Assembly: GCF_007992195.1 (NCBI RefSeq)
Contig: NZ_BJZU01000063.1
Span: 1-64,000 of the forward strand
Length of the DNA stretch: 64,000 bases
Direction of reading: 5' to 3'
From: Methylobacterium oxalidis
GTDB lineage: Bacteria > Pseudomonadota > Alphaproteobacteria > Rhizobiales > Beijerinckiaceae
Numbering within the stretch: position 1 is the first letter of the stretch; each line of letters opens with the position of its first letter. The notes below the pieces were generated by a model. That model worked only from the letters and a program-made list of their open reading frames with translations. It was not told where the DNA came from and searched no databases. The translations under genes were made by a program, and so were the position numbers. Of the stretch, positions 1 to 64,000 are shown in pieces.

Positions 1-13
1 CCCCTCGACATCG

Positions 14-46
14 AACCCGCCAGGATACAGATCCGGCGGGTTTTTT
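14..46 (+). terminator. Rho-independent terminator of an upstream gene
   Basis: A perfect 8-bp stem (14-21 pairing with 35-42) with a 13-nt loop runs into a T tract ending at 46. It must end a transcript that begins outside the window. It lies directly before cobF, so cobF probably has its own start signal. Confidence 0.85.
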
Positions 47-68
47 CGTGCCCGCGGAGGAGGGAGCG

Positions 69-827
69 TTGCGCAGGATCCGCGTCATCGGCATCGGCAC
101 CGGCAATCCGGAGCATCTCACCCTGCAGGCGGTGCGCGCCCTGGAGACGGTCGAGGCCGTCTTCGTCCTCGACAAGGGCGCCGAGAAGGCCGACCTCGTT
201 CGGCTCCGTCGCGAGATCTGCGAGCGTTTCGTGCCGAAGCCCTACCGCTTCGTCGAGGCGCAGGATCCGGAGCGCGACCGCGCTCCGTCCGACTACGCCG
301 CCGCGGTCGAGGCGTGGCACACCGCGCGCGCCGCGCTCTACGAGGCTCTGATCGAGCGTGAGCTGGAGGAGGGGGCCTGCGGCGCCTTCCTGGTCTGGGG
401 CGACCCCTCCCTCTACGATTCGACCCTGCGCATCCTGGAGCGCGTCGCCGCCCGCGGGCGGCTCGCCTTCGCCTACGACGTGATCCCCGGGATCACGAGC
501 GTGCAGGCGCTCGCGGCGGGGCACCGGATCGCCCTCAACCGGATCGGCGGGCCGGTCCACATCACGACCGGGCGAGCGCTCGCGCGGGGGTTGCCGCCAG
601 GGACCGGCAGCACCGTGGTGATGCTCGACGGCGACCCGCGCTTCGACCACCTCGACCCCGATCTGACGATCTACTGGGGGGCGTATCTCGGCAGCCCGGA
701 GGAGATCCTCCTCGCCGGAAGGCTCGGTGAGGTGGGGTCGGAGATCCGGCGCCTGCGCGCGGAGGCGAGGGCGCGCCACGGCTGGATCATGGACACCTAC
801 CTGCTGCGCGGGCCCGACGCCGCGTAG
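69..827 (+). CDS. cobF: Precorrin-6A synthase (deacetylating), CobF
   Basis: CobF is a SAM-dependent methyltransferase of aerobic cobalamin synthesis. It methylates C-1 of precorrin-5 and releases the extruded two-carbon fragment as acetate. The protein (252 aa) has the tetrapyrrole methylase fold: an N-terminal IGIGTGNPEHLT loop, WGDPSLYDSTLRIL in the middle, and the VIPGITSVQALAA segment typical of CobF. I chose the TTG at 69 because GGAGGAGGGA sits just before it. An in-frame GTG at 48 lies too close to the terminator T tract to have its own ribosome site. No other cobalamin gene is in the window, so the gene is isolated here. Confidence 0.88.
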   Translation: MRRIRVIGIGTGNPEHLTLQAVRALETVEAVFVLDKGAEKADLVRLRREICERFVPKPYRFVEAQDPERDRAPSDYAAAVEAWHTARAALYEALIERELEEGACGAFLVWGDPSLYDSTLRILERVAARGRLAFAYDVIPGITSVQALAAGHRIALNRIGGPVHITTGRALARGLPPGTGSTVVMLDGDPRFDHLDPDLTIYWGAYLGSPEEILLAGRLGEVGSEIRRLRAEARARHGWIMDTYLLRGPDAA

Positions 828-883
828 CGCCCGCGGCGCATCCGCCACGGACGCGGGCGCGCGCCCGCGCTATACGCCCGCCC

Positions 884-2521
884 ATGCTGCAGCTTCGGGA
901 CTACCAGCGCGCGAGCCTTGACGCCCTCGACGCGCACTGGCGTGGGGGAGGGCGGGAGGGCCTCATCGTCCTGCCGACGGGTGCAGGCAAGGCCTTCGTC
1001 ATCGCGGCCCTGGTGCGGGAGACACTGGCGGGCGCGCCCGCGACCCGGATCGCGATCGTCACGCACAGCCGCGAACTGATCGCCCAGAACCACCAGGAAC
1101 TCCTCGCGCACTGGCCCGAGGCGCCGGCGGGCATCGACTCGGCCGGGCTCGGGCGGCGGGAATCCGGCGCCCCAGTGCTGTTCTGCGGCATCCAGTCCGT
1201 CTGGAACCGGGCCGAGGCGATCGGCCCGCGCGACCTCGTCGTGGTGGACGAGGCGCACCTCATCCCCCGCTCGGCCGAGACCCGCTACGGCCGTTTCCTC
1301 TCGCATCTGCGCGCCCTGCGGCCGGAACTCCGGGTGGTCGGCCTCACCGCCACGCCCTACCGGCTCGATTCCGGCCGCCTCGACGAGGGGGAGGAGCGGA
1401 TCTTCGAGCGCATCGTCTACGAGGCGAATGTCGGCGACCTCATCCAGCGCGGCCATCTCAGCCCCCTCGTCTCGAAGGCGACGCTGACCGCCCTCGACGT
1501 CTCGGGGCTCCCGAAGCGCGGCGGCGACTACGTTCCGAGCGCCCTCGAGGCCGCGGTCAACCGGGACTGGATCACCCGGGCCGCGGTCGAGGAGATGGTG
1601 GGCTACGGGGAGCGGCGGCGCGCCTGGCTCGCCTTCTGCGTGAGCCTCGCCCACGCGGCGGCCGTGCGGGACGCGGTGCGTGACCACGGAATCACCTGCG
1701 AGACGGTCTCGGGCGAGACGGGAAAGCGGGAGCGCGACCGGATCGTGCGGGCGTTCCGCGAGGGGCGGATCCGCTGCCTGACCTCGGTCGGCGTGCTGGC
1801 GACGGGCTTCAACGTGCCGGCCGTCGACCTCGTGGCGCTGCTGCGCCCGACACAGAGCACCGGACTGTACGTGCAGCAGGTGGGCCGCGCGCTGCGGCGC
1901 GCGCCGGCCAAGGCCGACGCGCTGATCCTCGACTATGCCGGGCTCGTGCGCATGCACGGGCCGGTCGACATCGTCACCGCCCGCACAGCGGCGGCGGTAC
2001 GGGGGCGGGAAGGGGAGGTGCGCGCCAAGCCCTGCCCCGGCTGCGGCGCCCTGATCGCGCTCAACGCCAGCACCTGCGAGGGTTGCTGGGTCGAGGCGGA
2101 GGCGGAGCCCGAGCCGGCCCACGAGGCGGCGGCCGACGACGAGCGTCCGATCCTGTCGCGGGCGGTCTCTGCCTGGATGCCGGTCGAGGGCTGGAGCCTC
2201 GACGCCCGGCCGGGTCCCGCCGGCACGGAGAGCCTCAGGCTGTGCCTGCGGCTTGCGGAGGGCGGCCGGCACGAGATCGGGCTCGGCCTGGAGGCGAGCG
2301 GCTACCGGCGCGAGAAGGCGGTGCGCTGGTGGCGCGGCCTCGGCGGCGGGCGCGACGCGCCGCTCAGCGTCGCGGAAGCCCTCCGACGGGCGGATGAGAT
2401 CACCTGCCCCGCCGTGATCCGGATCCGCGCGACCGGGCGCCTCGCAGAGAGCGTCGAGCTGCGCTTCGCCGATGGGCGCAGCTTCGCGGATCTCCGCCGG
2501 ATCGAGGATGTGGCGGCCTGA
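884..2521 (+). CDS. Superfamily II DNA/RNA helicase, RadD/YejH-like
   Basis: An ATP-dependent superfamily II helicase of 545 aa. Visible motifs are the Q-like N-terminus LRDYQ, Walker A PTGAGKAF, DEAH box VVDEAHLI, motif III TATPYR, and motif VI QQVGRALRR. A zinc-finger-like CPGCG-N12-CEGC follows the helicase core, as in RadD (YejH) proteins that act in double-strand break and crosslink repair. The C-terminal 120 residues are not recognised. The ATG has no Shine-Dalgarno sequence, but a TATACG element lies only about 10 bases upstream, so a leaderless mRNA is possible. RadD is the best family match, and other type III restriction-like helicases share these motifs. Confidence 0.8.
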   Translation: MLQLRDYQRASLDALDAHWRGGGREGLIVLPTGAGKAFVIAALVRETLAGAPATRIAIVTHSRELIAQNHQELLAHWPEAPAGIDSAGLGRRESGAPVLFCGIQSVWNRAEAIGPRDLVVVDEAHLIPRSAETRYGRFLSHLRALRPELRVVGLTATPYRLDSGRLDEGEERIFERIVYEANVGDLIQRGHLSPLVSKATLTALDVSGLPKRGGDYVPSALEAAVNRDWITRAAVEEMVGYGERRRAWLAFCVSLAHAAAVRDAVRDHGITCETVSGETGKRERDRIVRAFREGRIRCLTSVGVLATGFNVPAVDLVALLRPTQSTGLYVQQVGRALRRAPAKADALILDYAGLVRMHGPVDIVTARTAAAVRGREGEVRAKPCPGCGALIALNASTCEGCWVEAEAEPEPAHEAAADDERPILSRAVSAWMPVEGWSLDARPGPAGTESLRLCLRLAEGGRHEIGLGLEASGYRREKAVRWWRGLGGGRDAPLSVAEALRRADEITCPAVIRIRATGRLAESVELRFADGRSFADLRRIEDVAA

Positions 2522-2545
2522 GCGGGGCAGGGGGCGCGTACCCCG

Positions 2546-2953
2546 TCAGGTCCCCTCACCCGGCCGGAAGAACAGGCCTGCCTTCAAGCTGTCGCCGATG
2601 CGGTGCGCCCGCTCGACGAGGGCGGCCGCGATCTCCGGCTCGAACATCTCGCCGGCCGTCACCTCGAACAGGCCGAGCCAGCGCGCGAAATGGGCGGGCT
2701 CGAGGCTGCCGAGGGCAAGGTGCTTGCCGAACGGATTTCCCTTGTAGCGGCCGGTCCGGAGCAGGACCGAGGACCAGAAATCCTGGATCCCCGCGAGATG
2801 GGCCGGCCAGCCCGCGTCGGGGATCGCCCGGGCGAAGACGGGTCCGATCAGATCGTCGCGCCGCACCTTCGCGTAGAAGGCCGCGAGGAAGGCCGCGAGG
2901 CTCGCCTCGGTGAGGCTGCCGGCAACTCCGTCGGTCGTCGGATCATGGCCCAC
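2546..2953 (-). CDS. Group III truncated haemoglobin
   Basis: A small haem protein of 135 aa with the 2-over-2 globin pattern of group III truncated haemoglobins (trHbP). Supporting segments are LAAFLAAFYAKVRRDDLIGPVF, read here as a helix A/B-E region, then HLAGIQDFWSSVL and the F-helix segment GNPFGKHL, whose His is the probable proximal haem ligand. Members of this group are linked to oxygen, nitric oxide or peroxide handling; the exact role is usually unproven. The start is GTG, with only a weak ribosome site. It converges on the helicase gene with a 24-base gap. Confidence 0.85.
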   Translation of the reverse strand: MGHDPTTDGVAGSLTEASLAAFLAAFYAKVRRDDLIGPVFARAIPDAGWPAHLAGIQDFWSSVLLRTGRYKGNPFGKHLALGSLEPAHFARWLGLFEVTAGEMFEPEIAAALVERAHRIGDSLKAGLFFRPGEGT

Positions 2954-3300
2954 GCTTCACCATCCTGCTCGTTGCCGCTCCGGGGAGGGGGCCTGCGCGC
3001 CCTCCCCGGCACCGGCACATTCCGCCCTGCGGCGTTTCGCCGGGCCGGCCGCGCCGGCTCGGGCCGCGGTCCCGTACTCCGCAGCGGGCCCTGCGGGGAC
3101 AACGCCGGGCAAGCCCTTGAGACACCTGCGATCCCTCTGCCAGCCCGCCGCACCGGGCCGATGCGGCGATCTCTTGTCGAGAGGACTGAGCGTCGCAGGA
3201 GGCTATAAAATCAGCCTCATCAGCATCGGAACCCATTCAGACAGAATTTGTTATCGGATCAGCGACGTGACAGCGTCGTTCTGCAAAATGGAGATGCGTA
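2954..3300. other. Intergenic region upstream of the 54-aa protein
   Basis: This 347-base gap separates the divergent haemoglobin gene and the small plus-strand gene. It contains the EcfG-type promoter at 3228-3252. GC content falls in its last 100 bases, as expected for a promoter region. I see no further gene. Confidence 0.6.
3228..3252 (+). promoter_or_regulatory. Putative EcfG (general stress) promoter
   Basis: GGAAC at 3228-3232, a 16-base spacer and TGTT at 3249-3252 match the EcfG consensus GGAAC-N16/17-CGTT except for one base. It lies 48 bases before the start codon of the 54-aa gene. The consensus is established for Methylobacterium and relatives; use of this copy is inference. Confidence 0.6.
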
Positions 3301-3465
3301 ATGGCGAACAATCATCAGCAGAACAACGACCGAAACACGCAGAACAACCCGAACAATGGCAGCAAGAATACAGGGACGCCGCATCAGGGAACCGTCCAAC
3401 ACTCGGATGACGGTCGTCTGAAGGAGAACCGCGACAAGGGCGTGCACCGCGGCGACAAGGAGTGA
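3301..3465 (+). CDS. Small hydrophilic Asn/Gln-rich protein (54 aa)
   Basis: A 54-aa protein beginning MANNHQQNNDRNTQNN and ending HRGDKE. It has no hydrophobic segment, no cysteine and is about one-third Asn plus Gln, so it is probably disordered. Support for a real gene is a GGAG eight bases before the ATG, an EcfG-like promoter upstream, a hairpin terminator 35 bases downstream, and a lower-GC base composition than the antisense shadows. The composition resembles small hydrophilic stress proteins. No function can be named from sequence. Confidence 0.75.
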   Translation: MANNHQQNNDRNTQNNPNNGSKNTGTPHQGTVQHSDDGRLKENRDKGVHRGDKE

Positions 3466-3786
3466 CGCGGCGGCCCTGACGGGCTGCCGCCGGACCGGAA
3501 GGGCCGCCCGCGGGCGGTCCTTCTTCGGTCGCGTTCGGGCTCATCGACCTGCTCGGGCCGGGGCAGGGCGGTGACGTCCCCTCGCCCGATGGCGATCGGA
3601 TCCGGGTGGCTGTCCGATCTGCGGATTGCCGGAACCGTGTCCTGGCGGAGCTGCTCAGGCCCGGCGAACCTGTCCTCGGTAGGGGCATCCGCAAGTTCAA
3701 GTTCCATAATATATCTTATGCGAATGCGTTTGGGCGGCCTGTGGGAGGGGTCTCCAGTCCATTCCTGATGGCCTGCCGACGCCCGG
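3466..3786. other. Convergent intergenic region
   Basis: This 321-base stretch lies between the 54-aa gene and the minus-strand exported-protein gene. It holds the terminator at 3501-3526 and a short AT-rich patch around 3703-3725. No supported ORF or repeat was seen in the remainder. Confidence 0.5.
3501..3526 (+). terminator. Terminator of the 54-aa gene
   Basis: An 8-bp GC-rich stem (3501-3508 with 3513-3520, one G-T pair) with a 4-base loop is followed by TTCTTC. It sits 35 bases after the stop codon. Confidence 0.7.
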
Positions 3787-4296
3787 TCAGCGCACCGAGA
3801 CCCTCACCTCGGATTCGAAACCGGTGCCGTCCGGGTTGATCAGGAAGATCCGGTAGGTGTCGAGGCCCTCGAACCCCTCCTCCGCCTCGTAGACCATCTT
3901 CAGGCCCGGCACGCGCTTGGCGTTGCAGGCGGCGAGCGGCGAGCCGGCCGCGTAGCGCGGGAAGGAATCGGTCTGCGCGAAGCTGACCTTGCCGTGCTTC
4001 GGCGGCGCGAGTACCCGCACCACGATCGGACCCTGCGAGCTGCAATCCGGGAAGAGCGCGGCGAAGAAGCCGATGCTGCGCGCTTCGCCGGTGGGCACCA
4101 CCCGCATCAGCGGCAGGACCGGCGGGGCGGGCTGAGGGGCCTGCGGCGCGGGCGGAGGCATCTGCGGCGCAGCCTGAGGCGACGGCGGAGAGGCCGCTGC
4201 CGGCGGCGCGGCGCCGGGCTCGGGCTCAGCCCGGGCAGGGCGGTGAGAGGCCGATCCGATGAGGGCGGCGAGCAGGACGACGATCGCGAGGCGCAT
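3787..4296 (-). CDS. Exported protein of unknown function
   Basis: A 169-aa protein with a clear signal peptide (MRLAIVVLLAALIGSA, cleavage near ARA-EP). A Pro/Ala-rich linker spans about residues 25-65, and a C-terminal domain of about 100 residues follows. That domain has two cysteines (FPDCSSQ and LAACNAK) that could form a disulphide in the periplasm. The domain family is not recognised. The ATG at 4296 was chosen because it starts the signal peptide; a palindrome GGAACGGTTCC lies immediately before it. It lies 80 bases downstream of the RND pump gene on the same strand, so cotranscription is possible but not shown. Confidence 0.75.
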   Translation of the reverse strand: MRLAIVVLLAALIGSASHRPARAEPEPGAAPPAAASPPSPQAAPQMPPPAPQAPQPAPPVLPLMRVVPTGEARSIGFFAALFPDCSSQGPIVVRVLAPPKHGKVSFAQTDSFPRYAAGSPLAACNAKRVPGLKMVYEAEEGFEGLDTYRIFLINPDGTGFESEVRVSVR

Positions 4297-4376
4297 GGAA
4301 CGGTTCCGGCGGAGGCGGGCTCGCCCCCTGTATCCGCTGTCGGGCAGCGGCTCGGCAAGCGGGCAGGCGCCGCCCC

Positions 4377-7300
4377 TCAACCCGTCGTCTCGCGGGACGG
4401 GCGGGAGGACGCGCGCCCGGACCCTCGGCCGTCCGCCGTCCCCTCGCCCGCCGGATCCGCCCCGAGCCACCTGCCCTCGTCCCGCAGGAACCGGCCGTAG
4501 CGGAGCGCCAGGGTCGGCAGGATCAGGAGGTTGAGGAGCGTCGAGGTGACGAGGCCACCGAGGATCACGATCGCCATCGGGCCCTCGATCTCGCGGCCCG
4601 GCTCGCCGGCCCCGAGCGCCAGCGGCAGCAGGCCGAGGCCCGTGACGAGGGAGGTCATCAGGATCGGGACGAGCCGGTCGGCCGCGCCCTCCACCGCCGT
4701 GCGCGCGTCCCAGGGATGCGACTCGACGCTCACCAGATGCTCGTAGTGCGAGATCATCATGATGGTGTTGCGCAGCGAGATGCCGAACAGGGTCACGAAC
4801 CCGACGATGGAGCCGAGCGAGAGCACGCTTCCGGTGAGCGCCACCGCGAAGACCCCCCCGACGAAGGCGAAGGGCAGGTTCACGAGCACGAGGACGAGGT
4901 TGCGCAGCGAGCCCGTGATCACGGCGAGCAGCAGCACGATGCCGAGACCGGCGAGCCCCGAATAGGCGAGGAGGTCGCGCCGGGCCCGCGCCTGCGCCTC
5001 GGCCGAGCCCGCGAAGGAGATGTAGACGCCCTGGGGCAGGCGGACCTCGCGGGCGATCTTGCGTTGCGCGGCGGCGACGAAGGAGGCGATGTCGCGCCCG
5101 ACCACGTTCGCCGTGACCGCCTGGACGCGCTGGGCGCCCTGGTGCTGCACCTGGTAGCGGCCGGAGGTCTCGTAGATGTCGGCGACCTGGGACAGGCGGA
5201 TGTAGCTGCCGCCGGGCGTGCGCAGGGGCATGTCGCCGACCGCGGTGAGACGTGCCCGCACCCCGGCATCCAGGATGACGATGACGTTGAAGACGGCGTT
5301 GCCCTCGTAGGACTGGCCGACGATGTCGCCCTGGTAGGCGGTGCGCACCGCCTCCAGCACCTCGATCGCGTCGAGGCCCCAGTGGCGCAGGTCGTTCGGG
5401 CGCAGGGAGACGTTGATCTGGGGCAGGCCGGCGGGCGAGGCCTGCTGGATGTCGCTCGCGCCCCGCACCTCGGCGAGCTCCTTGGCCACCTCGCGGGCGG
5501 CGGCCTCGATCCGGTCGAGGTCGTTGCCGATCACGTTGACGACGACGGGCGCGGTGAACCCGGAGACCGTCTCCTCGATGCGCTCGGTCAGGAAGGTCTT
5601 GAGCGAGAAGGCGGCGCCGGGAAAGCCCGCCATCATGGACCGGATCCGCGCCTCGACCGCCTTCTGGGCGGCCCCGTCGAGACCCGCGTCGAGGTCGATG
5701 TGGATCTCGCTGTAGTGGGTGCCCGCCGTATCCTGCCCCGCCTCGGCGCGGCCGATCTGCGAGGCCACGGCCCGAACGCCGGAGATCGCGCGCAGCTCGC
5801 CCGTGATCTGGACGCCGAGGCGCTGCGATTCCTGCAGCGAGGTGCCGGGCGCGGCCGCCATGTGCAGGATGAGGTGACCTTCCTTGAGGTCGGGCAGGAA
5901 GGCGCCGCCGAAGAAGGGAGCGATCGCCGCGCCCACGAGCGTCAGCGCGAGGCCCGCCGCGATGATGAGGCGGGGGAAGCGGTTGATGCGGGTGAGGAGC
6001 CCCGAATAGGCCGCGCGCGACCAGCGCATCACCGGCGGGTCGCGGGCGTCGGCCTCGCGCCGGCCCGTCAGCAGCAGCATGGCGAGTGCCGGCGTCACCG
6101 TGAGGGCGACGCCGAGGGAGGCCAGCACGGCGAGGATGTAGGCGAGGCTGAGCGGACCGAACAGGCGGCCCGCCACGCCCGAGAGGGCGAGCACCGGCAG
6201 GAAGACGAGGAGCACCGCGAAGGTGGCGTAGGCCACCGCCGTGCGCACCTCCAGGATCGCGTCGAGGACCACCCTCCCCTCGGTCCGGGGGCCGCCGACG
6301 CGCCGGTTCTCGCGCAGGCGGCGCACCACGTTCTCGACGCCGATCACCGCGTCGTCGACCACCTCGCCGATGGCGATGGCGAGCCCTCCGAGCGTCATCG
6401 TGTTGAGGCTCTCGCCGAAGGCGCCGAGCGCCAGCACCGCCACCACCAGCGAGAGCGGGATGGCGAGCCCGCTGATCACGCAGGTGCGCCAGTCGTAGAG
6501 GAAGACGAACAGCACCACGATGACGAGAAGGCCGCCGAGGGCGAGGGCCTGCAGCACGTTGGCGTTGGCGACCGCGATGAAGTTCGCCGGCCGGAACAGG
6601 TCGGGCCTGAGCTGCACGCCCTCGCGCTCCAGGGCCGGGCGCAGGTCGTCGAGGGCCGCCTCGACGCGGGCCGTGACCTCGCGGGTGTTGGCCCCGTACT
6701 GCGCGCCGACCATCAGCAGAACGCCGGGCTTGCCGTCGATCAAGGCCGCGCTGATCGGCGGCTCGGGAGCGGCGACGACGTTCGCCACGTCGCCCAGCAC
6801 CACGCTCGCGCCGCCCTCGTTGATGAGGACGGTGCGTGCCACCTCCTCCGGGGTCAGCGCCTGACCCTCGGTCTGGAGCACGATGCGCTGGTTGGCCGTG
6901 TCGACGAAGCCCGCGCCGCGCACGCCCGTCGCCTTGCGGGCCGCCGCCAGCACGTCGTTGATGCCGACGCGGAAGCGGATCAGGTCGGTCGGGCGCACTT
7001 GGACCTGGAGCGAGCGCACGCCGCCGCCGTAGACCGAGACCTGGGCGATGCCCGGCACCGCGAGGAGCCGCAGCCGCACGGTCCAGTCGGCGAGGGTGCG
7101 CAGGTCGAGGCTCGAGCGCCGCTCGGTGGTGAGGCCGACGAGGAGCACGGTGCTGGTCGAGGAGGTCAGCGCCGTCATGGCCGGTGGCATCACACCCTGC
7201 GGCAGGCGGCCGGTCAGCGCGGTCAGGCGCTCCGAGACGAGCTGGCGCGCGCGGTAGATGTCGCTGCCCCGCCCGAAGGTGACGGTGATGACGGAGAGCC

Positions 7301-7586
7301 CCTGGATCGATGAGGAACGCAGGGCCTCGATCCCCGGCAGGCCGTTGACCGAGACCTCGATCGGCTGGGTCACCAGCACCTCGACCTGCTCCGGGTTGAG
7401 GCCCGGCGCCTCGGTCTGGATCACCACGGAGGGCGGCGCGAATTCGGGGAATACGTCGTACCGGGCCTCGGTGAGGCTCAGCGCGCCGAAAGCCAGGACG
7501 GCGAGCGCCAGCGCCAGCACGACTCCGCGGAAGCGGACGGCGAAGGCGACCAGGGCCGCCTGGGGGCCGGACGGGAGCGGGCCCAC
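4377..7586 (-). CDS. Heavy-metal-type RND efflux permease (CzcA/CusA family)
   Basis: Inner-membrane proton-driven RND pump of 1069 aa, the usual length for the HME subgroup. The N-terminal TM1 precedes YDVFPEFAPPSVVIQTEAPGL, a pattern typical of CzcA/CusA proteins. The TM4 segment GEVVDDAVIGVENV near residue 405 carries the acidic residues of the proton relay. Two large periplasmic loops and 12 membrane segments are expected from the hydrophobic blocks. The start is GTG, one base after the adaptor's stop codon, so the two are translationally linked. Substrate cannot be told from sequence: metals are likely from family, but some relatives export other compounds. No outer-membrane channel gene is adjacent. 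Confidence 0.88.
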   Translation of the reverse strand: MGPLPSGPQAALVAFAVRFRGVVLALALAVLAFGALSLTEARYDVFPEFAPPSVVIQTEAPGLNPEQVEVLVTQPIEVSVNGLPGIEALRSSSIQGLSVITVTFGRGSDIYRARQLVSERLTALTGRLPQGVMPPAMTALTSSTSTVLLVGLTTERRSSLDLRTLADWTVRLRLLAVPGIAQVSVYGGGVRSLQVQVRPTDLIRFRVGINDVLAAARKATGVRGAGFVDTANQRIVLQTEGQALTPEEVARTVLINEGGASVVLGDVANVVAAPEPPISAALIDGKPGVLLMVGAQYGANTREVTARVEAALDDLRPALEREGVQLRPDLFRPANFIAVANANVLQALALGGLLVIVVLFVFLYDWRTCVISGLAIPLSLVVAVLALGAFGESLNTMTLGGLAIAIGEVVDDAVIGVENVVRRLRENRRVGGPRTEGRVVLDAILEVRTAVAYATFAVLLVFLPVLALSGVAGRLFGPLSLAYILAVLASLGVALTVTPALAMLLLTGRREADARDPPVMRWSRAAYSGLLTRINRFPRLIIAAGLALTLVGAAIAPFFGGAFLPDLKEGHLILHMAAAPGTSLQESQRLGVQITGELRAISGVRAVASQIGRAEAGQDTAGTHYSEIHIDLDAGLDGAAQKAVEARIRSMMAGFPGAAFSLKTFLTERIEETVSGFTAPVVVNVIGNDLDRIEAAAREVAKELAEVRGASDIQQASPAGLPQINVSLRPNDLRHWGLDAIEVLEAVRTAYQGDIVGQSYEGNAVFNVIVILDAGVRARLTAVGDMPLRTPGGSYIRLSQVADIYETSGRYQVQHQGAQRVQAVTANVVGRDIASFVAAAQRKIAREVRLPQGVYISFAGSAEAQARARRDLLAYSGLAGLGIVLLLAVITGSLRNLVLVLVNLPFAFVGGVFAVALTGSVLSLGSIVGFVTLFGISLRNTIMMISHYEHLVSVESHPWDARTAVEGAADRLVPILMTSLVTGLGLLPLALGAGEPGREIEGPMAIVILGGLVTSTLLNLLILPTLALRYGRFLRDEGRWLGADPAGEGTADGRGSGRASSRPSRETTG

Positions 7587-7587
7587 C

Positions 7588-8700
7588 TCAGTCGTCGTCC
7601 ACGCCGCCCGAGACCTGGAGCAGGCTCTTCATCTCCTCAGAGAGGAGGGCCTGGGCGCCCCGCAGGACGATCTCGGTCTCGCCCGTCAGGTCCTCGACCA
7701 CGTAGGCATCGTCCGCCATCGGCGGGTCGGACTTGATGGGGTGGCGCACGAAGGCGTTCTCGTCGAGGCCCCGATAAACCCAGGTGCCGCCCTGCCAGTG
7801 AACCACCGCGTCCTCCGGCACCAGCACCCCGGTCACGGAGCGCTCGGCGGGCACGAAAGCGAGCGTGCTCATGCCGGGCAGGAGGCCGCTGTCGCCGGCC
7901 ACGATGAAGTAGAAGCTCTGGCCCTGGACGCGCTGGTCGGTACGGGTGGCGGGTGAGACGAAGCGCAGAGCCACCCGGCTCGATTGCGGCGGTACCTCCG
8001 CGAAGGCGGCGCCGGGCAGGCCCTTCAGGGTCTCGCCCGGGGGCAGGGTGACCTGCATCAGGAACTCTTCCCGCTCGATCAGGCGCGTGACGAGGGGCGA
8101 GCGCTCCACGATGGCCTTGCCGATCACCGGGCCCCATTCCTGATGGGCGGTGGCGGCGAGCGTCCGAAGCTGCGACTCCGCCGCCATCAGGGCGGCCTCG
8201 TCGGTCTGGAGCGTGCCGCCGGTGGTCTCCACCTGCACCGGGGTCGCGTAGGGGCCGAGGTTCTTCGCCCGCCGGAAGGCGCTGCGCGAGACCTCAGCCC
8301 TGGCCTGCGCGGTCTGGAGCTGCGCCCTGGCCGTCGCGTAGGAATTCGTGAGCTCCGTCACCCGGGCGAGGTCGAGGACGCTGCCGTAGGCCTGCAGTTC
8401 CTGGCGGTGGGACTTGGCCGAGACCCGCGCGGTCTCGAGACCGAGGCGGCCGCGCTCCTCGTGCTTGATCCGCACCACCGTGCGCCCGTCCTCGATGGCG
8501 GTGCGGGCCGCGGGTAGGTGAGGGCGCTCGGACGGTGCCGGCGCCACGCGTGCGCGCCACAGGGCGAGGAGGGGCTCGGTCCGCTCGCGCAGCTGCGCCG
8601 CGCCGGGCGCGCCGGTCTCCGTGAAGGCGAGGGTGCCGAGGGCGAGGCCGAGGACGACCAATCCGATGAGCAGAGTCGGGCGCCGCCGTCGCTGGTCCAA
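7588..8700 (-). CDS. RND efflux periplasmic adaptor (membrane fusion protein)
   Basis: Adaptor of 370 aa that would bridge the inner-membrane pump to an outer-membrane channel. Residues 9-27 form an N-terminal membrane anchor. A helical hairpin region rich in Ala, Gln and Arg covers about residues 120-190, followed by beta-barrel-like segments (VLVPEDAVVHWQGGTWVY) typical of HlyD/CusB-type proteins. The C-terminus ends in acidic residues (VDDD), with no extra metal-binding domain and no His-rich stretch. It is the first gene of a two-gene unit with the RND permease. Confidence 0.82.
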   Translation of the reverse strand: MDQRRRRPTLLIGLVVLGLALGTLAFTETGAPGAAQLRERTEPLLALWRARVAPAPSERPHLPAARTAIEDGRTVVRIKHEERGRLGLETARVSAKSHRQELQAYGSVLDLARVTELTNSYATARAQLQTAQARAEVSRSAFRRAKNLGPYATPVQVETTGGTLQTDEAALMAAESQLRTLAATAHQEWGPVIGKAIVERSPLVTRLIEREEFLMQVTLPPGETLKGLPGAAFAEVPPQSSRVALRFVSPATRTDQRVQGQSFYFIVAGDSGLLPGMSTLAFVPAERSVTGVLVPEDAVVHWQGGTWVYRGLDENAFVRHPIKSDPPMADDAYVVEDLTGETEIVLRGAQALLSEEMKSLLQVSGGVDDD

Positions 8701-8858
8701 AGCCGCCTCCCCTCCCCGCGCCTCGCAAGCCGCTTCTTCGCCGCTTCGGCCTTGCCGGTTCTGCCTGCAATTCGTTGCCGAATCTACCCGAAACTTGGCG
8801 TGAAGCCGGTTGTGCCAGTTCTCCGTCCCCAGCGGACCAAGGCGCGGTCGCGCCGGCC

Positions 8859-9935
8859 TCAGCCCGCCAGCGGCATGTCGATGGGGAAGCGGGCCCCCTT
8901 CCCGTCTTGCGGCACCGTGATCGAGCCGCCGAGTTGGCGGGCGAGATCCGCCACCACCCGCATGCCGAGGCTGCGTGCGTGCCGGCCGATGTCGAAATGC
9001 GCGGGCAAGCCGACGCCGTCGTCGACGACGTCGAGGACGAGGCGGTTCTCCAGGCGCTCGGCCCTGACCGGATCTCGCCGCCCGCGTCCGGGTAGGCGTA
9101 CTTGATGGCGTGGGTGACGAGCTCGTTGACGAGGAGGCCGAACGGGATCGCCCGGTCGGCGGGCACGTGGACCGGGTCGGCCCGGTAGACCAGGGAGGGG
9201 CGCGGCGCCCCGCTCCGCAGGTTCGCGCAGAGCGTCTCGAGGAAGAGCGCGAGGTCCACCTCGCCGGGCTCGGAATGGCGCCAGAGCTGATCGTGCACGC
9301 CCGCGATCGCCTCGACGCGGGTGCGGGCGTCGATCAACGCGTTGCGCACGTCCTCGCTCTCCGAGCCCTTGGCCTGGAGGGCGAGCAGGCTCGCCACGAT
9401 GGTGAGGCTGTTCTTGACCCGGTGGCTCACCTCCCGCGCCAGCAGGTCCTGCCGGGCGAGCTCCGCCTTGAGGAGCCCCTCCGTGCGCTGGCGCTCGATG
9501 GCGCCGCCGAGGAGGTTTGCGAAGCCCTGCATGAAGGCGATGTCCGCCTCCTCGAACATACCCTCGCGGCTGTCGTCCACCTCCAGCACGCCGAAGGCGC
9601 CGTCCCGGTTCTCGATGATCACGGTGATCGCCCGGCGGATGCCGTGCTCGGCCATGAGCTGGGGCGTGCGGAAGCGGGTCTCGTTCTCGAGATGGTTCGA
9701 GATGACGGGCCGGCCCGTCTTCAGGGCGAAGCCCGCGGGCGAGGCGCGGTCGGCGCCGATGCGCGCCTTGCCGATCACATCAGGCCCCCAGCCGACGCCC
9801 GCCCGCACGAGCAGCCTCCCCGCGCGGGGCCTCGACCCCGAACGCCGACAGGATGGCCTGCTGGTGCAGGCGGATCGCCGGGCCCGAGCGGCCGGCTTCG
9901 GCAGGATCCGGAGCGCTCTCGGTGGCGGGCGGCAA
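8859..9935 (-). pseudogene. Broken GAF/HWE-family sensor histidine kinase
   Basis: The middle of this gene reads as a GAF domain (GVGWGPDVIGKARIGADR, then FGVLEVDDS) and an HWE/HisKA_2 dimerisation domain (VSHRVKNSLTIVASLLALQ), followed by the N-box NELVTHAIKYAYPDAGG. Near 9066-9074 the frame is lost. One added base restores the reading frame LDVVDDGVGLPAHFD, then the RSLGMRVV and PIDMPLAG segments, to a stop at 8859. A second lesion lies near 9818-9830. The normal start segment LHQQAILSAFGVEA is in a different frame from GRLLVRAGVGW, and roughly 40 residues usual for this family are absent. A CCCCGCGCGGGG palindrome sits at that junction. A TTG at 9935 with GAGG upstream is the probable original start. 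Two lesions favour a true pseudogene over a sequencing error. Confidence 0.75.
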
Positions 9936-10223
9936 GGCGGGCCTCGGGAACGGTTCGTCTCGGGCGCACGGTCGGTGCGCGGCGGTGGCATGCGGGGCGG
10001 AGGCGACGGGCGAGACCCTTGCGCGACCCGCACGGCAGGATGAGGGCAGCGGGGCCGTCCGCCGCCTACGGGCGCGCCATTCCTTCACAGACCCGTGAAC
10101 GGTCCGGCCGCGAGGTGGCCGCCCGGCTCGACCGAGCTACTTGAAACGGTTCCAGACAGGCAAGCCCTGCCGCGAGCCTGCGCCGGCAGATTCCCCGCAT
10201 CCGATCCCGGTGACGGAGCCCCC

Positions 10224-10715
10224 ATGAGCTTTCCCATCACGCTGACCGTGAACGGGTCGGCGCGCGAGATCCTCCTCGACGATCCCCGCGTCACCCTGCT
10301 CGATCTCCTGCGCGAGCGCCTCGACCTCACGGGCTCGAAGAAGGGCTGCGACCGCGGCCAGTGCGGCGCCTGCACGGTCCTCGTGGACGGGCGGCGCGTC
10401 AATTCCTGCCTCGCGCTCGCCGTCAGCCTCGACGGGGCGGAGGTCGTCACCATCGAAGGCCTGGCCTCCGGCGGCGAGCTCCACCCGGTCCAGGCCGCCT
10501 TCCTGGCCCATGACGGGTTCCAGTGCGGCTTCTGCACGCCGGGCCAGATCATGAGCGCCGTCGGGCTCCTGCGCGAGGGCCACGCGGGCGACGATCCCGA
10601 GCGGGTGCGCGAGGGCATGAGCGGCAATCTCTGCCGCTGCGGCGCCTATCAGGGCATCACCGAGGCCGTGCTCGCGGCCCAGGGCGCGACGGCACGGCGG
10701 GAGGACGCGGCGTGA
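10224..10715 (+). CDS. paoA: Aldehyde oxidoreductase, 2Fe-2S subunit (PaoA/YagT type)
   Basis: Small subunit (163 aa) of a xanthine-oxidase-family molybdoenzyme that carries two [2Fe-2S] clusters and passes electrons from molybdenum to FAD. Cluster I ligands are in GCDRGQCGACTV with a later cysteine in NSCLAL. Cluster II ligands are in CGFCTPG and LCRCGAY. The E. coli homologue has a Tat signal; here the protein starts directly at MSFPITLTVNG with no signal, so this enzyme is predicted to be cytoplasmic unless exported otherwise. The ATG at 10224 was chosen because GACGGAG precedes it; the frame upstream is not protein-like. Order small-FAD-large matches paoABC. Confidence 0.85.
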   Translation: MSFPITLTVNGSAREILLDDPRVTLLDLLRERLDLTGSKKGCDRGQCGACTVLVDGRRVNSCLALAVSLDGAEVVTIEGLASGGELHPVQAAFLAHDGFQCGFCTPGQIMSAVGLLREGHAGDDPERVREGMSGNLCRCGAYQGITEAVLAAQGATARREDAA

Positions 10716-11794
10716 ACCGGTTCGAGTACGTCCGCGCCGGCAGCGTCGCCGAGGCGGTGGCCGCAGGCGCCGCGCCCGGCGCCGCCTACCTCGCCGCCGG
10801 CACCAACCTCCTCGACCTGATGAAGGGCGGCCTGGCCACGCCCGCGACCCTCGTGGACGTCACCCGCATCCCCGGCCTGTCGGCGATCGAGTCCCTGCCG
10901 GACGGAAGCACCCGGATCGGGGCGCTCGTGCGCAACAGCGACCTCGCCCACGATCCGGGCTTCGCCGCGCGCTACCCCGCGGTGGCGGAGGCGCTCCTCG
11001 CCGGCGCCTCGGCGCAACTGCGCAACGCGGCCACCACCGCCGGCAACCTGATGCAGCGCACCCGCTGCCCGTACTTCTACGACCCGGCGAGCGCCTGCAA
11101 CAAGCGCGAGGCGGGAGCGGGCTGCGCGGCGATCGGCGGGGCGACGCGGCTCCACGCGGTGCTCGGCTTCAGCGCGTCCTGCATCGCCGTCCACCCGTCC
11201 GACCTCTGCGTGCCGCTCGCCGCCCTCGGTGCCGAGGTCGAGATCGAGGGGCCGGCGGGGTCCCGCACGGTGAGCCTCACCGCCTTCCACCGCCTGCCCG
11301 GCGACGCGCCGGAGCGCGACACCGTGCTCGAGCCCGGCGAGCTGATCGTCGCCGTGCGCCTGCCGCCGGAAGCCGCGGGTTTCGCCGCCCATGCCCGCTA
11401 CCTCAAGGTCCGCGAGCGCACCTCCTACGCCTTCGCCCTGGTCTCCGCCGCCGCGATGCTGCGCCTCGACGGCGGGCGAATCGCGGAGGCGCGCCTCGCC
11501 CTCGGCGGGCTGGCGCTGAAGCCCTGGCGGGCGGAAGCGGCGGAGCGCCTGCTCGCCGGCCGCGCGCCCGACGCCGCCGCCTTCCGGGAGGCCGCCGAGG
11601 CCGCGCTCGAGGGCGCCCGTCCCTCCGGCGAGGCGACCGCCTTCAAGATAGAGCTCGCCCGTCGCATCGCGGTTCGGGCGCTGGAACGCGCGCTTGCCGG
11701 CACGCCCGAGCGGGTGCCGGCGCTGCCCGCGAGCCCGTTCTCGGCGCCGCTCGCCAATCCCCTGCCCTCCTCCGGAGCCATCGCCCATGCCTGA
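10712..11794 (+). CDS. paoB: Aldehyde oxidoreductase, FAD subunit (PaoB/YagS type)
   Basis: FAD-binding subunit of 360 aa. The N-terminal domain has the FAD motif AAGTNLLDLMKGG, and the QLRNAATTAGNLMQRTRCPY segment follows. The insertion RCPYFYDPASACNKREAGAGC has the spaced cysteines that hold the extra [4Fe-4S] cluster found in E. coli PaoB; most family members lack it. This is the main reason for calling the operon paoABC-like instead of a generic carbon monoxide or xanthine dehydrogenase. The GTG start overlaps the paoA stop by four bases (GTGA). Confidence 0.85.
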   Translation: MNRFEYVRAGSVAEAVAAGAAPGAAYLAAGTNLLDLMKGGLATPATLVDVTRIPGLSAIESLPDGSTRIGALVRNSDLAHDPGFAARYPAVAEALLAGASAQLRNAATTAGNLMQRTRCPYFYDPASACNKREAGAGCAAIGGATRLHAVLGFSASCIAVHPSDLCVPLAALGAEVEIEGPAGSRTVSLTAFHRLPGDAPERDTVLEPGELIVAVRLPPEAAGFAAHARYLKVRERTSYAFALVSAAAMLRLDGGRIAEARLALGGLALKPWRAEAAERLLAGRAPDAAAFREAAEAALEGARPSGEATAFKIELARRIAVRALERALAGTPERVPALPASPFSAPLANPLPSSGAIAHA

Positions 11795-14015
11795 GCGCGT
11801 CCGCCACGGGGCGGCCATCGGCCGCGACATCACCCGGCTCGACGGGCCGGACAAGGTGACGGGCGCGGCCCGCTACGCCGCCGATTTCCGCCTCGACGGC
11901 CTCCTCCACGCCGTGATGGCCGTGAGCACCATCGCCCGCGGCCGTGTCACCGGCCTCGACGTCGCCGCGGCCGAGGCGCATCCGGGCGTCGTGCGGGTGA
12001 TGACGCCCGAGAACGCTCCGAAGCTCGCCCAGTCGCCGGACGCCAAGGACGGACCCTTCGCCTTCCGGCTGGAACTGCTGCAGGACGCGAGCGTCCGCTA
12101 CGTCAACCAGCCGGTCGCGGTGGTGATCGCCGAGACGCTGGAGGCCGCCACCGAGGGCGCGCGCCTGCTCGCCCCCCGCTATGCGGCGGAGGACGTGCGG
12201 GTCGGGCTCGACGGCGACCCCTTCGTGCCGGAGGCGGTGGGGCCCGGCGCCCCGGCCGCGGCCGGCTACGGCGACGTGGCCGAGGGCCTCGCCGCCGCCC
12301 ACACCCGCCTCGAGGCGACCTATGAGACGTCGGCGCAGTACCACAACGCGCTCGAACCCCACGCCGCCGTCGCCTCCTGGGAGGGCGACCACCTCACGCT
12401 CTACACGCCGTCCCAGGCCCTCGCGATGGCCACGGGCCGGATCGCCGCCCTGTTCGGCATCCCGCCGGGCAACATCCACGTGATCTGCCACTATCTCGGC
12501 GGCGGCTTCGGCTCGAAGGCCCTCGTCACGCCGCCCCAGTTCCTCGGCATCATGGCCGCGCGCCTCGTCGGGCGGCCCGTGAAGCTCGTGACGCGGCGCG
12601 AGCAGATGTTCGGCCCGGTCGGCCACCGCGCCGCCACCCGCCAGACCCTGAAGCTCGGCGCGCAGGCGGACGGCACCCTCACCGCCTACGACCACCACAC
12701 GCTCACCCAGACGAGCCGCTACGACGACTTCATCGAGCCCTCCGGAATCATCTCGCGCAATCTCTACGCCTCCCCTGCCCTGTCGACGACGCACGAGGCG
12801 GTGCGGGTCGACATCGCGACGCCGATCTTCATGCGGGCGCCGGGCGAGGCCTCGGGCAGCGTCGCGATCGAGAGCGCGCTCGACGAGCTCGCCATCGAGC
12901 TGAACCTAGACCCGCTGGAATTGCGGCTCCGGAACTACGCCGAGGTCGAGCCGGTCTCCAGAAAACCCTTCTCCTCGAAGGCCCTGCGGGATTGCTACGC
13001 GCGCGGGGCCGAGCGTTTCGGCTGGGCCTCGCGCCCGAAGGCGCCGCGCCAGATGCGCAACGACGAGGGCCTCCTCGTGGGCTGGGGCATGGGCACGGCG
13101 ACCTATCCGGCCTCGATGTTCCAGGCCGAGGCCCGCGCCGTGATCCGCGCGGACGGCACCGCCCTGTTCGAGACGGCCCAGCACGACATGGGCCAGGGCG
13201 CCTGGACGAGCCTCGCCCAGATCGCCGCCGACGGGGTCGGCCTGCCGGTCGAGGCCGTCACCCTGCGCATCGGGCACAACCGCCTGCCGAACGGGGGCCT
13301 CGCGGGCGGCTCGACCGCCACCGCCACCGCCGGCATGGCGCTCCACAACGCGGGCGAGGCCGCGGTCGCGGCGCTGGCCGAGCTCGCGGTGAACGACCCC
13401 GCCTCCCCGCTCTACGGGGCCGGCAACGCGGGCGTCCGCGCCGAGGGCGGCCATCTCGCCCGCCGGGACGATCCCTCCCGCTCGGAGAGCTTCTCGGACA
13501 TCCTCGCCCGCGCCGGCCGCGACGCCGTCGAGGCGATGGGCCAGGGTGCCACGGATCCGGCCGCCAGGAAGGCCTACGCCATGCACGCCCACGGCGCGGT
13601 CTTCGCCGAGGTGCTGGTCGATCCCGATCTCGGCCAGATCCGGGTCAGCCGCCTCGTCGGCGCCTTCGCGGCGGGCCGCATCGTCAATCCCCGCCTCGTG
13701 CGCAGCCAGTATTACGGCGGCATGATCTGGGGCGTGTCCTTCGCGCTCCACGAGCACGCGGCGATGGACGCGCGCACGGGCCGCTTCCTCAACAACAATC
13801 TCGCCGAGTACCACCTGCCCGTGAACGCCGACATCCCCGCGATGGAGGCGATCCTGGTGCCGGAGGAGGATCCGCACGTGAACCCCCTCGGCATCAAGGG
13901 CGTCGGCGAGATCGGCATCACGGGCACGGCCGGCGCCGTCGCCAACGCCGTCTGGCACGCGACCGGCGTGCGGGTGCGCGAGATCCCGATCACCCTCGAC
14001 AAGCTCCTGGGGTGA
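11787..14015 (+). CDS. paoC: Aldehyde oxidoreductase, molybdopterin subunit (PaoC/YagR type)
   Basis: Catalytic subunit of 742 aa that binds molybdopterin cytosine dinucleotide and oxidises aldehydes to acids. Recognisable segments are RLDGPDKVTGAARYAAD at the start, GGGFGSKALVTPPQ, RAPGEASGSVAIESALDE, QHDMGQGAWTSLAQIAAD, and the C-terminal GVGEIGITGTAGAVANA, which contains the active-site glutamate. The ATG overlaps the paoB stop by eight bases. The maturation chaperone PaoD (XdhC family) is not in the window and would have to be encoded elsewhere. Confidence 0.87.
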   Translation: MPERVRHGAAIGRDITRLDGPDKVTGAARYAADFRLDGLLHAVMAVSTIARGRVTGLDVAAAEAHPGVVRVMTPENAPKLAQSPDAKDGPFAFRLELLQDASVRYVNQPVAVVIAETLEAATEGARLLAPRYAAEDVRVGLDGDPFVPEAVGPGAPAAAGYGDVAEGLAAAHTRLEATYETSAQYHNALEPHAAVASWEGDHLTLYTPSQALAMATGRIAALFGIPPGNIHVICHYLGGGFGSKALVTPPQFLGIMAARLVGRPVKLVTRREQMFGPVGHRAATRQTLKLGAQADGTLTAYDHHTLTQTSRYDDFIEPSGIISRNLYASPALSTTHEAVRVDIATPIFMRAPGEASGSVAIESALDELAIELNLDPLELRLRNYAEVEPVSRKPFSSKALRDCYARGAERFGWASRPKAPRQMRNDEGLLVGWGMGTATYPASMFQAEARAVIRADGTALFETAQHDMGQGAWTSLAQIAADGVGLPVEAVTLRIGHNRLPNGGLAGGSTATATAGMALHNAGEAAVAALAELAVNDPASPLYGAGNAGVRAEGGHLARRDDPSRSESFSDILARAGRDAVEAMGQGATDPAARKAYAMHAHGAVFAEVLVDPDLGQIRVSRLVGAFAAGRIVNPRLVRSQYYGGMIWGVSFALHEHAAMDARTGRFLNNNLAEYHLPVNADIPAMEAILVPEEDPHVNPLGIKGVGEIGITGTAGAVANAVWHATGVRVREIPITLDKLLG

Positions 14016-14023
14016 CTCCCGGG

Positions 14024-14053
14024 CTGAGCCGAGTCCCTGTCCGCTCGGCTCAG
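14024..14053. terminator. Bidirectional hairpin between convergent genes
   Basis: A perfect 10-bp inverted repeat (14024-14033 with 14044-14053) sits between paoC and the convergent alcohol dehydrogenase gene and includes the stop codon of the latter. There is no T tract on the plus strand. Position and stem strength suggest a shared terminator. Confidence 0.5.
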
Positions 14054-15069
14054 ATCTCGATGCAGATCTTGCCGAAGTGCCGGTTGCTCTCCTGGTAGCG
14101 GAACGCGTCGACGAGCCGCTCCAGCGGGTAGCGGCTGTCGACGACCGGGCGCAGGCCGGTCGCGTCGATCGCGCGGATCATCTCGGTCTGCTGCCGGCGG
14201 CTGCCGACGAGGACGCCCTGCAGGCGGATCTGCCGCACGAGGGCGGGAACGAGCGGCAGCGGTCCGGCCACGCCGGAGAGGATTCCGATCACCGAGACGT
14301 GCCCGGCGACGCGCACGGCCTCCATCGACTGCTCCAGCGTCGCCGGTCCGCCGACATCGACCACGTGGTCGACGCCGCGCCCGCCGGTCAGCCGCCGGGC
14401 GCTCGTGCCCCAGGCCGGGTCCGACCGGTAGTTGATCACATGGTCGGCTCCGAGCGCCCGCAGGCGCTCGAGCTTGGGCTCGCTCGACGAGGTGGCGATC
14501 ACCGTGGCGCCGGCCATCTTGGCGAATTGCAGCGCGAAGACCGACACGCCGCCGGTGCCCTGAATGAGCACCACGTCGCCGGCCTTCAGCCCGGCATCGG
14601 CGTGCAGCGCGCGCCACGCGGTCAGGCCCGCCGTGGTCAGGGTGGCGGCCTCGGCGTGGTCCCAGCCTCGCGGCGCGCGCGTGAAGGCGTCGGCCGGCGC
14701 CGTCACCCGGTCGCGGGCGTAGCCGTCCACGCCGTCGCCCGGCACGGTGGCGAAGCCCTCGACCTCCGGCACGCCGTCGAGCCAGGTCGGGAAGAAGGTG
14801 CTGACCACGGCATCGCCCACCGCGAAGGCGCCGACGCCGGGCCCCACCGCCTCGACCTCGCCCGCCCCGTCCGACAGGGGCACGCGCGGCTCGCTCGGCC
14901 CCCAGGCGCCGCTGACCACAGCGTAGTCGTGATAGTTGAGCGAGCTCGCCCGCAACCGGACCGTGATCTCGCCGGGCCCGGGCGCGGGCACCGGCCGCTC
15001 GCCGAGCGCGACCGCGTCGAAGCCGCCGCCCGTCCCGACGACGAGGGCCCGGGACATCGTGGTGCTCAT
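14050..15069 (-). CDS. NAD(P)-dependent MDR alcohol dehydrogenase / quinone reductase-like protein
   Basis: Medium-chain dehydrogenase/reductase of 339 aa. The N-terminal GroES-like domain holds SSLNYHDYAVVSG; the Rossmann domain has GTGGVSVFALQFAKMAGA and the GADHVINY segment. The four structural-zinc cysteines and the catalytic Cys are missing, so this belongs to the zinc-free quinone oxidoreductase/ADH branch. Substrate is unknown. It converges on the paoABC operon; a link between aldehyde oxidation and this enzyme is tempting but is not shown by the arrangement. Confidence 0.8.
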   Translation of the reverse strand: MSTTMSRALVVGTGGGFDAVALGERPVPAPGPGEITVRLRASSLNYHDYAVVSGAWGPSEPRVPLSDGAGEVEAVGPGVGAFAVGDAVVSTFFPTWLDGVPEVEGFATVPGDGVDGYARDRVTAPADAFTRAPRGWDHAEAATLTTAGLTAWRALHADAGLKAGDVVLIQGTGGVSVFALQFAKMAGATVIATSSSEPKLERLRALGADHVINYRSDPAWGTSARRLTGGRGVDHVVDVGGPATLEQSMEAVRVAGHVSVIGILSGVAGPLPLVPALVRQIRLQGVLVGSRRQQTEMIRAIDATGLRPVVDSRYPLERLVDAFRYQESNRHFGKICIEI

Positions 15070-15106
15070 GGCTGCCTCTCCCTCGATCTCTCTGTCGACG
15101 CGCCGC

Positions 15107-15610
15107 TCAGCGGCCCGGCGCGGCCTGCCGGCTCGGGTCGTCGGCCGGGTTGACGTAGGTCAGCCCGAACGGCCCCGTGCCCGAGACCTGAACCACCGCC
15201 GGCTCTGAAGAGGTCCAGAGCGCGTGCGGCATGTTCGCGGGCAGGTACACGAAGCCGCCGCGCTCCATCGTCGTCCCGCGCCCCTTGTCCAGGGTCTCGC
15301 CCATGTCGTGCTTGAGGCTGCCGGAGAGCAGCGTCACGCTCTCGTCGGTGGCGTGGGTGTGCGGCGCGATCACGGTGTCGGCCGGGATCCGCACCCGCAG
15401 CGTGAACGGACCCGGCTTGTCGGGATCGCCCATGATGATGCTGATCTCGCTGCTCTTCGGCAGGGAGGGCGGCGCGGGCATCCATCGCACCGCCGCCTCC
15501 CCGGATAGGAGGACCATGCCGCCATGCGTCGCCTCCCCGGCAGCCACGGCTCCCGCCCCGACCGCGACGAGTGCCAGCGCCGCGATGCCCGCCCGCGTCC
15601 GTAGCGCCAT
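15107..15610 (-). CDS. Exported cupin-domain protein
   Basis: A 167-aa protein with a signal peptide (MALRTRAGIAALALVAVGAG) and one cupin domain. The cupin metal motif is visible as PHTHATDESVTLLSG with later HDMGE, FVYLPANMPHALW. The ATG at 15610 is favoured because GGGGAG lies eight bases upstream; an ATG six bases earlier is too close to that site. The role is unknown; periplasmic cupins of this type include small dioxygenases and sugar binders. It is 37 bases upstream of the MDR gene on the same strand, so the two are probably cotranscribed. Confidence 0.78.
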   Translation of the reverse strand: MALRTRAGIAALALVAVGAGAVAAGEATHGGMVLLSGEAAVRWMPAPPSLPKSSEISIIMGDPDKPGPFTLRVRIPADTVIAPHTHATDESVTLLSGSLKHDMGETLDKGRGTTMERGGFVYLPANMPHALWTSSEPAVVQVSGTGPFGLTYVNPADDPSRQAAPGR

Positions 15611-16069
15611 CCTCATCTCTCCCCGGTTCGCCGTCTCCGCTCCGCGTGCCGGCATCGCTGCCCGGCCGAGCGGCAGTGAGACCATCGCCTCGGCCTCCAT
15701 CCGTCAATCTCCCACCCGGACACATCCGCTTGAGCGACCGTTCCGGCAGCGGTCCCGCGGCTCTGGGTGACCGATCATCCCGCTGATCGTCGATATTGCT
15801 TCGAACGCCGTGCCGTGTATCACGCGGCATGGAGACGATTTGGGATTAAATCATCTGGCATCTACTCGTATCGTCGCGCACAGCCGCGCACGAAAGACGG
15901 ACCTATAGTTTCTTCCATCGGCACGGGGCGTCGTCCCGCCGTCGAACATCTCTCGAAACGGTTGCGGAGTCGATCAACCGGGACCCGACGGTCCCGGGCC
16001 GGGCAGACGCGCGTCCGCCCGCCGGCCCCGCACGTCACCGCAACACCGTCGCATGACGAGAGGATCGAC
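15611..16069. other. Divergent promoter region, cupin / carbonic anhydrase
   Basis: A 459-base gap between divergent genes. The centre (about 15820-15920) is richer in A and T than its surroundings and includes GATTTGGGATTAAATC, a short inverted repeat. The reading frame of the carbonic anhydrase is open further upstream but its composition there (Arg-rich) is not protein-like. No separate gene is supported. Confidence 0.5.
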
Positions 16070-16777
16070 GTGGACACCATCATCCAGGGCATCTCGAACT
16101 TCCGCGGGAGCGTCTTCCCCGGCCAGCAGGCCGTCTACGAGCGGCTCGTCCGAGACGGGCAGCAGCCGAAGGCCTTGATCATCGCCTGCGCGGATTCCCG
16201 CGTGGCGCCCGAGCACATCACTCAGGCCGGCCCGGGCGAACTGTTCGTCTGCCGCAACGCCGGCAACATCGTGCCGCCCTTCTCGCAGCAGAACGGCGGC
16301 GTCTCCTCGGCGATCGAGTACGCCGTGGTGGCGCTCGGCGTGCGCGACGTCGTGATCTGCGGCCATTCCGATTGCGGGGCCATGAAGGGGTTGATGAAGC
16401 CCGAAGCCCTGGAGAGCATGCCGAACGTCGCGGCCTGGCTCCGCCACAGCCACGCGGCGAGCCAGATCGTCTGCGAGGCCTATCCCGCCGGCCTCGACCC
16501 GAAGGATCACCACCGGGCCCTGGCTCTCGAGAACGTGGTGGTGCAGCTCAACCACCTGCGCACCCATCCGAGCGTCGCCGCCGGCCTCGCCAAGGGGGAG
16601 CTGCGCCTGCACGGCTGGTTCTTCGAGATCGAGACCGGCGCGGTGCTGGCCTATTGCGGGCAGAGGGGCCGCTTCGTGCCCGTCGCGGAGGCGGACGGGT
16701 CGAGCCTGCCGGTGGCGCAGGCGCCGAGCCCGCGCGTCGCCGCGCCCGAGATCGCCCTGCCGCAGGCGGCCGAGTGA
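16070..16777 (+). CDS. Beta-class carbonic anhydrase
   Basis: Zinc enzyme of 235 aa that interconverts CO2 and bicarbonate in the cytoplasm. Zinc and catalytic residues are visible: Cys40, Asp42 and Arg44 in CADSRVAP, and His99 and Cys102 in CGHSDCG. The GTG at 16070 follows GAGAGG at a good distance, and the conserved domain starts right there. The C-terminal 25 residues are Pro/Ala-rich and variable. It lies 11 bases upstream of a SulP transporter, which suggests joint handling of bicarbonate. Confidence 0.9.
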   Translation: MDTIIQGISNFRGSVFPGQQAVYERLVRDGQQPKALIIACADSRVAPEHITQAGPGELFVCRNAGNIVPPFSQQNGGVSSAIEYAVVALGVRDVVICGHSDCGAMKGLMKPEALESMPNVAAWLRHSHAASQIVCEAYPAGLDPKDHHRALALENVVVQLNHLRTHPSVAAGLAKGELRLHGWFFEIETGAVLAYCGQRGRFVPVAEADGSSLPVAQAPSPRVAAPEIALPQAAE

Positions 16778-16788
16778 GGGCCGGCCCG

Positions 16789-18357
16789 ATGCAGCGCTTC
16801 CTCCCTCTCTCACGCGCGACCGTGCCCCTCTCGCGCGAGACCCTCGCGCGGGACCTGCCCGCCTCCTTCGTCGTCTTCCTCGTCGCCCTGCCCCTCTGCA
16901 TGGGCATCGCCATCGCCTCGGGCGTCCCGCCCGAGCGCGGCCTCATCACCGGCATCATCGGCGGCATCGTGGTGGGCCTGCTCGCGGGCTCCCCGCTCCA
17001 GGTGAGCGGCCCGGCGGCGGGCCTCGCCGTCATCGTGTTCGAGTTCGTGCGCGCGCACGGGCTCGGCATGCTCGGCCCCGTCCTGGTCCTGGCCGGCCTC
17101 CTGCAGATCGCGGGCGGCCTGATGCGCGTCGGCGGCTGGTTCCGGGCGATCTCGCCCGCCGTGGTGCACGGCATGCTCGCCGGCATCGGCATCCTGATCG
17201 TGCTGGCGCAGGTGCACGTCCTCACCGACGCGCTGCCCAAGGCGGGCGGCCTCGACAACCTGATCGCGATCCCGCAGGCCTTCATCGACGTGATGGACCT
17301 CGACCAGTCCGGCAGCCTCGCGGCCGTGGCGGTCGGCCTCTGCACCATCGCGGCGATGGTGGGGTGGGAGCGGTTCCGGCCCGCACGCCTGAAGCTCCTT
17401 CCGGGCGCCCTCATGGGCGTCCTGGCGGGCACCGCGCTCGCCCTGCTCGCCGGCCTCGCGGTCAAGCGCGTCGAGGTGCCGGAGGCGATCCTGACCGGCC
17501 TGTCCCTGCCGGGCTCCGCGGACTGGGCGCGGCTGGCCGAGCCCACCATGATCGTGGCCGCGCTCACCCTGGCGGTGATCGCGAGCGCCGAGAGCCTGCT
17601 CTCGGCCGCGGCGGTCGACCGGATGCACGACGGGCCGCGCACGGCCTACAACCGCGAGCTCGGCGCGCAGGGAGCGGGCAACATCCTCTGCGGCCTCGTC
17701 GGCGGCCTGCCGATGACCGGGGTCATCGTGCGCTCCTCGGCGAACGTCCAGGCGGGCGCCGCGACCCGCGCCTCGACGGTCCTGCACGGCATCTGGATCC
17801 TCGCCTTCCTGATGGCGCTGCCGGGGCTCCTCAAGCTGGTGCCGACGGCGGCGCTCGCGGGCATCCTCGTGGTGACGGGCTGGCGGCTCGCGAGCCCGGC
17901 CCGGGCGCTCCACCTGCACGCCCGCTACGGGCTCGCGACGGTCGGCATCTGGCTCGCCACGATGGTGCTCGTCGTCGCGATGGACCTCCTCACGGGCGTC
18001 CTCGTCGGCCTCGCCCTGAGCCTGCTGCAGGTCGTCCCGGCGCTGCGCAAGGGCGTGCTGCGGGTCGAGAACGCGGCGGCCACCGAGCAGGCCGGCGTGC
18101 CGGAGGTGCGCCTCTCGGGTGCGGCGACCTTCCTCCAGCTCCCGCACCTCAACGCGGCCCTGGAGCGGACGCCGGAGGGCGGCGCGGTGCGGCTCGCCGC
18201 CAACGACCTGAGGGACATCGACCACACCTGCCTGGAGATGATCGAGGACTGGGCCTCCCGGAAGGCCGCCGCGGGCACCCGGGTGGAGGTGGTGGGCGGC
18301 TCCGGCGCCCCCCGCGACAAGCTCGCCGCGGCGGTCGCGGCGCCGCAGACGGACTGA
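16789..18357 (+). CDS. SulP-family anion transporter with STAS domain
   Basis: Inner-membrane transporter of 522 aa. The first transmembrane block LPASFVVFLVALPLCMGIAIASG and the GLITGIIGGIVVGLLAGSPLQVSGPAAG segment are typical of SulP/SLC26 proteins. About 10-14 membrane segments cover residues 20-420. The last 100 residues match a short STAS domain (VRLSGAATFLQLPHLN, ending LRDIDHTCLEMIEDW). SulP proteins move sulfate, bicarbonate or dicarboxylates. The adjoining carbonic anhydrase favours bicarbonate, as in other CA-SulP pairs, but this is inference. Confidence 0.87.
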   Translation: MQRFLPLSRATVPLSRETLARDLPASFVVFLVALPLCMGIAIASGVPPERGLITGIIGGIVVGLLAGSPLQVSGPAAGLAVIVFEFVRAHGLGMLGPVLVLAGLLQIAGGLMRVGGWFRAISPAVVHGMLAGIGILIVLAQVHVLTDALPKAGGLDNLIAIPQAFIDVMDLDQSGSLAAVAVGLCTIAAMVGWERFRPARLKLLPGALMGVLAGTALALLAGLAVKRVEVPEAILTGLSLPGSADWARLAEPTMIVAALTLAVIASAESLLSAAAVDRMHDGPRTAYNRELGAQGAGNILCGLVGGLPMTGVIVRSSANVQAGAATRASTVLHGIWILAFLMALPGLLKLVPTAALAGILVVTGWRLASPARALHLHARYGLATVGIWLATMVLVVAMDLLTGVLVGLALSLLQVVPALRKGVLRVENAAATEQAGVPEVRLSGAATFLQLPHLNAALERTPEGGAVRLAANDLRDIDHTCLEMIEDWASRKAAAGTRVEVVGGSGAPRDKLAAAVAAPQTD

Positions 18358-18374
18358 GGGGCACCCCCCGCCGA

Positions 18375-18413
18375 CGTCATCCCGGGCTCGCGGTAGCGGG
18401 ACCCGGGATGACG
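18375..18413. repeat. Palindromic intergenic repeat / bidirectional terminator
   Basis: A perfect 12-bp inverted repeat, arm CGTCATCCCGGG, separated by 15 bases, lies between the convergent SulP and GrpB genes. Short GC-rich palindromes built around GTCATCCCGGG resemble dispersed intergenic repeats of alphaproteobacteria. A degenerate relative is at 59575-59609. Confidence 0.6.
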
Positions 18414-18418
18414 GCCGA

Positions 18419-18919
18419 TCAGGGTCCGCTCCGCAGGATCCCGGCGATGAACGCCGCCTTCGCGTCGCGGTAACGCTTCATCGATCCGCCCGCGTGGCGG
18501 AGCTTGAGCGCGTTGTAGGCCCTCACCTGGTTCGGATCGGCGCGGAGCCGGTCCCGGAAGCGTGTGAACACGTCGAGTTCCGAGCCGCGCACGACGAGTT
18601 GGATCCCGACCGGCGGATCCGAACCCGCGTCGGCGAAGGCGCAGAACGAGGCCGTGCTCACCGAGCCGGGATTCGGGGCGAAGCGTCCGGCGAGGAGCCT
18701 GCGGCAGGTCTCGAAATCCCGTTCCTCGACCCGGATCGCGAGATCGAGGTCGCCCTTGGTCAGGCAATGGGGAATCGCCGTCGCTCCCACATGCTCGATG
18801 CCGGCGCCCTCCGGCAGGACCGCGGCGAGATCCAGGGCGAGGCTCCGGAAGAGGGCCTCCGCCCGCGCGCACGTCTCCGCCAACGACGCGGGCGGGACGA
18901 GGTTCAGCCTCTCCGCCAA
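18419..18919 (-). CDS. GrpB-like nucleotidyltransferase-fold protein
   Basis: A 166-aa member of the GrpB/UPF0157 family, which has a nucleotidyltransferase fold and no agreed function. The signature is visible as IEHVGATAIPHCLTKGDLDLAIRV, with the C-terminal RAYNALKLRHAGG and the YRDAKAAFI end common to the family. The start appears to be TTG at 18919 with only a distant GAGG. It ends 13 bases upstream of the hyi start on the opposite end of that gene pair and runs in the same direction as hyi, so it would be the last gene of a hfq-hflX-hyi run. Confidence 0.75.
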   Translation of the reverse strand: MAERLNLVPPASLAETCARAEALFRSLALDLAAVLPEGAGIEHVGATAIPHCLTKGDLDLAIRVEERDFETCRRLLAGRFAPNPGSVSTASFCAFADAGSDPPVGIQLVVRGSELDVFTRFRDRLRADPNQVRAYNALKLRHAGGSMKRYRDAKAAFIAGILRSGP

Positions 18920-18932
18920 TGGCCGGCGGGCC

Positions 18933-19736
18933 TCAGGCCCCCTCCCCCGCCGGCGCGGCCCGGTAGGGTGCGAGCCAGGGGAGGCCGGCCTCCGTTCCGG
19001 CGCGCGGGTTGTACTCGCAGCCGACGAACCCCGCGTAGCCGAGGCGGTCGAGCTCGCCGAACAGGAACGGATCGCTCACCTCGCCGGTGCCGGGCTCCGC
19101 CCGGTCCGGCACGCTCGCCACCTGCACGTGGCCGATCAGCGGCATCAGCCGGGCGAGCCGCGCCGTCAGGTCGCCGTGAAGGATCTGCGCGTGGAACAGG
19201 TCGAACTGGAGGCGCAGGTTGGCGTGGCCCTCGGCCCGCAGGGACGCGACGCGCTCGCCCGCCCAGTCGACGTCGTCGAGGAAGTAGCCCGGCATGCTGC
19301 GGCGGTTGATCGGCTCGATCGTCAGGTCGAGCCCGCGCTCCGCGAGGCGCTCGGCCGCGTGGCGCAGGGACCGGTCGTAGGCCGCCCGGGCCTCCGGGTC
19401 GGACCGCTCGGCGAGGCCCGCCATCAGGTGGAGGCGCGGCACCCCGGTGGCCTCGGCGTAGGGGAGCGCCGCCTCGACGCCCCGCGCCACCGCCTCGAAG
19501 CGGCCCGGCAGCGCCGCGAGCCCGCGCTCGCCCGCTCCCCAGTCGCCCGGGGGCATGTTGAAGAGGACGAGTTCCAGCCCGCTCGCCCGCAGAGCCCGGG
19601 CCACCGCTTCCGGCTGGTGCTCGTAGGGGAACAGGAATTCGACCGCGGGAAAGCCCGCGTCGCGGGCCGCCGCGAACCGGTCGAGGAAGGGGTGCTCCGT
19701 GAAGAGCAGGCTGATGTTGGCGGCGAAGCGCGGCAC
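18933..19736 (-). CDS. hyi: Hydroxypyruvate isomerase family protein (Hyi/OtnI)
   Basis: TIM-barrel sugar isomerase of 267 aa. Family members interconvert hydroxypyruvate and tartronate semialdehyde (Hyi) or 2-oxo-tetronates (OtnI). Catalytic glutamates are visible in LTIEPINRRSMPGYFLDD and GCEYNPR, and the N-terminus PRFAANISLLFTEHPFLDRF is typical. The GTG at 19736 was chosen because GAGGG precedes it and the family N-terminus starts there. It follows hflX by 17 bases. In methylotrophs hydroxypyruvate belongs to the serine cycle, so a metabolic role is plausible; the OtnI activity is an alternative. Confidence 0.82.
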   Translation of the reverse strand: MPRFAANISLLFTEHPFLDRFAAARDAGFPAVEFLFPYEHQPEAVARALRASGLELVLFNMPPGDWGAGERGLAALPGRFEAVARGVEAALPYAEATGVPRLHLMAGLAERSDPEARAAYDRSLRHAAERLAERGLDLTIEPINRRSMPGYFLDDVDWAGERVASLRAEGHANLRLQFDLFHAQILHGDLTARLARLMPLIGHVQVASVPDRAEPGTGEVSDPFLFGELDRLGYAGFVGCEYNPRAGTEAGLPWLAPYRAAPAGEGA

Positions 19737-19753
19737 GGTGCCCTCGCCGGATC

Positions 19754-21175
19754 TCAGCCGGCGCGGGCGAGGCGCCGCGCGCCCTCGAAGCGGTTGAGGA
19801 AGCGCGGCTCCTTCTCGGGTGCGATGCGCACCGCGAGGTGGAGCTCGCCGCCCTCGACGGTGCGCCGGTCGAGCACCTCGGCGTTCTCGTAGAGCCAGTT
19901 GAGGGAGGCCCCGTCCTCGGGCGGCAGGATCACCGCGAAGGTCGAGCGGCTGCGGGCGATGCGGGCCTCGATCCGGCTCATCAATGCGGGAAGCCCCTCC
20001 CCCGTCAGCGCTGAGACGAGGACGGGCGCCGCGCTGTCGCGGTCGTTGCGGCCGGATTCGCGGGCCATGGCGCTGAGGTTGAGGAGCCGCGTGCGCTCCG
20101 CCTCGTCTAGGAGGTCGGCCTTGTTCCAGACCTCGATGATGCGGTCGGCGCGGTCGCCGATGCCGAGCTCGTCGAGCACCTCGGCCACGTCTTCGGCCTG
20201 GGCCTCGGTGTCGCCGTGCGAGACGTCGCGCACGTGCAGCAGGATGTCGGCCTCGATCACGTCCTCGAGCGTCGCCCGGAAGGCGGCGATGAGGGGCGTC
20301 GGCAGGTCGGAGATGAAGCCGACGGTGTCCGACAGGATCACGGTCTCGCCGTGGGGGAGCTTGGTGGCCCGCGCGGTCGGGTCGAGGGTCGCGAACAGCA
20401 TGTCCTGCGCCCGCACCTCGGCCTTGGTCAGCGTGTTGAAGAGCGTCGACTTGCCGGCGTTGGTGTAGCCGACGAGCGCCACGATCGGGTACGGCACCCG
20501 CGCCCGGCTCTGCCGGTGCAGGCCGCGGGTGCGCGTGACGGCGTCGAGGTCGCGCTCGATGCGCGTCATGCGCTCCTGGATCAGGCGCCGGTCGGCCTCG
20601 ATCTGGGTCTCGCCGGGGCCGCCGAGGAAGCCGAAGCCGCCGCGCTGGCGCTCGAGATGGGTCCAGGAGCGCACGAGACGGCTCTTCTGATAGGCGAGAT
20701 GGGCGTGCTCCACCTGCAGCCGCCCCTCGCGGGTCGAGGCGCGCCGACCGAAGATCTCCAGGATCAGGCCGGTGCGGTCGATGACCTTGGCGCCCCACGC
20801 CTTCTCCAGGTTGCGCTGCTGCACCGGGGAGAGCGCGCAGTCCATCACGACGAGGCCGATCTCCTCCGCCTTGATCAGCCCGGCGAGCTCCTCCACCCGG
20901 CCCTTGCCGAGATAGGTCGAGGGCCGGATCTTCTGGAGGCTCAAGCCGGTCGCCTGCGCCACGTCGAGGTCGATCGCGGCGGCGAGGCCGACCGCCTCGT
21001 CGAGGCGCGCGGCCGTCGAGCGGGCGGCCTGCCGGTCTGGGGCGCCGGCGGCCTGCGCCGCGGCGCGGGTGAGATAGGGACCGACCACGAGGGTCCTGGT
21101 CGCCGCCGCGATCTCGCCCTCGGGGGCGGCCATCGCCTGAAGCCGGGCCTCGCCCGGGAGTAGCGTCTCGCTCAT
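19754..21175 (-). CDS. hflX: GTPase HflX
   Basis: Ribosome-associated GTPase of 473 aa that can split or rescue stalled 70S ribosomes. The N-terminal HflX domain contains [11 protein letters not shown] and the middle carries the G1 loop [13 protein letters not shown]3 [10 protein letters not shown] and G4 NKADLL. The conserved linker [19 protein letters not shown] is present in two pieces around residue 195. It lies 160 bases downstream of hfq on the same strand, the classical hfq-hflX pairing. The C-terminal extension after the G domain is longer than in E. coli. Confidence 0.95.
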
Positions 21176-21335
21176 GTATCCTTCGTCGGGTCGTCGGGCC
21201 GCACCGTCCGCCGCATCACCCCTCCTGGGGACAATGGGGGCCCGCGCGCGCGCGACAAGGGGCCGGCGCGGGATAGTTGCGCGGGGAAACCACGAACCGC
21301 GACGATCCCGGCGGGCCGTGCCCGGCCCGCGGGGC

Positions 21336-21587
21336 TCAGGCCTTCTCGGCGGCCTCGTCGGGCTCGAAGAGCTGGACCGGGTGCCCGGGCATGATCGTGG
21401 AGATCGCGTGCTTGTAGACGAGCTGCGAGTGCCCGTCCCGGCGCAGAAGCACGCAGAAGTTGTCGAACCAGGTGACCACGCCCTGCAGCTTGACGCCGTT
21501 GACGAGGAAGATGGTCAACGGGATCTTGTTCTTGCGGACATGATTGAGAAAGGTGTCCTGCAGGTTCTGTGCGCGTTCGCCCGCCAT
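21336..21587 (-). CDS. hfq: RNA chaperone Hfq
   Basis: Sm-like RNA chaperone of 83 aa that forms hexamers and pairs small RNAs with mRNAs. The Sm1 region [21 protein letters not shown] and Sm2 signature [10 protein letters not shown] are clear. The C-terminal tail is short and acidic ([10 protein letters not shown]), as usual in alphaproteobacteria. It is located between ntrX and hflX; trkA, often found between ntrX and hfq in this class, is absent. Confidence 0.97.
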
Positions 21588-21803
21588 TGTTCTTATCCTT
21601 GCGCTATTCCGGCGCCCGCCACCCGCGGCGGGTTCTGATTATCGGTCGGTTCCTCGGCCGCCTCGCCCCGGGCGTCACGGCCGCGTCCATTACGTGTTCA
21701 AATCCCGCTTCGATGCAAGTGTGGTATGCAAAGCGCCGGCTCCGGGAATCCGGATGCGAGGAGGGCGCCGCCGCGGGGGCGGCCTCCTGCTTCCCGCCCC
21801 GGC

Positions 21804-23174
21804 TCAGGGGCCGATCCCGAGGGATTTCAGCTTCCTGTGGAGGGCCGAGCGCTCCATGCCGATGAACTCGGCGGTGCGGGAGATGTTGCCGGAGAAGCGG
21901 GCGATCTGCGCGATCAGGTACTCGCGCTCGAAGATCTCGCGAGCCTCGCGGAGCGCCAGGCTCATCAGCTTCTCGCCGCCCGCCCCGTTGGGGGTGGTGG
22001 GCACCAGCGTCCCGATCTCGGAGGGCAGCATCTCGGAGGTGACCTCCTGCTCCGGGTCGGTGTGGGTGAGGATCATCAGCCGCTCGACGTTGTTGCGCAG
22101 CTGGCGGACGTTGCCCGGCCAGTCGTGCGACTGCAGCACCGCCATCGCGTCCTCGGCGATGCGGCGGCGCGGCAGGCCGGTGGCGGCCGAGATCTGGTCC
22201 ATGAAGAACGAGATCAACTCCGGCACGTCCTCGCGCCGTTCCGAGAGCGAGGGCACCCGGATCGGCACCACCGAGAGCCGGTGGAACAGGTCCTCCCGGA
22301 AGCGGCCGCCCGCGATCTCCTCGGCGAGGTCGCGCGAGGAGGAGGAGATGATGCGCACGTCCACGTGCACGCGGGTGGTGCCGCCGACCCGCTGGAAGTT
22401 CTGATCGACCAGGACCCGCAGGATGCGGTTCTGGGTCTCCCGGGGCATGTCGGCGACCTCGTCGATGTAGAGGGAGCCGCCGTGGGCCTCCTCCAGCGCG
22501 CCGACGCGGCGCATGCGGCCCTCGCCGCCCTCCACGCCGAAGAGCTCGGCCTCCATGTTCTCGGGCGTGATCGTCGCCGCGTTGATGACGACGAACGGCC
22601 CGTTGGCGCGGCCCGAGGCCCCGTGGAGCGTGCGCGCGGAGAGTTCCTTGCCGGAGCCCGGCGCACCGGAGATCAGGACGCGGGCGTTGGTCGGCGCCAC
22701 GCGCTCCACGGTCTGGCGGAGCTGGTTGATGGCGACGGAGCCGCCGACGAGCCGGCTCGCCTGCCCGGAGCGGGCCTTGAGGTCCTTCACCTCGCGCTTG
22801 AGGCGGGAGGCTTCGAGCGCCCGCTCGGCCACCAGGATCAGCCGGTCGGCCTTGAAGGGCTTCTCGATGAAGTCGTAGGCGCCCGACTTGATGGCCGAGA
22901 CCGCGGTCTCGATGTTGCCGTGGCCCGAGATCATCACCACCGGCAGGTCCGGGTGGCCCGCCTTGATCAGGTCGAGCACCTGCAGGCCGTCGAGGCGCGA
23001 GCCCTGCAGCCAGATGTCGAGGAAGACGAGGTGGGGGCGGCGCGCCTCGATGGCGGCGAGCGCCTCGTCGGAGCCCCCCGCCGTGCGGGTTCGGTGCCCC
23101 TCGTCGTCCAGGATCCCCGCGACGAGGTCGCGGATGTCGGCCTCGTCGTCGACGATCAGGATATCGGCGCTCAT
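21804..23174 (-). CDS. ntrX: Nitrogen/redox response regulator NtrX
   Basis: NtrC-family response regulator of 456 aa that receives phosphate from NtrY. The receiver domain has the phosphorylated Asp53 in VFLDIWLQ. The AAA+ domain has Walker A SGAPGSGKELSA. The sigma-54 contact loop GAFTGA is not present: the segment reads LFGVEGGEGRMRRVGALE, as known for NtrX proteins, which often act with sigma-70 instead. The C-terminus is a Fis-type helix-turn-helix (NISRTAEFIGMERSALHRKL). The ATG overlaps the ntrY stop by four bases. Confidence 0.95.
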   Translation of the reverse strand: MSADILIVDDEADIRDLVAGILDDEGHRTRTAGGSDEALAAIEARRPHLVFLDIWLQGSRLDGLQVLDLIKAGHPDLPVVMISGHGNIETAVSAIKSGAYDFIEKPFKADRLILVAERALEASRLKREVKDLKARSGQASRLVGGSVAINQLRQTVERVAPTNARVLISGAPGSGKELSARTLHGASGRANGPFVVINAATITPENMEAELFGVEGGEGRMRRVGALEEAHGGSLYIDEVADMPRETQNRILRVLVDQNFQRVGGTTRVHVDVRIISSSSRDLAEEIAGGRFREDLFHRLSVVPIRVPSLSERREDVPELISFFMDQISAATGLPRRRIAEDAMAVLQSHDWPGNVRQLRNNVERLMILTHTDPEQEVTSEMLPSEIGTLVPTTPNGAGGEKLMSLALREAREIFEREYLIAQIARFSGNISRTAEFIGMERSALHRKLKSLGIGP

Positions 23175-25579
23175 GGCTGCATCTCCGGCATCTTCTCCGC
23201 GGATTGGGGGGCCGTGCTCTCGGGGGGGGGGCTCTTGGGGGGTGTGCTCTGGGGGGCCGCGACCTGGGGAGCGGCGACCTGGGGAGCGGCGCCCGCCTCG
23301 GGTGAGAGGGCGCGCGGCACCCGCAGGCGCACGCGGCCGCCCCGGCCGGCGGGGTTGTCGTTCAGCTCGATCCCACCTCCGTGCTCCTCGAGCACCTTGC
23401 TGACGATGGCGAGGCCGAGCCCCGTCCCGCCCTCGCGGGTCGTCATGTAGGGCTCGAGCAGGCGCTGGCGCCCCTCGGCGGGGAAGCCCTTGCCGTTGTC
23501 GGTGACCTCGATCACCGCGAACTCGTCCTCGAGGCCGAGAGCGAGCTCGACGCGGCCCTTGCCGAGCTCGGCCTCGGGCACGGCGGCCACCGCCTCGACG
23601 GCGTTCTTCAGGATGTTGGTCAGCGCCTGCGACAGGAGCCGGATGTCGAAGGCCGCGGTGACCCGCTCCGCCCCATCGAGCCCGCGGGCCGAAAAGGTGA
23701 AGTCGAGGTCCGGGTGGGCCACCCGCATCATGAACAGGTTCTGCTTGGCGATCTCGGTGAGGTCCTGCTCGGCGATCGCGGGCTTGGGCATGCGGGCGAA
23801 CGAGGAGAACTCGTCGACCATGCGCTTGATCTCGTCGACCTGGCGCACGATCGTGGCCGTGCACTGGTCGAAGACCTCGCGGTCGCTGACGATCACCTTG
23901 CCGTACTTGCGCCGGATGCGCTCGGCCGAGAGCTGGATCGGGGTCAGCGGGTTCTTGATCTCGTGGGCGATGCGGCGGGCCACGTCCGCCCAGGCCGAGG
24001 TGCGCTGGGCCGAGACGAGGTCGGTGATGTCGTCGAGCGTCACCACGAATCCGCGCGCGCCGCCCTGCGCCTGCTCGGTGGTGATCCGCACCGTCACCGT
24101 GCGCTCGCGGCCGTCGCGGGTGAGCTGGATCTGCTGCTGGAGGGCGCGCTGGCGCCCCTCCCCCTCCGGCAGGAGCGGCCCGAGCTCGGGCACCGCCTCG
24201 GTCACGGGCACGCCGACGAGGGCGTCGCTGGCGAGTCCCAGCATCCGCTCGGCCGCCGGGTTGGCGATGGTGACGATGCCCGCGGAATCGACGCCGATCA
24301 CGCCCGGCGAGACGCCCGAGAGCACGGCCTCGGTGAAGCGGCGGCGGCGGTCGATCAGGTCGCTCGCCGCGGTCAGCCCCGCGTGCTGGCGGCGCAGCTC
24401 CTGGGTCATCTTGTTGAAGCTCTCGCCGAGATGGGCGAGGTCGCCGTCGGATTTGCGGGCCGGCACCTGCGCGTAGAAATTGCCGGAGGCGACCTGGTCC
24501 GCCGCGTTGATGAGGCGCCGGATCGGAGCGACGAAGCGGTTGGCGAAGTTGAGCCCGAACCAGATCGCCGAGAGCAGAGCGATGAGCGCGATCAGCACGA
24601 AGACCGAGGCGAAGGTCACCTGGATCGAGCGCTTCAGCGCGTCGTAGGTCAGGTACTCGGCCGCCGCCGCCCGCGACACGCCGGGGAAGTCGATGGCGAG
24701 CTGGCTCACCTCGCGCTGCACGAGGAGCACGGCGTCGTCGTAGGCGGGCATGCGCAGCAGCGCGGCGAAGACGCGGCCCTCGGTGGGCAGGAGGCAGATC
24801 GGATCGTTCGACTTGCCCGCCTCCTCGAAGGCCGCGGCCGAGGGCAGGCGCGTCTCCTTGAGGATGTCGATCTTGGCGCGCGCCACCACCTCGCTCGGCC
24901 CCCGCATGATCTGCGCGACGGGGAGCCCCAGATTGGTGGCGCGGGTGGTCAGGAAGCCCTGGAACCAGTCGCGGTTCACGTCGAAGTTCGGCCGGGCCCG
25001 GGTGAGGTCGTCGGCGAGGATGCGGATCTCGCGGGCGAGGCTCTGGCACTGGTTCTCCTGGTAGGCGTCGGCCACCTCCACGGATTTCAGCACCACGTCG
25101 CGGACCCGGTCGGTGAAGCCGAGCGAGAGGCCGCGATCGATCGTCACCGAGGCGACGACGGCGAGCAGGATCGTTGGCAGGATCGCGATGAGGCTGAACA
25201 GGCCGACGATGCGGGTGTGCAGCCGCGCCACGGCCGCGTTCGCCCGGCGCGCCTGCAGGAAGACCCGCGCCTCCCAGGCGATGATGACGACGAGCCCGAG
25301 GACGAGCACGACGTTGATGGCGAGCAGCGTCACCCCGATCGTCGGCGTCGGTGTGACGCGGATGACGCCCGCCAGGATCAGGAAGGTGGCGATGGCCGAG
25401 ACCAGGGCCAGGCCCACGATGGCGGCGCCGATCCAGCCCGGCCCGCGGGGTCCCGGCCGCATGGCGTCCGCCACGCCGCCTGCACCCTCGGCCGGGATCG
25501 CTCCCGCGGGCGGAGGGCCGGCCGTCTCGGCGCCCTCGCGGGGGGCGCCCGATGTGTTGGAGCGACGCAGGAACGGCAT
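23171..25579 (-). CDS. ntrY: Sensor histidine kinase NtrY
   Basis: Membrane sensor kinase of 802 aa, partner of NtrX. Three to four N-terminal membrane segments (about residues 45-140) and another pair near 310-330 flank a periplasmic domain. A HAMP domain (FANRFVAPIRRLINAADQVA), a PAS domain and the HisKA box [15 protein letters not shown] follow; N, G1 (DNGKGFP) and G2 (GGTGLGLAIV) boxes are intact. The start was set at MPFLRRSNTSG because the upstream frame is not protein-like. The last 40 residues are a Pro/Gln/Ala-rich tail encoded by slippery G tracts and a tandem repeat. The stop overlaps ntrX (ATGA). Confidence 0.93.
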   Translation of the reverse strand: MPFLRRSNTSGAPREGAETAGPPPAGAIPAEGAGGVADAMRPGPRGPGWIGAAIVGLALVSAIATFLILAGVIRVTPTPTIGVTLLAINVVLVLGLVVIIAWEARVFLQARRANAAVARLHTRIVGLFSLIAILPTILLAVVASVTIDRGLSLGFTDRVRDVVLKSVEVADAYQENQCQSLAREIRILADDLTRARPNFDVNRDWFQGFLTTRATNLGLPVAQIMRGPSEVVARAKIDILKETRLPSAAAFEEAGKSNDPICLLPTEGRVFAALLRMPAYDDAVLLVQREVSQLAIDFPGVSRAAAAEYLTYDALKRSIQVTFASVFVLIALIALLSAIWFGLNFANRFVAPIRRLINAADQVASGNFYAQVPARKSDGDLAHLGESFNKMTQELRRQHAGLTAASDLIDRRRRFTEAVLSGVSPGVIGVDSAGIVTIANPAAERMLGLASDALVGVPVTEAVPELGPLLPEGEGRQRALQQQIQLTRDGRERTVTVRITTEQAQGGARGFVVTLDDITDLVSAQRTSAWADVARRIAHEIKNPLTPIQLSAERIRRKYGKVIVSDREVFDQCTATIVRQVDEIKRMVDEFSSFARMPKPAIAEQDLTEIAKQNLFMMRVAHPDLDFTFSARGLDGAERVTAAFDIRLLSQALTNILKNAVEAVAAVPEAELGKGRVELALGLEDEFAVIEVTDNGKGFPAEGRQRLLEPYMTTREGGTGLGLAIVSKVLEEHGGGIELNDNPAGRGGRVRLRVPRALSPEAGAAPQVAAPQVAAPQSTPPKSPPPESTAPQSAEKMPEMQP
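23222..23290. repeat. G tracts and 15-bp tandem repeat in the 3' end of ntrY
   Basis: Contains a run of ten G (23222-23231), two runs of six G (23237-23242 and 23251-23256), and two identical 15-bp units (23261-23275 and 23276-23290) that encode the duplicated APQVA of the NtrY tail. Confidence 0.85.
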
Positions 25580-25799
25580 GCCTGATGCAGGGCCACAACA
25601 GTGTGGCGAAATTAATACGAATCGGGGCGGAGCGGCGGCATTTACGACCGGGGATTGCAGGATTCCGAGGTCCGAGAGAGGAGGATTTCCAGCGACGGAC
25701 CGGCTTCGCCCGGTCGGCATCCGCGGTCTCAGGAGAGGCGGAGGATGCGCCGCGTCGGGCCGCGTCCCGCTCGGTCGGGTTGCGTACGCACCCGGCTCC

Positions 25800-26603
25800 T
25801 CACAGGTCCACCGTCGCGGTGAGCCCGTCGTAGGCCGGGACCACGCCCGGCGGCAGCTTGCGGGCGAGGCTCGCGTAGTCGAGGTCGGTGTGGAGATTCG
25901 TGAGGACGGCGCGCCGCGGCGCCACCTCCTCGATCAGCGCGAGCGCCTCCGAGACCGAGTAGTGGGTCGGGTGCGGCGTCTCGCGGAGCGCGTCGATGAT
26001 CAGGAGGTCGAGGCCGCGCAAAGCCGCCTTGCTCGCCTCCGGCATCAGGCTGACGTCCGGCGCGTAGGCTGCCGGGCCGAAGCGGAAGCCGAGGGCCGCC
26101 TCGTTGCCGTGCTCCATGCCGAAGGGCAGCGCGGAGACCGGCCCGCCGTGACCGTCGAGCATCACGGTCTCGCCCTCGGTCAGGTCGTGAAGGTCGAGGA
26201 TCGGCGGATAGGCGCTGCCGGGGGGCGTCTCGAAGCAGTAGCCGAAGCGGATCTCGAGGAGGCGCCGCGTCATCGCGTCGGCGTAGACGGGGATGCGCCG
26301 CCGCATGTGGATCACGAGCGGGCGGACGTCGTCGATGCCGTGGGTGTGGTCGGCGTGGGCGTGGGTGAACAGGATCGCGTCGAGGCGCCCCACCCCCGCG
26401 TCGAGGAGCTGCTCGCGCAGGTCCGGCGCGGTGTCGACGAGGACGGTCGTCGCGCCCGTCCCGTCCCGGCGCTCGGCCAGCAGCGAGCAGCGGCGGCGGC
26501 GGTTCCTCGGCTCGGCGGGATCGCAGGCGCCCCATCCGTAGCCGATCCGGGGCACGCCCCCCGACGAGCCGCAGCCGAGGATGCGCAGGGTCAGCGTCGC
26601 CAT
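25800..26603 (-). CDS. MBL-fold metallohydrolase, PhnP-like
   Basis: Metallo-beta-lactamase-fold hydrolase of 267 aa. Metal ligands are in FTHAHADHTHGIDD, with further His in MEHGNE and the terminal NLHTDLDYASL. The N-terminus LTLRILGCGSSGGVPRIGYGWG is typical of the PhnP-like branch that includes phosphodiesterases. The gene follows tatD by 43 bases; the tatD-MBL pair is common next to metG in alphaproteobacteria. Substrate is not known; a cyclic phosphodiesterase activity is the family-based guess. Confidence 0.85.
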   Translation of the reverse strand: MATLTLRILGCGSSGGVPRIGYGWGACDPAEPRNRRRRCSLLAERRDGTGATTVLVDTAPDLREQLLDAGVGRLDAILFTHAHADHTHGIDDVRPLVIHMRRRIPVYADAMTRRLLEIRFGYCFETPPGSAYPPILDLHDLTEGETVMLDGHGGPVSALPFGMEHGNEAALGFRFGPAAYAPDVSLMPEASKAALRGLDLLIIDALRETPHPTHYSVSEALALIEEVAPRRAVLTNLHTDLDYASLARKLPPGVVPAYDGLTATVDL

Positions 26604-26646
26604 CCGGACCTCCCGCCCGGTTGGTAGCCGACCGTCCCCGCCCCTG

Positions 26647-27429
26647 TCATGCCCTCTCGGCCTTCGTGAACAGGCGGTGGAAGTTGTCGGTGGTCGCCCG
26701 CGCGAAATCCTCGGCCGGCATCTCGAGGGTCGCGGCCAGCGAGCGGGCGGTGTCGGCCGTGTAGGCGGGCTCGTTGGTGCGGCCCCGGTGCGGCTCGGGC
26801 GCCAGGAACGGGGCGTCGGTCTCGACCAGGATACGATCCCGCGGCACGCGGCGGGCGATCTCGCGCAGCTCGTGCGAGCGCCGGAAAGTGACGATGCCGG
26901 AGAACGAGACGTAGAGGCCGAGCTCGATCCCGGCCTCGGCGAGGCGCCGGCCGGAGGAGAAGCAGTGCAGCACGCCCGTGAAGGGGCCCGCGCGCATCTC
27001 GTCCATCAGCACCGCCTCCATGTGGGCGTCGGCGTCCCGGGAATGGATCACGAGGGGCAGCCCCGTGGCGCGGGACGCCGCGATGTGGGCCCGCAGCACC
27101 CGCTCCTGCACGGCCTCGGGCGCGGCGTCCTCGTAGTGGTAGTCGAGGCCCGCCTCGCCGATGCCGATGCAGCGGGGATGGCCGGTCAGCGCCGCGATGG
27201 CCTCGGCCGGCACGTCCGGCTCCTCGGCGGCCCCGTGCGGGTGGGTGCCCGCGGTGCACCAGACGGCGGCGTGCGCCTCCGCGATGGCCCGGTATGTGTC
27301 GGCCTTGGCGAGGCGGGTCGAGATCGTGAGCATCCGCGTCACGCCGGCGGCCTCGGCGCGCGCGACGACGCCCCCGATGTCGGCGGCGAAGTCGGGAAAG
27401 TCCAGGTGGCAGTGGCTGTCGATCAGCAT
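26647..27429 (-). CDS. tatD: TatD-family DNase / metal-dependent hydrolase
   Basis: TIM-barrel hydrolase of 260 aa with 3'-5' DNase activity in characterised members. The N-terminal metal site DSHCHLDFP, the GEAGLDYHYE segment, the HSRDAD segment and ETDAPFLAPEPHRG near the C-terminus are all present. The ATG at 27429 starts exactly at the conserved MLIDSHCH. It follows metG by 58 bases in the same direction. Confidence 0.92.
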   Translation of the reverse strand: MLIDSHCHLDFPDFAADIGGVVARAEAAGVTRMLTISTRLAKADTYRAIAEAHAAVWCTAGTHPHGAAEEPDVPAEAIAALTGHPRCIGIGEAGLDYHYEDAAPEAVQERVLRAHIAASRATGLPLVIHSRDADAHMEAVLMDEMRAGPFTGVLHCFSSGRRLAEAGIELGLYVSFSGIVTFRRSHELREIARRVPRDRILVETDAPFLAPEPHRGRTNEPAYTADTARSLAATLEMPAEDFARATTDNFHRLFTKAERA

Positions 27430-27487
27430 GGGGGTTCGGGTCTGTGTGGCGCCTCGCCTCCCCGCGTCGGGAGGGGGACCGGCCGCC

Positions 27488-29095
27488 TCAGGCGGCCGGT
27501 GCTTCCGGCTCGACGAAGCGGGGGAAGATCGGGGCCGGGACCGGCAGGCTCGCGCCCGGCGCGAGGCGGTGGCCCGCGCCGACATGCTCCAGCAGCCGCG
27601 CCTCGGGCGGGACGGCGAGAAGGTCGAGGAGGGCGGCACCCGCCGTCGGGACGAAGGGCTGGACCAGGATGCCCACAGCCCGCAGGGTCTCGACCGTGAC
27701 GTAGAGCACCGTGCCCATCCGCTCGGGATCGGTCTTGCGGAGCTTCCACGGCTCCTCGGCGGCGAAGTAGCGGTTGGCGTCGCCCACCACCGCCCAGATG
27801 TCGGCGAGGATCGTGTGCAGCGCGAGGTCGCCCATCGCGGCCCGCGCCCGCTCCGGCAGCGCGTCGGCGGCGGCCAGGAGGGCCCGGTCCGCCTCGGTGA
27901 GGGACCCCGGCTGCGGCACCCGCCCCTCGCAGTTCTTGGCGAGCATCGAGAGCGAGCGCTGGGCGAGGTTGCCGAGGTCGTTGGCGAGGTCGGCGTTGAT
28001 GCGCCCGATGATCGCGTCGTGGCTGTAATTGCCGTCGCCGCCGAAGGGCACCTCGCGCAGCACGAAGTAGCGCACCGGGTCGACGCCGTAGGTGGCGATC
28101 AGGTCCATCGGGTCGACCACGTTGCCGAGCGACTTCGACATCTTCTCGCCCTTCGAGAGCAGATGCCCGTGGCCGAAGATGCGTTTCGGCAGCGGCAGCC
28201 CCGCCGACATCAGGAAGGCCGGCCAGTAGACCGCGTGGAAGCGCACGATGTCCTTGCCGATGACGTGGAGATCGACCGGCCAGAACCCCCAGCGCGGATC
28301 CGCCTCGTCGGGGAAGCCGCAGACCGTGAGGTAGTTCGTCAGGGCGTCGACCCAGACGTACATGACGTGGCCGGGCGCGTCCGGCACGGGCACGCCCCAG
28401 TCGAAGGTGGTGCGGCTCACGGAGAGGTCCCGCAGCCCCTGGCGGACGAAGCTCGCGACCTCGTTACGGCGCGTCTCCGGGCCGATGAAGTCGGGCCGGC
28501 TCTCGTACAGCGCGAGGAGCCTGTCGGCGTAGGCCGAGAGGCGGAACAGGTAGTTCTCCTCCTCCGTCCACTCGACCGGCGTCTGCGTGGCCCTGGCGCG
28601 CCGCACCCCGTCGGGGCCGATCTCGGTCTCGTCCTCGCCGTACCACGCCTCGTCGCGCACCGAGTACCAGCCGATGTACTTCGACAGGTAGATGTCGCCG
28701 CTGGCTTTCATCCGGGCCCAGATCGCCTGCGCGGCGGCGTAGTGCTCGGCCTCGGTGGTGCGGATGAAGCGGTCGTGGCTGCAGTTCAGCGCCTCGGCCA
28801 TGTGCCGGAACTTCTCCGACATGCGATCGACGAGCGCCCGCGGCGTGGTGCCCTCGCGGGCCGCCGTCTGCTGGATCTTCAGACCGTGCTCGTCCGTCCC
28901 CGTGGAGAACAGCACCTCGTAGCCGTCGAGCCGGTGGAAGCGGGCGATGGCGTCTGTGGCGATCACCTCGTAGGCGTGGCCGATATGCGGCGCGCCGTTC
29001 GGGTAGGAGATCGCGGTGGTGAGGCTGAAGCGGCCTCGGGCGGAGGGGCTGGAAGGGGCCTGGGCGGAGGCTTGGGCCGTTTGCTGGGCCGTCAC
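27488..29095 (-). CDS. metG: Methionyl-tRNA synthetase
   Basis: Class I aminoacyl-tRNA synthetase of 535 aa that charges tRNA-Met. The HIGH signature is in [15 protein letters not shown] and KMSKS is in [12 protein letters not shown]. The zinc-finger insert is short and the C-terminal tRNA-binding domain of the E. coli enzyme is missing, as usual for the alphaproteobacterial form. The GTG at 29095 is the first start near the conserved N-terminus; it has a Gln/Ala-rich leader of about 20 residues. It is separated from holB by 78 bases that hold an inverted repeat. Confidence 0.95.
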
Positions 29096-29130
29096 GTCGG
29101 AGGTTCCCCGGATAGGCGGTTCACGGTCTC

Positions 29131-29158
29131 CCCCGATCCCGGGATCACAGGATCGGGG
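29131..29158. repeat. Inverted repeat between holB and metG
   Basis: A 9-bp perfect inverted repeat (CCCCGATCC at 29131-29139 with its complement at 29150-29158). It could act as an attenuating or processing hairpin between the two co-directional genes, or be a dispersed palindrome. Confidence 0.5.
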
Positions 29159-29173
29159 CATGCGCCCGGGAGC

Positions 29174-30238
29174 TCAGGCCGCCCGCACCGCGCCCGCGAG
29201 GTCCCCGAACAGGGAGAGGACGAGGGGCCGGCGGTCGAGATTGTAGGTCGCGGCCTCCCGGGCGGCGCGGGCGGTCTTGTCACACACCTCGACCAGGGCC
29301 GCAAGGCGGGCCGGCGGCTCCGCCCGGCGCCGGTCGAGCTCGGACGAGACGAAGCGGTACACGGTGTCGAGGCTCGCCTCGAACAGGGGCTCCGCGTCCC
29401 GCCCCGCGAGCTTCTCGGCGAGCGCCAGGATGCGGCGCCAGTCCGGCCGCTCGATCCCGGCGAGCAGCGCCTCGACCTCCGTCACGAGCCCGGCCGTCGC
29501 GGGATCGAGCATCGCCACCGCCCGCGCCACGGAGCCCTCCGAGAGCGCGGCGGCGCGGGCGAGGGAGGCCGCCTCCGGCGCTCGGAAGGGGGCCGGCAGC
29601 CCGGACAGCACCTGCGTCACCTCCGCCTCCGCGAGGGGGCGCAGGGCGAGCGCCCGGCAGCGGGAGCGGATCGTCGGCAGGAGGCGACCCGGCGCGTGGC
29701 TGACGATGAGGAAGAGGGAGTGCGGGGGTGGCTCCTCCACCATCTTCAGGAGGGCGTTGGCGCTGTTCGGGTTCAGGTCCTCGGCGCTGTCGACGATGCA
29801 GATGCGGTAGCCGGCGTTGCCGGCGGTCGCGCCGAACAGGTCGAGGGCCCTGCGGGCCGCGTCGACGCCGATCTTCGTCGGCAGCGCCTTGGCGCCCGGC
29901 AGCCGGTGGCGGCGCAGGGCGACGAGGTTCGGGTGCGAGAGCGCGGCGACCTTGCGGGCGACGGGGTGCGCCGGGTCGACGGCGAGGCTCCGCGGCGGCG
30001 CCGGGTCCGGGTCGGGGTTGGCGAGGAGGTAGCGGGCCACCCGGTAGGCGAGCGTCGCCTTGCCGATCCCCTGCGGTCCGCCGATCAGCCAGGCATGGTG
30101 CAGGCGCCCCGAGGCGATCGCCCCGGCGAAGGCGGCCTCGGCCGCCGCGTGGCCGACGAGGGTCGCGCTCTCGCGCGGGCGCGGGACGTCCGCGAGGTCG
30201 CCCGCCTCGGCGTCGTCGGCCGTGCGCTCAGGCGGCAT
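29174..30238 (-). CDS. holB: DNA polymerase III subunit delta prime
   Basis: Clamp-loader subunit of 354 aa. The AAA+ region has HHAWLIGGPQGIGKATLAYR (modified P-loop), the SRC-type segment LPTIRSRCRALALRPL and the NSANALLKMVEEPP sensor region. The ATG at 30238 gives an 11-base overlap with the 3' end of tmk, the usual tmk-holB pairing. The extra 35 residues upstream in the same frame are Arg/Pro-rich and out of family, so they were not included. Confidence 0.92.
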   Translation of the reverse strand: MPPERTADDAEAGDLADVPRPRESATLVGHAAAEAAFAGAIASGRLHHAWLIGGPQGIGKATLAYRVARYLLANPDPDPAPPRSLAVDPAHPVARKVAALSHPNLVALRRHRLPGAKALPTKIGVDAARRALDLFGATAGNAGYRICIVDSAEDLNPNSANALLKMVEEPPPHSLFLIVSHAPGRLLPTIRSRCRALALRPLAEAEVTQVLSGLPAPFRAPEAASLARAAALSEGSVARAVAMLDPATAGLVTEVEALLAGIERPDWRRILALAEKLAGRDAEPLFEASLDTVYRFVSSELDRRRAEPPARLAALVEVCDKTARAAREAATYNLDRRPLVLSLFGDLAGAVRAA

Positions 30239-30959
30239 CGTCGCGGCTCGCGGTCTCGGGTGCGGGCTCGGCCGGCAGCAGGCCCGGCAGGCGCGCGGCC
30301 ACGACCGCGCGGATCGCGGCCTCGACCGCGTCGGGTCCGGCACCCGCGTCGATCACGGCGCAGCGCGCCGGCTCGGCCTCTGCGATCGACAGGAAGCCCG
30401 CGCGCAGGCGGGCGTGGAAGGCGAGCGCCTCGGCCTCGAAGCGGTCCGGCGCGTCGGCACCGGCTCCCGCCTCGGCGGCCCGCGCCCGGGCCCGGGCGAG
30501 GCCGCTCTCGGGGGGCAGATCGAGGATCAGCGTCAGGTCGGGCCGCGTGCCGCCCACCGCCGCCCGCTCCAGCGCGCGCAGCGTCCCCGGGTCGACGCCC
30601 CCGGCCGCGCCCTGGTAGGCGCGCGTCGAGTCCGCGAAGCGGTCGCAGAGCACGATCTCGCCCACCCGCAGCGCCGGCCGGATCAGGCGGTCGACATGGT
30701 CGATCCGCGCCGCCGCGAAGAGCAGCGCCTCGGCGAAGGGCCCGTAGGGCTTGGCGATGCCGGAGAGGAGCGCCGCGCGGATCTCCTCGGCCCGCTCGGT
30801 GCCGCCGGGCTCGCGGGTCGTCACCACCGTGCGGCCCGCCTCACGCAGCGTGCGGGCGAGGCGGGCGAGCTGGGTCGACTTGCCGGCCCCCTCCCCGCCC
30901 TCGAAGGTGATGAACAGGCCGGGCGGAGGAGCCTGCGGAGGCGCCGGCCGGGCGGTCAC
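30228..30959 (-). CDS. tmk: Thymidylate kinase
   Basis: Phosphorylates dTMP to dTDP (243 aa). P-loop FEGGEGAGKST, the DR(Y/F) motif as CDRFADSTRAYQG, and the lid region rich in Arg and Ala (ARARARAAEAG) are visible. The protein is longer than the usual 210 aa because of a short Pro-rich N-terminus and a C-terminal extension. The GTG at 30959 overlaps the stop of dacC by four bases (GTGA). Confidence 0.94.
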   Translation of the reverse strand: MTARPAPPQAPPPGLFITFEGGEGAGKSTQLARLARTLREAGRTVVTTREPGGTERAEEIRAALLSGIAKPYGPFAEALLFAAARIDHVDRLIRPALRVGEIVLCDRFADSTRAYQGAAGGVDPGTLRALERAAVGGTRPDLTLILDLPPESGLARARARAAEAGAGADAPDRFEAEALAFHARLRAGFLSIAEAEPARCAVIDAGAGPDAVEAAIRAVVAARLPGLLPAEPAPETASRDDAA

Positions 30960-32152
30960 GACGGGTTGCCGGCCTTGCTGAAGGCCCGCCGGAACAGGCC
31001 GGTGCCGACCTCGAGGGCCGCGTCGAGGGCCCGCTGCGGGATGGTGCCGGAGGCCACCGACTCGCCCGCGTAGAGGGGCTGGTCGAGGGCGAGCGTGTCG
31101 CCGCGCATGACGCGCAGGCGCCCGACCTCGCGCCCCTGCTCCACCGGCGCGGTGAGCGGGCCCTGGTAGACCACCCTGGCGGTGACGCGCTCGCCCGAGC
31201 CTCGCGGCAGCAGCAGCCGCACGGGCTTCTTGGCCATCAGCGGCACGCCGCCCCTCTCGCCGCCGTAGACGGTCGCCTCCGCCACGGTCTCGCCGGCCGC
31301 GAAGATCTGGCGCGGCTCGAAGGCGCGGAAGCCCCACTCCATCAGCTTGCGGGACTCGGAGGCCCGGTCGCGGGCGGTCTTGAGGCCGCTCACCACCATG
31401 ATCAGGCGCTGCCCGTTCTGCACCGCGGAGCCCGTCAGGCCGTAGCCGGATTCCTCGAGGTAGCCGGTCTTGAGCCCGTCCGCGCCCATGTCGAGGGCGA
31501 GCAGCGGGTTGCGGTTCTGCTGCTTGATCTTGTTCCAGGTGAACTCGCGCTCGGCGAAGATCTTGTACAGATCCGGGTAGGTTTCGATGATGTGCAGCGA
31601 CAGCTTCGCGAGGTCGCGGGCGCTGACCTTCTGGTCGGGCGCCGAGTAGCCGGTCGCGTTGCGGAAGGTCGAGCGCGTGAGCCCGATCTCCTTGGCGCGG
31701 GCGTTCATCATGCCGGCGAAGGCCGCTTCCGTGCCCGCCATGTTCTCGGCGATGGTGATGGCGGCGTCGTTGCCGGACTGCACGATGAGGCCGCGCAGGA
31801 GGTCGGCCAGCTTGATGCGGCTGTTGACCTGCGCAAACATCGAGGAGCCGCCCCCGCCTGCCCCACCCCGCCGCCAGGCGTCCTCCGTCACCGTGAACTC
31901 GGTGTCCATGGTCAGGCGGCCCTCCTTCAGGGCGCCGAACACGATCTCGGTGGTCATCAGCTTGGCCATGCTGGCCGGGGCGAACAGGTCGTCCGCCGCC
32001 TTCTCGAAGAGCGTCGAGCCCGAATCCGCGTCGATGAGGATCGCGTGGGGGGCGCTCGTCTGGAAATTCTGGGCGGCCGCGAGCCGCGGGGCTCCGGTGG
32101 CCAGCAGCAGGCAGGCCGCCGCGAGACACATCCGGACCGACGTCGTACGCAT
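30956..32152 (-). CDS. dacC: D-alanyl-D-alanine carboxypeptidase (PBP5/6 type)
   Basis: Penicillin-binding protein of 398 aa that trims the terminal D-Ala of peptidoglycan stem peptides in the periplasm. A signal peptide (MRTTSVRMCLAAACLLLATG, cleavage after LAAA) is followed by the SxxK motif at Ser61-Lys64 (SMAKL), SxN at 126-128 (SGN) and KTG at 228-230. The C-terminal PBP5-like domain is present and an amphipathic anchor is suggested by the last 25 residues (FRRAFSKAG). It is in a cell-wall block with rlpA. Confidence 0.92.
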   Translation of the reverse strand: MRTTSVRMCLAAACLLLATGAPRLAAAQNFQTSAPHAILIDADSGSTLFEKAADDLFAPASMAKLMTTEIVFGALKEGRLTMDTEFTVTEDAWRRGGAGGGGSSMFAQVNSRIKLADLLRGLIVQSGNDAAITIAENMAGTEAAFAGMMNARAKEIGLTRSTFRNATGYSAPDQKVSARDLAKLSLHIIETYPDLYKIFAEREFTWNKIKQQNRNPLLALDMGADGLKTGYLEESGYGLTGSAVQNGQRLIMVVSGLKTARDRASESRKLMEWGFRAFEPRQIFAAGETVAEATVYGGERGGVPLMAKKPVRLLLPRGSGERVTARVVYQGPLTAPVEQGREVGRLRVMRGDTLALDQPLYAGESVASGTIPQRALDAALEVGTGLFRRAFSKAGNPS

Positions 32153-32325
32153 CCAACAACCCTCGCCTATCCGCCCGGCCTCCTGCCCTGCCGGAAGCGC
32201 GACCTTACAGCGGTTCGATGCGCGAATCGAACGTCCAATCGCCGCGCGGGCTGCCTGATTCTTGTGCAATCCCCGCGCCTTGCCTCGCGTCTTGCCCCGC
32301 GCCCTGCCCGAATCGGCTCACCCGA

Positions 32326-33606
32326 TCAGTTCACTTCGGCGAGGCGGGAGCGGCGCTGAGGGGGCACCTTGGACGGCGCGGAGGCCGGGCTCGCCTTGCC
32401 CGGCGCACTCGCGGGCGGAGCCCCCGCGAGCTTCGCCATCGCGAGCCGGGAGGCCGTGGGCATGGGGGCCGGCGCCGCGGCGAGGCGGCTCGGGCCGGCG
32501 TTGCCGATCGGGCCGGGCTTTGTCTGGGCAAGCTTGGCGGGCTCCGGTTTCGGGAAGCCCGATTTGGCCGCAAGCGGCGGAGGAAGGGCCTTGGCGACCT
32601 GGACGGGGCCGGGCTTGGCGGCGGGGTGCGGGGCCGGCGCGCTGCCGGAGCGTCCCTTCGCGGCGGAGGCGGTCTGGACCGGGGCCGCCGGGGCCGCGGC
32701 GAGCACGGGCCGGAAGGGGGCGCCGCGCGTCGCGGTCGGCTGGAGGGCGGCCGGCACCGGCGCGGCGGCGCGGGCGACGAGGACGGGGGCGGGGCGCGGC
32801 GCGGGACGGGCGGCCGGCGCCTCCTCGGTCTCCCGCTCGATCTGGCGCTCCTCCGGCGGCTTGAAGGCGAGCGGCGCGCGCGCCCGGGGCGCGGGGTCGG
32901 ACGCCTCGCCGGCATCGGAGCCGAGATCGGCGAGCATCACCGGGCTGCGCCCGCCGATCGCCGCCGGACGGCCGTCGGTGCGCAGCGTCGCCATCAGCTT
33001 GCGGTCGTCGCTGCCGGCGACCGAAGCCTTGCTGACATACTCGACGCGCACCCGCGTCGTGCCGCGCCGGTGGAACTCCAGCGCCTCGGCCACCGCCTCC
33101 GACACGTCCATGACCCGGTCGGCGTGATAGGGGCCGCGATCGTTGACGCGCACGATCATCGAGCGACCGTTCGCGGTATTCGTGACGCGGGCGTAGCTCG
33201 GCAGCGGCAGGGTCGGGTGGGCGGCGGCGATCGAATGCCGGTCGAACACCTCGCCGTTGGCGGTCTGGCGGCCGTGGAAGGCGCTGCCGTACCAGGAGGC
33301 CATGCCCTCCCGCACGTACCCCCGGGCGTCCTCGCGGGGCACGTAGGTGCGCCCGGCCACCACGTAGGGCTTGCCCGAGAAGCGGCGCCCGCCGCCTTTC
33401 GGGATCACGTCGCCCTCGTTGTAGAGGCGCGGGCTCGCCCGGACCCCGTATTTCGGGTCGATGCCGTTCCCGGGCGCGGTCGCGGCGAGCTTCTGGGGGT
33501 TGTTGCTGCAGTTCGCGGTGGCCAGCGCGATCACGGAGACCGCGAGGATCCGGCGGAGCGGGAGCGCGGCGATCCTCGCCGTCCCGGCCTTCGTCGAACG
33601 CACCAT
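32326..33606 (-). CDS. rlpA: Septal ring lytic transglycosylase RlpA, lipoprotein
   Basis: A 426-aa lipoprotein. The signal sequence ends in the lipobox ATANC. The double-psi beta-barrel domain holds EGMASWYGSAFHGRQTANGE and IVRVNDRGPYHADRVMDVS, which include the catalytic Asp and His residues of RlpA transglycosylases that cleave denuded glycan. No SPOR domain is seen; residues 240-426 are a long Ala/Pro/Lys-rich linker, probably disordered. The ATG at 33606 starts the lipoprotein signal. It is the first gene of the rlpA-dacC-tmk-holB run. Confidence 0.87.
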   Translation of the reverse strand: MVRSTKAGTARIAALPLRRILAVSVIALATANCSNNPQKLAATAPGNGIDPKYGVRASPRLYNEGDVIPKGGGRRFSGKPYVVAGRTYVPREDARGYVREGMASWYGSAFHGRQTANGEVFDRHSIAAAHPTLPLPSYARVTNTANGRSMIVRVNDRGPYHADRVMDVSEAVAEALEFHRRGTTRVRVEYVSKASVAGSDDRKLMATLRTDGRPAAIGGRSPVMLADLGSDAGEASDPAPRARAPLAFKPPEERQIERETEEAPAARPAPRPAPVLVARAAAPVPAALQPTATRGAPFRPVLAAAPAAPVQTASAAKGRSGSAPAPHPAAKPGPVQVAKALPPPLAAKSGFPKPEPAKLAQTKPGPIGNAGPSRLAAAPAPMPTASRLAMAKLAGAPPASAPGKASPASAPSKVPPQRRSRLAEVN

Positions 33607-34025
33607 ACCGACCACTCGGGTCTCACCGCGGACGCCACACGCCCCGACCGGCGCGGTGAGCGGCACGGACGGGTCTTGCCCCGCCCGGAGGCCGGTGGGG
33701 CGGTGCAGAGAATTGTCGAGGCGACGTAAAGGAAGGCTGAACGAGGCGGCCCGGCGCGGGCGACGATGGCGGCAGATCAGTTGAGAGGCCGCGTGAAAAA
33801 AGTCACTCAACCTGCTCGAAGATCTCAGGAAAAATTTTGCGCTGCGGGAGCCTTCCACATTGCGCGGATCATCGGGGTGCCGTCATGGAGGATCGGCCGG
33901 AAAGATCTCACGCAACGTCTCAGGAAACGGCCGTAAGCGGAGGATTTGTCAGCCGTTCTCGCGTTTCAGTCCCGACCGCGGCGTCGCCGCGGCCGGGGTG
34001 CGCGGGTGGCGTCCTCGGCCGATCC
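33607..34025. other. Intergenic region between rlpA and the ParA/RHH operon
   Basis: A 419-base stretch on the minus-strand path from the ParA/RHH operon to rlpA. It probably holds the rlpA promoter in its AT-richer part (33790-33840). A 6-bp inverted repeat (GTTGAG and CTCAAC) lies near 33780-33811, and a CCGCGGC-GTC-GCCGCGG hairpin lies near 33978-33995 downstream of the RHH gene. No gene is supported. Confidence 0.5.
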
Positions 34026-34382
34026 TCAGCGCGGCGGCGTCTCGTTCAATTGGTCGATCGAGCGGGCGCCCCGCTGCTTGAACAGCATGTCCAGGGCCTC
34101 CAGCATCAGGGCGTGCATCTTGGTGCGCTCTGCGTAGGCGAGGTCGCGCAGCTGATCGTAGACCGGCGGCTCCAGGTACACCGACATCTGGCGCGCCCGC
34201 TCCTTGAGGGTGGCGCTCGGGCGGCAGGACGGGGGCGGCGCGACGTCGAGCTGCACGATCTCGGCCGTCTGCGGCGCCGGCGCGAGGCCGTGGACCGGGG
34301 CGGTCTTGACGGGCGCGAGCTTGGGCGGGGGGGCCGCCGCGGCGACGATCGATGCGAGGTTCAGCTTAGGCGGCTTTGACAT
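34026..34382 (-). CDS. Ribbon-helix-helix protein paired with ParA
   Basis: A 118-aa protein. Residues 1-60 are Pro/Ala/Lys-rich and probably flexible. Residues 62-105 (QMSVYLEPPVYDQLRDLAYA, then ALMLEALDMLF) fit a ribbon-helix-helix DNA-binding domain: a short beta strand and two helices. Its start overlaps parA by 17 bases, so the two are coupled. Small RHH proteins next to a short ParA act as centromere-binding adaptors in type Ib partition systems (ParG-like); this is the likeliest role here. An autoregulator of the operon is the alternative, and both can be true. Confidence 0.75.
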   Translation of the reverse strand: MSKPPKLNLASIVAAAAPPPKLAPVKTAPVHGLAPAPQTAEIVQLDVAPPPSCRPSATLKERARQMSVYLEPPVYDQLRDLAYAERTKMHALMLEALDMLFKQRGARSIDQLNETPPR

Positions 34383-35004
34383 GCTTGGCCCCCTGCATCC
34401 GCCGCTCGATCCAGGACCACAGCCGGCGCACCTCGGTGGCGGCCTGTCCCTTCGGATTGAACTCGGTCACGCCCTGGCCGACGCCGATCGCGTCCTGGTG
34501 GTCGGTGCGGGCGACGATGTTCACGTCGGGCAGCACGCCGAGCACGGCGAGGCCGTCCGCGGCGTCGCGGATCCGGTAGGAGCGCGGCGGCGTCTGGTTG
34601 AGCACGAAGGCGAACTTCTTCTCCAGCCGGTAGACGGCCGCGAGCGTCGGCTTGAAGGCGCGCAGGTCCGCGGGGGTCGGGCGGCAGGGAATGATGCAGA
34701 GGTCGGCCGCGCGGATCGCCGAGAGGGTGCCGGTCGAGTCCACGCCCGGCGTGTCGATGAAGACGTAGTCGTAGGCCGACTCGCGCAGCTGCGCCATCAC
34801 CGCCTCGATCTGCGTCGCGTCGATCTGGGCGACCTCGGGCCCCTCGGCGGTGCGATGGTCGAGCCAGTCGCTGATCGTGGCCTGCCGGTCCATCTCTAGG
34901 ATGCAGACGGAATGGCCCGCCTCCTGGGCGGCGACGGCGAGCGAGATGCAGAGGGTGCTCTTGCCGCTGCCTCCCTTCTGCGTGACGAACGTGATGGCTT
35001 TCAT
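34366..35004 (-). CDS. Short ParA-family ATPase (type Ib/ParF-like)
   Basis: Walker-type partition ATPase of 212 aa. The deviant Walker A is TQKGGSGKST with Lys10 and Lys15; Walker B-like FIDTPG is present. It lacks the N-terminal DNA-binding domain of large plasmid ParA proteins, which puts it in the short ParF/MipZ-like group. Its start at MKAITFVTQ has AGAGGA upstream. It is paired with an RHH gene instead of a ParB gene, and no Soj/Spo0J neighbours (gidB, trmE) are present, so it is not the main chromosomal ParABS set. It might position a cargo other than the chromosome or be a plasmid remnant. Confidence 0.83.
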   Translation of the reverse strand: MKAITFVTQKGGSGKSTLCISLAVAAQEAGHSVCILEMDRQATISDWLDHRTAEGPEVAQIDATQIEAVMAQLRESAYDYVFIDTPGVDSTGTLSAIRAADLCIIPCRPTPADLRAFKPTLAAVYRLEKKFAFVLNQTPPRSYRIRDAADGLAVLGVLPDVNIVARTDHQDAIGVGQGVTEFNPKGQAATEVRRLWSWIERRMQGAKHVKAA

Positions 35005-35498
35005 CCTGACGTCCTCTGCAACCGGCTTCCGGGTCTGCGAAAGGTTCAGCAACTTTAGGTTACAAAACGGGCGGAGGCGGTCCGGCTGTCCCGGGACCGC
35101 CGCGGACCGTCGGGACCGGCCGGCGATCCCCGGCGGGCTGGAGGCAGCGACCCGTCCTGTGACCCAAGGATGCGATGATCCCGGTCTGACCGAACATGGT
35201 TAACGGGCCGTTAAGGCTCCGCATGGCCGGCCGCGTCGCCGGGTCGGGAGAGCGCGGCGCCGATCCTGCGCAGCGTCGCTTCGGCCGATGGAGCGGGAGT
35301 CCCGGGGCGACGGCGGTTCTGCGAAATATAATCTCAGGTTGTCACAAATCGGTGCCGCCGAAATATTGCCCTTTCCACTGCGCCGGCAGTATCCTAGATC
35401 TCGATCGGACGGCCCTTCGGCAGATGGGTCATTAACCTCAAGTTATTCTAGCGCGGCGGGAACGGCCGGCGCCGAGCCGGACCGGCTCAAGGACAGGC
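35005..35498. other. Divergent region between parA and the PAS gene, with repeated motifs
   Basis: A 494-base gap. A 12-base motif TAACCT(C/A)AAGTT occurs on the minus strand at 35051-35062 just upstream of parA and on the plus strand at 35433-35444 upstream of the PAS gene; a 10/12 match lies at 35329-35340. A palindrome TTAACGG-G-CCGTTAA lies at 35200-35214. Two AT-rich patches (35050-35070 and 35320-35450) probably hold the promoters. Confidence 0.55.
35200..35214. repeat. 15-bp palindrome upstream of parA
   Basis: Arms TTAACGG (35200-35206) and CCGTTAA (35208-35214) are perfect complements around one G. It lies about 200 bases before parA and 285 before the PAS gene, in a position suited to an operator. 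Confidence 0.6.
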
Positions 35499-36077
35499 AT
35501 GGGTGAAGCCCTGACGCTACCGGGGACCGGCGATCTGCAGGCGGCGCTCGACGCTTCCGGGGTCGTCGGTGCGTGGGAGCACGATCTCTGGAGCGGCCGG
35601 CTCGCCGTCTCCGCCCCCTTCGCGCGGCTGCTCGGGCTCGATCCGGAGGCGGCGGCCAAGGGCGTGCCGCTCGCCGCCTTCCTGGCCTGCACCCACCCGG
35701 AGGACCGGGTCCGGGTCGAGAACCATCTGCACGCCTCGAGCGAGGCGGCCGGCCCGTTCGAGGCGGAGTTCCGCACCCTCGACGCCCGCAGCGGCGTGCG
35801 CAGCCTCCTGATGCGCGGGCGGATCGACCAGGACGCGTCGGGCCGGGCGGCGCGGGGCCGCGGCATCGCCATCGACCTCACCGAGAACCGCGCGGCGAAC
35901 CTGCAGCACACCGAGCGCTTGGTGAACCGCATGGCCGAGCACGTCATCGCCCTGCGCGGTCTCGCGGGCGTGCTGCAGCGCCCAACGCTCGCCAAGCTGG
36001 TGGACGGGCTGATGATCGAGATCGGCTTCGAGCTCGCCCGCTACCTGCGCGACCCCACGGACGGCAACCGGCATTGA
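35499..36077 (+). CDS. PAS-domain protein
   Basis: A cytoplasmic protein of 192 aa with one PAS domain, about residues 15-130: GVVGAWEHDLWSGRLAVS, then FLACTHPEDRVRVENHL, and the closing GIAIDLTENRA. Residues 135-180 are helical and could dimerise or bind a partner. There is no kinase, cyclase or DNA-binding domain, so it may be an adaptor sensor. It converges on ntrC and is divergent from the ParA operon. Its ATG has AGGACAG upstream. Confidence 0.78.
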   Translation: MGEALTLPGTGDLQAALDASGVVGAWEHDLWSGRLAVSAPFARLLGLDPEAAAKGVPLAAFLACTHPEDRVRVENHLHASSEAAGPFEAEFRTLDARSGVRSLLMRGRIDQDASGRAARGRGIAIDLTENRAANLQHTERLVNRMAEHVIALRGLAGVLQRPTLAKLVDGLMIEIGFELARYLRDPTDGNRH

Positions 36078-36101
36078 GGCCGCCTTCCGCCCGCGACGCC
36101 C

Positions 36102-37568
36102 TCAGCGGGCGGTGCGGAACACCTGGAGGTCGAGGTCCCGGACCTTCTTGCGCAGGGTGTTGCGGTTGACCCCGAGCAGCTCCGCCGCGCGGATCTGGTT
36201 GCCGCGGGTCGCCGCCAGCGCCGCCCCGATCAGAGGCCCCTCGATCTCGCGCAGGATGCGGTGATAGAGGCCCGGCGGCGGCAGGGTGTCCCGGTAGCCG
36301 GAGAAGTACTCCGACAGGTGCCGCTCCACGGCGCCGGACAGGGTCTCGCTCTCCCCCGTTCCCTTGCGGCCGGCGCCCCCCGCCGGTGCCGCCGCGGGCT
36401 GGGCCAACGGCAGGGTGTCGAGCTCGGCCTCGATCACGGGCCCGGTGATCGTCTCCTGCGGGTAGAGGGCGGCGAGCCGCCGCACGAGGTTCTCGAGCTC
36501 GCGCACGTTGCCCGGCCAGCGGTAGCGCTTGAGCCGCTCCATGGCGTCGGCGTCGAGCGTCTTGCGGGTGAGCCCCTCGCGCTCCACGAGGACGAAGAAG
36601 TGGCGCACGAGGTCCGGCACGTCCTCGGAGCGCTCGCGCAGGGCCGGCAGGCGCAGCGGCACCACGTTGAGGCGGAAGAACAGGTCCTCGCGGAAGATCC
36701 CCTGCTGGATCGAGACGCGCAGGTCCTTGTTGGTCGCCGCGATGATGCGGACGTTGGTCTTGATCGGCACGCGCCCGCCGACCGTGGTGTACTCGCCCTG
36801 CTGAAGGACGCGCAGCAGGCGGGTCTGCGCCTCCATCGGCATGTCGCCGATCTCGTCGAGGAAAAGGGTGCCGCCCTCCGCCTGCTCGAAGCGGCCGGCC
36901 GAGCGCGAGAGCGCGCCCGTGAAGGCCCCCTTCTCGTGGCCGAACAGCTCGGACTCGATGAGGTCGCGCGGGATCGCCGCCATGTTGACGGGCACGAACG
37001 GGCCGGTGCGGCGGCGCCCGTAATCGTGGAGCGCCCGGGCAACGAGCTCCTTGCCGGTGCCGGACTCGCCCGTGATCATCACGGTGAGGTCGGTCGGCAT
37101 CAGGCGCGCCAGAGCCCGGTAGATCTCCTGCATGGCGGGCGAGCGGCCCACCAGCGGGATGTCCTCGTTCTCGGGCCCCGCGCCCGCCGGCGCGGCGCCG
37201 CGGGGGCGGGAGAGGGCGCGCCCGACGATGGCGATCAGCTCCTTCAGATCGAAGGGCTTCGGCAGGTACTCGTAGGCGCCCCGCTCCGAGGCGCGGATCG
37301 CCGTCATGAAGGTGTTCTGCGCGCTCATCACGATGATCGGCAGCTCGGGCCGCACCCGCTTGATGCGGGGCAGGAGGTCGAACACGTTCTCGTCGGGCAT
37401 CACCACGTCGGTGATGACGAGGTCGCCCTCACCCTGCGCCACCCAGCGCCAGAGGGTCGCGCAATTGCCCGTGGAGCGGACCTCGTAGCCGGCCCGGGAC
37501 AGGGCTTGGTTGAGGACGGTTCGGATGGCGGCGTCGTCGTCCGCGACGATGATGTGGCCGTTCGGCAT
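36102..37568 (-). CDS. ntrC: Nitrogen regulation response regulator NtrC
   Basis: Sigma-54-dependent activator of 488 aa for nitrogen assimilation genes. Phospho-acceptor Asp54 is in VITDVVMP; Walker A is [13 protein letters not shown]; the sigma-54 loop GAFTGA is intact in [11 protein letters not shown]; the C-terminal Fis-type HTH is [19 protein letters not shown]. Start at [12 protein letters not shown] matches the family. It begins five bases after the ntrB stop. Confidence 0.96.
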
Positions 37569-37573
37569 GACTC

Positions 37574-38721
37574 TTACTCGGCCTCCGCGACCGATTCGCG
37601 CCCATCCCGGGCGCTCGACATGGGGAGGAGAAGGCGGAACGTGGTGCGCCGGGGCACGGGATCGCACTCGACGATGCCCCCGTGATCGCCGACGATCTTG
37701 GCCACCAATGCAAGACCGAGGCCGGAACCTTGGGCTTTGGTGGTGACGAAGGGGTCGAACAGGTCCGGCAGCAGCTCCGCGGTCACCCCCGGCCCGTTGT
37801 CGCGCACCGCCACCTCGATCGGCAGGCTGACGCGCTCGCGCGAGCCGGGGATCTGCAGGCGCAGGCCCGTGCGGAAGGCGGTCGAGAGGGTGATCTCGCC
37901 GTCGACCGCGTCGGCGCCGATCGCCTCGGCCGCGTTCTTCACGAGGTTCAGGATCACCTGGATGAGCTGGTCGCGGTTGCCGAGGACGGGCGGCAGCGAA
38001 GGATCGTAGTTCTCGACGAAGCGGATGTGACGGGCGAAGCCCGACTGGGCGGAGCGCTTCACCTGATCGAGCACGCCGTGCACGTTGACCGAGCCGCGCT
38101 CCACCGGCCGCTCGTCGCCGAACAGCTCCATGCGCTCGACGATGCGCACGATCCGGTCGGACTCGTCGCAGATCAGCCGGGTCAGCAGCCGATCCTCCTC
38201 GGCGCCGGACTGCTCCAGGAGCTGGGCGGCGCCGCGGATGCCGGCGAGGGGGTTCTTGATCTCGTGGGCGAGCATCGCGCCGAGCGCGATCATCGAGCGG
38301 GCCGCGCCCCTGTGGGTGAGCTGGCGGTTCATCTTGTCGGCGATGGTGCGCTCCTGGAGCATCAACACCACCGCCTCCCCGTCGTCGCCGAGCGGCGTGG
38401 CGAAGACGTCGACGCTGCGCTCCTGGCCGGAGCGGGGCTGGGTCAGCTCGACCCGGTACTCGCTGACGCTGGCCCGCCTGCGGCGCACCTCCGCCACCAG
38501 GGCGATGATCGGCGAGGAGAAAGGGATGATGTCGCGAAGCCGCCGCCGCTGCATCAGCCGCGCCGAATGGTCGAAGAAGCTCTCGGCGGCGTGGTTGCAG
38601 TGGAGGATGCGCTCGTCCGCGCCCACCGTGAGCACCGGCAGCGGCAGCGCGTTGATCACGGCCTCCGAGGTCGGCGAGCCGCGTCCCCGGCCGCCCTCGC
38701 GGTCCCAGGCCCCCTCCTCGC

Positions 38722-38725
<4 letters not shown>
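37574..38725 (-). CDS. ntrB: Nitrogen regulation sensor kinase/phosphatase NtrB
   Basis: Cytoplasmic sensor kinase of 383 aa that controls NtrC phosphorylation in response to PII proteins. PAS domain at residues 20-130 ([20 protein letters not shown]), HisKA box [16 protein letters not shown] box [12 protein letters not shown], and G boxes DNGPGV and [12 protein letters not shown] are all present. No membrane segment. Its ATG overlaps the dusB stop by four bases, the classical dusB-ntrB-ntrC operon. Confidence 0.95.
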
Positions 38726-39780
<1,055 letters not shown>

Positions 39781-40017
39781 TCTGCACAAGGAATAGACAA
39801 AAGCCGGCCGGACGCAAGTCGCCCCGGCGATTTGATTTCGGGTCGTGCCCCGCTTAAACGACGCTCGGTCCGGCCGGGTCGTCGCGGCGTGCCGCGGCGA
39901 TTCGGCCGGTCCTCGCCCGGTGTCGCATCACGGCCCGGCGTCATTGCGGCACCCGCCCGGACACTCGCCCGGACCGTGGTATCGGGAGGCGCGGGCCCGA
40001 AGAGTAACAGAATCCCC

Positions 40018-41316
40018 ATGTCCAGCACCGCGTTGAGCGTTGCCGCGGTGGTCGTCGCGGCGGGTCGCGGCATCCGCATCGGCGGCGGCATGCCCAAGCA
40101 GTATCGCCGCGTCGGCGGACAGGCCGTTCTCGCCCGCACGCTCTCGGCGCTGGGCTGCCATGCGGGCATCGCGCGCATCCAGCCCGTGATCGCCCCGGAC
40201 GCCGCCGCCTTCTACGAGGAATGCCTCGGCGACCTCGACCCGATGGTCCGGGCCAAGCTCGCCCCGCCCGTGCCGGGCGGCGAGACCCGCCAGCAATCGG
40301 TCCGGGCGGGGCTTGAGGCCCTGTCCGGCGCGGGCGTGCCCGATCTCGTCCTCGTCCACGACGCGGCGCGCCCCTACGTCGATTTCGGCCTGATCGACCG
40401 GGCGATCGCGGCGGGCCGCGACCACCGCGCGGCGGTGCCGGGCATCCCCGTCAGCGACACGATCAAGATCGTCGAGGAGGAGACCTCCGGCATCGGCCGT
40501 GTCCGCGAGACGCCCCCGCGCGAGGCCCTGCGCGCCGTGCAGACGCCGCAGGCCTTCGCCTTCCATGCCCTTCTCGAGGGGCACCGGGCCGCGGCGGAGG
40601 CCGGACTCCACGGCTTCACCGACGACGGGGCGCTCGCCGAGTGGGCGGGCCTGCCGGTCGTCACCTTCGCGGGCGACCCGCGCAACCGCAAGATCACACA
40701 GCCCGCCGACCTGATCGAGGCCGACCGCGCCTTCGGGACGGCGGGCGCGTCCGCCCCGGGAGCCTCCGCCATGACCCAGTACGTCACCCGCCTCGGCACC
40801 GGCTTCGACGTGCACGCCTTCACGGAGGGCGACCATGTCTGGCTCGGCGGCGTCCGCATCCCGGCCGACCGGGGCGTCCTCGCACACTCGGACGGCGACG
40901 TGGCGCTGCACGCGCTGACCGACGCTCTCCTCGGCGCCATCGCCGACGGCGACATCGGCACCCACTTCCCACCGAGCGACGAGCGTTGGCGGGGCGCCGC
41001 CTCCGACCAGTTCCTGGCCCACGCCGTCTCGCTGGTGCGGGCCCGCGGCGGCCGGATCGACCATCTCGACATCACCGTGCTGGCCGAGGCGCCCCGCATC
41101 GGCAAGCACCGGGAGGCGATCCGGGCGCGCATCGCCGAGATCGCGGGCGTGCCGCTCTCCGCCGTCTCGATCAAGGCGACGACGACGGAGAAGCTCGGCT
41201 TCGTGGGCCGCGCCGAGGGGCTCGCCGCCCAGGCCGCGGCCACCGTGCGGCTGCCCGAGGAGGATAGCGGCACGATCCTCGACGCCCAGGCCGAGACGGC
41301 CATGCGCCAGGGCTGA
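40018..41316 (+). CDS. ispDF: Bifunctional IspD/IspF enzyme of the MEP isoprenoid pathway
   Basis: Fusion of 432 aa. Residues 1-230 are the IspD cytidylyltransferase ([29 protein letters not shown]). Residues about 252-420 are the IspF cyclase (TGFDVHAF for the zinc site, then [14 protein letters not shown]). The fusion makes 4-diphosphocytidyl-methylerythritol and the 2,4-cyclodiphosphate. An internal ATG at 40771 begins the IspF part exactly where a free-standing IspF would begin. It is followed by cinA after 5 bases. Confidence 0.96.
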
Positions 41317-41321
41317 GGCGC

Positions 41322-41846
41322 GTGATCGCCGACGCCGCCCTCCTCGCCCGGGCCGAGGCTCTGGTCGCAGGGCTCGCGGCGGCCGGCCTCACGGTCGCCA
41401 CCGCCGAATCCTGCACGGGCGGCCTCGTGGCAGGCCTGATTACGGCGGTGCCGGGCTCCTCCGCGGTGCTGGAGCGGGGGTTCGTCACCTACTCGAACGC
41501 GGCGAAGAGCGAGGCGATCGGCGTGCCGGCCGACCTCGTGGCGGCCCACGGCGCGGTGAGTGAGGCGGTCGCCCGCGCCATGGCCGCGGGCGCGCTCGCC
41601 GCCTCGCGGGCCGATCTCGCGGTCGCGATCACGGGCATCGCCGGACCCGGCGGCGGCAGCGCGGCCAAGCCGGTCGGGCTCGTCCATCTCGCCCTCGCGG
41701 CACGAGACGGCAGCGTCCGCCACCTGGAACGCCGCTACGGCGATCTCGGCAGGCCTGCGATCCGCACCAGCGCGGTGGCGGACGCGCTGGCCCTGCTCGA
41801 GGATGCCCTGCCGGCCGGGCTCAGCCCGGCGCGATCAGTTCCTTGA
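41322..41846 (+). CDS. CinA-family nicotinamide-nucleotide amidohydrolase (PncC)
   Basis: A 174-aa protein of the CinA C-terminal family. PncC enzymes deamidate NMN to NaMN in pyridine nucleotide recycling. Family segments are VATAESCTGGLVAGLITAVPG, SNAAKSEAIGV and ITGIAGPGGGSAAKPVG. Only the C-terminal domain is present, which is the usual form in alphaproteobacteria. Start is GTG. The last 26 bases overlap the 3' end of the convergent hybrid kinase gene. Confidence 0.92.
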   Translation: MIADAALLARAEALVAGLAAAGLTVATAESCTGGLVAGLITAVPGSSAVLERGFVTYSNAAKSEAIGVPADLVAAHGAVSEAVARAMAAGALAASRADLAVAITGIAGPGGGSAAKPVGLVHLALAARDGSVRHLERRYGDLGRPAIRTSAVADALALLEDALPAGLSPARSVP

Positions 41847-44049
41847 TCCGGGCGGCCAGCGCCTCCAGGGCAAAGGGCTTCGTCATCACGTGCATCCCGG
41901 GTTCGAGGTGGCCGTTGCCGATCACGGCGTTCTCGGCGTAGCCCGTGATGAACAGGACCTTGAGGTCGGGACGGACGCTGCGGGCCGCGTCGACCATCTG
42001 CCGGCCGTTGATGCCCCCCGGCAGTCCCACATCCGTGATGAGGAGGTCGATCCGGGCGTCCGACTGCAGGACCTTCAGCCCGGCCGGCCCGTCCGCCGCC
42101 TCGATCGCGGCGTAGCCGAGCTCCTCCAGGATCTCGGTCACGAGCATCCGCACGCTCGGCTCGTCGTCGACGATGAGCACCGTCTCGCCAGCCGCCGAGC
42201 GCAGGGCCTCGCCCGGCTGCGCGGGCTCCTCCAGCACGGGGACGGCTCCGGTGTGGCGGGGCAGGTAGATGCAGACCATCGTGCCCTGACCGAGCTCGGA
42301 GTAGATCCGCACCTGGCCGCCGGATTGGCGCGCGAAGCCGTAGATCATGGACAGGCCGAGCCCGGTGCCCTGGCCGAGCGGCTTCGTCGTGAAGAACGGG
42401 TCGAACGCCTTCGAGACCACCTCCGGCGTCATGCCGATGCCGGTGTCGGAGACGCAGATCGAGATGAACTGCCCGATCGGCAGGTCCCGCTCCCTGGCAC
42501 TGCGCCAGTCGAGCCAGCGGTTTCCGGTCTCGATGGTGATCCGGCCGCCCTCGGGCATCGCGTCGCGGGCGTTGATGCAGAGGTTCAGGAGGGCGTTCTC
42601 GAGCTGGTTCGGATCGACGAGCGTCGGCCAGAGGCCCCCGGCCGCCACGACCTCCAGGGTGATGGCGGGGCCGATGGTGCGGCGGATCAGCTCCTCCATC
42701 TCTACCACGAGGCGGTTGGCGTCCGTCGCCTTCGGGTCGAGGGTCTGGCGGCGCGAGAAGGCGAGCAGCCGGTGCGTCAGCGCGGCGGCGCGCTTGGCCG
42801 CCCCTTGGGCGGCCGCGACGTAGCGCTCGACGTCCCGCAGGCGCCCCTGCGCGATCCGGGTGCTGAGGAGTTCGAGGCTGCCGGTGATGCCGGTGAGCAG
42901 GTTGTTGAAGTCGTGCGCGATGCCGCCGGTGAGCTGGCCCACCGCCTCCATCTTCTGGGACTGGCGCAGCTGCTCCTCGGCCCGCATCAGCTCCGCCGTC
43001 CGCTCGCGGACCCGCTGCTCCAGGGTCTCGTTGAGCGCCGCGAGCGCCTCGGCACTGACGCGGAGCTCGGCCGCCGAGCCCACCCGCTCCACATGCGCCC
43101 AGGACCGCTGCGTCACCTCCCGGATCAGCGCGAGCTCGTCCTCGGTCCAGGCATGAGGTGCCCTGTGATGCACCGCCATCAGCGCGGTCAGCCGGCCCTC
43201 CTTCACGAGCGGCATGCAGATGGTCGCGGAGATGCCGATGCCCTGGAAGGTCGCGGCCTCCTCGGGGGCGAGCTCCCGCAGGTTATCATTGATGATCAGG
43301 GGCTCGCCCGCGTGCAGGTTGCGCACGGCGAGGCGCCCGAAGGCCGCGAGGCTGTAATGGCCGACGATGCTGGGCGAGCCCGGCGCGGCCCAGTCGCCCC
43401 GGATCGTGAAGCCGTCCTGGTCCTCGTCCATGTCGGCGTAGGCGCAGTTCGAGACGCCCATGTGCTCTCCGACCATCCGGGTGGTCGTCGCGAGGAGCTC
43501 GTCGGCGCTCGCGCTCGGCGCCGTCTCCCGGGTGAGCGCGTCGAGGAAGCGCAGGCGCGCCTCGTTCGCCTGAAGCGCCTCCAGGGCGCGGACGCGCTCC
43601 GTGATGTCCTGGAAGAGGACGGCGACCTGCCGGCGCGAGGGCGGCTCGATCCGGAAGGCGGCGAGTTCGAGGTGCCGCCCGGTGGCGATCAGCTCGCGCT
43701 GGAAGCGGATCGGCGCGCCGGTCCTCAGGACCTCGCCGTAGAGCGCCACCCAGCCCTCGGCCTCGCCCGGCACCATCGCCCGGACCGTCTGCCCGACCAC
43801 GTTCTCGGTGCCCGCGTGCTGCGCGTAGGCGCGGTTCGCCTCGACGTGAATGTAGTCGCTGAGCGGGCCGTGCGGGCCGTCGAAAAACTCGATGACGCAG
43901 TAGCCCTCGTCCATCTGCTCGAACAGGGTGCGGTAGCGCTGCTCGCGCTCGGCGAGGGCCTCGCGCTGCGCCTGCTCGTCCGTGCGCAGCCGGACGATCT
44001 CGGCGTCCAGTTCCGCGACGCGGCGGCTGAGACTCTCGGTCTCGCTCAC
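41821..44049 (-). CDS. Hybrid sensor histidine kinase (PAS-GAF-HisKA-HATPase-REC)
   Basis: Soluble hybrid kinase of 742 aa. An N-terminal coiled coil (residues 1-40), a PAS domain ([20 protein letters not shown]), a GAF domain around residues 180-330, HisKA with [17 protein letters not shown], HATPase boxes [15 protein letters not shown] and [10 protein letters not shown], and a C-terminal receiver with Asp in [11 protein letters not shown]. No membrane segment, so it senses an internal signal. The GTG at 44049 is preferred (G-rich sequence upstream); a GTG five codons earlier is an alternative. No partner regulator is adjacent. Confidence 0.88.
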
Positions 44050-44267
44050 ATTCCGGCCCCCCACCCTGTCCGCCTGCTGCCTCGTCGGACCGACCGAAAC
44101 CGACGCTGTAGCGGAAAAGCACCCGACGTGAACGCTCCAGCGCCGGTTCGGCTGCCGCCAAGCCGCCGACGACCGTCCGGGTGGAGTGCGCAGGCGGGAT
44201 TCTCGGGCGGGGTGCCCAGGATCGCCCGCCGGGGTGTAGGATGTCCGCTCGGCCGGGAGGTTACGTC

Positions 44268-45485
44268 ATGGAACGGCTCTCCACCCAGGTTTGCATCGTC
44301 GGCGGCGGCCCGGCGGGGATGATGGCGGGTCTGCTGATGGCGCGGGCGGGTCTGCGGGTCGTCGTGCTGGAGAAGCACGCCGACTTCCTGCGGGATTTCC
44401 GCGGCGACACCATCCACCCCTCGACCCTCGACGTGATGGAAGAGCTCGGCCTGCGCCGGGCCTTCCTCGCCCTGCCCCACCGCAAGGTCGCGACGCTGAC
44501 GGCCTATGTCGGTGCCGACAGCTTCGGCATCGCCGATTTCCGGCACCTGCCGACCAAGAACCGCTTCATCGCCATGATGCCGCAATGGGACTTCCTCGAT
44601 TTTCTGGCGGGCGTGGGGCGCCGCTACGCGGGGTTCCGCCTGCTCATGGAGACCGAGGGCGAGGACCTCATCGAGGCGGACGGCCGGGTCGCCGGCCTGC
44701 GCGCGCGGGCTCCCGGCGGTCCGATCGAGATCCGGGCCGACCTCGTGATCGCGGCGGACGGGCGGCACTCGCGGATCCGCGAGCAGGGCGGGTTCGAGCG
44801 GGAGACCTTCGGCGCGCCGATGGACGTGCTCTGGTTCCGCCTCGGCCGGCGCTCCGGCGACACCGACGCCACGGGCGGCCGCTTCGGGAGGGGCAGCATC
44901 CTCGTCACCCTCGACCGGGGCGATTACTGGCAGTGCGCCTACGTGGTGCCGAAGGGCGGCGACGCCGCGCTGCGGGCCCGGGGCCTCGACGCGTTCCGCG
45001 CGGCGGTGGCGAACCTCGCGCCCTTCCTCGCCGACCGGGTCGGCGAGCTGCAGGACTGGGATGCGGTCAAGCTCCTCACGGTGCGCGTCGACCGCCTGAC
45101 GCGCTGGCACCGGCCGGGCCTCCTCTGCATCGGGGACGCCGCGCACGCCATGTCGCCGATCGGGGGCGTCGGCGTGAACCTCGCGGTGCAGGACGCGGTG
45201 GCCGCGGCCAACCTCCTCAGCGGGCCCCTCCTCGCCGGGCGCCTGACGGAGGACGACCTCTCCAAGGTTCAGGCCCGGCGGATGCCGCCGACCCGGGCGA
45301 CACAGCGCCTGCAGCGCCTCGTGCAGGACCGGATCATCGCCCGCGTCCTCGACGGGTCCGGCGCACCGCTCGCGCCGCCGCTCGCCCTGCGCCTGCTCGG
45401 CCGCGTGCCCTGGCTGCAGCGCCTGCCGGCCCGCCTCGTCGGCCTCGGCTTCCGGCCCGAGCACGTGGAGGTGCCGGCCGCCTGA
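44268..45485 (+). CDS. FAD-dependent monooxygenase (UbiH/PHBH-like)
   Basis: Flavoprotein hydroxylase of 405 aa. FAD motifs are visible: N-terminal VCIVGGGPAGMMAGLLMARA, the DG motif LVIAADGRHSRIRE, and the GD motif LLCIGDAAHAMSPIGGVG. The substrate is probably an aromatic compound or polyketide-like molecule but cannot be named. A GGGAGG seven bases before the ATG gives a firm start. It converges on ratA with a 24-base gap, and it is divergent from the hybrid kinase. Confidence 0.85.
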   Translation: MERLSTQVCIVGGGPAGMMAGLLMARAGLRVVVLEKHADFLRDFRGDTIHPSTLDVMEELGLRRAFLALPHRKVATLTAYVGADSFGIADFRHLPTKNRFIAMMPQWDFLDFLAGVGRRYAGFRLLMETEGEDLIEADGRVAGLRARAPGGPIEIRADLVIAADGRHSRIREQGGFERETFGAPMDVLWFRLGRRSGDTDATGGRFGRGSILVTLDRGDYWQCAYVVPKGGDAALRARGLDAFRAAVANLAPFLADRVGELQDWDAVKLLTVRVDRLTRWHRPGLLCIGDAAHAMSPIGGVGVNLAVQDAVAAANLLSGPLLAGRLTEDDLSKVQARRMPPTRATQRLQRLVQDRIIARVLDGSGAPLAPPLALRLLGRVPWLQRLPARLVGLGFRPEHVEVPAA

Positions 45486-45509
45486 GGGGCGGAGGGGGCC
45501 GTCGGCCGC

Positions 45510-45971
45510 TCAGGCCGCCGCGCCGTAGACCCGGTCGGCCCGGCTCTCGAAGGCGTCCGTGAACTTGCGGAAGGCCTTGTCGAACATCTTCCCCATCAGG
45601 AGGCCGAGGGCGAAGCTCTTGAACTCGTAGGTGATGAAGAAGTCGATGCTGCAGCCCCCGTTCGGCCCCGGCTTGAAGGCCCAGCGGTTCTCGAGGTGCC
45701 GGAACGGGCCGTCGATGTACTCGGCGGTGATCCTGAGTGCCGGCCGGTCCAGGGTTACGCGGGTGGTGAAGCGCTCGCGGATCGCCTTGTAGCCGACCGC
45801 CATCTCGGCGACGAGGATCTCGAGTTCGTCGCCCGCGCCCGGCTGCCGGCGCAGGATGCGCAGGGATTCGCACAGCGGCAGGAACTCGGGGTAGCGCTCC
45901 ACGTCGGCGACGAGGTCGTACATCTGCTCGGGGCTGTGGCGCACCGCGCGGGTGATCCGGAAGGACGGCAT
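45510..45971 (-). CDS. ratA: RatA/COQ10-type START-domain protein
   Basis: A 153-aa START-domain protein. Eukaryotic COQ10 binds ubiquinone for delivery to respiration; E. coli RatA was described as a toxin that blocks 70S assembly, so annotations differ. Family segments are ITRAVRHSPEQMYDLVADVERY at the N-terminus (seen in two halves) and RWAFKPGPNGGCSIDFFITY. It follows lipA by 14 bases, which is a conserved alphaproteobacterial pair. The COQ10-like role fits a respiratory organism better; this is inference. Confidence 0.87.
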   Translation of the reverse strand: MPSFRITRAVRHSPEQMYDLVADVERYPEFLPLCESLRILRRQPGAGDELEILVAEMAVGYKAIRERFTTRVTLDRPALRITAEYIDGPFRHLENRWAFKPGPNGGCSIDFFITYEFKSFALGLLMGKMFDKAFRKFTDAFESRADRVYGAAA

Positions 45972-45985
45972 CGGGAAGGTTCGTC

Positions 45986-46975
45986 TCAGGCCTGTGCGGG
46001 GGCGAGCCGCGCGAGGCGGGCCGCCTTCAGCCGGGCGAAATCCTCGCCGGCATGGTGGGAGGAGCGGGTGAGCGGGGTCGCCGAGACCAGCAGGAAGCCC
46101 TTCGCGTAGGCGGTGGTCTCGTAGCCCTTGAACTCGTCCGGCGGGATGAACCGCACCACCTCGTGGTGCTTCTTCGTCGGCTGCAGATACTGGCCGATGG
46201 TGAGGAAGTCGACGTCGGCCGAGCGCAGGTCGTCCATGAGCTGCACCACCGCGTTCCGCTCCTCGCCGAGGCCGACCATGATGCCGGACTTCGTGAAGAT
46301 GGTCGGTTCGAGCTCCTTGACCCGCTGCAGCAGCCGCACCGAGTGGAAGTAGCGGGCGCCGGGGCGGACCGTGAGGTAGTTGCCGGGCACCGTCTCGAGA
46401 TTGTGGTTGAACACGTCGGGCTTGGCCGCCACCACGGTCTCCAGCGCCCCGTCCTTGCGCAGGAAGTCGGGGGTGAGGATCTCCACCGTGGTCTGCGGGC
46501 TCCGGCGCCGGATCGCCGCGATGGTGCGGGCGAAGTGCTCCGCCCCCCCGTCGGCGAGGTCGTCGCGGTCGACGCTCGTGATCACGACGTGGTGCAGGCC
46601 GAGCTTGGCCACCGAATCGGCGATCTTCTCCGGCTCGTCCGCGTCGAGCGCGCCGGGCAGGCCCGTGCGCACGTTGCAGAAGGCGCAGGCCCGCGTGCAG
46701 GTGTCGCCCATGATCATGAAGGTGGCGTGCCGCTTCTCCCAGCACTCGCCGATGTTCGGGCAGCCCGCCTCCTCGCAGACGGTCACGAGCCCGTGCTCGC
46801 GCACGATGGCGCGGGTCTCGGCGTAGGCCGGCGAGCCCGGCGCCTTCACGCGGATCCAGTCGGGCTTGCGCGCCTGCACGGGCTGGTCGGGCCGGTGCGC
46901 CTTCTCGGGGTGGCGCAGGCGGACGGGGGCTGCCGGCCGGGGATCGTTCTTCAGGAGATCGAGGACGACGGCCAT
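45986..46975 (-). CDS. lipA: Lipoyl synthase
   Basis: Radical-SAM enzyme of 329 aa that inserts two sulfurs into octanoyl chains on lipoyl domains. The auxiliary cluster motif is [12 protein letters not shown]; the radical-SAM cluster motif is CTRACAFC; the C-terminal RSSH motif is [11 protein letters not shown]. Its products are the lipoyl domains of PdhB and PdhC encoded 12-17 kb away, and other 2-oxoacid dehydrogenases. Start ATG at 46975. Confidence 0.97.
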
Positions 46976-47107
46976 GCCACACCGCGCGAGGACAGGCCCG
47001 CGATGGTCGCGGGACGTCGGATGATCCTGGGATCGGGACCCTTGACTTAGGGCCTCGGGCCCGCGCCCGCAAACCGGCGCGGCGGCGCGCCGCGACAGGC
47101 GGCCCCG

Positions 47108-47398
47108 TCAGTAACGCATGCTGTGCCCGCGGATCGCCCGGTAGATCGTGATGATGATGATCGCGCCGATCGTCGCCGAGAGGAGGTTCCGCCAGAAGCC
47201 GAACACCGCGATGTCGAGCTTGGCGGCGAGGAAGTTGCCGAGGAGGCCGCCCAGGATCCCCATGATGATGTTCGAGAACAGGCCCATGTCCGAGGAGGTG
47301 AACTTCTCCGCGAGCCAGCCCGCGATCGCCCCGATGACGATCGCCATCAGGAAGCCGACGCCGGGCTGCCCGAGCGCGCCGTAGACCTGTCCGTCCAT
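47108..47398 (-). CDS. GlsB/YeaQ/YmgE-family small membrane protein
   Basis: A 96-aa membrane protein with three hydrophobic segments: GVGFLMAIVIGAIAGWLAE, GLFSNIIMGILGGLLGNFL and LLSATIGAIIIITIYRAI. This is the transglycosylase-associated/GlsB family, which is often stress induced. Despite the old name it has no transglycosylase site. It is divergent from the PRC-barrel gene; its own promoter was not identified with confidence, although a GGAAC also occurs on the minus strand in the shared region. Confidence 0.88.
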   Translation of the reverse strand: MDGQVYGALGQPGVGFLMAIVIGAIAGWLAEKFTSSDMGLFSNIIMGILGGLLGNFLAAKLDIAVFGFWRNLLSATIGAIIIITIYRAIRGHSMRY

Positions 47399-47512
47399 GA
47401 AGCCGATCTCCCACTCGCCCCGCGGCGGGACGTCCGCGGCGGCGGGAGCATGGTCCGAAGCCGCACCGGGAGTCCAGCCCGCGCCGGGCGCCCGATCCGG
47501 CCGGCGGAGGGC

Positions 47513-47538
47513 GGAACCCTGTTCCGAGGGCTGCCGTT
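47513..47538 (+). promoter_or_regulatory. Putative EcfG (general stress) promoter
   Basis: GGAAC at 47513-47517, a 17-base spacer, and CGTT at 47535-47538 match the EcfG consensus exactly. It is 59 bases before the GTG of the PRC-barrel gene. PRC-barrel genes are frequent members of the general stress regulon in this group. Confidence 0.7.
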
Positions 47539-47596
47539 ACAGGCGCACGCGGCCGCCGGGCTCCGGCGCCGAAACCCGTCATCGAAGGACAGGCCC

Positions 47597-48097
47597 GTGA
47601 CCATCAGACACCTCCTCGCCGCGGCGCTCGTCGCCGGGCTCCCGAGCCTTGCCCTGGCCCAGGATGCGCCGAAGCCCGAGGCGGGCAAACCCGAGGCGGT
47701 TCCCTCCGCCACCGCCTCGCCGACGCCGAACTCCTCTTCCGCCGCCACCGTCGCCGAGGGCGGCATGAGGATGGCCGACAGCGCCACCGCGAAAGTGCAG
47801 TTCATCACGACGCAGCCTGCCGACACGCTCACCTCGAAGCTCGTCGGGCTCAGCGTCTACAACAACAGCAACGAGTCGGTCGGCGAGATCGAGGATTTCG
47901 TGATCCTCGACGGCAAGACCATCCACGCCGTGATCGTCGGCGTCGGCGGCTTCCTCGGCATCGGCGAGCGCTACGTCGCCGTGAGCCCGGCGAGCATCAC
48001 GCTCTCGAAGAAGGACGACCGCCTTCGGGCCATGCTCAACACCTCGAAGGACGAGCTCAAGAACGCACCGGCCTTCGAGTACAAGAAGAAGTCCTGA
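47597..48097 (+). CDS. Exported PRC-barrel domain protein
   Basis: A 166-aa protein with a signal peptide (MTIRHLLAAALVAGLPSLALA). A Pro/Ser/Ala linker covers residues 22-60 and a PRC-barrel domain covers about 78-150 (SKLVGLSVYNNSNESVGEIE, then DFVILDGKTIHAVIVGVGGF). PRC-barrels are small beta domains found in photosynthetic reaction centres and RimM; exported copies are common in stress regulons, with unknown role. GTG start with AAGGA upstream. A hairpin follows the stop. Confidence 0.85.
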   Translation: MTIRHLLAAALVAGLPSLALAQDAPKPEAGKPEAVPSATASPTPNSSSAATVAEGGMRMADSATAKVQFITTQPADTLTSKLVGLSVYNNSNESVGEIEDFVILDGKTIHAVIVGVGGFLGIGERYVAVSPASITLSKKDDRLRAMLNTSKDELKNAPAFEYKKKS

Positions 48098-48105
48098 GAC
48101 GGACC

Positions 48106-48134
48106 GGCCCCCGCGCGCGCCGCGCACGGGGGCC
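48106..48134 (+). terminator. Terminator-like hairpin after the PRC-barrel gene
   Basis: An 8-bp stem (GGCCCCCG at 48106-48113 with its complement at 48127-48134) starts nine bases after the stop. No T tract follows, so its strength is uncertain. Confidence 0.5.
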
Positions 48135-48249
48135 TCGCACCCGGCGCATGGGCGGTGCCTGGTAGGGCGCCGCTCGGACCCGTCAAGAATTTCCTAACCG
48201 CTACCCTCCCGCTACGCTTGTCCACAGTGATTTGCTGAAGGGAGCGGTG

Positions 48250-48462
48250 ATGGTCTCGGCGTTGCGCAGGGCGGTACGGTGGCGGCAGGCGATGCGGGAG
48301 CGCGACCTGCGCCTCGGCACGAGCGGCTGCGCGCGGGCGCCCGTCCAGGAGTGCCGAGAAGCGACCTCGCCGCCCGAGCGCGGGCTGACGGCGCGCGAGC
48401 TGATCCGCATGGCGCAGGCCGCCCGGCGCGGCCCGCATCCGGCCAGCCCGCCGGAGGCGTGA
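48250..48462 (+). CDS. Small basic protein of unknown function (70 aa)
   Basis: A 70-aa, Arg-rich protein starting MVSALRRAVRWRQAMRERD. A good ribosome site (GAAGGGAG) precedes the ATG by six bases. The C-terminal segment GLTARELIRMAQAARRG is probably helical. There is no signal peptide or membrane segment. The reading frame is not overlapped by a better gene. Function unknown; the case for a gene is moderate. Confidence 0.45.
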   Translation: MVSALRRAVRWRQAMRERDLRLGTSGCARAPVQECREATSPPERGLTARELIRMAQAARRGPHPASPPEA

Positions 48463-48521
48463 GCCCGCCGCCTCAAGGCCGCGGGCGGCTCCTCCGCTGG
48501 TCCCTCAGGCCGTGACCTGCC

Positions 48522-49178
48522 TCAGGCCGTCACTTGGCAGATGTTGCGGGCGGGCTCGTTGAGGATCGTCTGCGCCGCCGTGATCTCCGGCCCCGGGCGG
48601 GACTGCGCAGCGAGCGTCGCCGTCGCCCCGCCGGCCGCAGTGGGGCCGGGCTGAGGCGCCGGCTCGGGCGCGCCGCGCCCGCGCTTCTCGTAGAAGGCGT
48701 TGCCGCCCGCGAGCGCCACGTAGTGCATGTTGCCGTAGGGATAGCGGCGCCCGGCCGTGTGGAAGAACATGGCGCGGCCGACGCTGGCGTGGCGCTCGCC
48801 CGCGAGCACGGCGTCGGCCACCTGCTCGATGCGCGGCCGGTCCTGCGCCCGCATCGGCTTCGTGAGGACGCCGGGAGCGAATTGCCGCGGCTGGCCGACC
48901 ACGTCGCAGATGCGCTCCGGGAAGGCCCCCGCCTCGACCCGGTTCATCACCACGGTGCCGACCGCGAGCAGGCCCTCCTCGTCGGAGCGGTTCGACTCGA
49001 AGTACATTGCGCGGGCGAGGCACTCGCGCTCCGCGGGCGTCGCCGCGACGGGCCGAGCGCGGCCAATCGATCCCGTGGTCAGGTCAGTATTCGAGTTTAG
49101 CTGGCAAGCACCAAGCCCGGGGAGTGCGAGGATGAGTCCAAATTGGACAAGCGATCTCGTGCCTCGGATAGCCCGCAT
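48522..49178 (-). CDS. SleB-type cell wall hydrolase, lipoprotein
   Basis: A 218-aa envelope protein. The signal sequence ends at a lipobox-like LPGLGAC. The hydrolase domain (residues 45-150) starts with ECLARAMYFESNRSDEEGLLAVGTVV, whose Glu is the likely catalytic residue, and includes VGRAMFFHTAG. SleB enzymes are lytic transglycosylases; in non-sporulating bacteria they remodel the wall. Start ATG at 49178 with GAGGGG upstream. The last codons lie beside a 10-base direct repeat (CTCAGGCCGT at about 48506 and 48524). Confidence 0.87.
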   Translation of the reverse strand: MRAIRGTRSLVQFGLILALPGLGACQLNSNTDLTTGSIGRARPVAATPAERECLARAMYFESNRSDEEGLLAVGTVVMNRVEAGAFPERICDVVGQPRQFAPGVLTKPMRAQDRPRIEQVADAVLAGERHASVGRAMFFHTAGRRYPYGNMHYVALAGGNAFYEKRGRGAPEPAPQPGPTAAGGATATLAAQSRPGPEITAAQTILNEPARNICQVTA

Positions 49179-49574
49179 GCAGCCCCTCTCGACCCTTGGT
49201 TTCGAATCGTTGCTGCCTGTGATGCCTGAAGCCAAGCTTGATGGCAAATCGGCTATAGCCTGAGGTCGTTCGCACAAGACTTGCAGCAGTCTCTGCGGGT
49301 GTGCGGCCGCAGCTTCGTGATCGGGTCCGGATGACCGGCGTAAGCCTCTCGCGCAGCAACCTTTCCGCTGCCGGCCCGGAGCCGGCGGCGGCGCGTGGGC
49401 CTCCCGGTGTTGCCGTCCTGTTCTTGTGGGGTCCGGCGGGATGGTGTTGTACGGCGGACCCTGGCCCGCCCCGCGGGCTCGAGCGCGAATCGGGAGCCTC
49501 GCTTGCCTCATACGAAGTCCGACGGATCGCGGCGCGCGGCGGGGTTCGGTGCTCCGGCGGGGTTCGGTGCTCCG
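49179..49574. other. Divergent region, SleB hydrolase / exported protein
   Basis: A 396-base region with AT-richer sequence near 49195-49260, the likely promoter of the hydrolase. Its right end holds two identical 18-bp tandem units at 49538-49573. The frame of the exported protein is open from 49395, so part of this region may be coding if a TTG at 49503 (GGGAG upstream) is the real start. Confidence 0.5.
49538..49573. repeat. 18-bp tandem repeat, two perfect copies
   Basis: Unit GGCGGGGTTCGGTGCTCC at 49538-49555 and 49556-49573, with a degenerate third copy into 49591. The unit length is a multiple of three and encodes Gly-Phe-Gly-Ala-Pro-Ala in the frame of the following gene. Confidence 0.85.
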
Positions 49575-50009
49575 GTGAGGCTCGGCGCTTCGGCGGGGCG
49601 CCGGCTCTGCCGGGCGCTTCTCGCCGCGGTGCTCTTCGGGCTCGCTCCCGCCGGGGCGCGGGCCGAGATGTTCGCCTGCGTCACCAAGGGCGCGACCACC
49701 GTCCTGAAGGACGGCAGCCCCGAGGCGGTCGAGGCGGTCGAGGGCAAAGGCGTCTCAATCAATCTCGACGCGAAGGGGACAAGCCTGATCCTCATCAACG
49801 ACTCGAACAACGCGGTCGCCCGCTTCACCTGCCAGCGGGAGCGCGGCCGGCCGAGTGTCGTCGCCTGCACCCGCCCGGACGAGACCCTGCGCCTCAACCG
49901 CCGCACCGGCGTCATGCTGCGCACCGTGACGACGCGGGACGTGGACTTCGTGCTCTCCCTCGTCCTGATCTGCACCCGGCCGAAGCCGGCGGCGCTGGCG
50001 AGCGGCTGA
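49575..50009 (+). CDS. Exported protein of unknown function
   Basis: About 144 aa from the GTG at 49575. A signal peptide is visible (RRLCRALLAAVLFGLAPAGARA, in two parts, cleavage before EMFACVT). The mature part has three cysteines (FACVTKG, RFTCQRE, ACTRPDE) plus a fourth near the end (LICTRPK), so disulphides are possible. It is predicted to be periplasmic or secreted. The family is not recognised. The start is uncertain: a TTG at 49503 has a better ribosome site but would give a long N-terminus with tandem GFGAPA repeats. Confidence 0.65.
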   Translation: MRLGASAGRRLCRALLAAVLFGLAPAGARAEMFACVTKGATTVLKDGSPEAVEAVEGKGVSINLDAKGTSLILINDSNNAVARFTCQRERGRPSVVACTRPDETLRLNRRTGVMLRTVTTRDVDFVLSLVLICTRPKPAALASG

Positions 50010-50031
50010 GCGGCGGCCCCATCCGCGCGGA

Positions 50032-50793
50032 TCAGGGAGAGGCGGTCTGCTGGCGCAGCATCTCCAGCGCCGCGCCGAGGAAGGCGCTCGTCGGCACGGC
50101 GTAGGAGGGGCCCGGCGGCCCGCCGGCGCGGGGACCGGCCACCAGCACGCCGATCACCGTCGGCTGCCCGTCCTCGACCTGGAGCAGCGCGGAGCCGGAC
50201 TCGCCGGGTATGGCGCGGCAATCATGGACGAGGAGCGGAGCCGACCCCTCCGTGAGGCGGGCGGCGCACTTGTTCTGGGCGCTCATGAGCTGTGAGGTGC
50301 TGCGGCGGTAGCCCGCCCGCTGGATGTCGACCCGGGTCCGGCGGCCGTCCTCGGGCGTGGCGAGGTGCTCCAGCGACAGGGGTCTGAGAGGGATCGGGCT
50401 GGCGAGCTCGATGAGGGCCCAGTCGTTCGGCATGTTCGGCCGGCTGGTCCCGTAGGCGTAGACGTAGTCCGGCGGCTTGCGCACGCTGCTGGCGAGGGCG
50501 TGGGCGACGTAGTGCCCCTGGTCGTAGCCGGCCACGAAGTGGATCGAGCCGGGCTCGACCCAGCGCTGGCGCGGCCGATCCCAGAGGCAGTGGGCCGCGG
50601 TCAGGACGAGGCGGGGTCCGATCAGCGTCGCGGTGCAGAATTGCCGGCTGCCCGGCCCCGTCACCACGTTGAGCTTGCCGATCGCCGTGAAGGGCCAGCG
50701 CGCCGGATCGAAGGCCATCTCTTCGGACCGGGCCCCGGCCTGGACGAGGAGGCCGGCCGCGACGGCCACGCAGACCCGAACCAGCCCTCGCAC
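50032..50793 (-). CDS. Exported trypsin-like serine protease
   Basis: A 253-aa periplasmic or secreted protease. Signal peptide at residues 1-22 (VRVCVAVAAGLLVQAGA). The catalytic triad is intact: His in LVLTAAHCLWD, Asp in MPNDWALIEL, Ser in IPGESGSALLQ. It is a chymotrypsin-fold enzyme without a PDZ domain, so not a DegP type. Start is GTG at 50793. It converges on the exported Cys-containing protein gene with a 22-base gap. Confidence 0.88.
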   Translation of the reverse strand: MRGLVRVCVAVAAGLLVQAGARSEEMAFDPARWPFTAIGKLNVVTGPGSRQFCTATLIGPRLVLTAAHCLWDRPRQRWVEPGSIHFVAGYDQGHYVAHALASSVRKPPDYVYAYGTSRPNMPNDWALIELASPIPLRPLSLEHLATPEDGRRTRVDIQRAGYRRSTSQLMSAQNKCAARLTEGSAPLLVHDCRAIPGESGSALLQVEDGQPTVIGVLVAGPRAGGPPGPSYAVPTSAFLGAALEMLRQQTASP

Positions 50794-50890
50794 GCAAACC
50801 CCTCCGGCGAACTGCCGGCCTGCCCCGGCGGCGGCAGGCAGATAGCCCGAGGGGGCCGGGCGTCAAGCGCGTCGGACCCGCAGGTGCGGG

Positions 50891-51181
50891 TCAGGCCGCC
50901 ATCCCGGCGGTGCCGCACGGGCTCGGGCTGGTGGCCGGCCGGTCCTCGTCGAGCCACTGGGCAGAGAGGTGGATCGCCGCGGCGTGCACGATGTGCCCGT
51001 TGGTGTCGCGTACCGTCACGCGGAGGCCGTGGTGGAGGTGCCGCTGCGGCCAGTCTCCCGCGATCTCGCACAGCACGCGCAGGGCCTCGTCCGAGACGGC
51101 GGCGCGGTCGGCGCACTCCGCCCCGTACTCATCGAGGGTGGTCACCTGGCTATCGTGAACATCGAAGAAGTAGCGGGCCAT
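50891..51181 (-). CDS. DUF6894 family protein
   Basis: A 96-aa protein beginning MARYFFDVHDSQVTTLDEYG, the hallmark of DUF6894: a short aromatic/acidic N-terminus followed by DEALRVLCEIAGDWP and VRDTNGHIVHAAAI. No function is known for the family, which is abundant in Methylobacterium and Bradyrhizobium. The ATG at 51181 gives the family N-terminus; an ATG three codons earlier is possible. A paralogue lies at 54701-54937. Confidence 0.78.
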   Translation of the reverse strand: MARYFFDVHDSQVTTLDEYGAECADRAAVSDEALRVLCEIAGDWPQRHLHHGLRVTVRDTNGHIVHAAAIHLSAQWLDEDRPATSPSPCGTAGMAA

Positions 51182-51495
51182 GTGGCGCATCCAGGAGGTC
51201 GTCGAGATCGGTGATGTCGACGTCGCCGGCTCGGCGCCGGCACTGTCGGACAACCGCCCCGAGCTAGAAACTTGGCCTGACCGAGGCATTAACATACTTT
51301 AAGTGCATAAACGTACTCGTACAAGTACGCTGCGTAAAAACGTCATTCTGGGCCGATGCAACCAATGATTGGTGTTGCCGGGGCAATTGTATTTATCAGT
51401 ACCACGCCGCATTGCACTTGCGGCCTTGTACTAAAGTATAAGACGATTTGCTGCATCGAGCGGACGGCTTGCCTCGCGGATGCTCGCGTCCGGCC
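51182..51495. other. AT-rich region with inverted repeats
   Basis: A 314-base region, much poorer in GC than the rest of the window from about 51285 to 51460. It contains CGTACT-N6-AGTACG (51312-51329) and a longer imperfect hairpin around CCAAT-G-ATTGG (51358-51378). It holds the upstream signals of the DUF6894 gene. A 70-codon plus-strand frame starting at 51356 lacks a ribosome site and runs antisense into the next gene, so it is not called. Confidence 0.6.
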
Positions 51496-52149
51496 TCAGC
51501 GCTGGGCGAAGCCCGCGGCCAGGTTGATGCCGAGCGCCAGGATGCTGGTGTTGAAGAAGAAGGCGTAGATCGTCTGCAGGGTGACGACGCGGCGCATCAT
51601 CTTGGAGGTGACATCCGTGTCCGAGGTCTGGGACGTCGCCCCGATCGTCACGGAGAAGTACAGGAAGTCCCAGAAGTCCGGCTCCGCATCGCCGTTGAAG
51701 TCGAGGCCGCCGCGGGCGCCCCTTTCACCTGCCTCGCCGTAGTAGAGGTGGGCGTAGTGGATCGCGAAGACGACCTGCACGAAGCCCCAGGCGCTGACGA
51801 GGGTCGCTGCTGCCAGTGCGAGATGGGCAGCGCGCATCGGGTCGTCTCCGCGCTCGCCGAGGACCAGCATGGCGACCGCACCGATGCTCGCCGCCGCCGC
51901 GAGCAGGGCGAAGACCGAGATCGCCATCGCGCTGTCGTCGAGCCGCGAGGCCTCCTCGCGCAGCTCGTCCGGCCGCCGGGCGGCCTGCCAGCAGACCAGG
52001 ACGACGTAGACGACCACGCCGAGGCACCAGCCGAGGAGGAGGCGCGTCGGGAGCTTCTCGAAAGGCAGCGCCACCGCGAGGGCCGCGACGAGGATCAGGG
52101 AGCCGAGGAGGCGCGGCCGCAACCAGAAGGCGCGCAGAGGATTGATCAT
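51496..52149 (-). CDS. DUF1345 integral membrane protein
   Basis: A 217-aa protein with four or five membrane segments (LLGSLILVAALAVALPF; LLGWCLGVVVYVVLVCW; ISVFALLAAAASIGAVAM; LALAAATLVSAWGFVQVVF; TLQTIYAFFFNTSILALG). The segment DFWDFLYFSVTIGATSQTSD is diagnostic of DUF1345 and resembles a potassium-channel pore helix (SVTIG). Ion conduction has been suggested by that likeness but is unproven. It follows the outer-membrane protein gene by 27 bases. Confidence 0.87.
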   Translation of the reverse strand: MINPLRAFWLRPRLLGSLILVAALAVALPFEKLPTRLLLGWCLGVVVYVVLVCWQAARRPDELREEASRLDDSAMAISVFALLAAAASIGAVAMLVLGERGDDPMRAAHLALAAATLVSAWGFVQVVFAIHYAHLYYGEAGERGARGGLDFNGDAEPDFWDFLYFSVTIGATSQTSDTDVTSKMMRRVVTLQTIYAFFFNTSILALGINLAAGFAQR

Positions 52150-52176
52150 GCCGACTCGTCTCCCCGCGCCGCGCTC

Positions 52177-53187
52177 TCAGAACTCCAGCCCGAATTTCAC
52201 CCGGACGGCGTGGCGCTCGAAATGGGTGAGATCGAAGGCGCGCCGCGCGTAGCTCGGATCCCGGTCGTGCCCGGCGACCTGCATCGCGTAGGCGAGCGTC
52301 ACGAACGCCTTCTCGCCGAAGCGGTGGTAGAGAGCCGGGCCGAGGAAGACGGCATGTCCCTCGAAGCGGTTGAGGAAGGCCCCGTCATACGCGCGCAGGT
52401 AGCGCAGCTCCGGGCCGAGGAAGGTGTTCTCGGCCACCCGTCCGACGACCGCGTGCGACCACAGGAAGGTCGAGGAGCGATCGACCTCGCGGGTGCCGCG
52501 CAGGCGCCCCACGGTCGGCTCGACGCTGATGTTGCTGCCGTACCAGACCTTGTCGGGCACGAGCTTGACGTCGAGCTGCAGGACGCTCTCCATGTCGAAG
52601 ATGTCGGCCCCCTGCCCCTCCACCGGCAGGACGCGTGCGTAGCGAGGCCGCAGCTCGACCGCGAGCCCGAGCGGATTGTCGTCCGAAGGCTTGAGGAAGC
52701 GGTACTTGAACTCGACCGAGGCCCCGTCGAACGTCCCGTAGGACTTGTCGGACAGGTCGGCGATGTTGCGGACGCTGCGAGCGTCGGCGAAGAGGCCGAG
52801 TTCGATGCTGAGATTGTCGACTGGGTCGAACTGATAGCTGAATTTCGTGTTCGAGACCCGGTAGCGGGAGGGTCCCGCATCGGCGCGGCGCTTGCCGAAC
52901 CGCCCGACGCTGTCGAGCAGGAGTTCCTGCTCGCCGCGCTTGCCGGTGTTGGATCCCTCCGTGAATCCGAACAGGTTCTCGGTGTCGACCTCATCGTCGG
53001 AATCGGACGTCTTCTGATTGCCCGTCTTCCGGCCTTCGCCCTGGTTGTCCCGGCCCTGGCCACCTGCCTCACGCTTGGCGGGGGCGCCCGCCTCCGCGGC
53101 GAAGGCCGGGAACGGGCCGGCCGCGAGCGGCCCGGCAAGCCACAGCCCGGCGAGGATGAGAAGGCTGGCGGATGGGCAGGGTCTCAT
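52177..53187 (-). CDS. Putative outer-membrane beta-barrel protein
   Basis: A 336-aa exported protein. Signal peptide at the N-terminus (SASLLILAGLWLAGPLAAG). Residues 30-75 are polar and acidic (DSDDEVDTENLFGF). Residues 85-336 show alternating hydrophobic/polar strands (YRVSNTKFSYQFDPVDNLSI; GASVEFKYRFL; LAVELRPRYARVLPV) and the chain ends in Phe (VRVKFGLEF), the usual outer-membrane insertion signal. The family is not recognised. It is upstream of the DUF1345 gene on the same strand, likely one operon. Confidence 0.72.
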   Translation of the reverse strand: MRPCPSASLLILAGLWLAGPLAAGPFPAFAAEAGAPAKREAGGQGRDNQGEGRKTGNQKTSDSDDEVDTENLFGFTEGSNTGKRGEQELLLDSVGRFGKRRADAGPSRYRVSNTKFSYQFDPVDNLSIELGLFADARSVRNIADLSDKSYGTFDGASVEFKYRFLKPSDDNPLGLAVELRPRYARVLPVEGQGADIFDMESVLQLDVKLVPDKVWYGSNISVEPTVGRLRGTREVDRSSTFLWSHAVVGRVAENTFLGPELRYLRAYDGAFLNRFEGHAVFLGPALYHRFGEKAFVTLAYAMQVAGHDRDPSYARRAFDLTHFERHAVRVKFGLEF

Positions 53188-53379
53188 GGAGACGACGGGA
53201 TGCGAGCCACGGTGCGACGGGATTCTGACGGCTCCCCCATCAGGGATTGGCACGCCGGCACGCGTCCTGACTGCGCTCGAAGCGACACATTCGCGGAAAA
53301 ACTCGCGCTTTGGTTGAAATTTTGGGATGGGCACGCTGCCCCGCGCGTGCGGCGGCCGCCCGGATCGGCCCGTCCCCGC

Positions 53380-53523
53380 CTACCGCCAGCGGATCATGAA
53401 GGCGATGGCCGCGAGCACGATGGCGGCGAACACCCAGGCCGGGCCGCCCTCGGACGCGTATCCGACCATGCCGATGAAGCCGAGGACGCCGGCCCAGACC
53501 AGGGTGAAGGCGATCGGGTTCAC
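53380..53523 (-). CDS. Small two-helix membrane protein (47 aa)
   Basis: A 47-aa frame with two hydrophobic segments, PIAFTLVWAGVLGFIGMVGY and WVFAAIVLAAIAFMIRW, separated by a short ASEGGPA turn. The GTG start has no strong ribosome site. The protein composition is convincing for a membrane protein, and no other gene overlaps. Function unknown. Confidence 0.5.
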   Translation of the reverse strand: MNPIAFTLVWAGVLGFIGMVGYASEGGPAWVFAAIVLAAIAFMIRWR

Positions 53524-53861
53524 GGCCGCACCGGCCCGACGGCCACCCGTACGCTCATACGCAAAAAATCCCCGCGCTCGCCCGCCCGCGCCCCTTCAAC
53601 CGTGCGAGAACGGCAACATCGCGGCCGAGGGCTCGGATGTGCGTCATCCGGCACGGGTCCGGCCGCGGATCGTTTCAGCCGATACGCGGCCGCACAAGAT
53701 GATCTTCCGGGCCCACCGCAACTCTTCGGGCTTGGCGGCAACTCTTCGGGCTAGGCATCAACCAATTCGTCATCTCCTCTCGACAAAATCTGCGCTTGCC
53801 TTATCTGCTGAGTGATCGCTTCGATCGCGATGCCTTCCACGAGTCGAGATACAAGCACATC
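53524..53861. other. Promoter region of the Pro-rich protein
   Basis: A 338-base gap between divergent small genes. It holds a pair of 15-bp direct repeats (53718-53752) and AT-richer sequence at 53755-53860, where the plus-strand promoter probably lies. The frame of the downstream gene is open from 53796 but its first good family-like start is at 53862. Confidence 0.5.
53718..53752. repeat. 15-bp direct repeats, 20-bp period
   Basis: GCAACTCTTCGGGCT at 53718-53732 and again at 53738-53752. The 20-base period places both copies on the same helix face, about 110 bases before the start of the next gene. This suits a dimeric regulator site. Confidence 0.65.
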
Positions 53862-54362
53862 ATGTCGCGCAGTCGCGTGCGGCGGCCTTTTACCGTCGAA
53901 GTCAAATCGAATGGCCGTCAGAGCCACGGCCTTGCCATTCCCTCCCGCGTCCCCGATCCGCCCCGCCCGACAGCCCGCCTCCTCGACGAGGCGAGCCTGT
54001 GGCTCCGGGCCGAGCGCCTGCCCGAGCACGTGTCTCCGGCCCCTGAGGCCGAGCCGCGGCGGATCCTGCCGAGCCTGCTCGTCGCGGAGGCACCCGAGCC
54101 CGCGCCCGAGCCGCCGGTCGCGAAGGAGCCGCCGCTGCCGCGCGTCCGCCGCGTGAAGGCGCGCCCGGCCCGTGCGCCGGCCGCCGACCGGCCCGAGCCC
54201 GTCGTGCAGGCCGCTCTCGACCAGCCGATCGTCGTGCCGGTCCCGGCCGGCCCCGCGCCGGAGCCGGCCCAGACGCCGCGGCGCCGGAATGGGCCGAAGC
54301 TTCTCCCCGACCTCGCCCGAGGCGAGCGCTGGAAGCGGCGGCTGCCCCGCGCCTGCTGGTAG
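53862..54362 (+). CDS. Proline-rich hypothetical protein (166 aa)
   Basis: Starts MSRSRVRRPFTVEVKSNGRQ, an N-terminal block that recurs in uncharacterised Methylobacterium proteins, as far as I recall. Residues 40-70 (ARLLDEASLWLRAERLP) may be helical; residues 75-150 are Pro/Glu/Ala-rich and probably disordered; the C-terminus is basic and ends in Trp (RGERWKRRLPRACW). No signal peptide, membrane segment or catalytic motif was seen. An ATG 66 bases upstream is an alternative start. Confidence 0.65.
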   Translation: MSRSRVRRPFTVEVKSNGRQSHGLAIPSRVPDPPRPTARLLDEASLWLRAERLPEHVSPAPEAEPRRILPSLLVAEAPEPAPEPPVAKEPPLPRVRRVKARPARAPAADRPEPVVQAALDQPIVVPVPAGPAPEPAQTPRRRNGPKLLPDLARGERWKRRLPRACW

Positions 54363-54476
54363 GGGGCGGACGTACCGCGTGTCGCGCTCGGCGCAGCGTT
54401 TGGTCGTGTTCCGCGTTGCCCTCCGCCGACGGCGCCGAACCGCCGCGGTGCGTGACCCGAAGCAGGAGGAGCATCC

Positions 54477-54653
54477 ATGGCATCGACCCCCTCGCAGCAG
54501 TGGGATGAGGGCAAGGCGGCCAAGCGCGCCGGCAAGCCCGACACGGCGAACCCGTACGAGGCGGGGTCCCAGGAGAGCGCGGACTGGCTCGACGGCTTCA
54601 CCAGCGACGAGCCGGAGCAGAACGTGGATCGGCCGGAGCGCGGCGAGGGCTGA
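54477..54653 (+). CDS. RMF-like small protein (ribosome modulation factor family)
   Basis: A 58-aa acidic protein with an excellent ribosome site (AGGAGGA) seven bases before the ATG. The pattern W9-x-x-G-x-x-A-x5-G19-x5-NPY27-x9-W37-x-x-G40 resembles the core of ribosome modulation factor and the RMF/CrpP family: E. coli RMF has G-x3-G near the start, a PY pair in the middle and W-x-x-GW at the end. RMF dimerises 70S ribosomes in stationary phase. Unlike RMF this protein is acidic, not basic, so ribosome binding is doubtful and another target is possible. Confidence 0.72.
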   Translation: MASTPSQQWDEGKAAKRAGKPDTANPYEAGSQESADWLDGFTSDEPEQNVDRPERGEG

Positions 54654-54700
54654 GACCGGCCGGGCGCGACGCCGCCCGAGGTGAGTTCGACGAGGCCGGC

Positions 54701-54937
54701 CTAATCGGCCTCGTCGAAGTTGAGGGACAGGCGGGCCCGGAACAGGACAGTTCCGCCCGCATCCCGCACAGCCGCCACGCAGTGTTGATGATCGATATCC
54801 GCCTGAAAACCTTGAGCGATGGCTGACATGATGCCGACGACGCGCTCGCGCACGGCCGTGATATCTGCAGCCTCAAATCCATCCCGGTCCTGAATGTGCT
54901 GCGAGCCGTCGTGAAGATCGATGTGATAGCGCGGCAT
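54701..54937 (-). CDS. DUF6894 family protein
   Basis: A 78-aa protein beginning MPRYHIDLHDGSQHIQDRDG, with the family middle segment ADITAVRERVVGIMS and C-terminal AVRDAGGTVLFRARLSL. It is a paralogue of the protein at 50891-51181 but shares only the family pattern. Function unknown. It converges on the RMF-like gene with a 47-base gap. Confidence 0.75.
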   Translation of the reverse strand: MPRYHIDLHDGSQHIQDRDGFEAADITAVRERVVGIMSAIAQGFQADIDHQHCVAAVRDAGGTVLFRARLSLNFDEAD

Positions 54938-55076
54938 GGAATAATCCGGTCGGGACGCCCAGACGGGCCTGCGGATGCCCTAGCCCGAAAACGTTTCCGG
55001 TCCGTGTCTCCGCCCCGCCGCCGCGGACCTGCACGCTCGGGCACTTTGCCTCACGTATCGGCCGGCTCGTGAATGT

Positions 55077-55334
55077 TCAATCCTCATGCTCGGCGGGCGC
55101 CCCGTTCCGTTCGTGGAGCGCGGCGGCGAGCCGGCCCCGCTCCTCCAGAGCCCGGATCGCGTGGTGGCGGCTCAGGCTCTCGAAGAGATCCGCCGCCGAG
55201 GTCCGGCCGTCCCTCGCGATGTAGGCTGCGAGGCGGGCGTAATCCGTCGCGAGGCGCTCGTCGTGAGCGGCTGCCTTCGCGAGACCGGAGACCGTCGTCT
55301 CGAAGGCGGTGAGGGACCTGTCAGGTGCGCGCAT
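55077..55334 (-). CDS. Small helical hypothetical protein (85 aa)
   Basis: From MRAPDRSLTAFETTVSGLAK onward the protein appears wholly helical with many Ala, Arg, Leu and Glu (YARLAAYIARDGRTSAADLF, HHAIRALEERGRLAAAL). No signal peptide. The ATG at 55334 is favoured; a start seven codons upstream is possible. A possible EcfG-type promoter lies 46 bases upstream. Function unknown. Confidence 0.6.
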   Translation of the reverse strand: MRAPDRSLTAFETTVSGLAKAAAHDERLATDYARLAAYIARDGRTSAADLFESLSRHHAIRALEERGRLAAALHERNGAPAEHED

Positions 55335-55379
55335 CGGGCCGTTTCCCGGGCCCACCGATCGAGCGGGCCGTCACAGGAA

Positions 55380-55404
55380 TACGGAGCTTGGCGGCGCCGG
55401 TTCC
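55380..55404 (-). promoter_or_regulatory. Possible EcfG-type promoter (one mismatch)
   Basis: On the minus strand GGAAC (55404-55400), a 16-base spacer and CGTA (55383-55380). It differs from the consensus CGTT in the last base. It is upstream of the 85-aa gene. Confidence 0.4.
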
Positions 55405-55548
55405 GTCGTTCCTGCGGAAAGGTCCGCGAACGTCCTCTCCCTGTCGCGCGGTCGGCATCGCGACACGCCCGCGTCTGGGGCCGCTCGAGGCAGACACATG
55501 CGCGCAACACGGCGCCTCTAGAACACCGCCATCGGAGGAGTTTTCGCG

Positions 55549-55659
55549 ATGCGAAGCCGCGAGAGCGGATCGGCCACTCTGCTCACGGACATCCTCCTGT
55601 CCGTTCTCCTCCTCGGCATCTTCGCCACCGGCTTCACCCTCGTCTCGCTGGGCTACTGA
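55549..55659 (+). CDS. Very small single-span membrane protein (36 aa)
   Basis: A 36-aa protein: polar start MRSRESGSATLL, then one membrane segment (TDILLSVLLLGIFATGFTLV) and a short SLGY tail. GGAGGAG lies eight bases before the ATG, close to an ideal ribosome site. It ends 16 bases before an EcfG-like promoter. Small membrane proteins of this kind often regulate a larger membrane partner. It was too short for usual gene calling. Confidence 0.65.
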   Translation: MRSRESGSATLLTDILLSVLLLGIFATGFTLVSLGY

Positions 55660-55675
55660 AGGCGCTCGGGTCAGC

Positions 55676-55701
55676 GGAACGGCGCCGCTCGACCTCGCGT
55701 T
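55676..55701 (+). promoter_or_regulatory. Putative EcfG (general stress) promoter
   Basis: GGAAC at 55676-55680, a 17-base spacer and CGTT at 55698-55701: an exact consensus match, 53 bases before the start codon of the exported repeat protein. Confidence 0.7.
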
Positions 55702-55754
55702 GCCGTCAACGATCGCCGCGGGTCCAACGCGACGCGAACCCAGGGAGATGCCCT

Positions 55755-56030
55755 ATGAAAGCCGTCACGCTCGCCATCGCCACCACGCTCGTCCTCGGTT
55801 CGGCCGCCCTGGCCGCGGAGGGAGGCTCCGGGACGAGCCGGTCCGGAACCATGAACAGCACCGGGCCGAACGATGCCGGTGCCGGTTCGTCGCCGGGTGC
55901 GGCGGGCAGCGGCCCGTCGACGGGCGACAAGAGCCGCTCGGGCACCACGAACACGACCGGCGCCAACGATGCGGGCTCGGGCTCGTCGCCCGGCGCGCAC
56001 GGCAAGGGCAGCAGCCACGGCGCCCACTGA
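55755..56030 (+). CDS. Exported Gly/Ser-rich repeat protein (91 aa)
   Basis: Signal peptide MKAVTLAIATTLVLGSAALA, then two 26-residue repeats at residues 28-53 and 60-85. They share SRSGT-x-N-x-TG-x-NDAG-x-GSSPGA. The mature protein is Gly/Ser/Thr/Asn-rich, with no cysteine, and ends in a His-containing tail (GKGSSHGAH). It is probably periplasmic or secreted and disordered. GGGAG precedes the ATG. An exact EcfG promoter upstream suggests a stress role. Function unknown. Confidence 0.8.
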   Translation: MKAVTLAIATTLVLGSAALAAEGGSGTSRSGTMNSTGPNDAGAGSSPGAAGSGPSTGDKSRSGTTNTTGANDAGSGSSPGAHGKGSSHGAH

Positions 56031-56108
56031 GGCGTACCACGCCGCCGCTGCGGGGTTCTCTCCCCGCACGGCGCTCTCCGTCGGCCGCCCGGCGCCAGCG
56101 GCCCGCCG

Positions 56109-56300
56109 TCAGGCGGGCGTGCGCCGGCGCTTCGGCCTCGCCCGGCGCTTGCGCGCGGACTTCTTTCCCGTCGCGGACTTGATCATCTCGGCAGCGGCGA
56201 GCTGTTGCTGCCGGCGCATCGCCGATGTCGCCGTGCCGATCCACCAGCCGGCGGCCCGGTTCGCGGCCGAGAGCCACAGGCTCATCGCAGGATTCTTCAT
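56109..56300 (-). CDS. Small amphipathic protein with basic tail (63 aa)
   Basis: Begins MKNPAMSLWLSAANRAAGWW, a Trp-containing amphipathic helix, continues IGTATSAMRRQQQLAAAEMI, and ends in a Lys/Arg block (KKSARKRRARPKRRRTPA). The basic tail could bind DNA, RNA or polyphosphate; the front half may associate with membranes or storage granules. GAGG lies six bases before the ATG. I do not recognise the family by name. Confidence 0.62.
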   Translation of the reverse strand: MKNPAMSLWLSAANRAAGWWIGTATSAMRRQQQLAAAEMIKSATGKKSARKRRARPKRRRTPA

Positions 56301-56437
56301 GCGGACCTCGCGGGGACAGGGAGCTGTCGTCCGGGGACAACGCGCGAGCGGCCGCCGGTTCACCCGGCCCGCGTCCCCGATTGCGCGGGAGCGCGCGGCC
56401 GCGGTATCCGCGGATGACCAGGGCGGAAGGTTCCTCG

Positions 56438-57256
56438 ATGACGTTTCTCCGAACGGTGTCCCTCGATGCGTCGGAGGCGGCCGCCCACGGCACTGCGCTC
56501 AGCCGCCTGCGCGCCGACGACGAGCAGGCCGTCGTCGTCCGGAATGTCTTCAGTGCGGAGGAATGCGCCGCCATCGTCGCGGACCTCGAAGCGAACAGGC
56601 CTGGCTTTCCGGCCACCTCGTTCCCGGCGCCGTTCCGCTCCTCGTTCTACGGGATGAACCTCAATCTCGCCGACCCGAGCCTGCGCGCGTATTTCGAGAT
56701 GGAGCCATCCTTCTCGCGAAGCCTCGCGGCTCTGATGGCACCCTACGGCGGCTTCGAGGCGCGGGTCCTCCGCCTGCTCTCGGCGCTCGACGGCGGACGG
56801 CCCTACGGCGCTCCGCCGGGTCCCGGAAGCGCCGGTCCCTACATGGTCACGACCTTCCGCTCCCACCGGGAGGGCGGCTACATCCCGCCCCATTTCGACA
56901 ACGAGCAGCGGATACGGCCGAGCTACGAGCACCTGGAGACGCTGATCGACGGCGACATCTTCTCCTTCGTGCTGACTCTCTCCCGGGCCGAGCAGGGCGG
57001 GATGCTCGAGGTCTTCGACGCAAAGTCCGAGGCGTGGTCCGCCCGCTTCCAGAACCGGGACCGCCCCGTGCCGAAGCCCGACGTCGCGGCCTTCGCCCGC
57101 CACGCCTTCGACGTCGAGGCGGGGACGATCGTGCTGCTGCGGTCGGGCCGCTTCCTGCACCACGTCTCTCCCGTGATCGGCACCACCCGGCGCTGGACGG
57201 CCTGCTCGTTCATGGCCGAATCCCGCGGGAGGGATCGCGTCCACTGCTGGGGCTAG
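56438..57256 (+). CDS. 2OG-Fe(II) oxygenase
   Basis: A 272-aa non-haem iron dioxygenase. The HxD pair is His152 and Asp154 in IPPHFDNEQ; the distal histidine is in RFLHHVSPVIGTTRRWT, where the following Arg residues (251/252) fit 2-oxoglutarate binding. The N-terminal 100 residues (VVVRNVFSAEECAAIVADLE) match the prolyl-hydroxylase-like fold. The substrate is unknown; such enzymes hydroxylate amino acids, peptides, lipids or nucleobases. The gene ends four bases before the methyltransferase, so the two form one operon. GGAAGG precedes the ATG. Confidence 0.82.
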   Translation: MTFLRTVSLDASEAAAHGTALSRLRADDEQAVVVRNVFSAEECAAIVADLEANRPGFPATSFPAPFRSSFYGMNLNLADPSLRAYFEMEPSFSRSLAALMAPYGGFEARVLRLLSALDGGRPYGAPPGPGSAGPYMVTTFRSHREGGYIPPHFDNEQRIRPSYEHLETLIDGDIFSFVLTLSRAEQGGMLEVFDAKSEAWSARFQNRDRPVPKPDVAAFARHAFDVEAGTIVLLRSGRFLHHVSPVIGTTRRWTACSFMAESRGRDRVHCWG

Positions 57257-57260
57257 GCCG

Positions 57261-58052
57261 GTGCCCCGGGTCCCGGCCTACTTCGACGCGTTCCTGGCCG
57301 CCGTCGCGACAGGGGCCGAGATCGACCACGTCCATCTCGGCCACTGGGACGAGCCCGACGCGCTGGGTCCCAGGCGAGCCCGCGCCACCTTCGCCGCGGC
57401 GCAGGTGCGCCTGAGCGAGCGGCTGGTGGACCTGCTCGGGATCCGCGCCGGCGACCGTGTGCTGGATGTGGGCTGCGGCTTCGGCGGTACGCTCCGCGCG
57501 CTGCGCCTGAGCCATCCGGGCGCCGACCTCGTCGGCCTCAACATCGACGCGCGTCAGCTCGCGGTCAGCCTGGGCCGCGAGCCCGCACCGACGAACGCGA
57601 CCTGGATCGCCGCGGACGCCTGCCGCCTCCCCTTCGCGGCCGCGAGCTTCGACCGGCTCCTCTGCGTCGAGGCAGCCTTCCACTTCGCGAGCCGGGCCGC
57701 GTTCCTCGCGGAGGCGAGCCGGGTGCTCAGCCCCGGCGGCGTGCTGGCGATGAGCGACTTCGTTCTCGCGCGCCCCCCGCTCCCGCCCGGGGTGGTCGCG
57801 GCCTTCGAGGAGAGGCTGGAGGCGGAGTTCGGCCCCTGGCCGGACAAGTGGACCGCCCTCGACGAGATCGGGCGCGATGCGGCGCGTGCCGGCCTCGCCC
57901 TCGCCGTGCAGGACGCCACGCGTCACACGGGCCCGAGCTACCACACGATCGCGCCGGACGATCGGACCGGCCTCACCGGCGGCGCCGTCCTGCGTGAGCT
58001 CCACCGGACCGGCTGCCTGCGCTACCTCTATCTGCGCCTCGAGAAGCGATGA
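57261..58052 (+). CDS. SAM-dependent methyltransferase
   Basis: Class I methyltransferase of 263 aa. Motif I is VLDVGCGFGGT (residues 67-77), followed by the acidic loop VGLNIDARQL and post-I segment AADACRLPFAAASFDRLLCVEAAFHF (in two parts). The N-terminal YFDAFLAAVATGAEIDHVHLGHWDEP resembles natural-product and small-molecule O/N/C-methyltransferases of the RebM/EryG and sarcosine methyltransferase group. The GTG start is four bases after the oxygenase stop. Paired with an oxygenase it suggests a hydroxylate-then-methylate route on an unknown substrate. Confidence 0.83.
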   Translation: MPRVPAYFDAFLAAVATGAEIDHVHLGHWDEPDALGPRRARATFAAAQVRLSERLVDLLGIRAGDRVLDVGCGFGGTLRALRLSHPGADLVGLNIDARQLAVSLGREPAPTNATWIAADACRLPFAAASFDRLLCVEAAFHFASRAAFLAEASRVLSPGGVLAMSDFVLARPPLPPGVVAAFEERLEAEFGPWPDKWTALDEIGRDAARAGLALAVQDATRHTGPSYHTIAPDDRTGLTGGAVLRELHRTGCLRYLYLRLEKR

Positions 58053-58104
58053 GCCTGGCAGGCTCCGCACCCGCCCGAGGACCCGCGGGCGACCCGCGCC
58101 GCGA

Positions 58105-59544
58105 TCAGGTGTGGATCACCTTCCCGTAGGCGTCGAGCACGCTCTCGTGCATCATCTCCGAGAGCGTCGGGTGCGGGAAGACCGTGTGCATCAGCTCTTC
58201 CTCGGTGGTCTCCAGCGTCATCGCGACGACATAGCCCTGGATCAGCTCGGTTACTTCGGCCCCGACCATGTGAGCCCCGAGCAGCTGCCCGGTCTTGGCG
58301 TCGAACACCGTCTTGATGAGGCCGTCCGGCTCGCCGAGGGCGATGGCCTTGCCGTTGCCCGCGAAGGGGAAGCGGCCGACCTTCACGGAGAAACCCTGCT
58401 CCTTGGCCTTCGCCTCGGTCAGCCCGACGCTCGCGATCTGCGGCTGGCAGTAGGTGCAGCCCGGGATCTTGCCCTTGTCCATCGGATGGGTGTGCAGGCC
58501 CTTGATGGTCTCGATGCAGATGACGCCCTCGTGCTCGGCCTTGTGGGCGAGCATCGGCGGGCCGGCGACGTCGCCGATCGCGTAGACTCCCGGCACGTTG
58601 GTCCGCCCGAGCCCGTCGGTGACGACGACGCCCCGGTCGATCGTCACGCCGAGCTTCTCCAGCCCGATCCCCTCGATGTTGCCGACGACGCCCACCGCCG
58701 AGATCAGCTTCTCGGCCGTGATCGCCTGCGTCTTGCCGTCGGAGCCCTCGATGGTGGCGGTGACGGAATCCGCACCCTTCTCGACCTTCGTCACCTTGGC
58801 GCCGGTGAGGATCTTGATGCCCTGCTTCTCGAAGCGCTTGCGGGCGAGCCCGGCGATCTCGGCATCCTCCACCGGCAGGATCTGCGGCAGCAGCTCCACC
58901 ACGGTCACCTCGGCGCCCATGGTGCGGTAGAACGAGGCGAACTCGATGCCGATCGCGCCCGAACCCATCACGAGGAGGCTCTTGGGCATCGCGTCCGGCA
59001 CCATGGCCTCGTAGTAGGTCCAGATCTGCTTCTTGTCGGGCTCGATGCCGGGGATCGCCCGTGGGCGGGCCCCCGTCGCCACGATGATGTGCTTGGCCTG
59101 GTAGGTGCCCGCGCCCTTGGCGCCCTTCGGCGCCTCGGCGCGCTTCGTCTCCTTGACGGTGACCTGCCCCGGCTGGTTGCCCTTGGCCGCGGAGTCGATC
59201 GCGGCCTCGCCCCAGATCACGTCGACCTTGTTCTTCTTGAGCAGCATGCCGACGCCGCCGTTGAGCCGGCCGGACACGCCCCGTGAGCGCTTGACGATGG
59301 CGGCCGCATCGAACCCGACCTTCTCCGCCGAGAGACCGTAATCGGAGGCGTGCTGCATGTAGTGGTAGATCTCGGCCGAGCGCAGCAGCGCCTTGGTGGG
59401 GATGCAGCCCCAGTTGAGGCAGATGCCCCCCAGGTGCTCGCGGTCGACCACCGCGGTCTTGAAGCCGAGTTGCGCGGCGCGGATCGCCGTGACGTAGCCG
59501 CCGGGCCCGGCGCCGATGATGAGGACGTCGTAGGTGTCGGGCAT
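58105..59544 (-). CDS. lpdA: Dihydrolipoyl dehydrogenase (E3)
   Basis: FAD enzyme of 479 aa that reoxidises the lipoyl groups of the pyruvate dehydrogenase complex. The FAD motif IIGAGPGGYVTAIRAAQLG, the redox disulphide GGICLNWGCIPTKAL, the NAD motif MGSGAIGIEFASFYR and the C-terminal HPHPTLSEMMHE-type segment (here VFPHPTLSEMMHE) with the catalytic His are present. It is the last gene of the PDH operon, 202 bases after pdhC. Confidence 0.96.
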   Translation of the reverse strand: MPDTYDVLIIGAGPGGYVTAIRAAQLGFKTAVVDREHLGGICLNWGCIPTKALLRSAEIYHYMQHASDYGLSAEKVGFDAAAIVKRSRGVSGRLNGGVGMLLKKNKVDVIWGEAAIDSAAKGNQPGQVTVKETKRAEAPKGAKGAGTYQAKHIIVATGARPRAIPGIEPDKKQIWTYYEAMVPDAMPKSLLVMGSGAIGIEFASFYRTMGAEVTVVELLPQILPVEDAEIAGLARKRFEKQGIKILTGAKVTKVEKGADSVTATIEGSDGKTQAITAEKLISAVGVVGNIEGIGLEKLGVTIDRGVVVTDGLGRTNVPGVYAIGDVAGPPMLAHKAEHEGVICIETIKGLHTHPMDKGKIPGCTYCQPQIASVGLTEAKAKEQGFSVKVGRFPFAGNGKAIALGEPDGLIKTVFDAKTGQLLGAHMVGAEVTELIQGYVVAMTLETTEEELMHTVFPHPTLSEMMHESVLDAYGKVIHT

Positions 59545-59574
59545 GGGTGCTATCCTCGGCGTTCGACCCGGTGC

Positions 59575-59609
59575 GTCACCCCGGGGCTGCGAAGCAGAGC
59601 CCGGATGCC
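59575..59609. repeat. Degenerate palindromic repeat between pdhC and lpdA
   Basis: GTCACCCCGGGGCT, a GCGAAGCA loop and AGAGCCCGGATGCC form an imperfect inverted repeat that resembles the perfect one at 18375-18413 (GTCATCCCGGG arms). It occupies part of the unusually wide 202-base gap inside the operon. Confidence 0.45.
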
Positions 59610-59746
59610 GGACCCGCCGACTGCAGCGTCGGGTGGATCTCGGCCCGCGGTTCTGGCTCCCGAGCCCGCCTGCGGCGCCCCGGAAGGACGGTTCTTGGTA
59701 AAGCCTGGATCACGGCTCGGGCGCTCGACGGGCTGCGGGCCCGTCC

Positions 59747-61186
59747 TCACACCAGCATCCCCATCGGGTTCTCGATCAGGCTCTTGAAGGCCGAGATCAG
59801 CTCGGCGCCGAGCGCCCCGTCGAGGACGCGATGGTCGCAGGAGAGGGTGCAGGTCATCATCTGCACCACCGCCGGGGCGCCGTCGCGGACCACGACGCGC
59901 TTCTCGCCCGCGCCGACCGCGAGGATCGTCGACTGGGGCGGGTTGATCACCGCCGTGAAGTGCTTGATCCCGAACATGCCGAGGTTCGACACCGAGGTGA
60001 CGCCGCCCTGGTACTCCTCGGGCTTCAGCTTCTTGGCCCGGGCACGGGCGGCGAAGTCCTTCATCTCGTTCGAGATCGTCGAGAGCGTCTTCTGGTCGGC
60101 CTTGCGGATGACGGGGGTGAACAGGCCGCCGTCGATCGCGACAGCCACGCCCACCTCCGCATTGTTGAAGCGCAGGATCCGGTCCTCGGCCCAGACGGCG
60201 TTGGCGGTCGGCACGCGCATCAGGGCTAGGCCCATCGCCTTGATGACGAAGTCGTTCACCGAGAGCTTGAACAGCGGCTTGCCGTCCTTGGTCACGCCGG
60301 CGGACCCGTTCAGCTGCTCGCGCAGCTTCATCAGCGCGTCGAGCTCGCAATCGACGGTGAGATAGAAGTGCGGCGCCACCTGCATCGCCTCGGTGAGGCG
60401 CTTGGCGATGGTCTTGCGCATGCCGTCGAGAGGCACCTCCTCGTAGGCGCCCTTGTCATAGAAGCCCCGGACCTGATCGAGGCTGAGGCCGGCCGGCGCG
60501 CTCGCGGCAGCCTTCGGAGCGGGGGCGGCCCCGGCCGCCGGAGCCTCGGCGGCCGGAGCCGCGGTGGGCTTCGGAGCCGCCTTGCCCGTCCCGTTCGCCG
60601 CGGCGGCGCGCACGTCGCGCTCGATCACCCGGCCATGCGGGCCCGAGCCCTGGACCGCCGACAGGTCGATCCCTTCCTGCTTGGCGATGCGGCGGGCGAG
60701 CGGCGAAGCGAAGACGCGTCCGCCGGACGGGCCCGCCTGCGCGGCGCCGTCGGCCTTGGCACCCTGCGCGGGGACGGCACCCTCCGGTGCCTGATTCACC
60801 CGCTCGTAGCTCATGTGGCCGCCGCCGGGGGTGGTGTTCTGCGCGGCAGGCGAGGCGTCGGCCTTCGCAGGCTGCGCGGGCGCCTCCTTGGGAGCTGGTG
60901 CCGCCCCGCCGCCCGCCGGAGCCTGGACGCTGCCCGGATCCTCCCCCTCGGCGGCGATCAGCGCGATCAGGTCGTTGACGGGCACGTCCGCGGTGCCTTC
61001 GGGCACCAGGATCTTGGCCAGGACGCCCTCGTCGATGGCCTCGACCTCCATGGTGGCCTTGTCGGTCTCGATCTCGGCGAGCACGTCGCCGGACTTCACC
61101 GCGTCGCCCTCCTTCTTGAGCCACTTGGCGAGGTTGCCCTTCTCCATCGTGGGCGAGAGGGCGGGCATCAGGACGTTGATCGGCAT
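59747..61186 (-). CDS. pdhC: Pyruvate dehydrogenase complex dihydrolipoamide acetyltransferase (E2)
   Basis: E2 core of 479 aa. One lipoyl domain (residues 1-80, with the lipoylated Lys in [15 protein letters not shown]), a long Ala/Pro linker, the E3-binding domain around residues 160-195 ([19 protein letters not shown]), a second linker, and the catalytic domain with the active-site [11 protein letters not shown]. One lipoyl domain per chain is usual in alphaproteobacteria. Its lipoyl-domain DNA is nearly identical to that of pdhB. LipA supplies the sulfur for the lipoyl group. Confidence 0.96.
61007..61129. repeat. 123-bp direct repeat, copy in pdhC
   Basis: The lipoyl-domain DNA here is the same as 63228-63350 in pdhB at all but one of 123 positions (T for C in one Leu/Val-region codon third base). 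Flanking sequence diverges at once on both sides. Confidence 0.9.
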
Positions 61187-61223
61187 GGGCTGTGAATCCT
61201 GATCGACCGTTCGGGGCGTTGCG

Positions 61224-61499
61224 TCAATTCATGGTGTCGGGAGCGAGGCTCTCGGCCTCCAGCCCGGCGCGAATGCGCTCGAAGGCTTCGTCCTCCGACA
61301 TCTCGGTCTCCAGGGCGTAGGCACGGGCCGCCTGCCGGGCGAGATCGATCAGGAGGCGCCCCCAGGTCGCGGGATCGTCGAACGCGCGCCGGAGCGCCAC
61401 GCTCACGGCCCCGTCCACGACCGCGGCGCGCAGCACCTCGACGCCGCCGTTCTCGACGGCATCGGGAGGGATGGAGAGTTCCTCGAAGACCTTGCTCAT
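61224..61499 (-). CDS. DUF5076 family protein
   Basis: A 91-aa cytoplasmic protein with segments [20 protein letters not shown] and [16 protein letters not shown]. This small family is found almost only inside alphaproteobacterial PDH operons between pdhB and pdhC, which suggests a role in the complex; none has been shown as far as I know. It ends 37 bases before pdhC. Confidence 0.82.
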
Positions 61500-61523
61500 G
61501 CACTCAACAATCGGTTTCGGACC

Positions 61524-61943
61524 CTAGAACGAGGAGCATTTGAGACTGCTTGTCAGTTCGTTGCGGCATCTGAGGACGTGGGCCGTCTCGTCGGCCTTCT
61601 TCGGCAGGATGACGGCGTAATCCGGTGGAAGAGGCGTTCCGCGGCACGAGGCGTTCCAGATGCTGCGCCCTTTGACTCCGACTTCGGAGACCGCGATCGC
61701 GTTCAGGGTGCAGGCACCGGGATCTGCCTGCTTCACGGTCCTATTGAGCGCGGCGATCTGTTGCTCCTGCCGCATGCTCAGCAATTGATCCGTCGAGATG
61801 CCGGCCGGCCTGATCACGGAACGCTGGCTGCTCGCTTCCGCGTAGGTCATGGGCGGGGTGCTGCTCAGCGGCGGCATGCAGCCGCCGACGAGCAGGAGGC
61901 ACAGCAGCGGCATTCCCGCGTCGCGCATTGGCTTCATCCGCAT
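61524..61943 (-). CDS. Putative lipoprotein inside the PDH operon
   Basis: About 139 aa. Signal sequence MPLLCLLLVGGC with a lipobox at LVGGC, followed by a Pro/Ser region. Three further cysteines lie in the mature part (GACTLNA, NASCRGT, LRCRNEL, plus one near the end, LKCSSF), so disulphides are likely. It would sit in the inner or outer membrane facing the periplasm, which is odd for a PDH operon. Several start codons are close together (GTG 61946, ATG 61943, ATG 61937). The family is not recognised. Confidence 0.72.
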   Translation of the reverse strand: MRMKPMRDAGMPLLCLLLVGGCMPPLSSTPPMTYAEASSQRSVIRPAGISTDQLLSMRQEQQIAALNRTVKQADPGACTLNAIAVSEVGVKGRSIWNASCRGTPLPPDYAVILPKKADETAHVLRCRNELTSSLKCSSF

Positions 61944-61955
61944 CACGACGCGCTG

Positions 61956-63407
<1,452 letters not shown>

Positions 63408-63466
63408 GGAAGGACTCTGTCGGAGGGGCGTCTGGCGGGGCGGCCTGAAGGCTGGAGGGGGCGCCC

Positions 63467-64000
63467 TCAGGCGCGCGCCTCCAGCAGGATGTCGGTCCGG
63501 AGCTCGGACGGATCGGGCTCGGGATCGTGGGTGGCGAACTCGGCCGCGTCGTTGACGGTCTCGCGCACCTTGGCGTCGGTGGCCTTGATCTCGGCCTCGG
63601 GAACCCCGTGAAGCTCGAGCAGGCGCTTGCGCACCGTCTCGATCGGGTCGTACTCCTCGCGCATCTTCGAGACCTCGTCCTTCGACCGGTACTTGGCCGG
63701 GTCGGACATGGAGTGGCCGCGGTAGCGGTAGGTCTGCATCTCGAGGATGTAGGGCCCCTCGCCCGAGCGGGCGTGCTGGATCGCCCGTGTCGCCGCCTCG
63801 CGCACGGTGCGCACGTCCATCCCGTCCACCTGCTCGCCCGGGATCCCGAAGGAGAGTCCGCGCTTCGAGAAGTCCGTCTGCGCCGAGGCGCGGACCACGG
63901 ACGTGCCCATGGCGTAGCGGTTGTTCTCGATCACGTAGACGACCGGCAGCTTCCAGAGCGCGGCCATGTTGAAGCTCTCGTAGACCTGGCCCTGGTTGGC
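63467..64000 (-). CDS. pdhA: Pyruvate dehydrogenase E1 component subunit alpha (partial)
   Basis: The C-terminal 177 residues are in the window; the gene continues past the right edge. Visible are [16 protein letters not shown] (thiamine diphosphate site region), the phosphorylation-loop-like [20 protein letters not shown] and the [17 protein letters not shown] end typical of alphaproteobacterial E1-alpha. It is the first known gene of the operon here and lies 59 bases before pdhB. Confidence 0.95.

Follow-up and report, generated by a model that had tools for sequence, protein, structure and literature searches.

The oxygenase analysed here has its closest described relatives in WelO5, AmbO5 and Wi-WelO15, the PF22814 aliphatic halogenases of hapalindole-type alkaloids. 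Hapalindole-type gene clusters also encode isonitrile synthases and Stig cyclases. Other described enzymes that resemble parts of the system are the methyltransferase MitM, the methylcobalamin-dependent radical-SAM C-methyltransferases TokK, CysS and KedN5, and components of RiPP and protein-cofactor maturation (PqqD, the daptide protease and QhpG). QhpG and the daptide protease act, as their names suggest, in peptide or protein modification. Flavin-dependent tryptophan halogenases carry a catalytic Lys and a WxWxIP motif. I propose, with a probability of about 0.58, that the oxygenase-methyltransferase pair described below represents one detached half of a four-enzyme module, which is optional and acts on the product of a locus for a giant surface protein, tailoring a prenylated aromatic group. 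The pair lies in the window, that is, the whole 64,000-nt stretch of DNA that was analysed, with the following neighbours.

55549..55659, + strand: membrane ORF of 36 aa with GGAGGAG upstream; almost no conservation; a mere neighbour
55676..55701, + strand: EcfG-type promoter motif of the repeat protein, exact GGAAC-N17-CGTT; outside the module
55755..56030, + strand: exported Gly/Ser-rich repeat protein of 91 aa, present in 70/111 genomes; a mere neighbour outside the tailoring module
56109..56300, - strand: basic protein of 63 aa, present in 43/111 genomes; a mere neighbour, beside the repeat protein elsewhere
56438..57256, + strand: predicted hydroxylase, a WelO5-family 2OG-Fe(II) enzyme of 272 aa, from PF22814, the fold and the HxD...H iron site
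57261..58052, + strand: class I SAM methyltransferase of 263 aa (Methyltransf_11), the partner of the oxygenase, starting four bases 3' of it

The PF22814 profile matches the oxygenase over its whole length (180.3 bits, cut-off 27, residues 7-272 of 272), which places it in the family. Its best PDB relative is WelO5 (E 1.7e-18 by sequence, 7.7e-39 with a profile), and the His ligands are in register in the alignment. The predicted structure (pLDDT 91.3) matches WelO5 5iqs_A with a TM of 0.90, while the best match outside the family among the 50 rows listed reaches 0.60 (3w20). The intact HxD...H site read in the first-pass annotation was borne out; the metal triad H152-x-D154 ... H241 is unchanged in two alignments (18 and 9 rows, 20 different sequences together). 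The iron site is HFD in all 20 aligned homologues, and the halide-open HxG/A of WelO5-type halogenases is absent from them. According to PMC13244439, the position equivalent to this Asp is Gly or Ala in halogenases. Thus, with HxD instead of HxG throughout, the oxygenase is predicted from its sequence to be a hydroxylase despite its kinship to a chlorinating enzyme. Membership of PF22814 and the WelO5 fold would favour halogenation as in WelO5, but an Asp that fills the halide site in every aligned homologue makes this very unlikely, and the halogenase identity was rejected. The oxygenase further differs from the WelO5 group in being proteobacterial and in being tied to a methyltransferase, two B12 radical-SAM enzymes and a giant locus. 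The family is rare: across 385 genomes of the class, PF22814 was found in 3, namely the source genome and, at 45.6 and 42.7 bits, two distant genomes. No relatives of the oxygenase were found in viral contigs by a peptide-pattern search or in plasmids by a plasmid search.

The second gene of the pair was correctly called a class I methyltransferase (Methyltransf_11, 72 bits, cut-off 21.2). Its top PDB match is MitM (E 1.3e-24), from which it differs in partner and context. The four-base gap, from which a two-gene operon had been proposed, recurs in all five relatives measured. Of 111 genomes of the genus, the same nine have the one gene and the other, always side by side. In 11/11 loci from beyond the genus (43-57% identity), the methyltransferase likewise adjoins the oxygenase, and adjacency is kept in 15/15 named loci. 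The earlier proposal that the pair modifies a product holds in part; the two genes look like a tailoring pair that belongs to a larger set, while the suggested small-protein target fell away.

That target was one of the small neighbouring proteins, within a supposed stress locus. The three small genes are present as described, including the strong ribosome site of the 36-aa protein and the promoter motif of the repeat protein. Genome-wide, GGAAC-N17-CGTT has 43 matches; the reversed pattern, used as a control, has 19. The broader pattern GGAAC-N15-18-[CG]GTT lies 64-79 nt 5' of the repeat-protein start in 9 of 10 loci, the source locus included, where the ten are the best-scoring of the 70 genomes with this gene; its background is 31 of 8701 160-nt windows over the loci sampled, and none of 399 windows laid without overlap along the 64,000-nt stretch contains it. 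The repeat protein occurs in 8/9 genomes with the pair and 62/102 without it, and the 63-aa protein in 6/9 and 37/102. At the other eight pair loci, matches to the small genes are weak and of low complexity, the best (E 2e-6, 45%) lying within the methyltransferase gene but in a different frame. The 63-aa gene stands beside the repeat-protein gene in G013, G012 (twice), G102, G025, G021, G100 and G030; in G013 the two lie together about 328 kb away from the pair, and in 6 further genomes they adjoin without it. The only match to the 36-aa protein beyond the source genome is a weak one in G013 (48%, E 7e-4), away from the pair. The first-pass annotation had suggested comparing related genomes for conserved co-occurrence of the enzymes and the small genes; across the 111 genomes the small genes are distributed independently of the pair (70/111 and 43/111 against 9/111), and thus the proposed link fails. 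Physical closeness in the source genome and the conserved EcfG-type motif are what speak for modification of a small neighbouring protein in a stress-related locus. Given the independent distribution, this reading is extremely improbable, and the small-gene partnership was rejected.

The actual partners of the pair are two B12-dependent radical-SAM enzymes. Within the genus, both radical-SAM genes occur in the same 9/111 genomes as the pair. The module is split in the source genome, with the pair on contig C63 and the radical-SAM half on C121, and its halves lie far apart in G013 (5.66 vs 2.77 Mb). Outside the genus, at least one radical-SAM gene accompanies 9 of the 11 pair loci, and both accompany 7. 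Both enzymes (of G014) have B12-binding and radical-SAM domains over cut-off, as in TokK, CysS and KedN5, with CxxxCxxC motifs reading GCPLSCRFC and GCPFTCSFC. The first has TokK and CysS as its only PDB matches at E 0.001 and no relatives in plasmids at E 1e-20. The partners differ from those known enzymes in being two adjacent paralogues of about 460 aa, 41-43% alike, with every NCBIfam score under cut-off. From these domains and motifs they are probably C-methyltransferase-like B12-dependent enzymes, for which methylation is predicted.

The four-enzyme module and its genetic linkage to a giant locus are well supported. The LEPR-XLL N-terminus of a giant protein was found in 18/111 genomes of the genus, and these include all nine with the module (Fisher p 1e-8). 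Shared ancestry inflates this nesting of nine in 18: a tree covering 17 of the 18 giant-bearing genomes requires 4 changes of the module label, and 53 of 500 shuffles gave a count that was no higher. In 5/5 joined loci the module follows the giant gene at a distance of 147-357 bp, and in G022 it directly follows the giant C-terminus, so that six of the nine module genomes have it directly downstream of the giant. In the source genome the giant locus is on C21, not beside the pair, and the large frame that adjoins the pair in G046 is of another, autotransporter-like kind. The module is missing from 9/18 giant-bearing genomes; thus, the giant and its locus manage without it. Among the 11 distant pair loci, relatives of giant-locus genes lie within the retrieved stretch in four (L087, L088, L091 and L097), while no such partner was found within the stretches, several of them short, of the other seven (L089, L090 and L092-L096).

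The giant is an LEPR-XLL/RTX protein of about 13,600-16,300 aa where the frame is uninterrupted; the frames look interrupted in G037, G059 and G013, all module carriers. Among named strains with the module, Methylorubrum rhodesianum DSM 5687 apparently has an intact giant frame, and that of Methylobacterium sp. Leaf123 seems to shift. The G062 giant has the LEPR-XLL N-terminal domain NF012209 (27.1 bits, cut-off 17), and that of the source genome carries FDPLEPRVLLN. A single locus encodes the giant, the protein p291, a radical-SAM protein, a PqqD-M50-HlyD protein and a SecA paralogue, together with a halogenase-like flavoprotein and a GAF-HlyD protein. The SecA paralogue and the two HlyD-type proteins are likely an export set. 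The M50/HlyD protein of G062 has a fused PqqD domain (PF05402, 26.6 bits, cut-off 23.4), as in RiPP systems, and its nearest NCBIfam model is the daptide protease (163.7 bits, below the cut-off of 300). The nearest model of the flavoprotein is QhpG (43.3 bits, below the cut-off of 240). The locus differs from the RiPP and protein-cofactor systems in these two missed cut-offs and in having a surface protein of 13-16 kaa as its largest gene product. The flavoprotein lacks the marks of a tryptophan halogenase: 5/5 aligned halogenase chains have Lys and WxWxIP, the source genome's flavoprotein has Ala and WTSRLP, and those of G062 and G003 have Arg and WTASLP. Both halogenase-type active sites, in this protein and in the oxygenase, are thus changed. 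The flavoprotein's C-terminal domain, also considered as a possible second prenyltransferase, was rejected as such: it has no similarity to p291 and no PDB match by profile. A literature search on LEPR-XLL giants, SecA/HlyD/PqqD, RTX/adhesin and halogenase-like genes found no description of such a system in the papers covered.

p291 is without a Pfam or NCBIfam match and occurs in exactly the 18/111 genomes that have the giant; in the 385 genomes of the class it was found in one, the source genome. Its model has 10 strands in five pairs, forming an ABBA barrel with outer helices. All 50 rows listed by VIA are prenyltransferases (Z 9.7 to 13.3; the best with rmsd 4.0 over 244 aligned). Foldseek lists the Fischerella proteins AmbP1 and FamD1 first, a further likeness of the oxygenase-linked giant locus to the WelO5 systems, with TM 0.36-0.54 over the 21 best rows. 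Model confidence is moderate (pLDDT 80.5; five models 59.6-80.5), and a sequence profile against the PDB found no prenyltransferase. From the model, p291 may be assigned the fold of ABBA-type aromatic/indole prenyltransferases, and that activity is predicted. One relative was found in plasmids, in Pontibrevibacter, where a 3,926-aa autotransporter-like gene is directly followed by p291 and a radical-SAM gene.

In the proposed explanation, the giant locus would make a prenylated aromatic group, probably indole or tryptophan, either as a free compound or attached to the exported giant at one of its residues. The WelO5-like enzyme would then hydroxylate an unactivated carbon of the prenylated group, and the methyltransferase would cap the new hydroxyl or another heteroatom. 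The two radical-SAM enzymes may place methyl groups on carbon.

What the module acts on can be read in two ways. It is quite possible, at somewhat under even odds, that the module synthesises or modifies a small molecule in free form, such as a prenylated indole alkaloid, which the HlyD-type adaptors would export, the giant being a co-inherited neighbour or matrix. Free hapalindole-type alkaloids are the substrates of WelO5 and AmbO5 (PMC8407142), which favours this reading and counts against a protein substrate; the AmbP1 and FamD1 rows and the seven distant loci lacking a giant-locus partner point the same way. Against it stand the occurrence of the giant and p291 in the same 18 genomes, the Pontibrevibacter gene order, and the PqqD domain, whose fusion to M50/HlyD is a pointer to peptide handling.

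In the other reading, a tentative one, the module would carry out post-translational modification proper, acting on residues of the LEPR-XLL giant or on its leader ahead of export. The position of the module directly downstream of the giant in six genomes agrees with it, as do the gathering of the giant, p291, radical-SAM, PqqD-M50-HlyD and SecA genes into one locus and the sub-cut-off resemblance of the flavoprotein to QhpG and of the M50 protein to the daptide protease. On the other side, no core motif was found and no precursor peptide was noticed at the giant locus, and the last 700 residues of the giant are 85.7% identical between G062, which has the module, and G003, which has none. A fully specified form of it, in which Trp or other aromatic residues of the 13-16 kaa exported protein are prenylated by the new ABBA-fold enzyme, oxidised by the ex-halogenase flavoprotein and, in some species, hydroxylated by the ex-halogenase WelO5-type enzyme and O- and C-methylated by the module, is unlikely. 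If true, it would be a new kind of surface-protein decoration, with hapalindole-like chemistry on a giant protein.

The results indicate that proteobacteria have natural WelO5-family hydroxylases, as judged by predicted activity, with fixed partners, and they offer natural HxD counterparts for study of the halogenase-hydroxylase switch. Through strict co-occurrence, these WelO5-family enzymes are also linked with giant LEPR-XLL proteins and with a family of prenyltransferase fold that matches no Pfam model. Thus, the role of the maturation machinery around LEPR-XLL giants becomes testable.

Besides the oxygenase-methyltransferase pair, the first-pass annotation described small genes as possible partners of the enzymes. 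The window sequence confirms each of the five coding features, as well as the promoter motif and the spacing of four bases between the enzyme genes. The features discussed here are:

55755-56030, gene for the Gly/Ser-rich exported repeat protein
56109-56300, minus strand, gene for the 63-aa basic protein
56438-57256, plus strand, oxygenase gene
57261-58052, plus strand, methyltransferase gene

The partnership itself did not hold, as most carriers of the small genes lack the enzymes. Among the 111 genomes of the genus set, the repeat protein occurs in 70 and the 63-aa protein in 43, mostly without the enzymes in each case, and the 36-aa membrane protein has a single weak match beyond the window's genome. 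The other eight pair loci gave nothing but weak matches to the small genes, the best of which (E 2e-6, 45%) falls on the methyltransferase gene of locus L027, read in a different frame. The repeat and 63-aa genes adjoin elsewhere, in either orientation, at eight places in seven genomes (for example G013:C1:5986043-5987137, about 328 kb away from the pair of that genome), and are apart in other genomes having both (e.g. G041 and G062). An EcfG-type motif lies 64-79 nt upstream of the repeat-gene start in nine of ten loci (the best-scoring loci, the window's own counted), and is thus no chance match. In the window, the motif and these two genes together span positions 55676-56300. A second exact GGAAC-N17-CGTT lies at 47513-47538. 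The window also encodes a 58-aa protein (54477-54653, plus strand), whose ribosome modulation factor match is below threshold (24.2 bits, cut-off 27.9), and an adjoining DUF6894 protein (54701-54937, minus strand); both are kept beside the pair in G013.

It was found that the oxygenase and the methyltransferase occur in an identical set of nine of the 111 genomes and are adjacent in every one. Both genes for two B12-binding radical-SAM proteins, which are 41-43% alike and kin of TokK, CysS and KedN5, are found in these nine genomes. Two further genomes gave a fragment only (G075) and a weak match only (G030). The fragment (G075:C1:2649058-2649330), which matches part of a radical-SAM gene of the module over 91 residues (47%), is possibly a remnant; its genome has the giant gene but not the module. 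The four module genes are neighbours in seven of the nine genomes; the radical-SAM pair lies on contig C121 in the window's genome and 2.9 Mb off in G013. In 15 named loci (four from Methylobacterium/Methylorubrum and 11 others), the methyltransferase is always next to the oxygenase; 11 of these loci have both radical-SAM genes, and 13 have one or more. Of the loci without one, L093 is on a contig that stops right after the methyltransferase (none in 10 kb upstream), and the contig of L094 is just 5.5 kb.

In G014, G062, G043, G037 and G059, the module begins 147-357 bp past the end of a giant surface-protein gene. The C-terminal part of the giant occupies that position in G022, and the large frame adjoining the pair in G046 is a different, autotransporter-like one. 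The giant has an N-terminal LEPR-XLL domain (NF012209, 27.1 bits, cut-off 17) and RTX repeats in its C-terminal part. Uninterrupted frames reach 16,297 aa (G014), 15,321 aa (G062) and 15,138 aa (G043); open frames elsewhere range from 13,628 aa (G007) to 15,436 aa (G075), with 14,207 aa in the window's genome, on contig C21, and several further frames are interrupted or truncated by contig ends. A 407-aa opposite-strand gene, by eye resembling a transposase, interrupts the giant gene at G037:C1:2731388-2732611. The frame is apparently broken or shifted in G013:C1:2006001-2025400 and G059:C1:271056-278369, where the module is kept; sequencing error may account for these breaks.

The giant N-terminus was found in 18 of the 111 genomes, p291 in exactly those, and M50 relatives of at least 71% identity in the same 18 (more distant ones in seven others). 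All nine module genomes fall within the 18 (Fisher p 1e-8, uncorrected for kinship), a statistic that shared ancestry inflates; the other nine genomes with the giant have no module. When mapped on an M50-protein tree covering 17 of the 18 genomes (G110, split over contigs, was omitted), the module label needs four changes, at least three of them on starred branches; thus, the module has been gained or lost repeatedly within the giant-bearing group. Of 500 label shuffles, 53 were equally low. In G003, which has the giant without the module, the gene past the giant starts like the gene past the second radical-SAM gene in G037.

I inspected the giant locus in nine genomes (G000, G003, G007, G013, G014, G037, G043, G059 and G062). 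All nine have SapC, a radical-SAM protein, p291, a tryptophan-halogenase-like flavoprotein, an O-methyltransferase, DUF3467, GAF-HlyD and PqqD-M50-HlyD. A SecA paralogue and an adaptor are present in eight (in G059, outside the stretch). A kinase-like protein was found in eight (all but G007) and an AraC-type regulator in seven (all but G000 and G013). Giant-locus relatives also lie within the fetched stretch of four of the 11 module loci outside Methylobacterium/Methylorubrum:

L087: SapC, radical SAM, p291, flavoprotein, kinase, giant N-terminus
L088: SecA, adaptor, kinase, part of flavoprotein
L091: SecA, M50, GAF-HlyD, SapC
L097: p291, radical SAM, O-methyltransferase, DUF3467, part of flavoprotein, adaptor

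The other seven have no giant-locus gene inside the fetched stretch. Large frames with a LEPR-like N-terminus were called in L087 (by pattern) and L097 (by eye, the pattern having missed it). Among 385 genomes of the class, p291 was found in just one, that of the window, so chance is an unlikely explanation for its occurrence next to the module in two distant lineages. A Pontibrevibacter plasmid carries p291 and the radical-SAM gene behind a gene for a 3,926-aa protein whose end is autotransporter-like; the LEPR motif is absent from the 3,926-aa product, and the module from the 39.6 kb read. This operon (L175, NZ_CP049813.1, 34-20572), mostly annotated as hypothetical, also encodes a calcium-binding protein, DUF3467 and an M50-like protein.

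The p291 homologues have no Pfam match (three scanned) and no NCBIfam match (one scanned). The p291 model (pLDDT 80.5; five models span 59.6-80.5) has ten strands in five pairs. All 21 Foldseek rows at E <=0.001 are aromatic prenyltransferases (TM 0.36-0.54), led by AmbP1 and FamD1, and in VIA 50 of 50 among the matches listed are prenyltransferases (Z 9.7-13.3), which act on free or peptide substrates. Since sequence identity is about 10%, no substrate is readable from these matches.

The oxygenase belongs to the family of the halogenase WelO5 (PF22814, 180.3 bits). PDB sequence searches at E 1 and at E 0.01 matched WelO5 and close relatives only, and the oxygenase model (pLDDT 91.3) aligns with WelO5 at TM 0.90, against 0.60 for the best non-family structure among the matches listed. 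The top sequence match, 5IQU, is the WelO5 G166D variant according to a passage in PMC8407142. A passage in PMC13244439 gives Gly or Ala in halogenases at the position of the Asp/Glu of hydroxylases. In the alignments, the oxygenase site H152-F-D154 is unchanged across 20 distinct homologues, the most distant of them at 43% identity; with this invariant Asp where halogenases have Gly/Ala, hydroxylation is predicted. The methyltransferase is a Methyltransf_11 protein, nearest in the PDB to MitM.

The flavoprotein can be aligned with tryptophan halogenases, in which a Lys and the WxWxIP motif have known roles; both are kept in five of five aligned halogenase chains. The Lys position holds Ala in the window's genome and Arg in G062 and G003, and the WxWxIP position reads WTSRLP or WTASLP; in G007 the motif site was not located by pattern. 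At E 0.001, NCBIfam gives the flavoprotein a single match, QhpG, which does not reach its cut-off. Since the halogenase residues are replaced in both halogenase-family enzymes linked to the giant locus, both look like hydroxylases. The C-terminal domain of the flavoprotein (L163:1905-2732, on G000:C21) has no PDB match by profile; in L097 and L088, relatives of this domain are seemingly encoded separately from the flavoprotein.

No published description of this giant-locus and module system was found in the open-access literature searched. The co-occurrence, the adjacency and the active-site residues were observed directly; for the chemistry and substrate of the module, I infer, as the favoured reading, that it tailors a prenylated aromatic product of the giant locus. 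The tailored product may be a free molecule or a modification on the giant protein.
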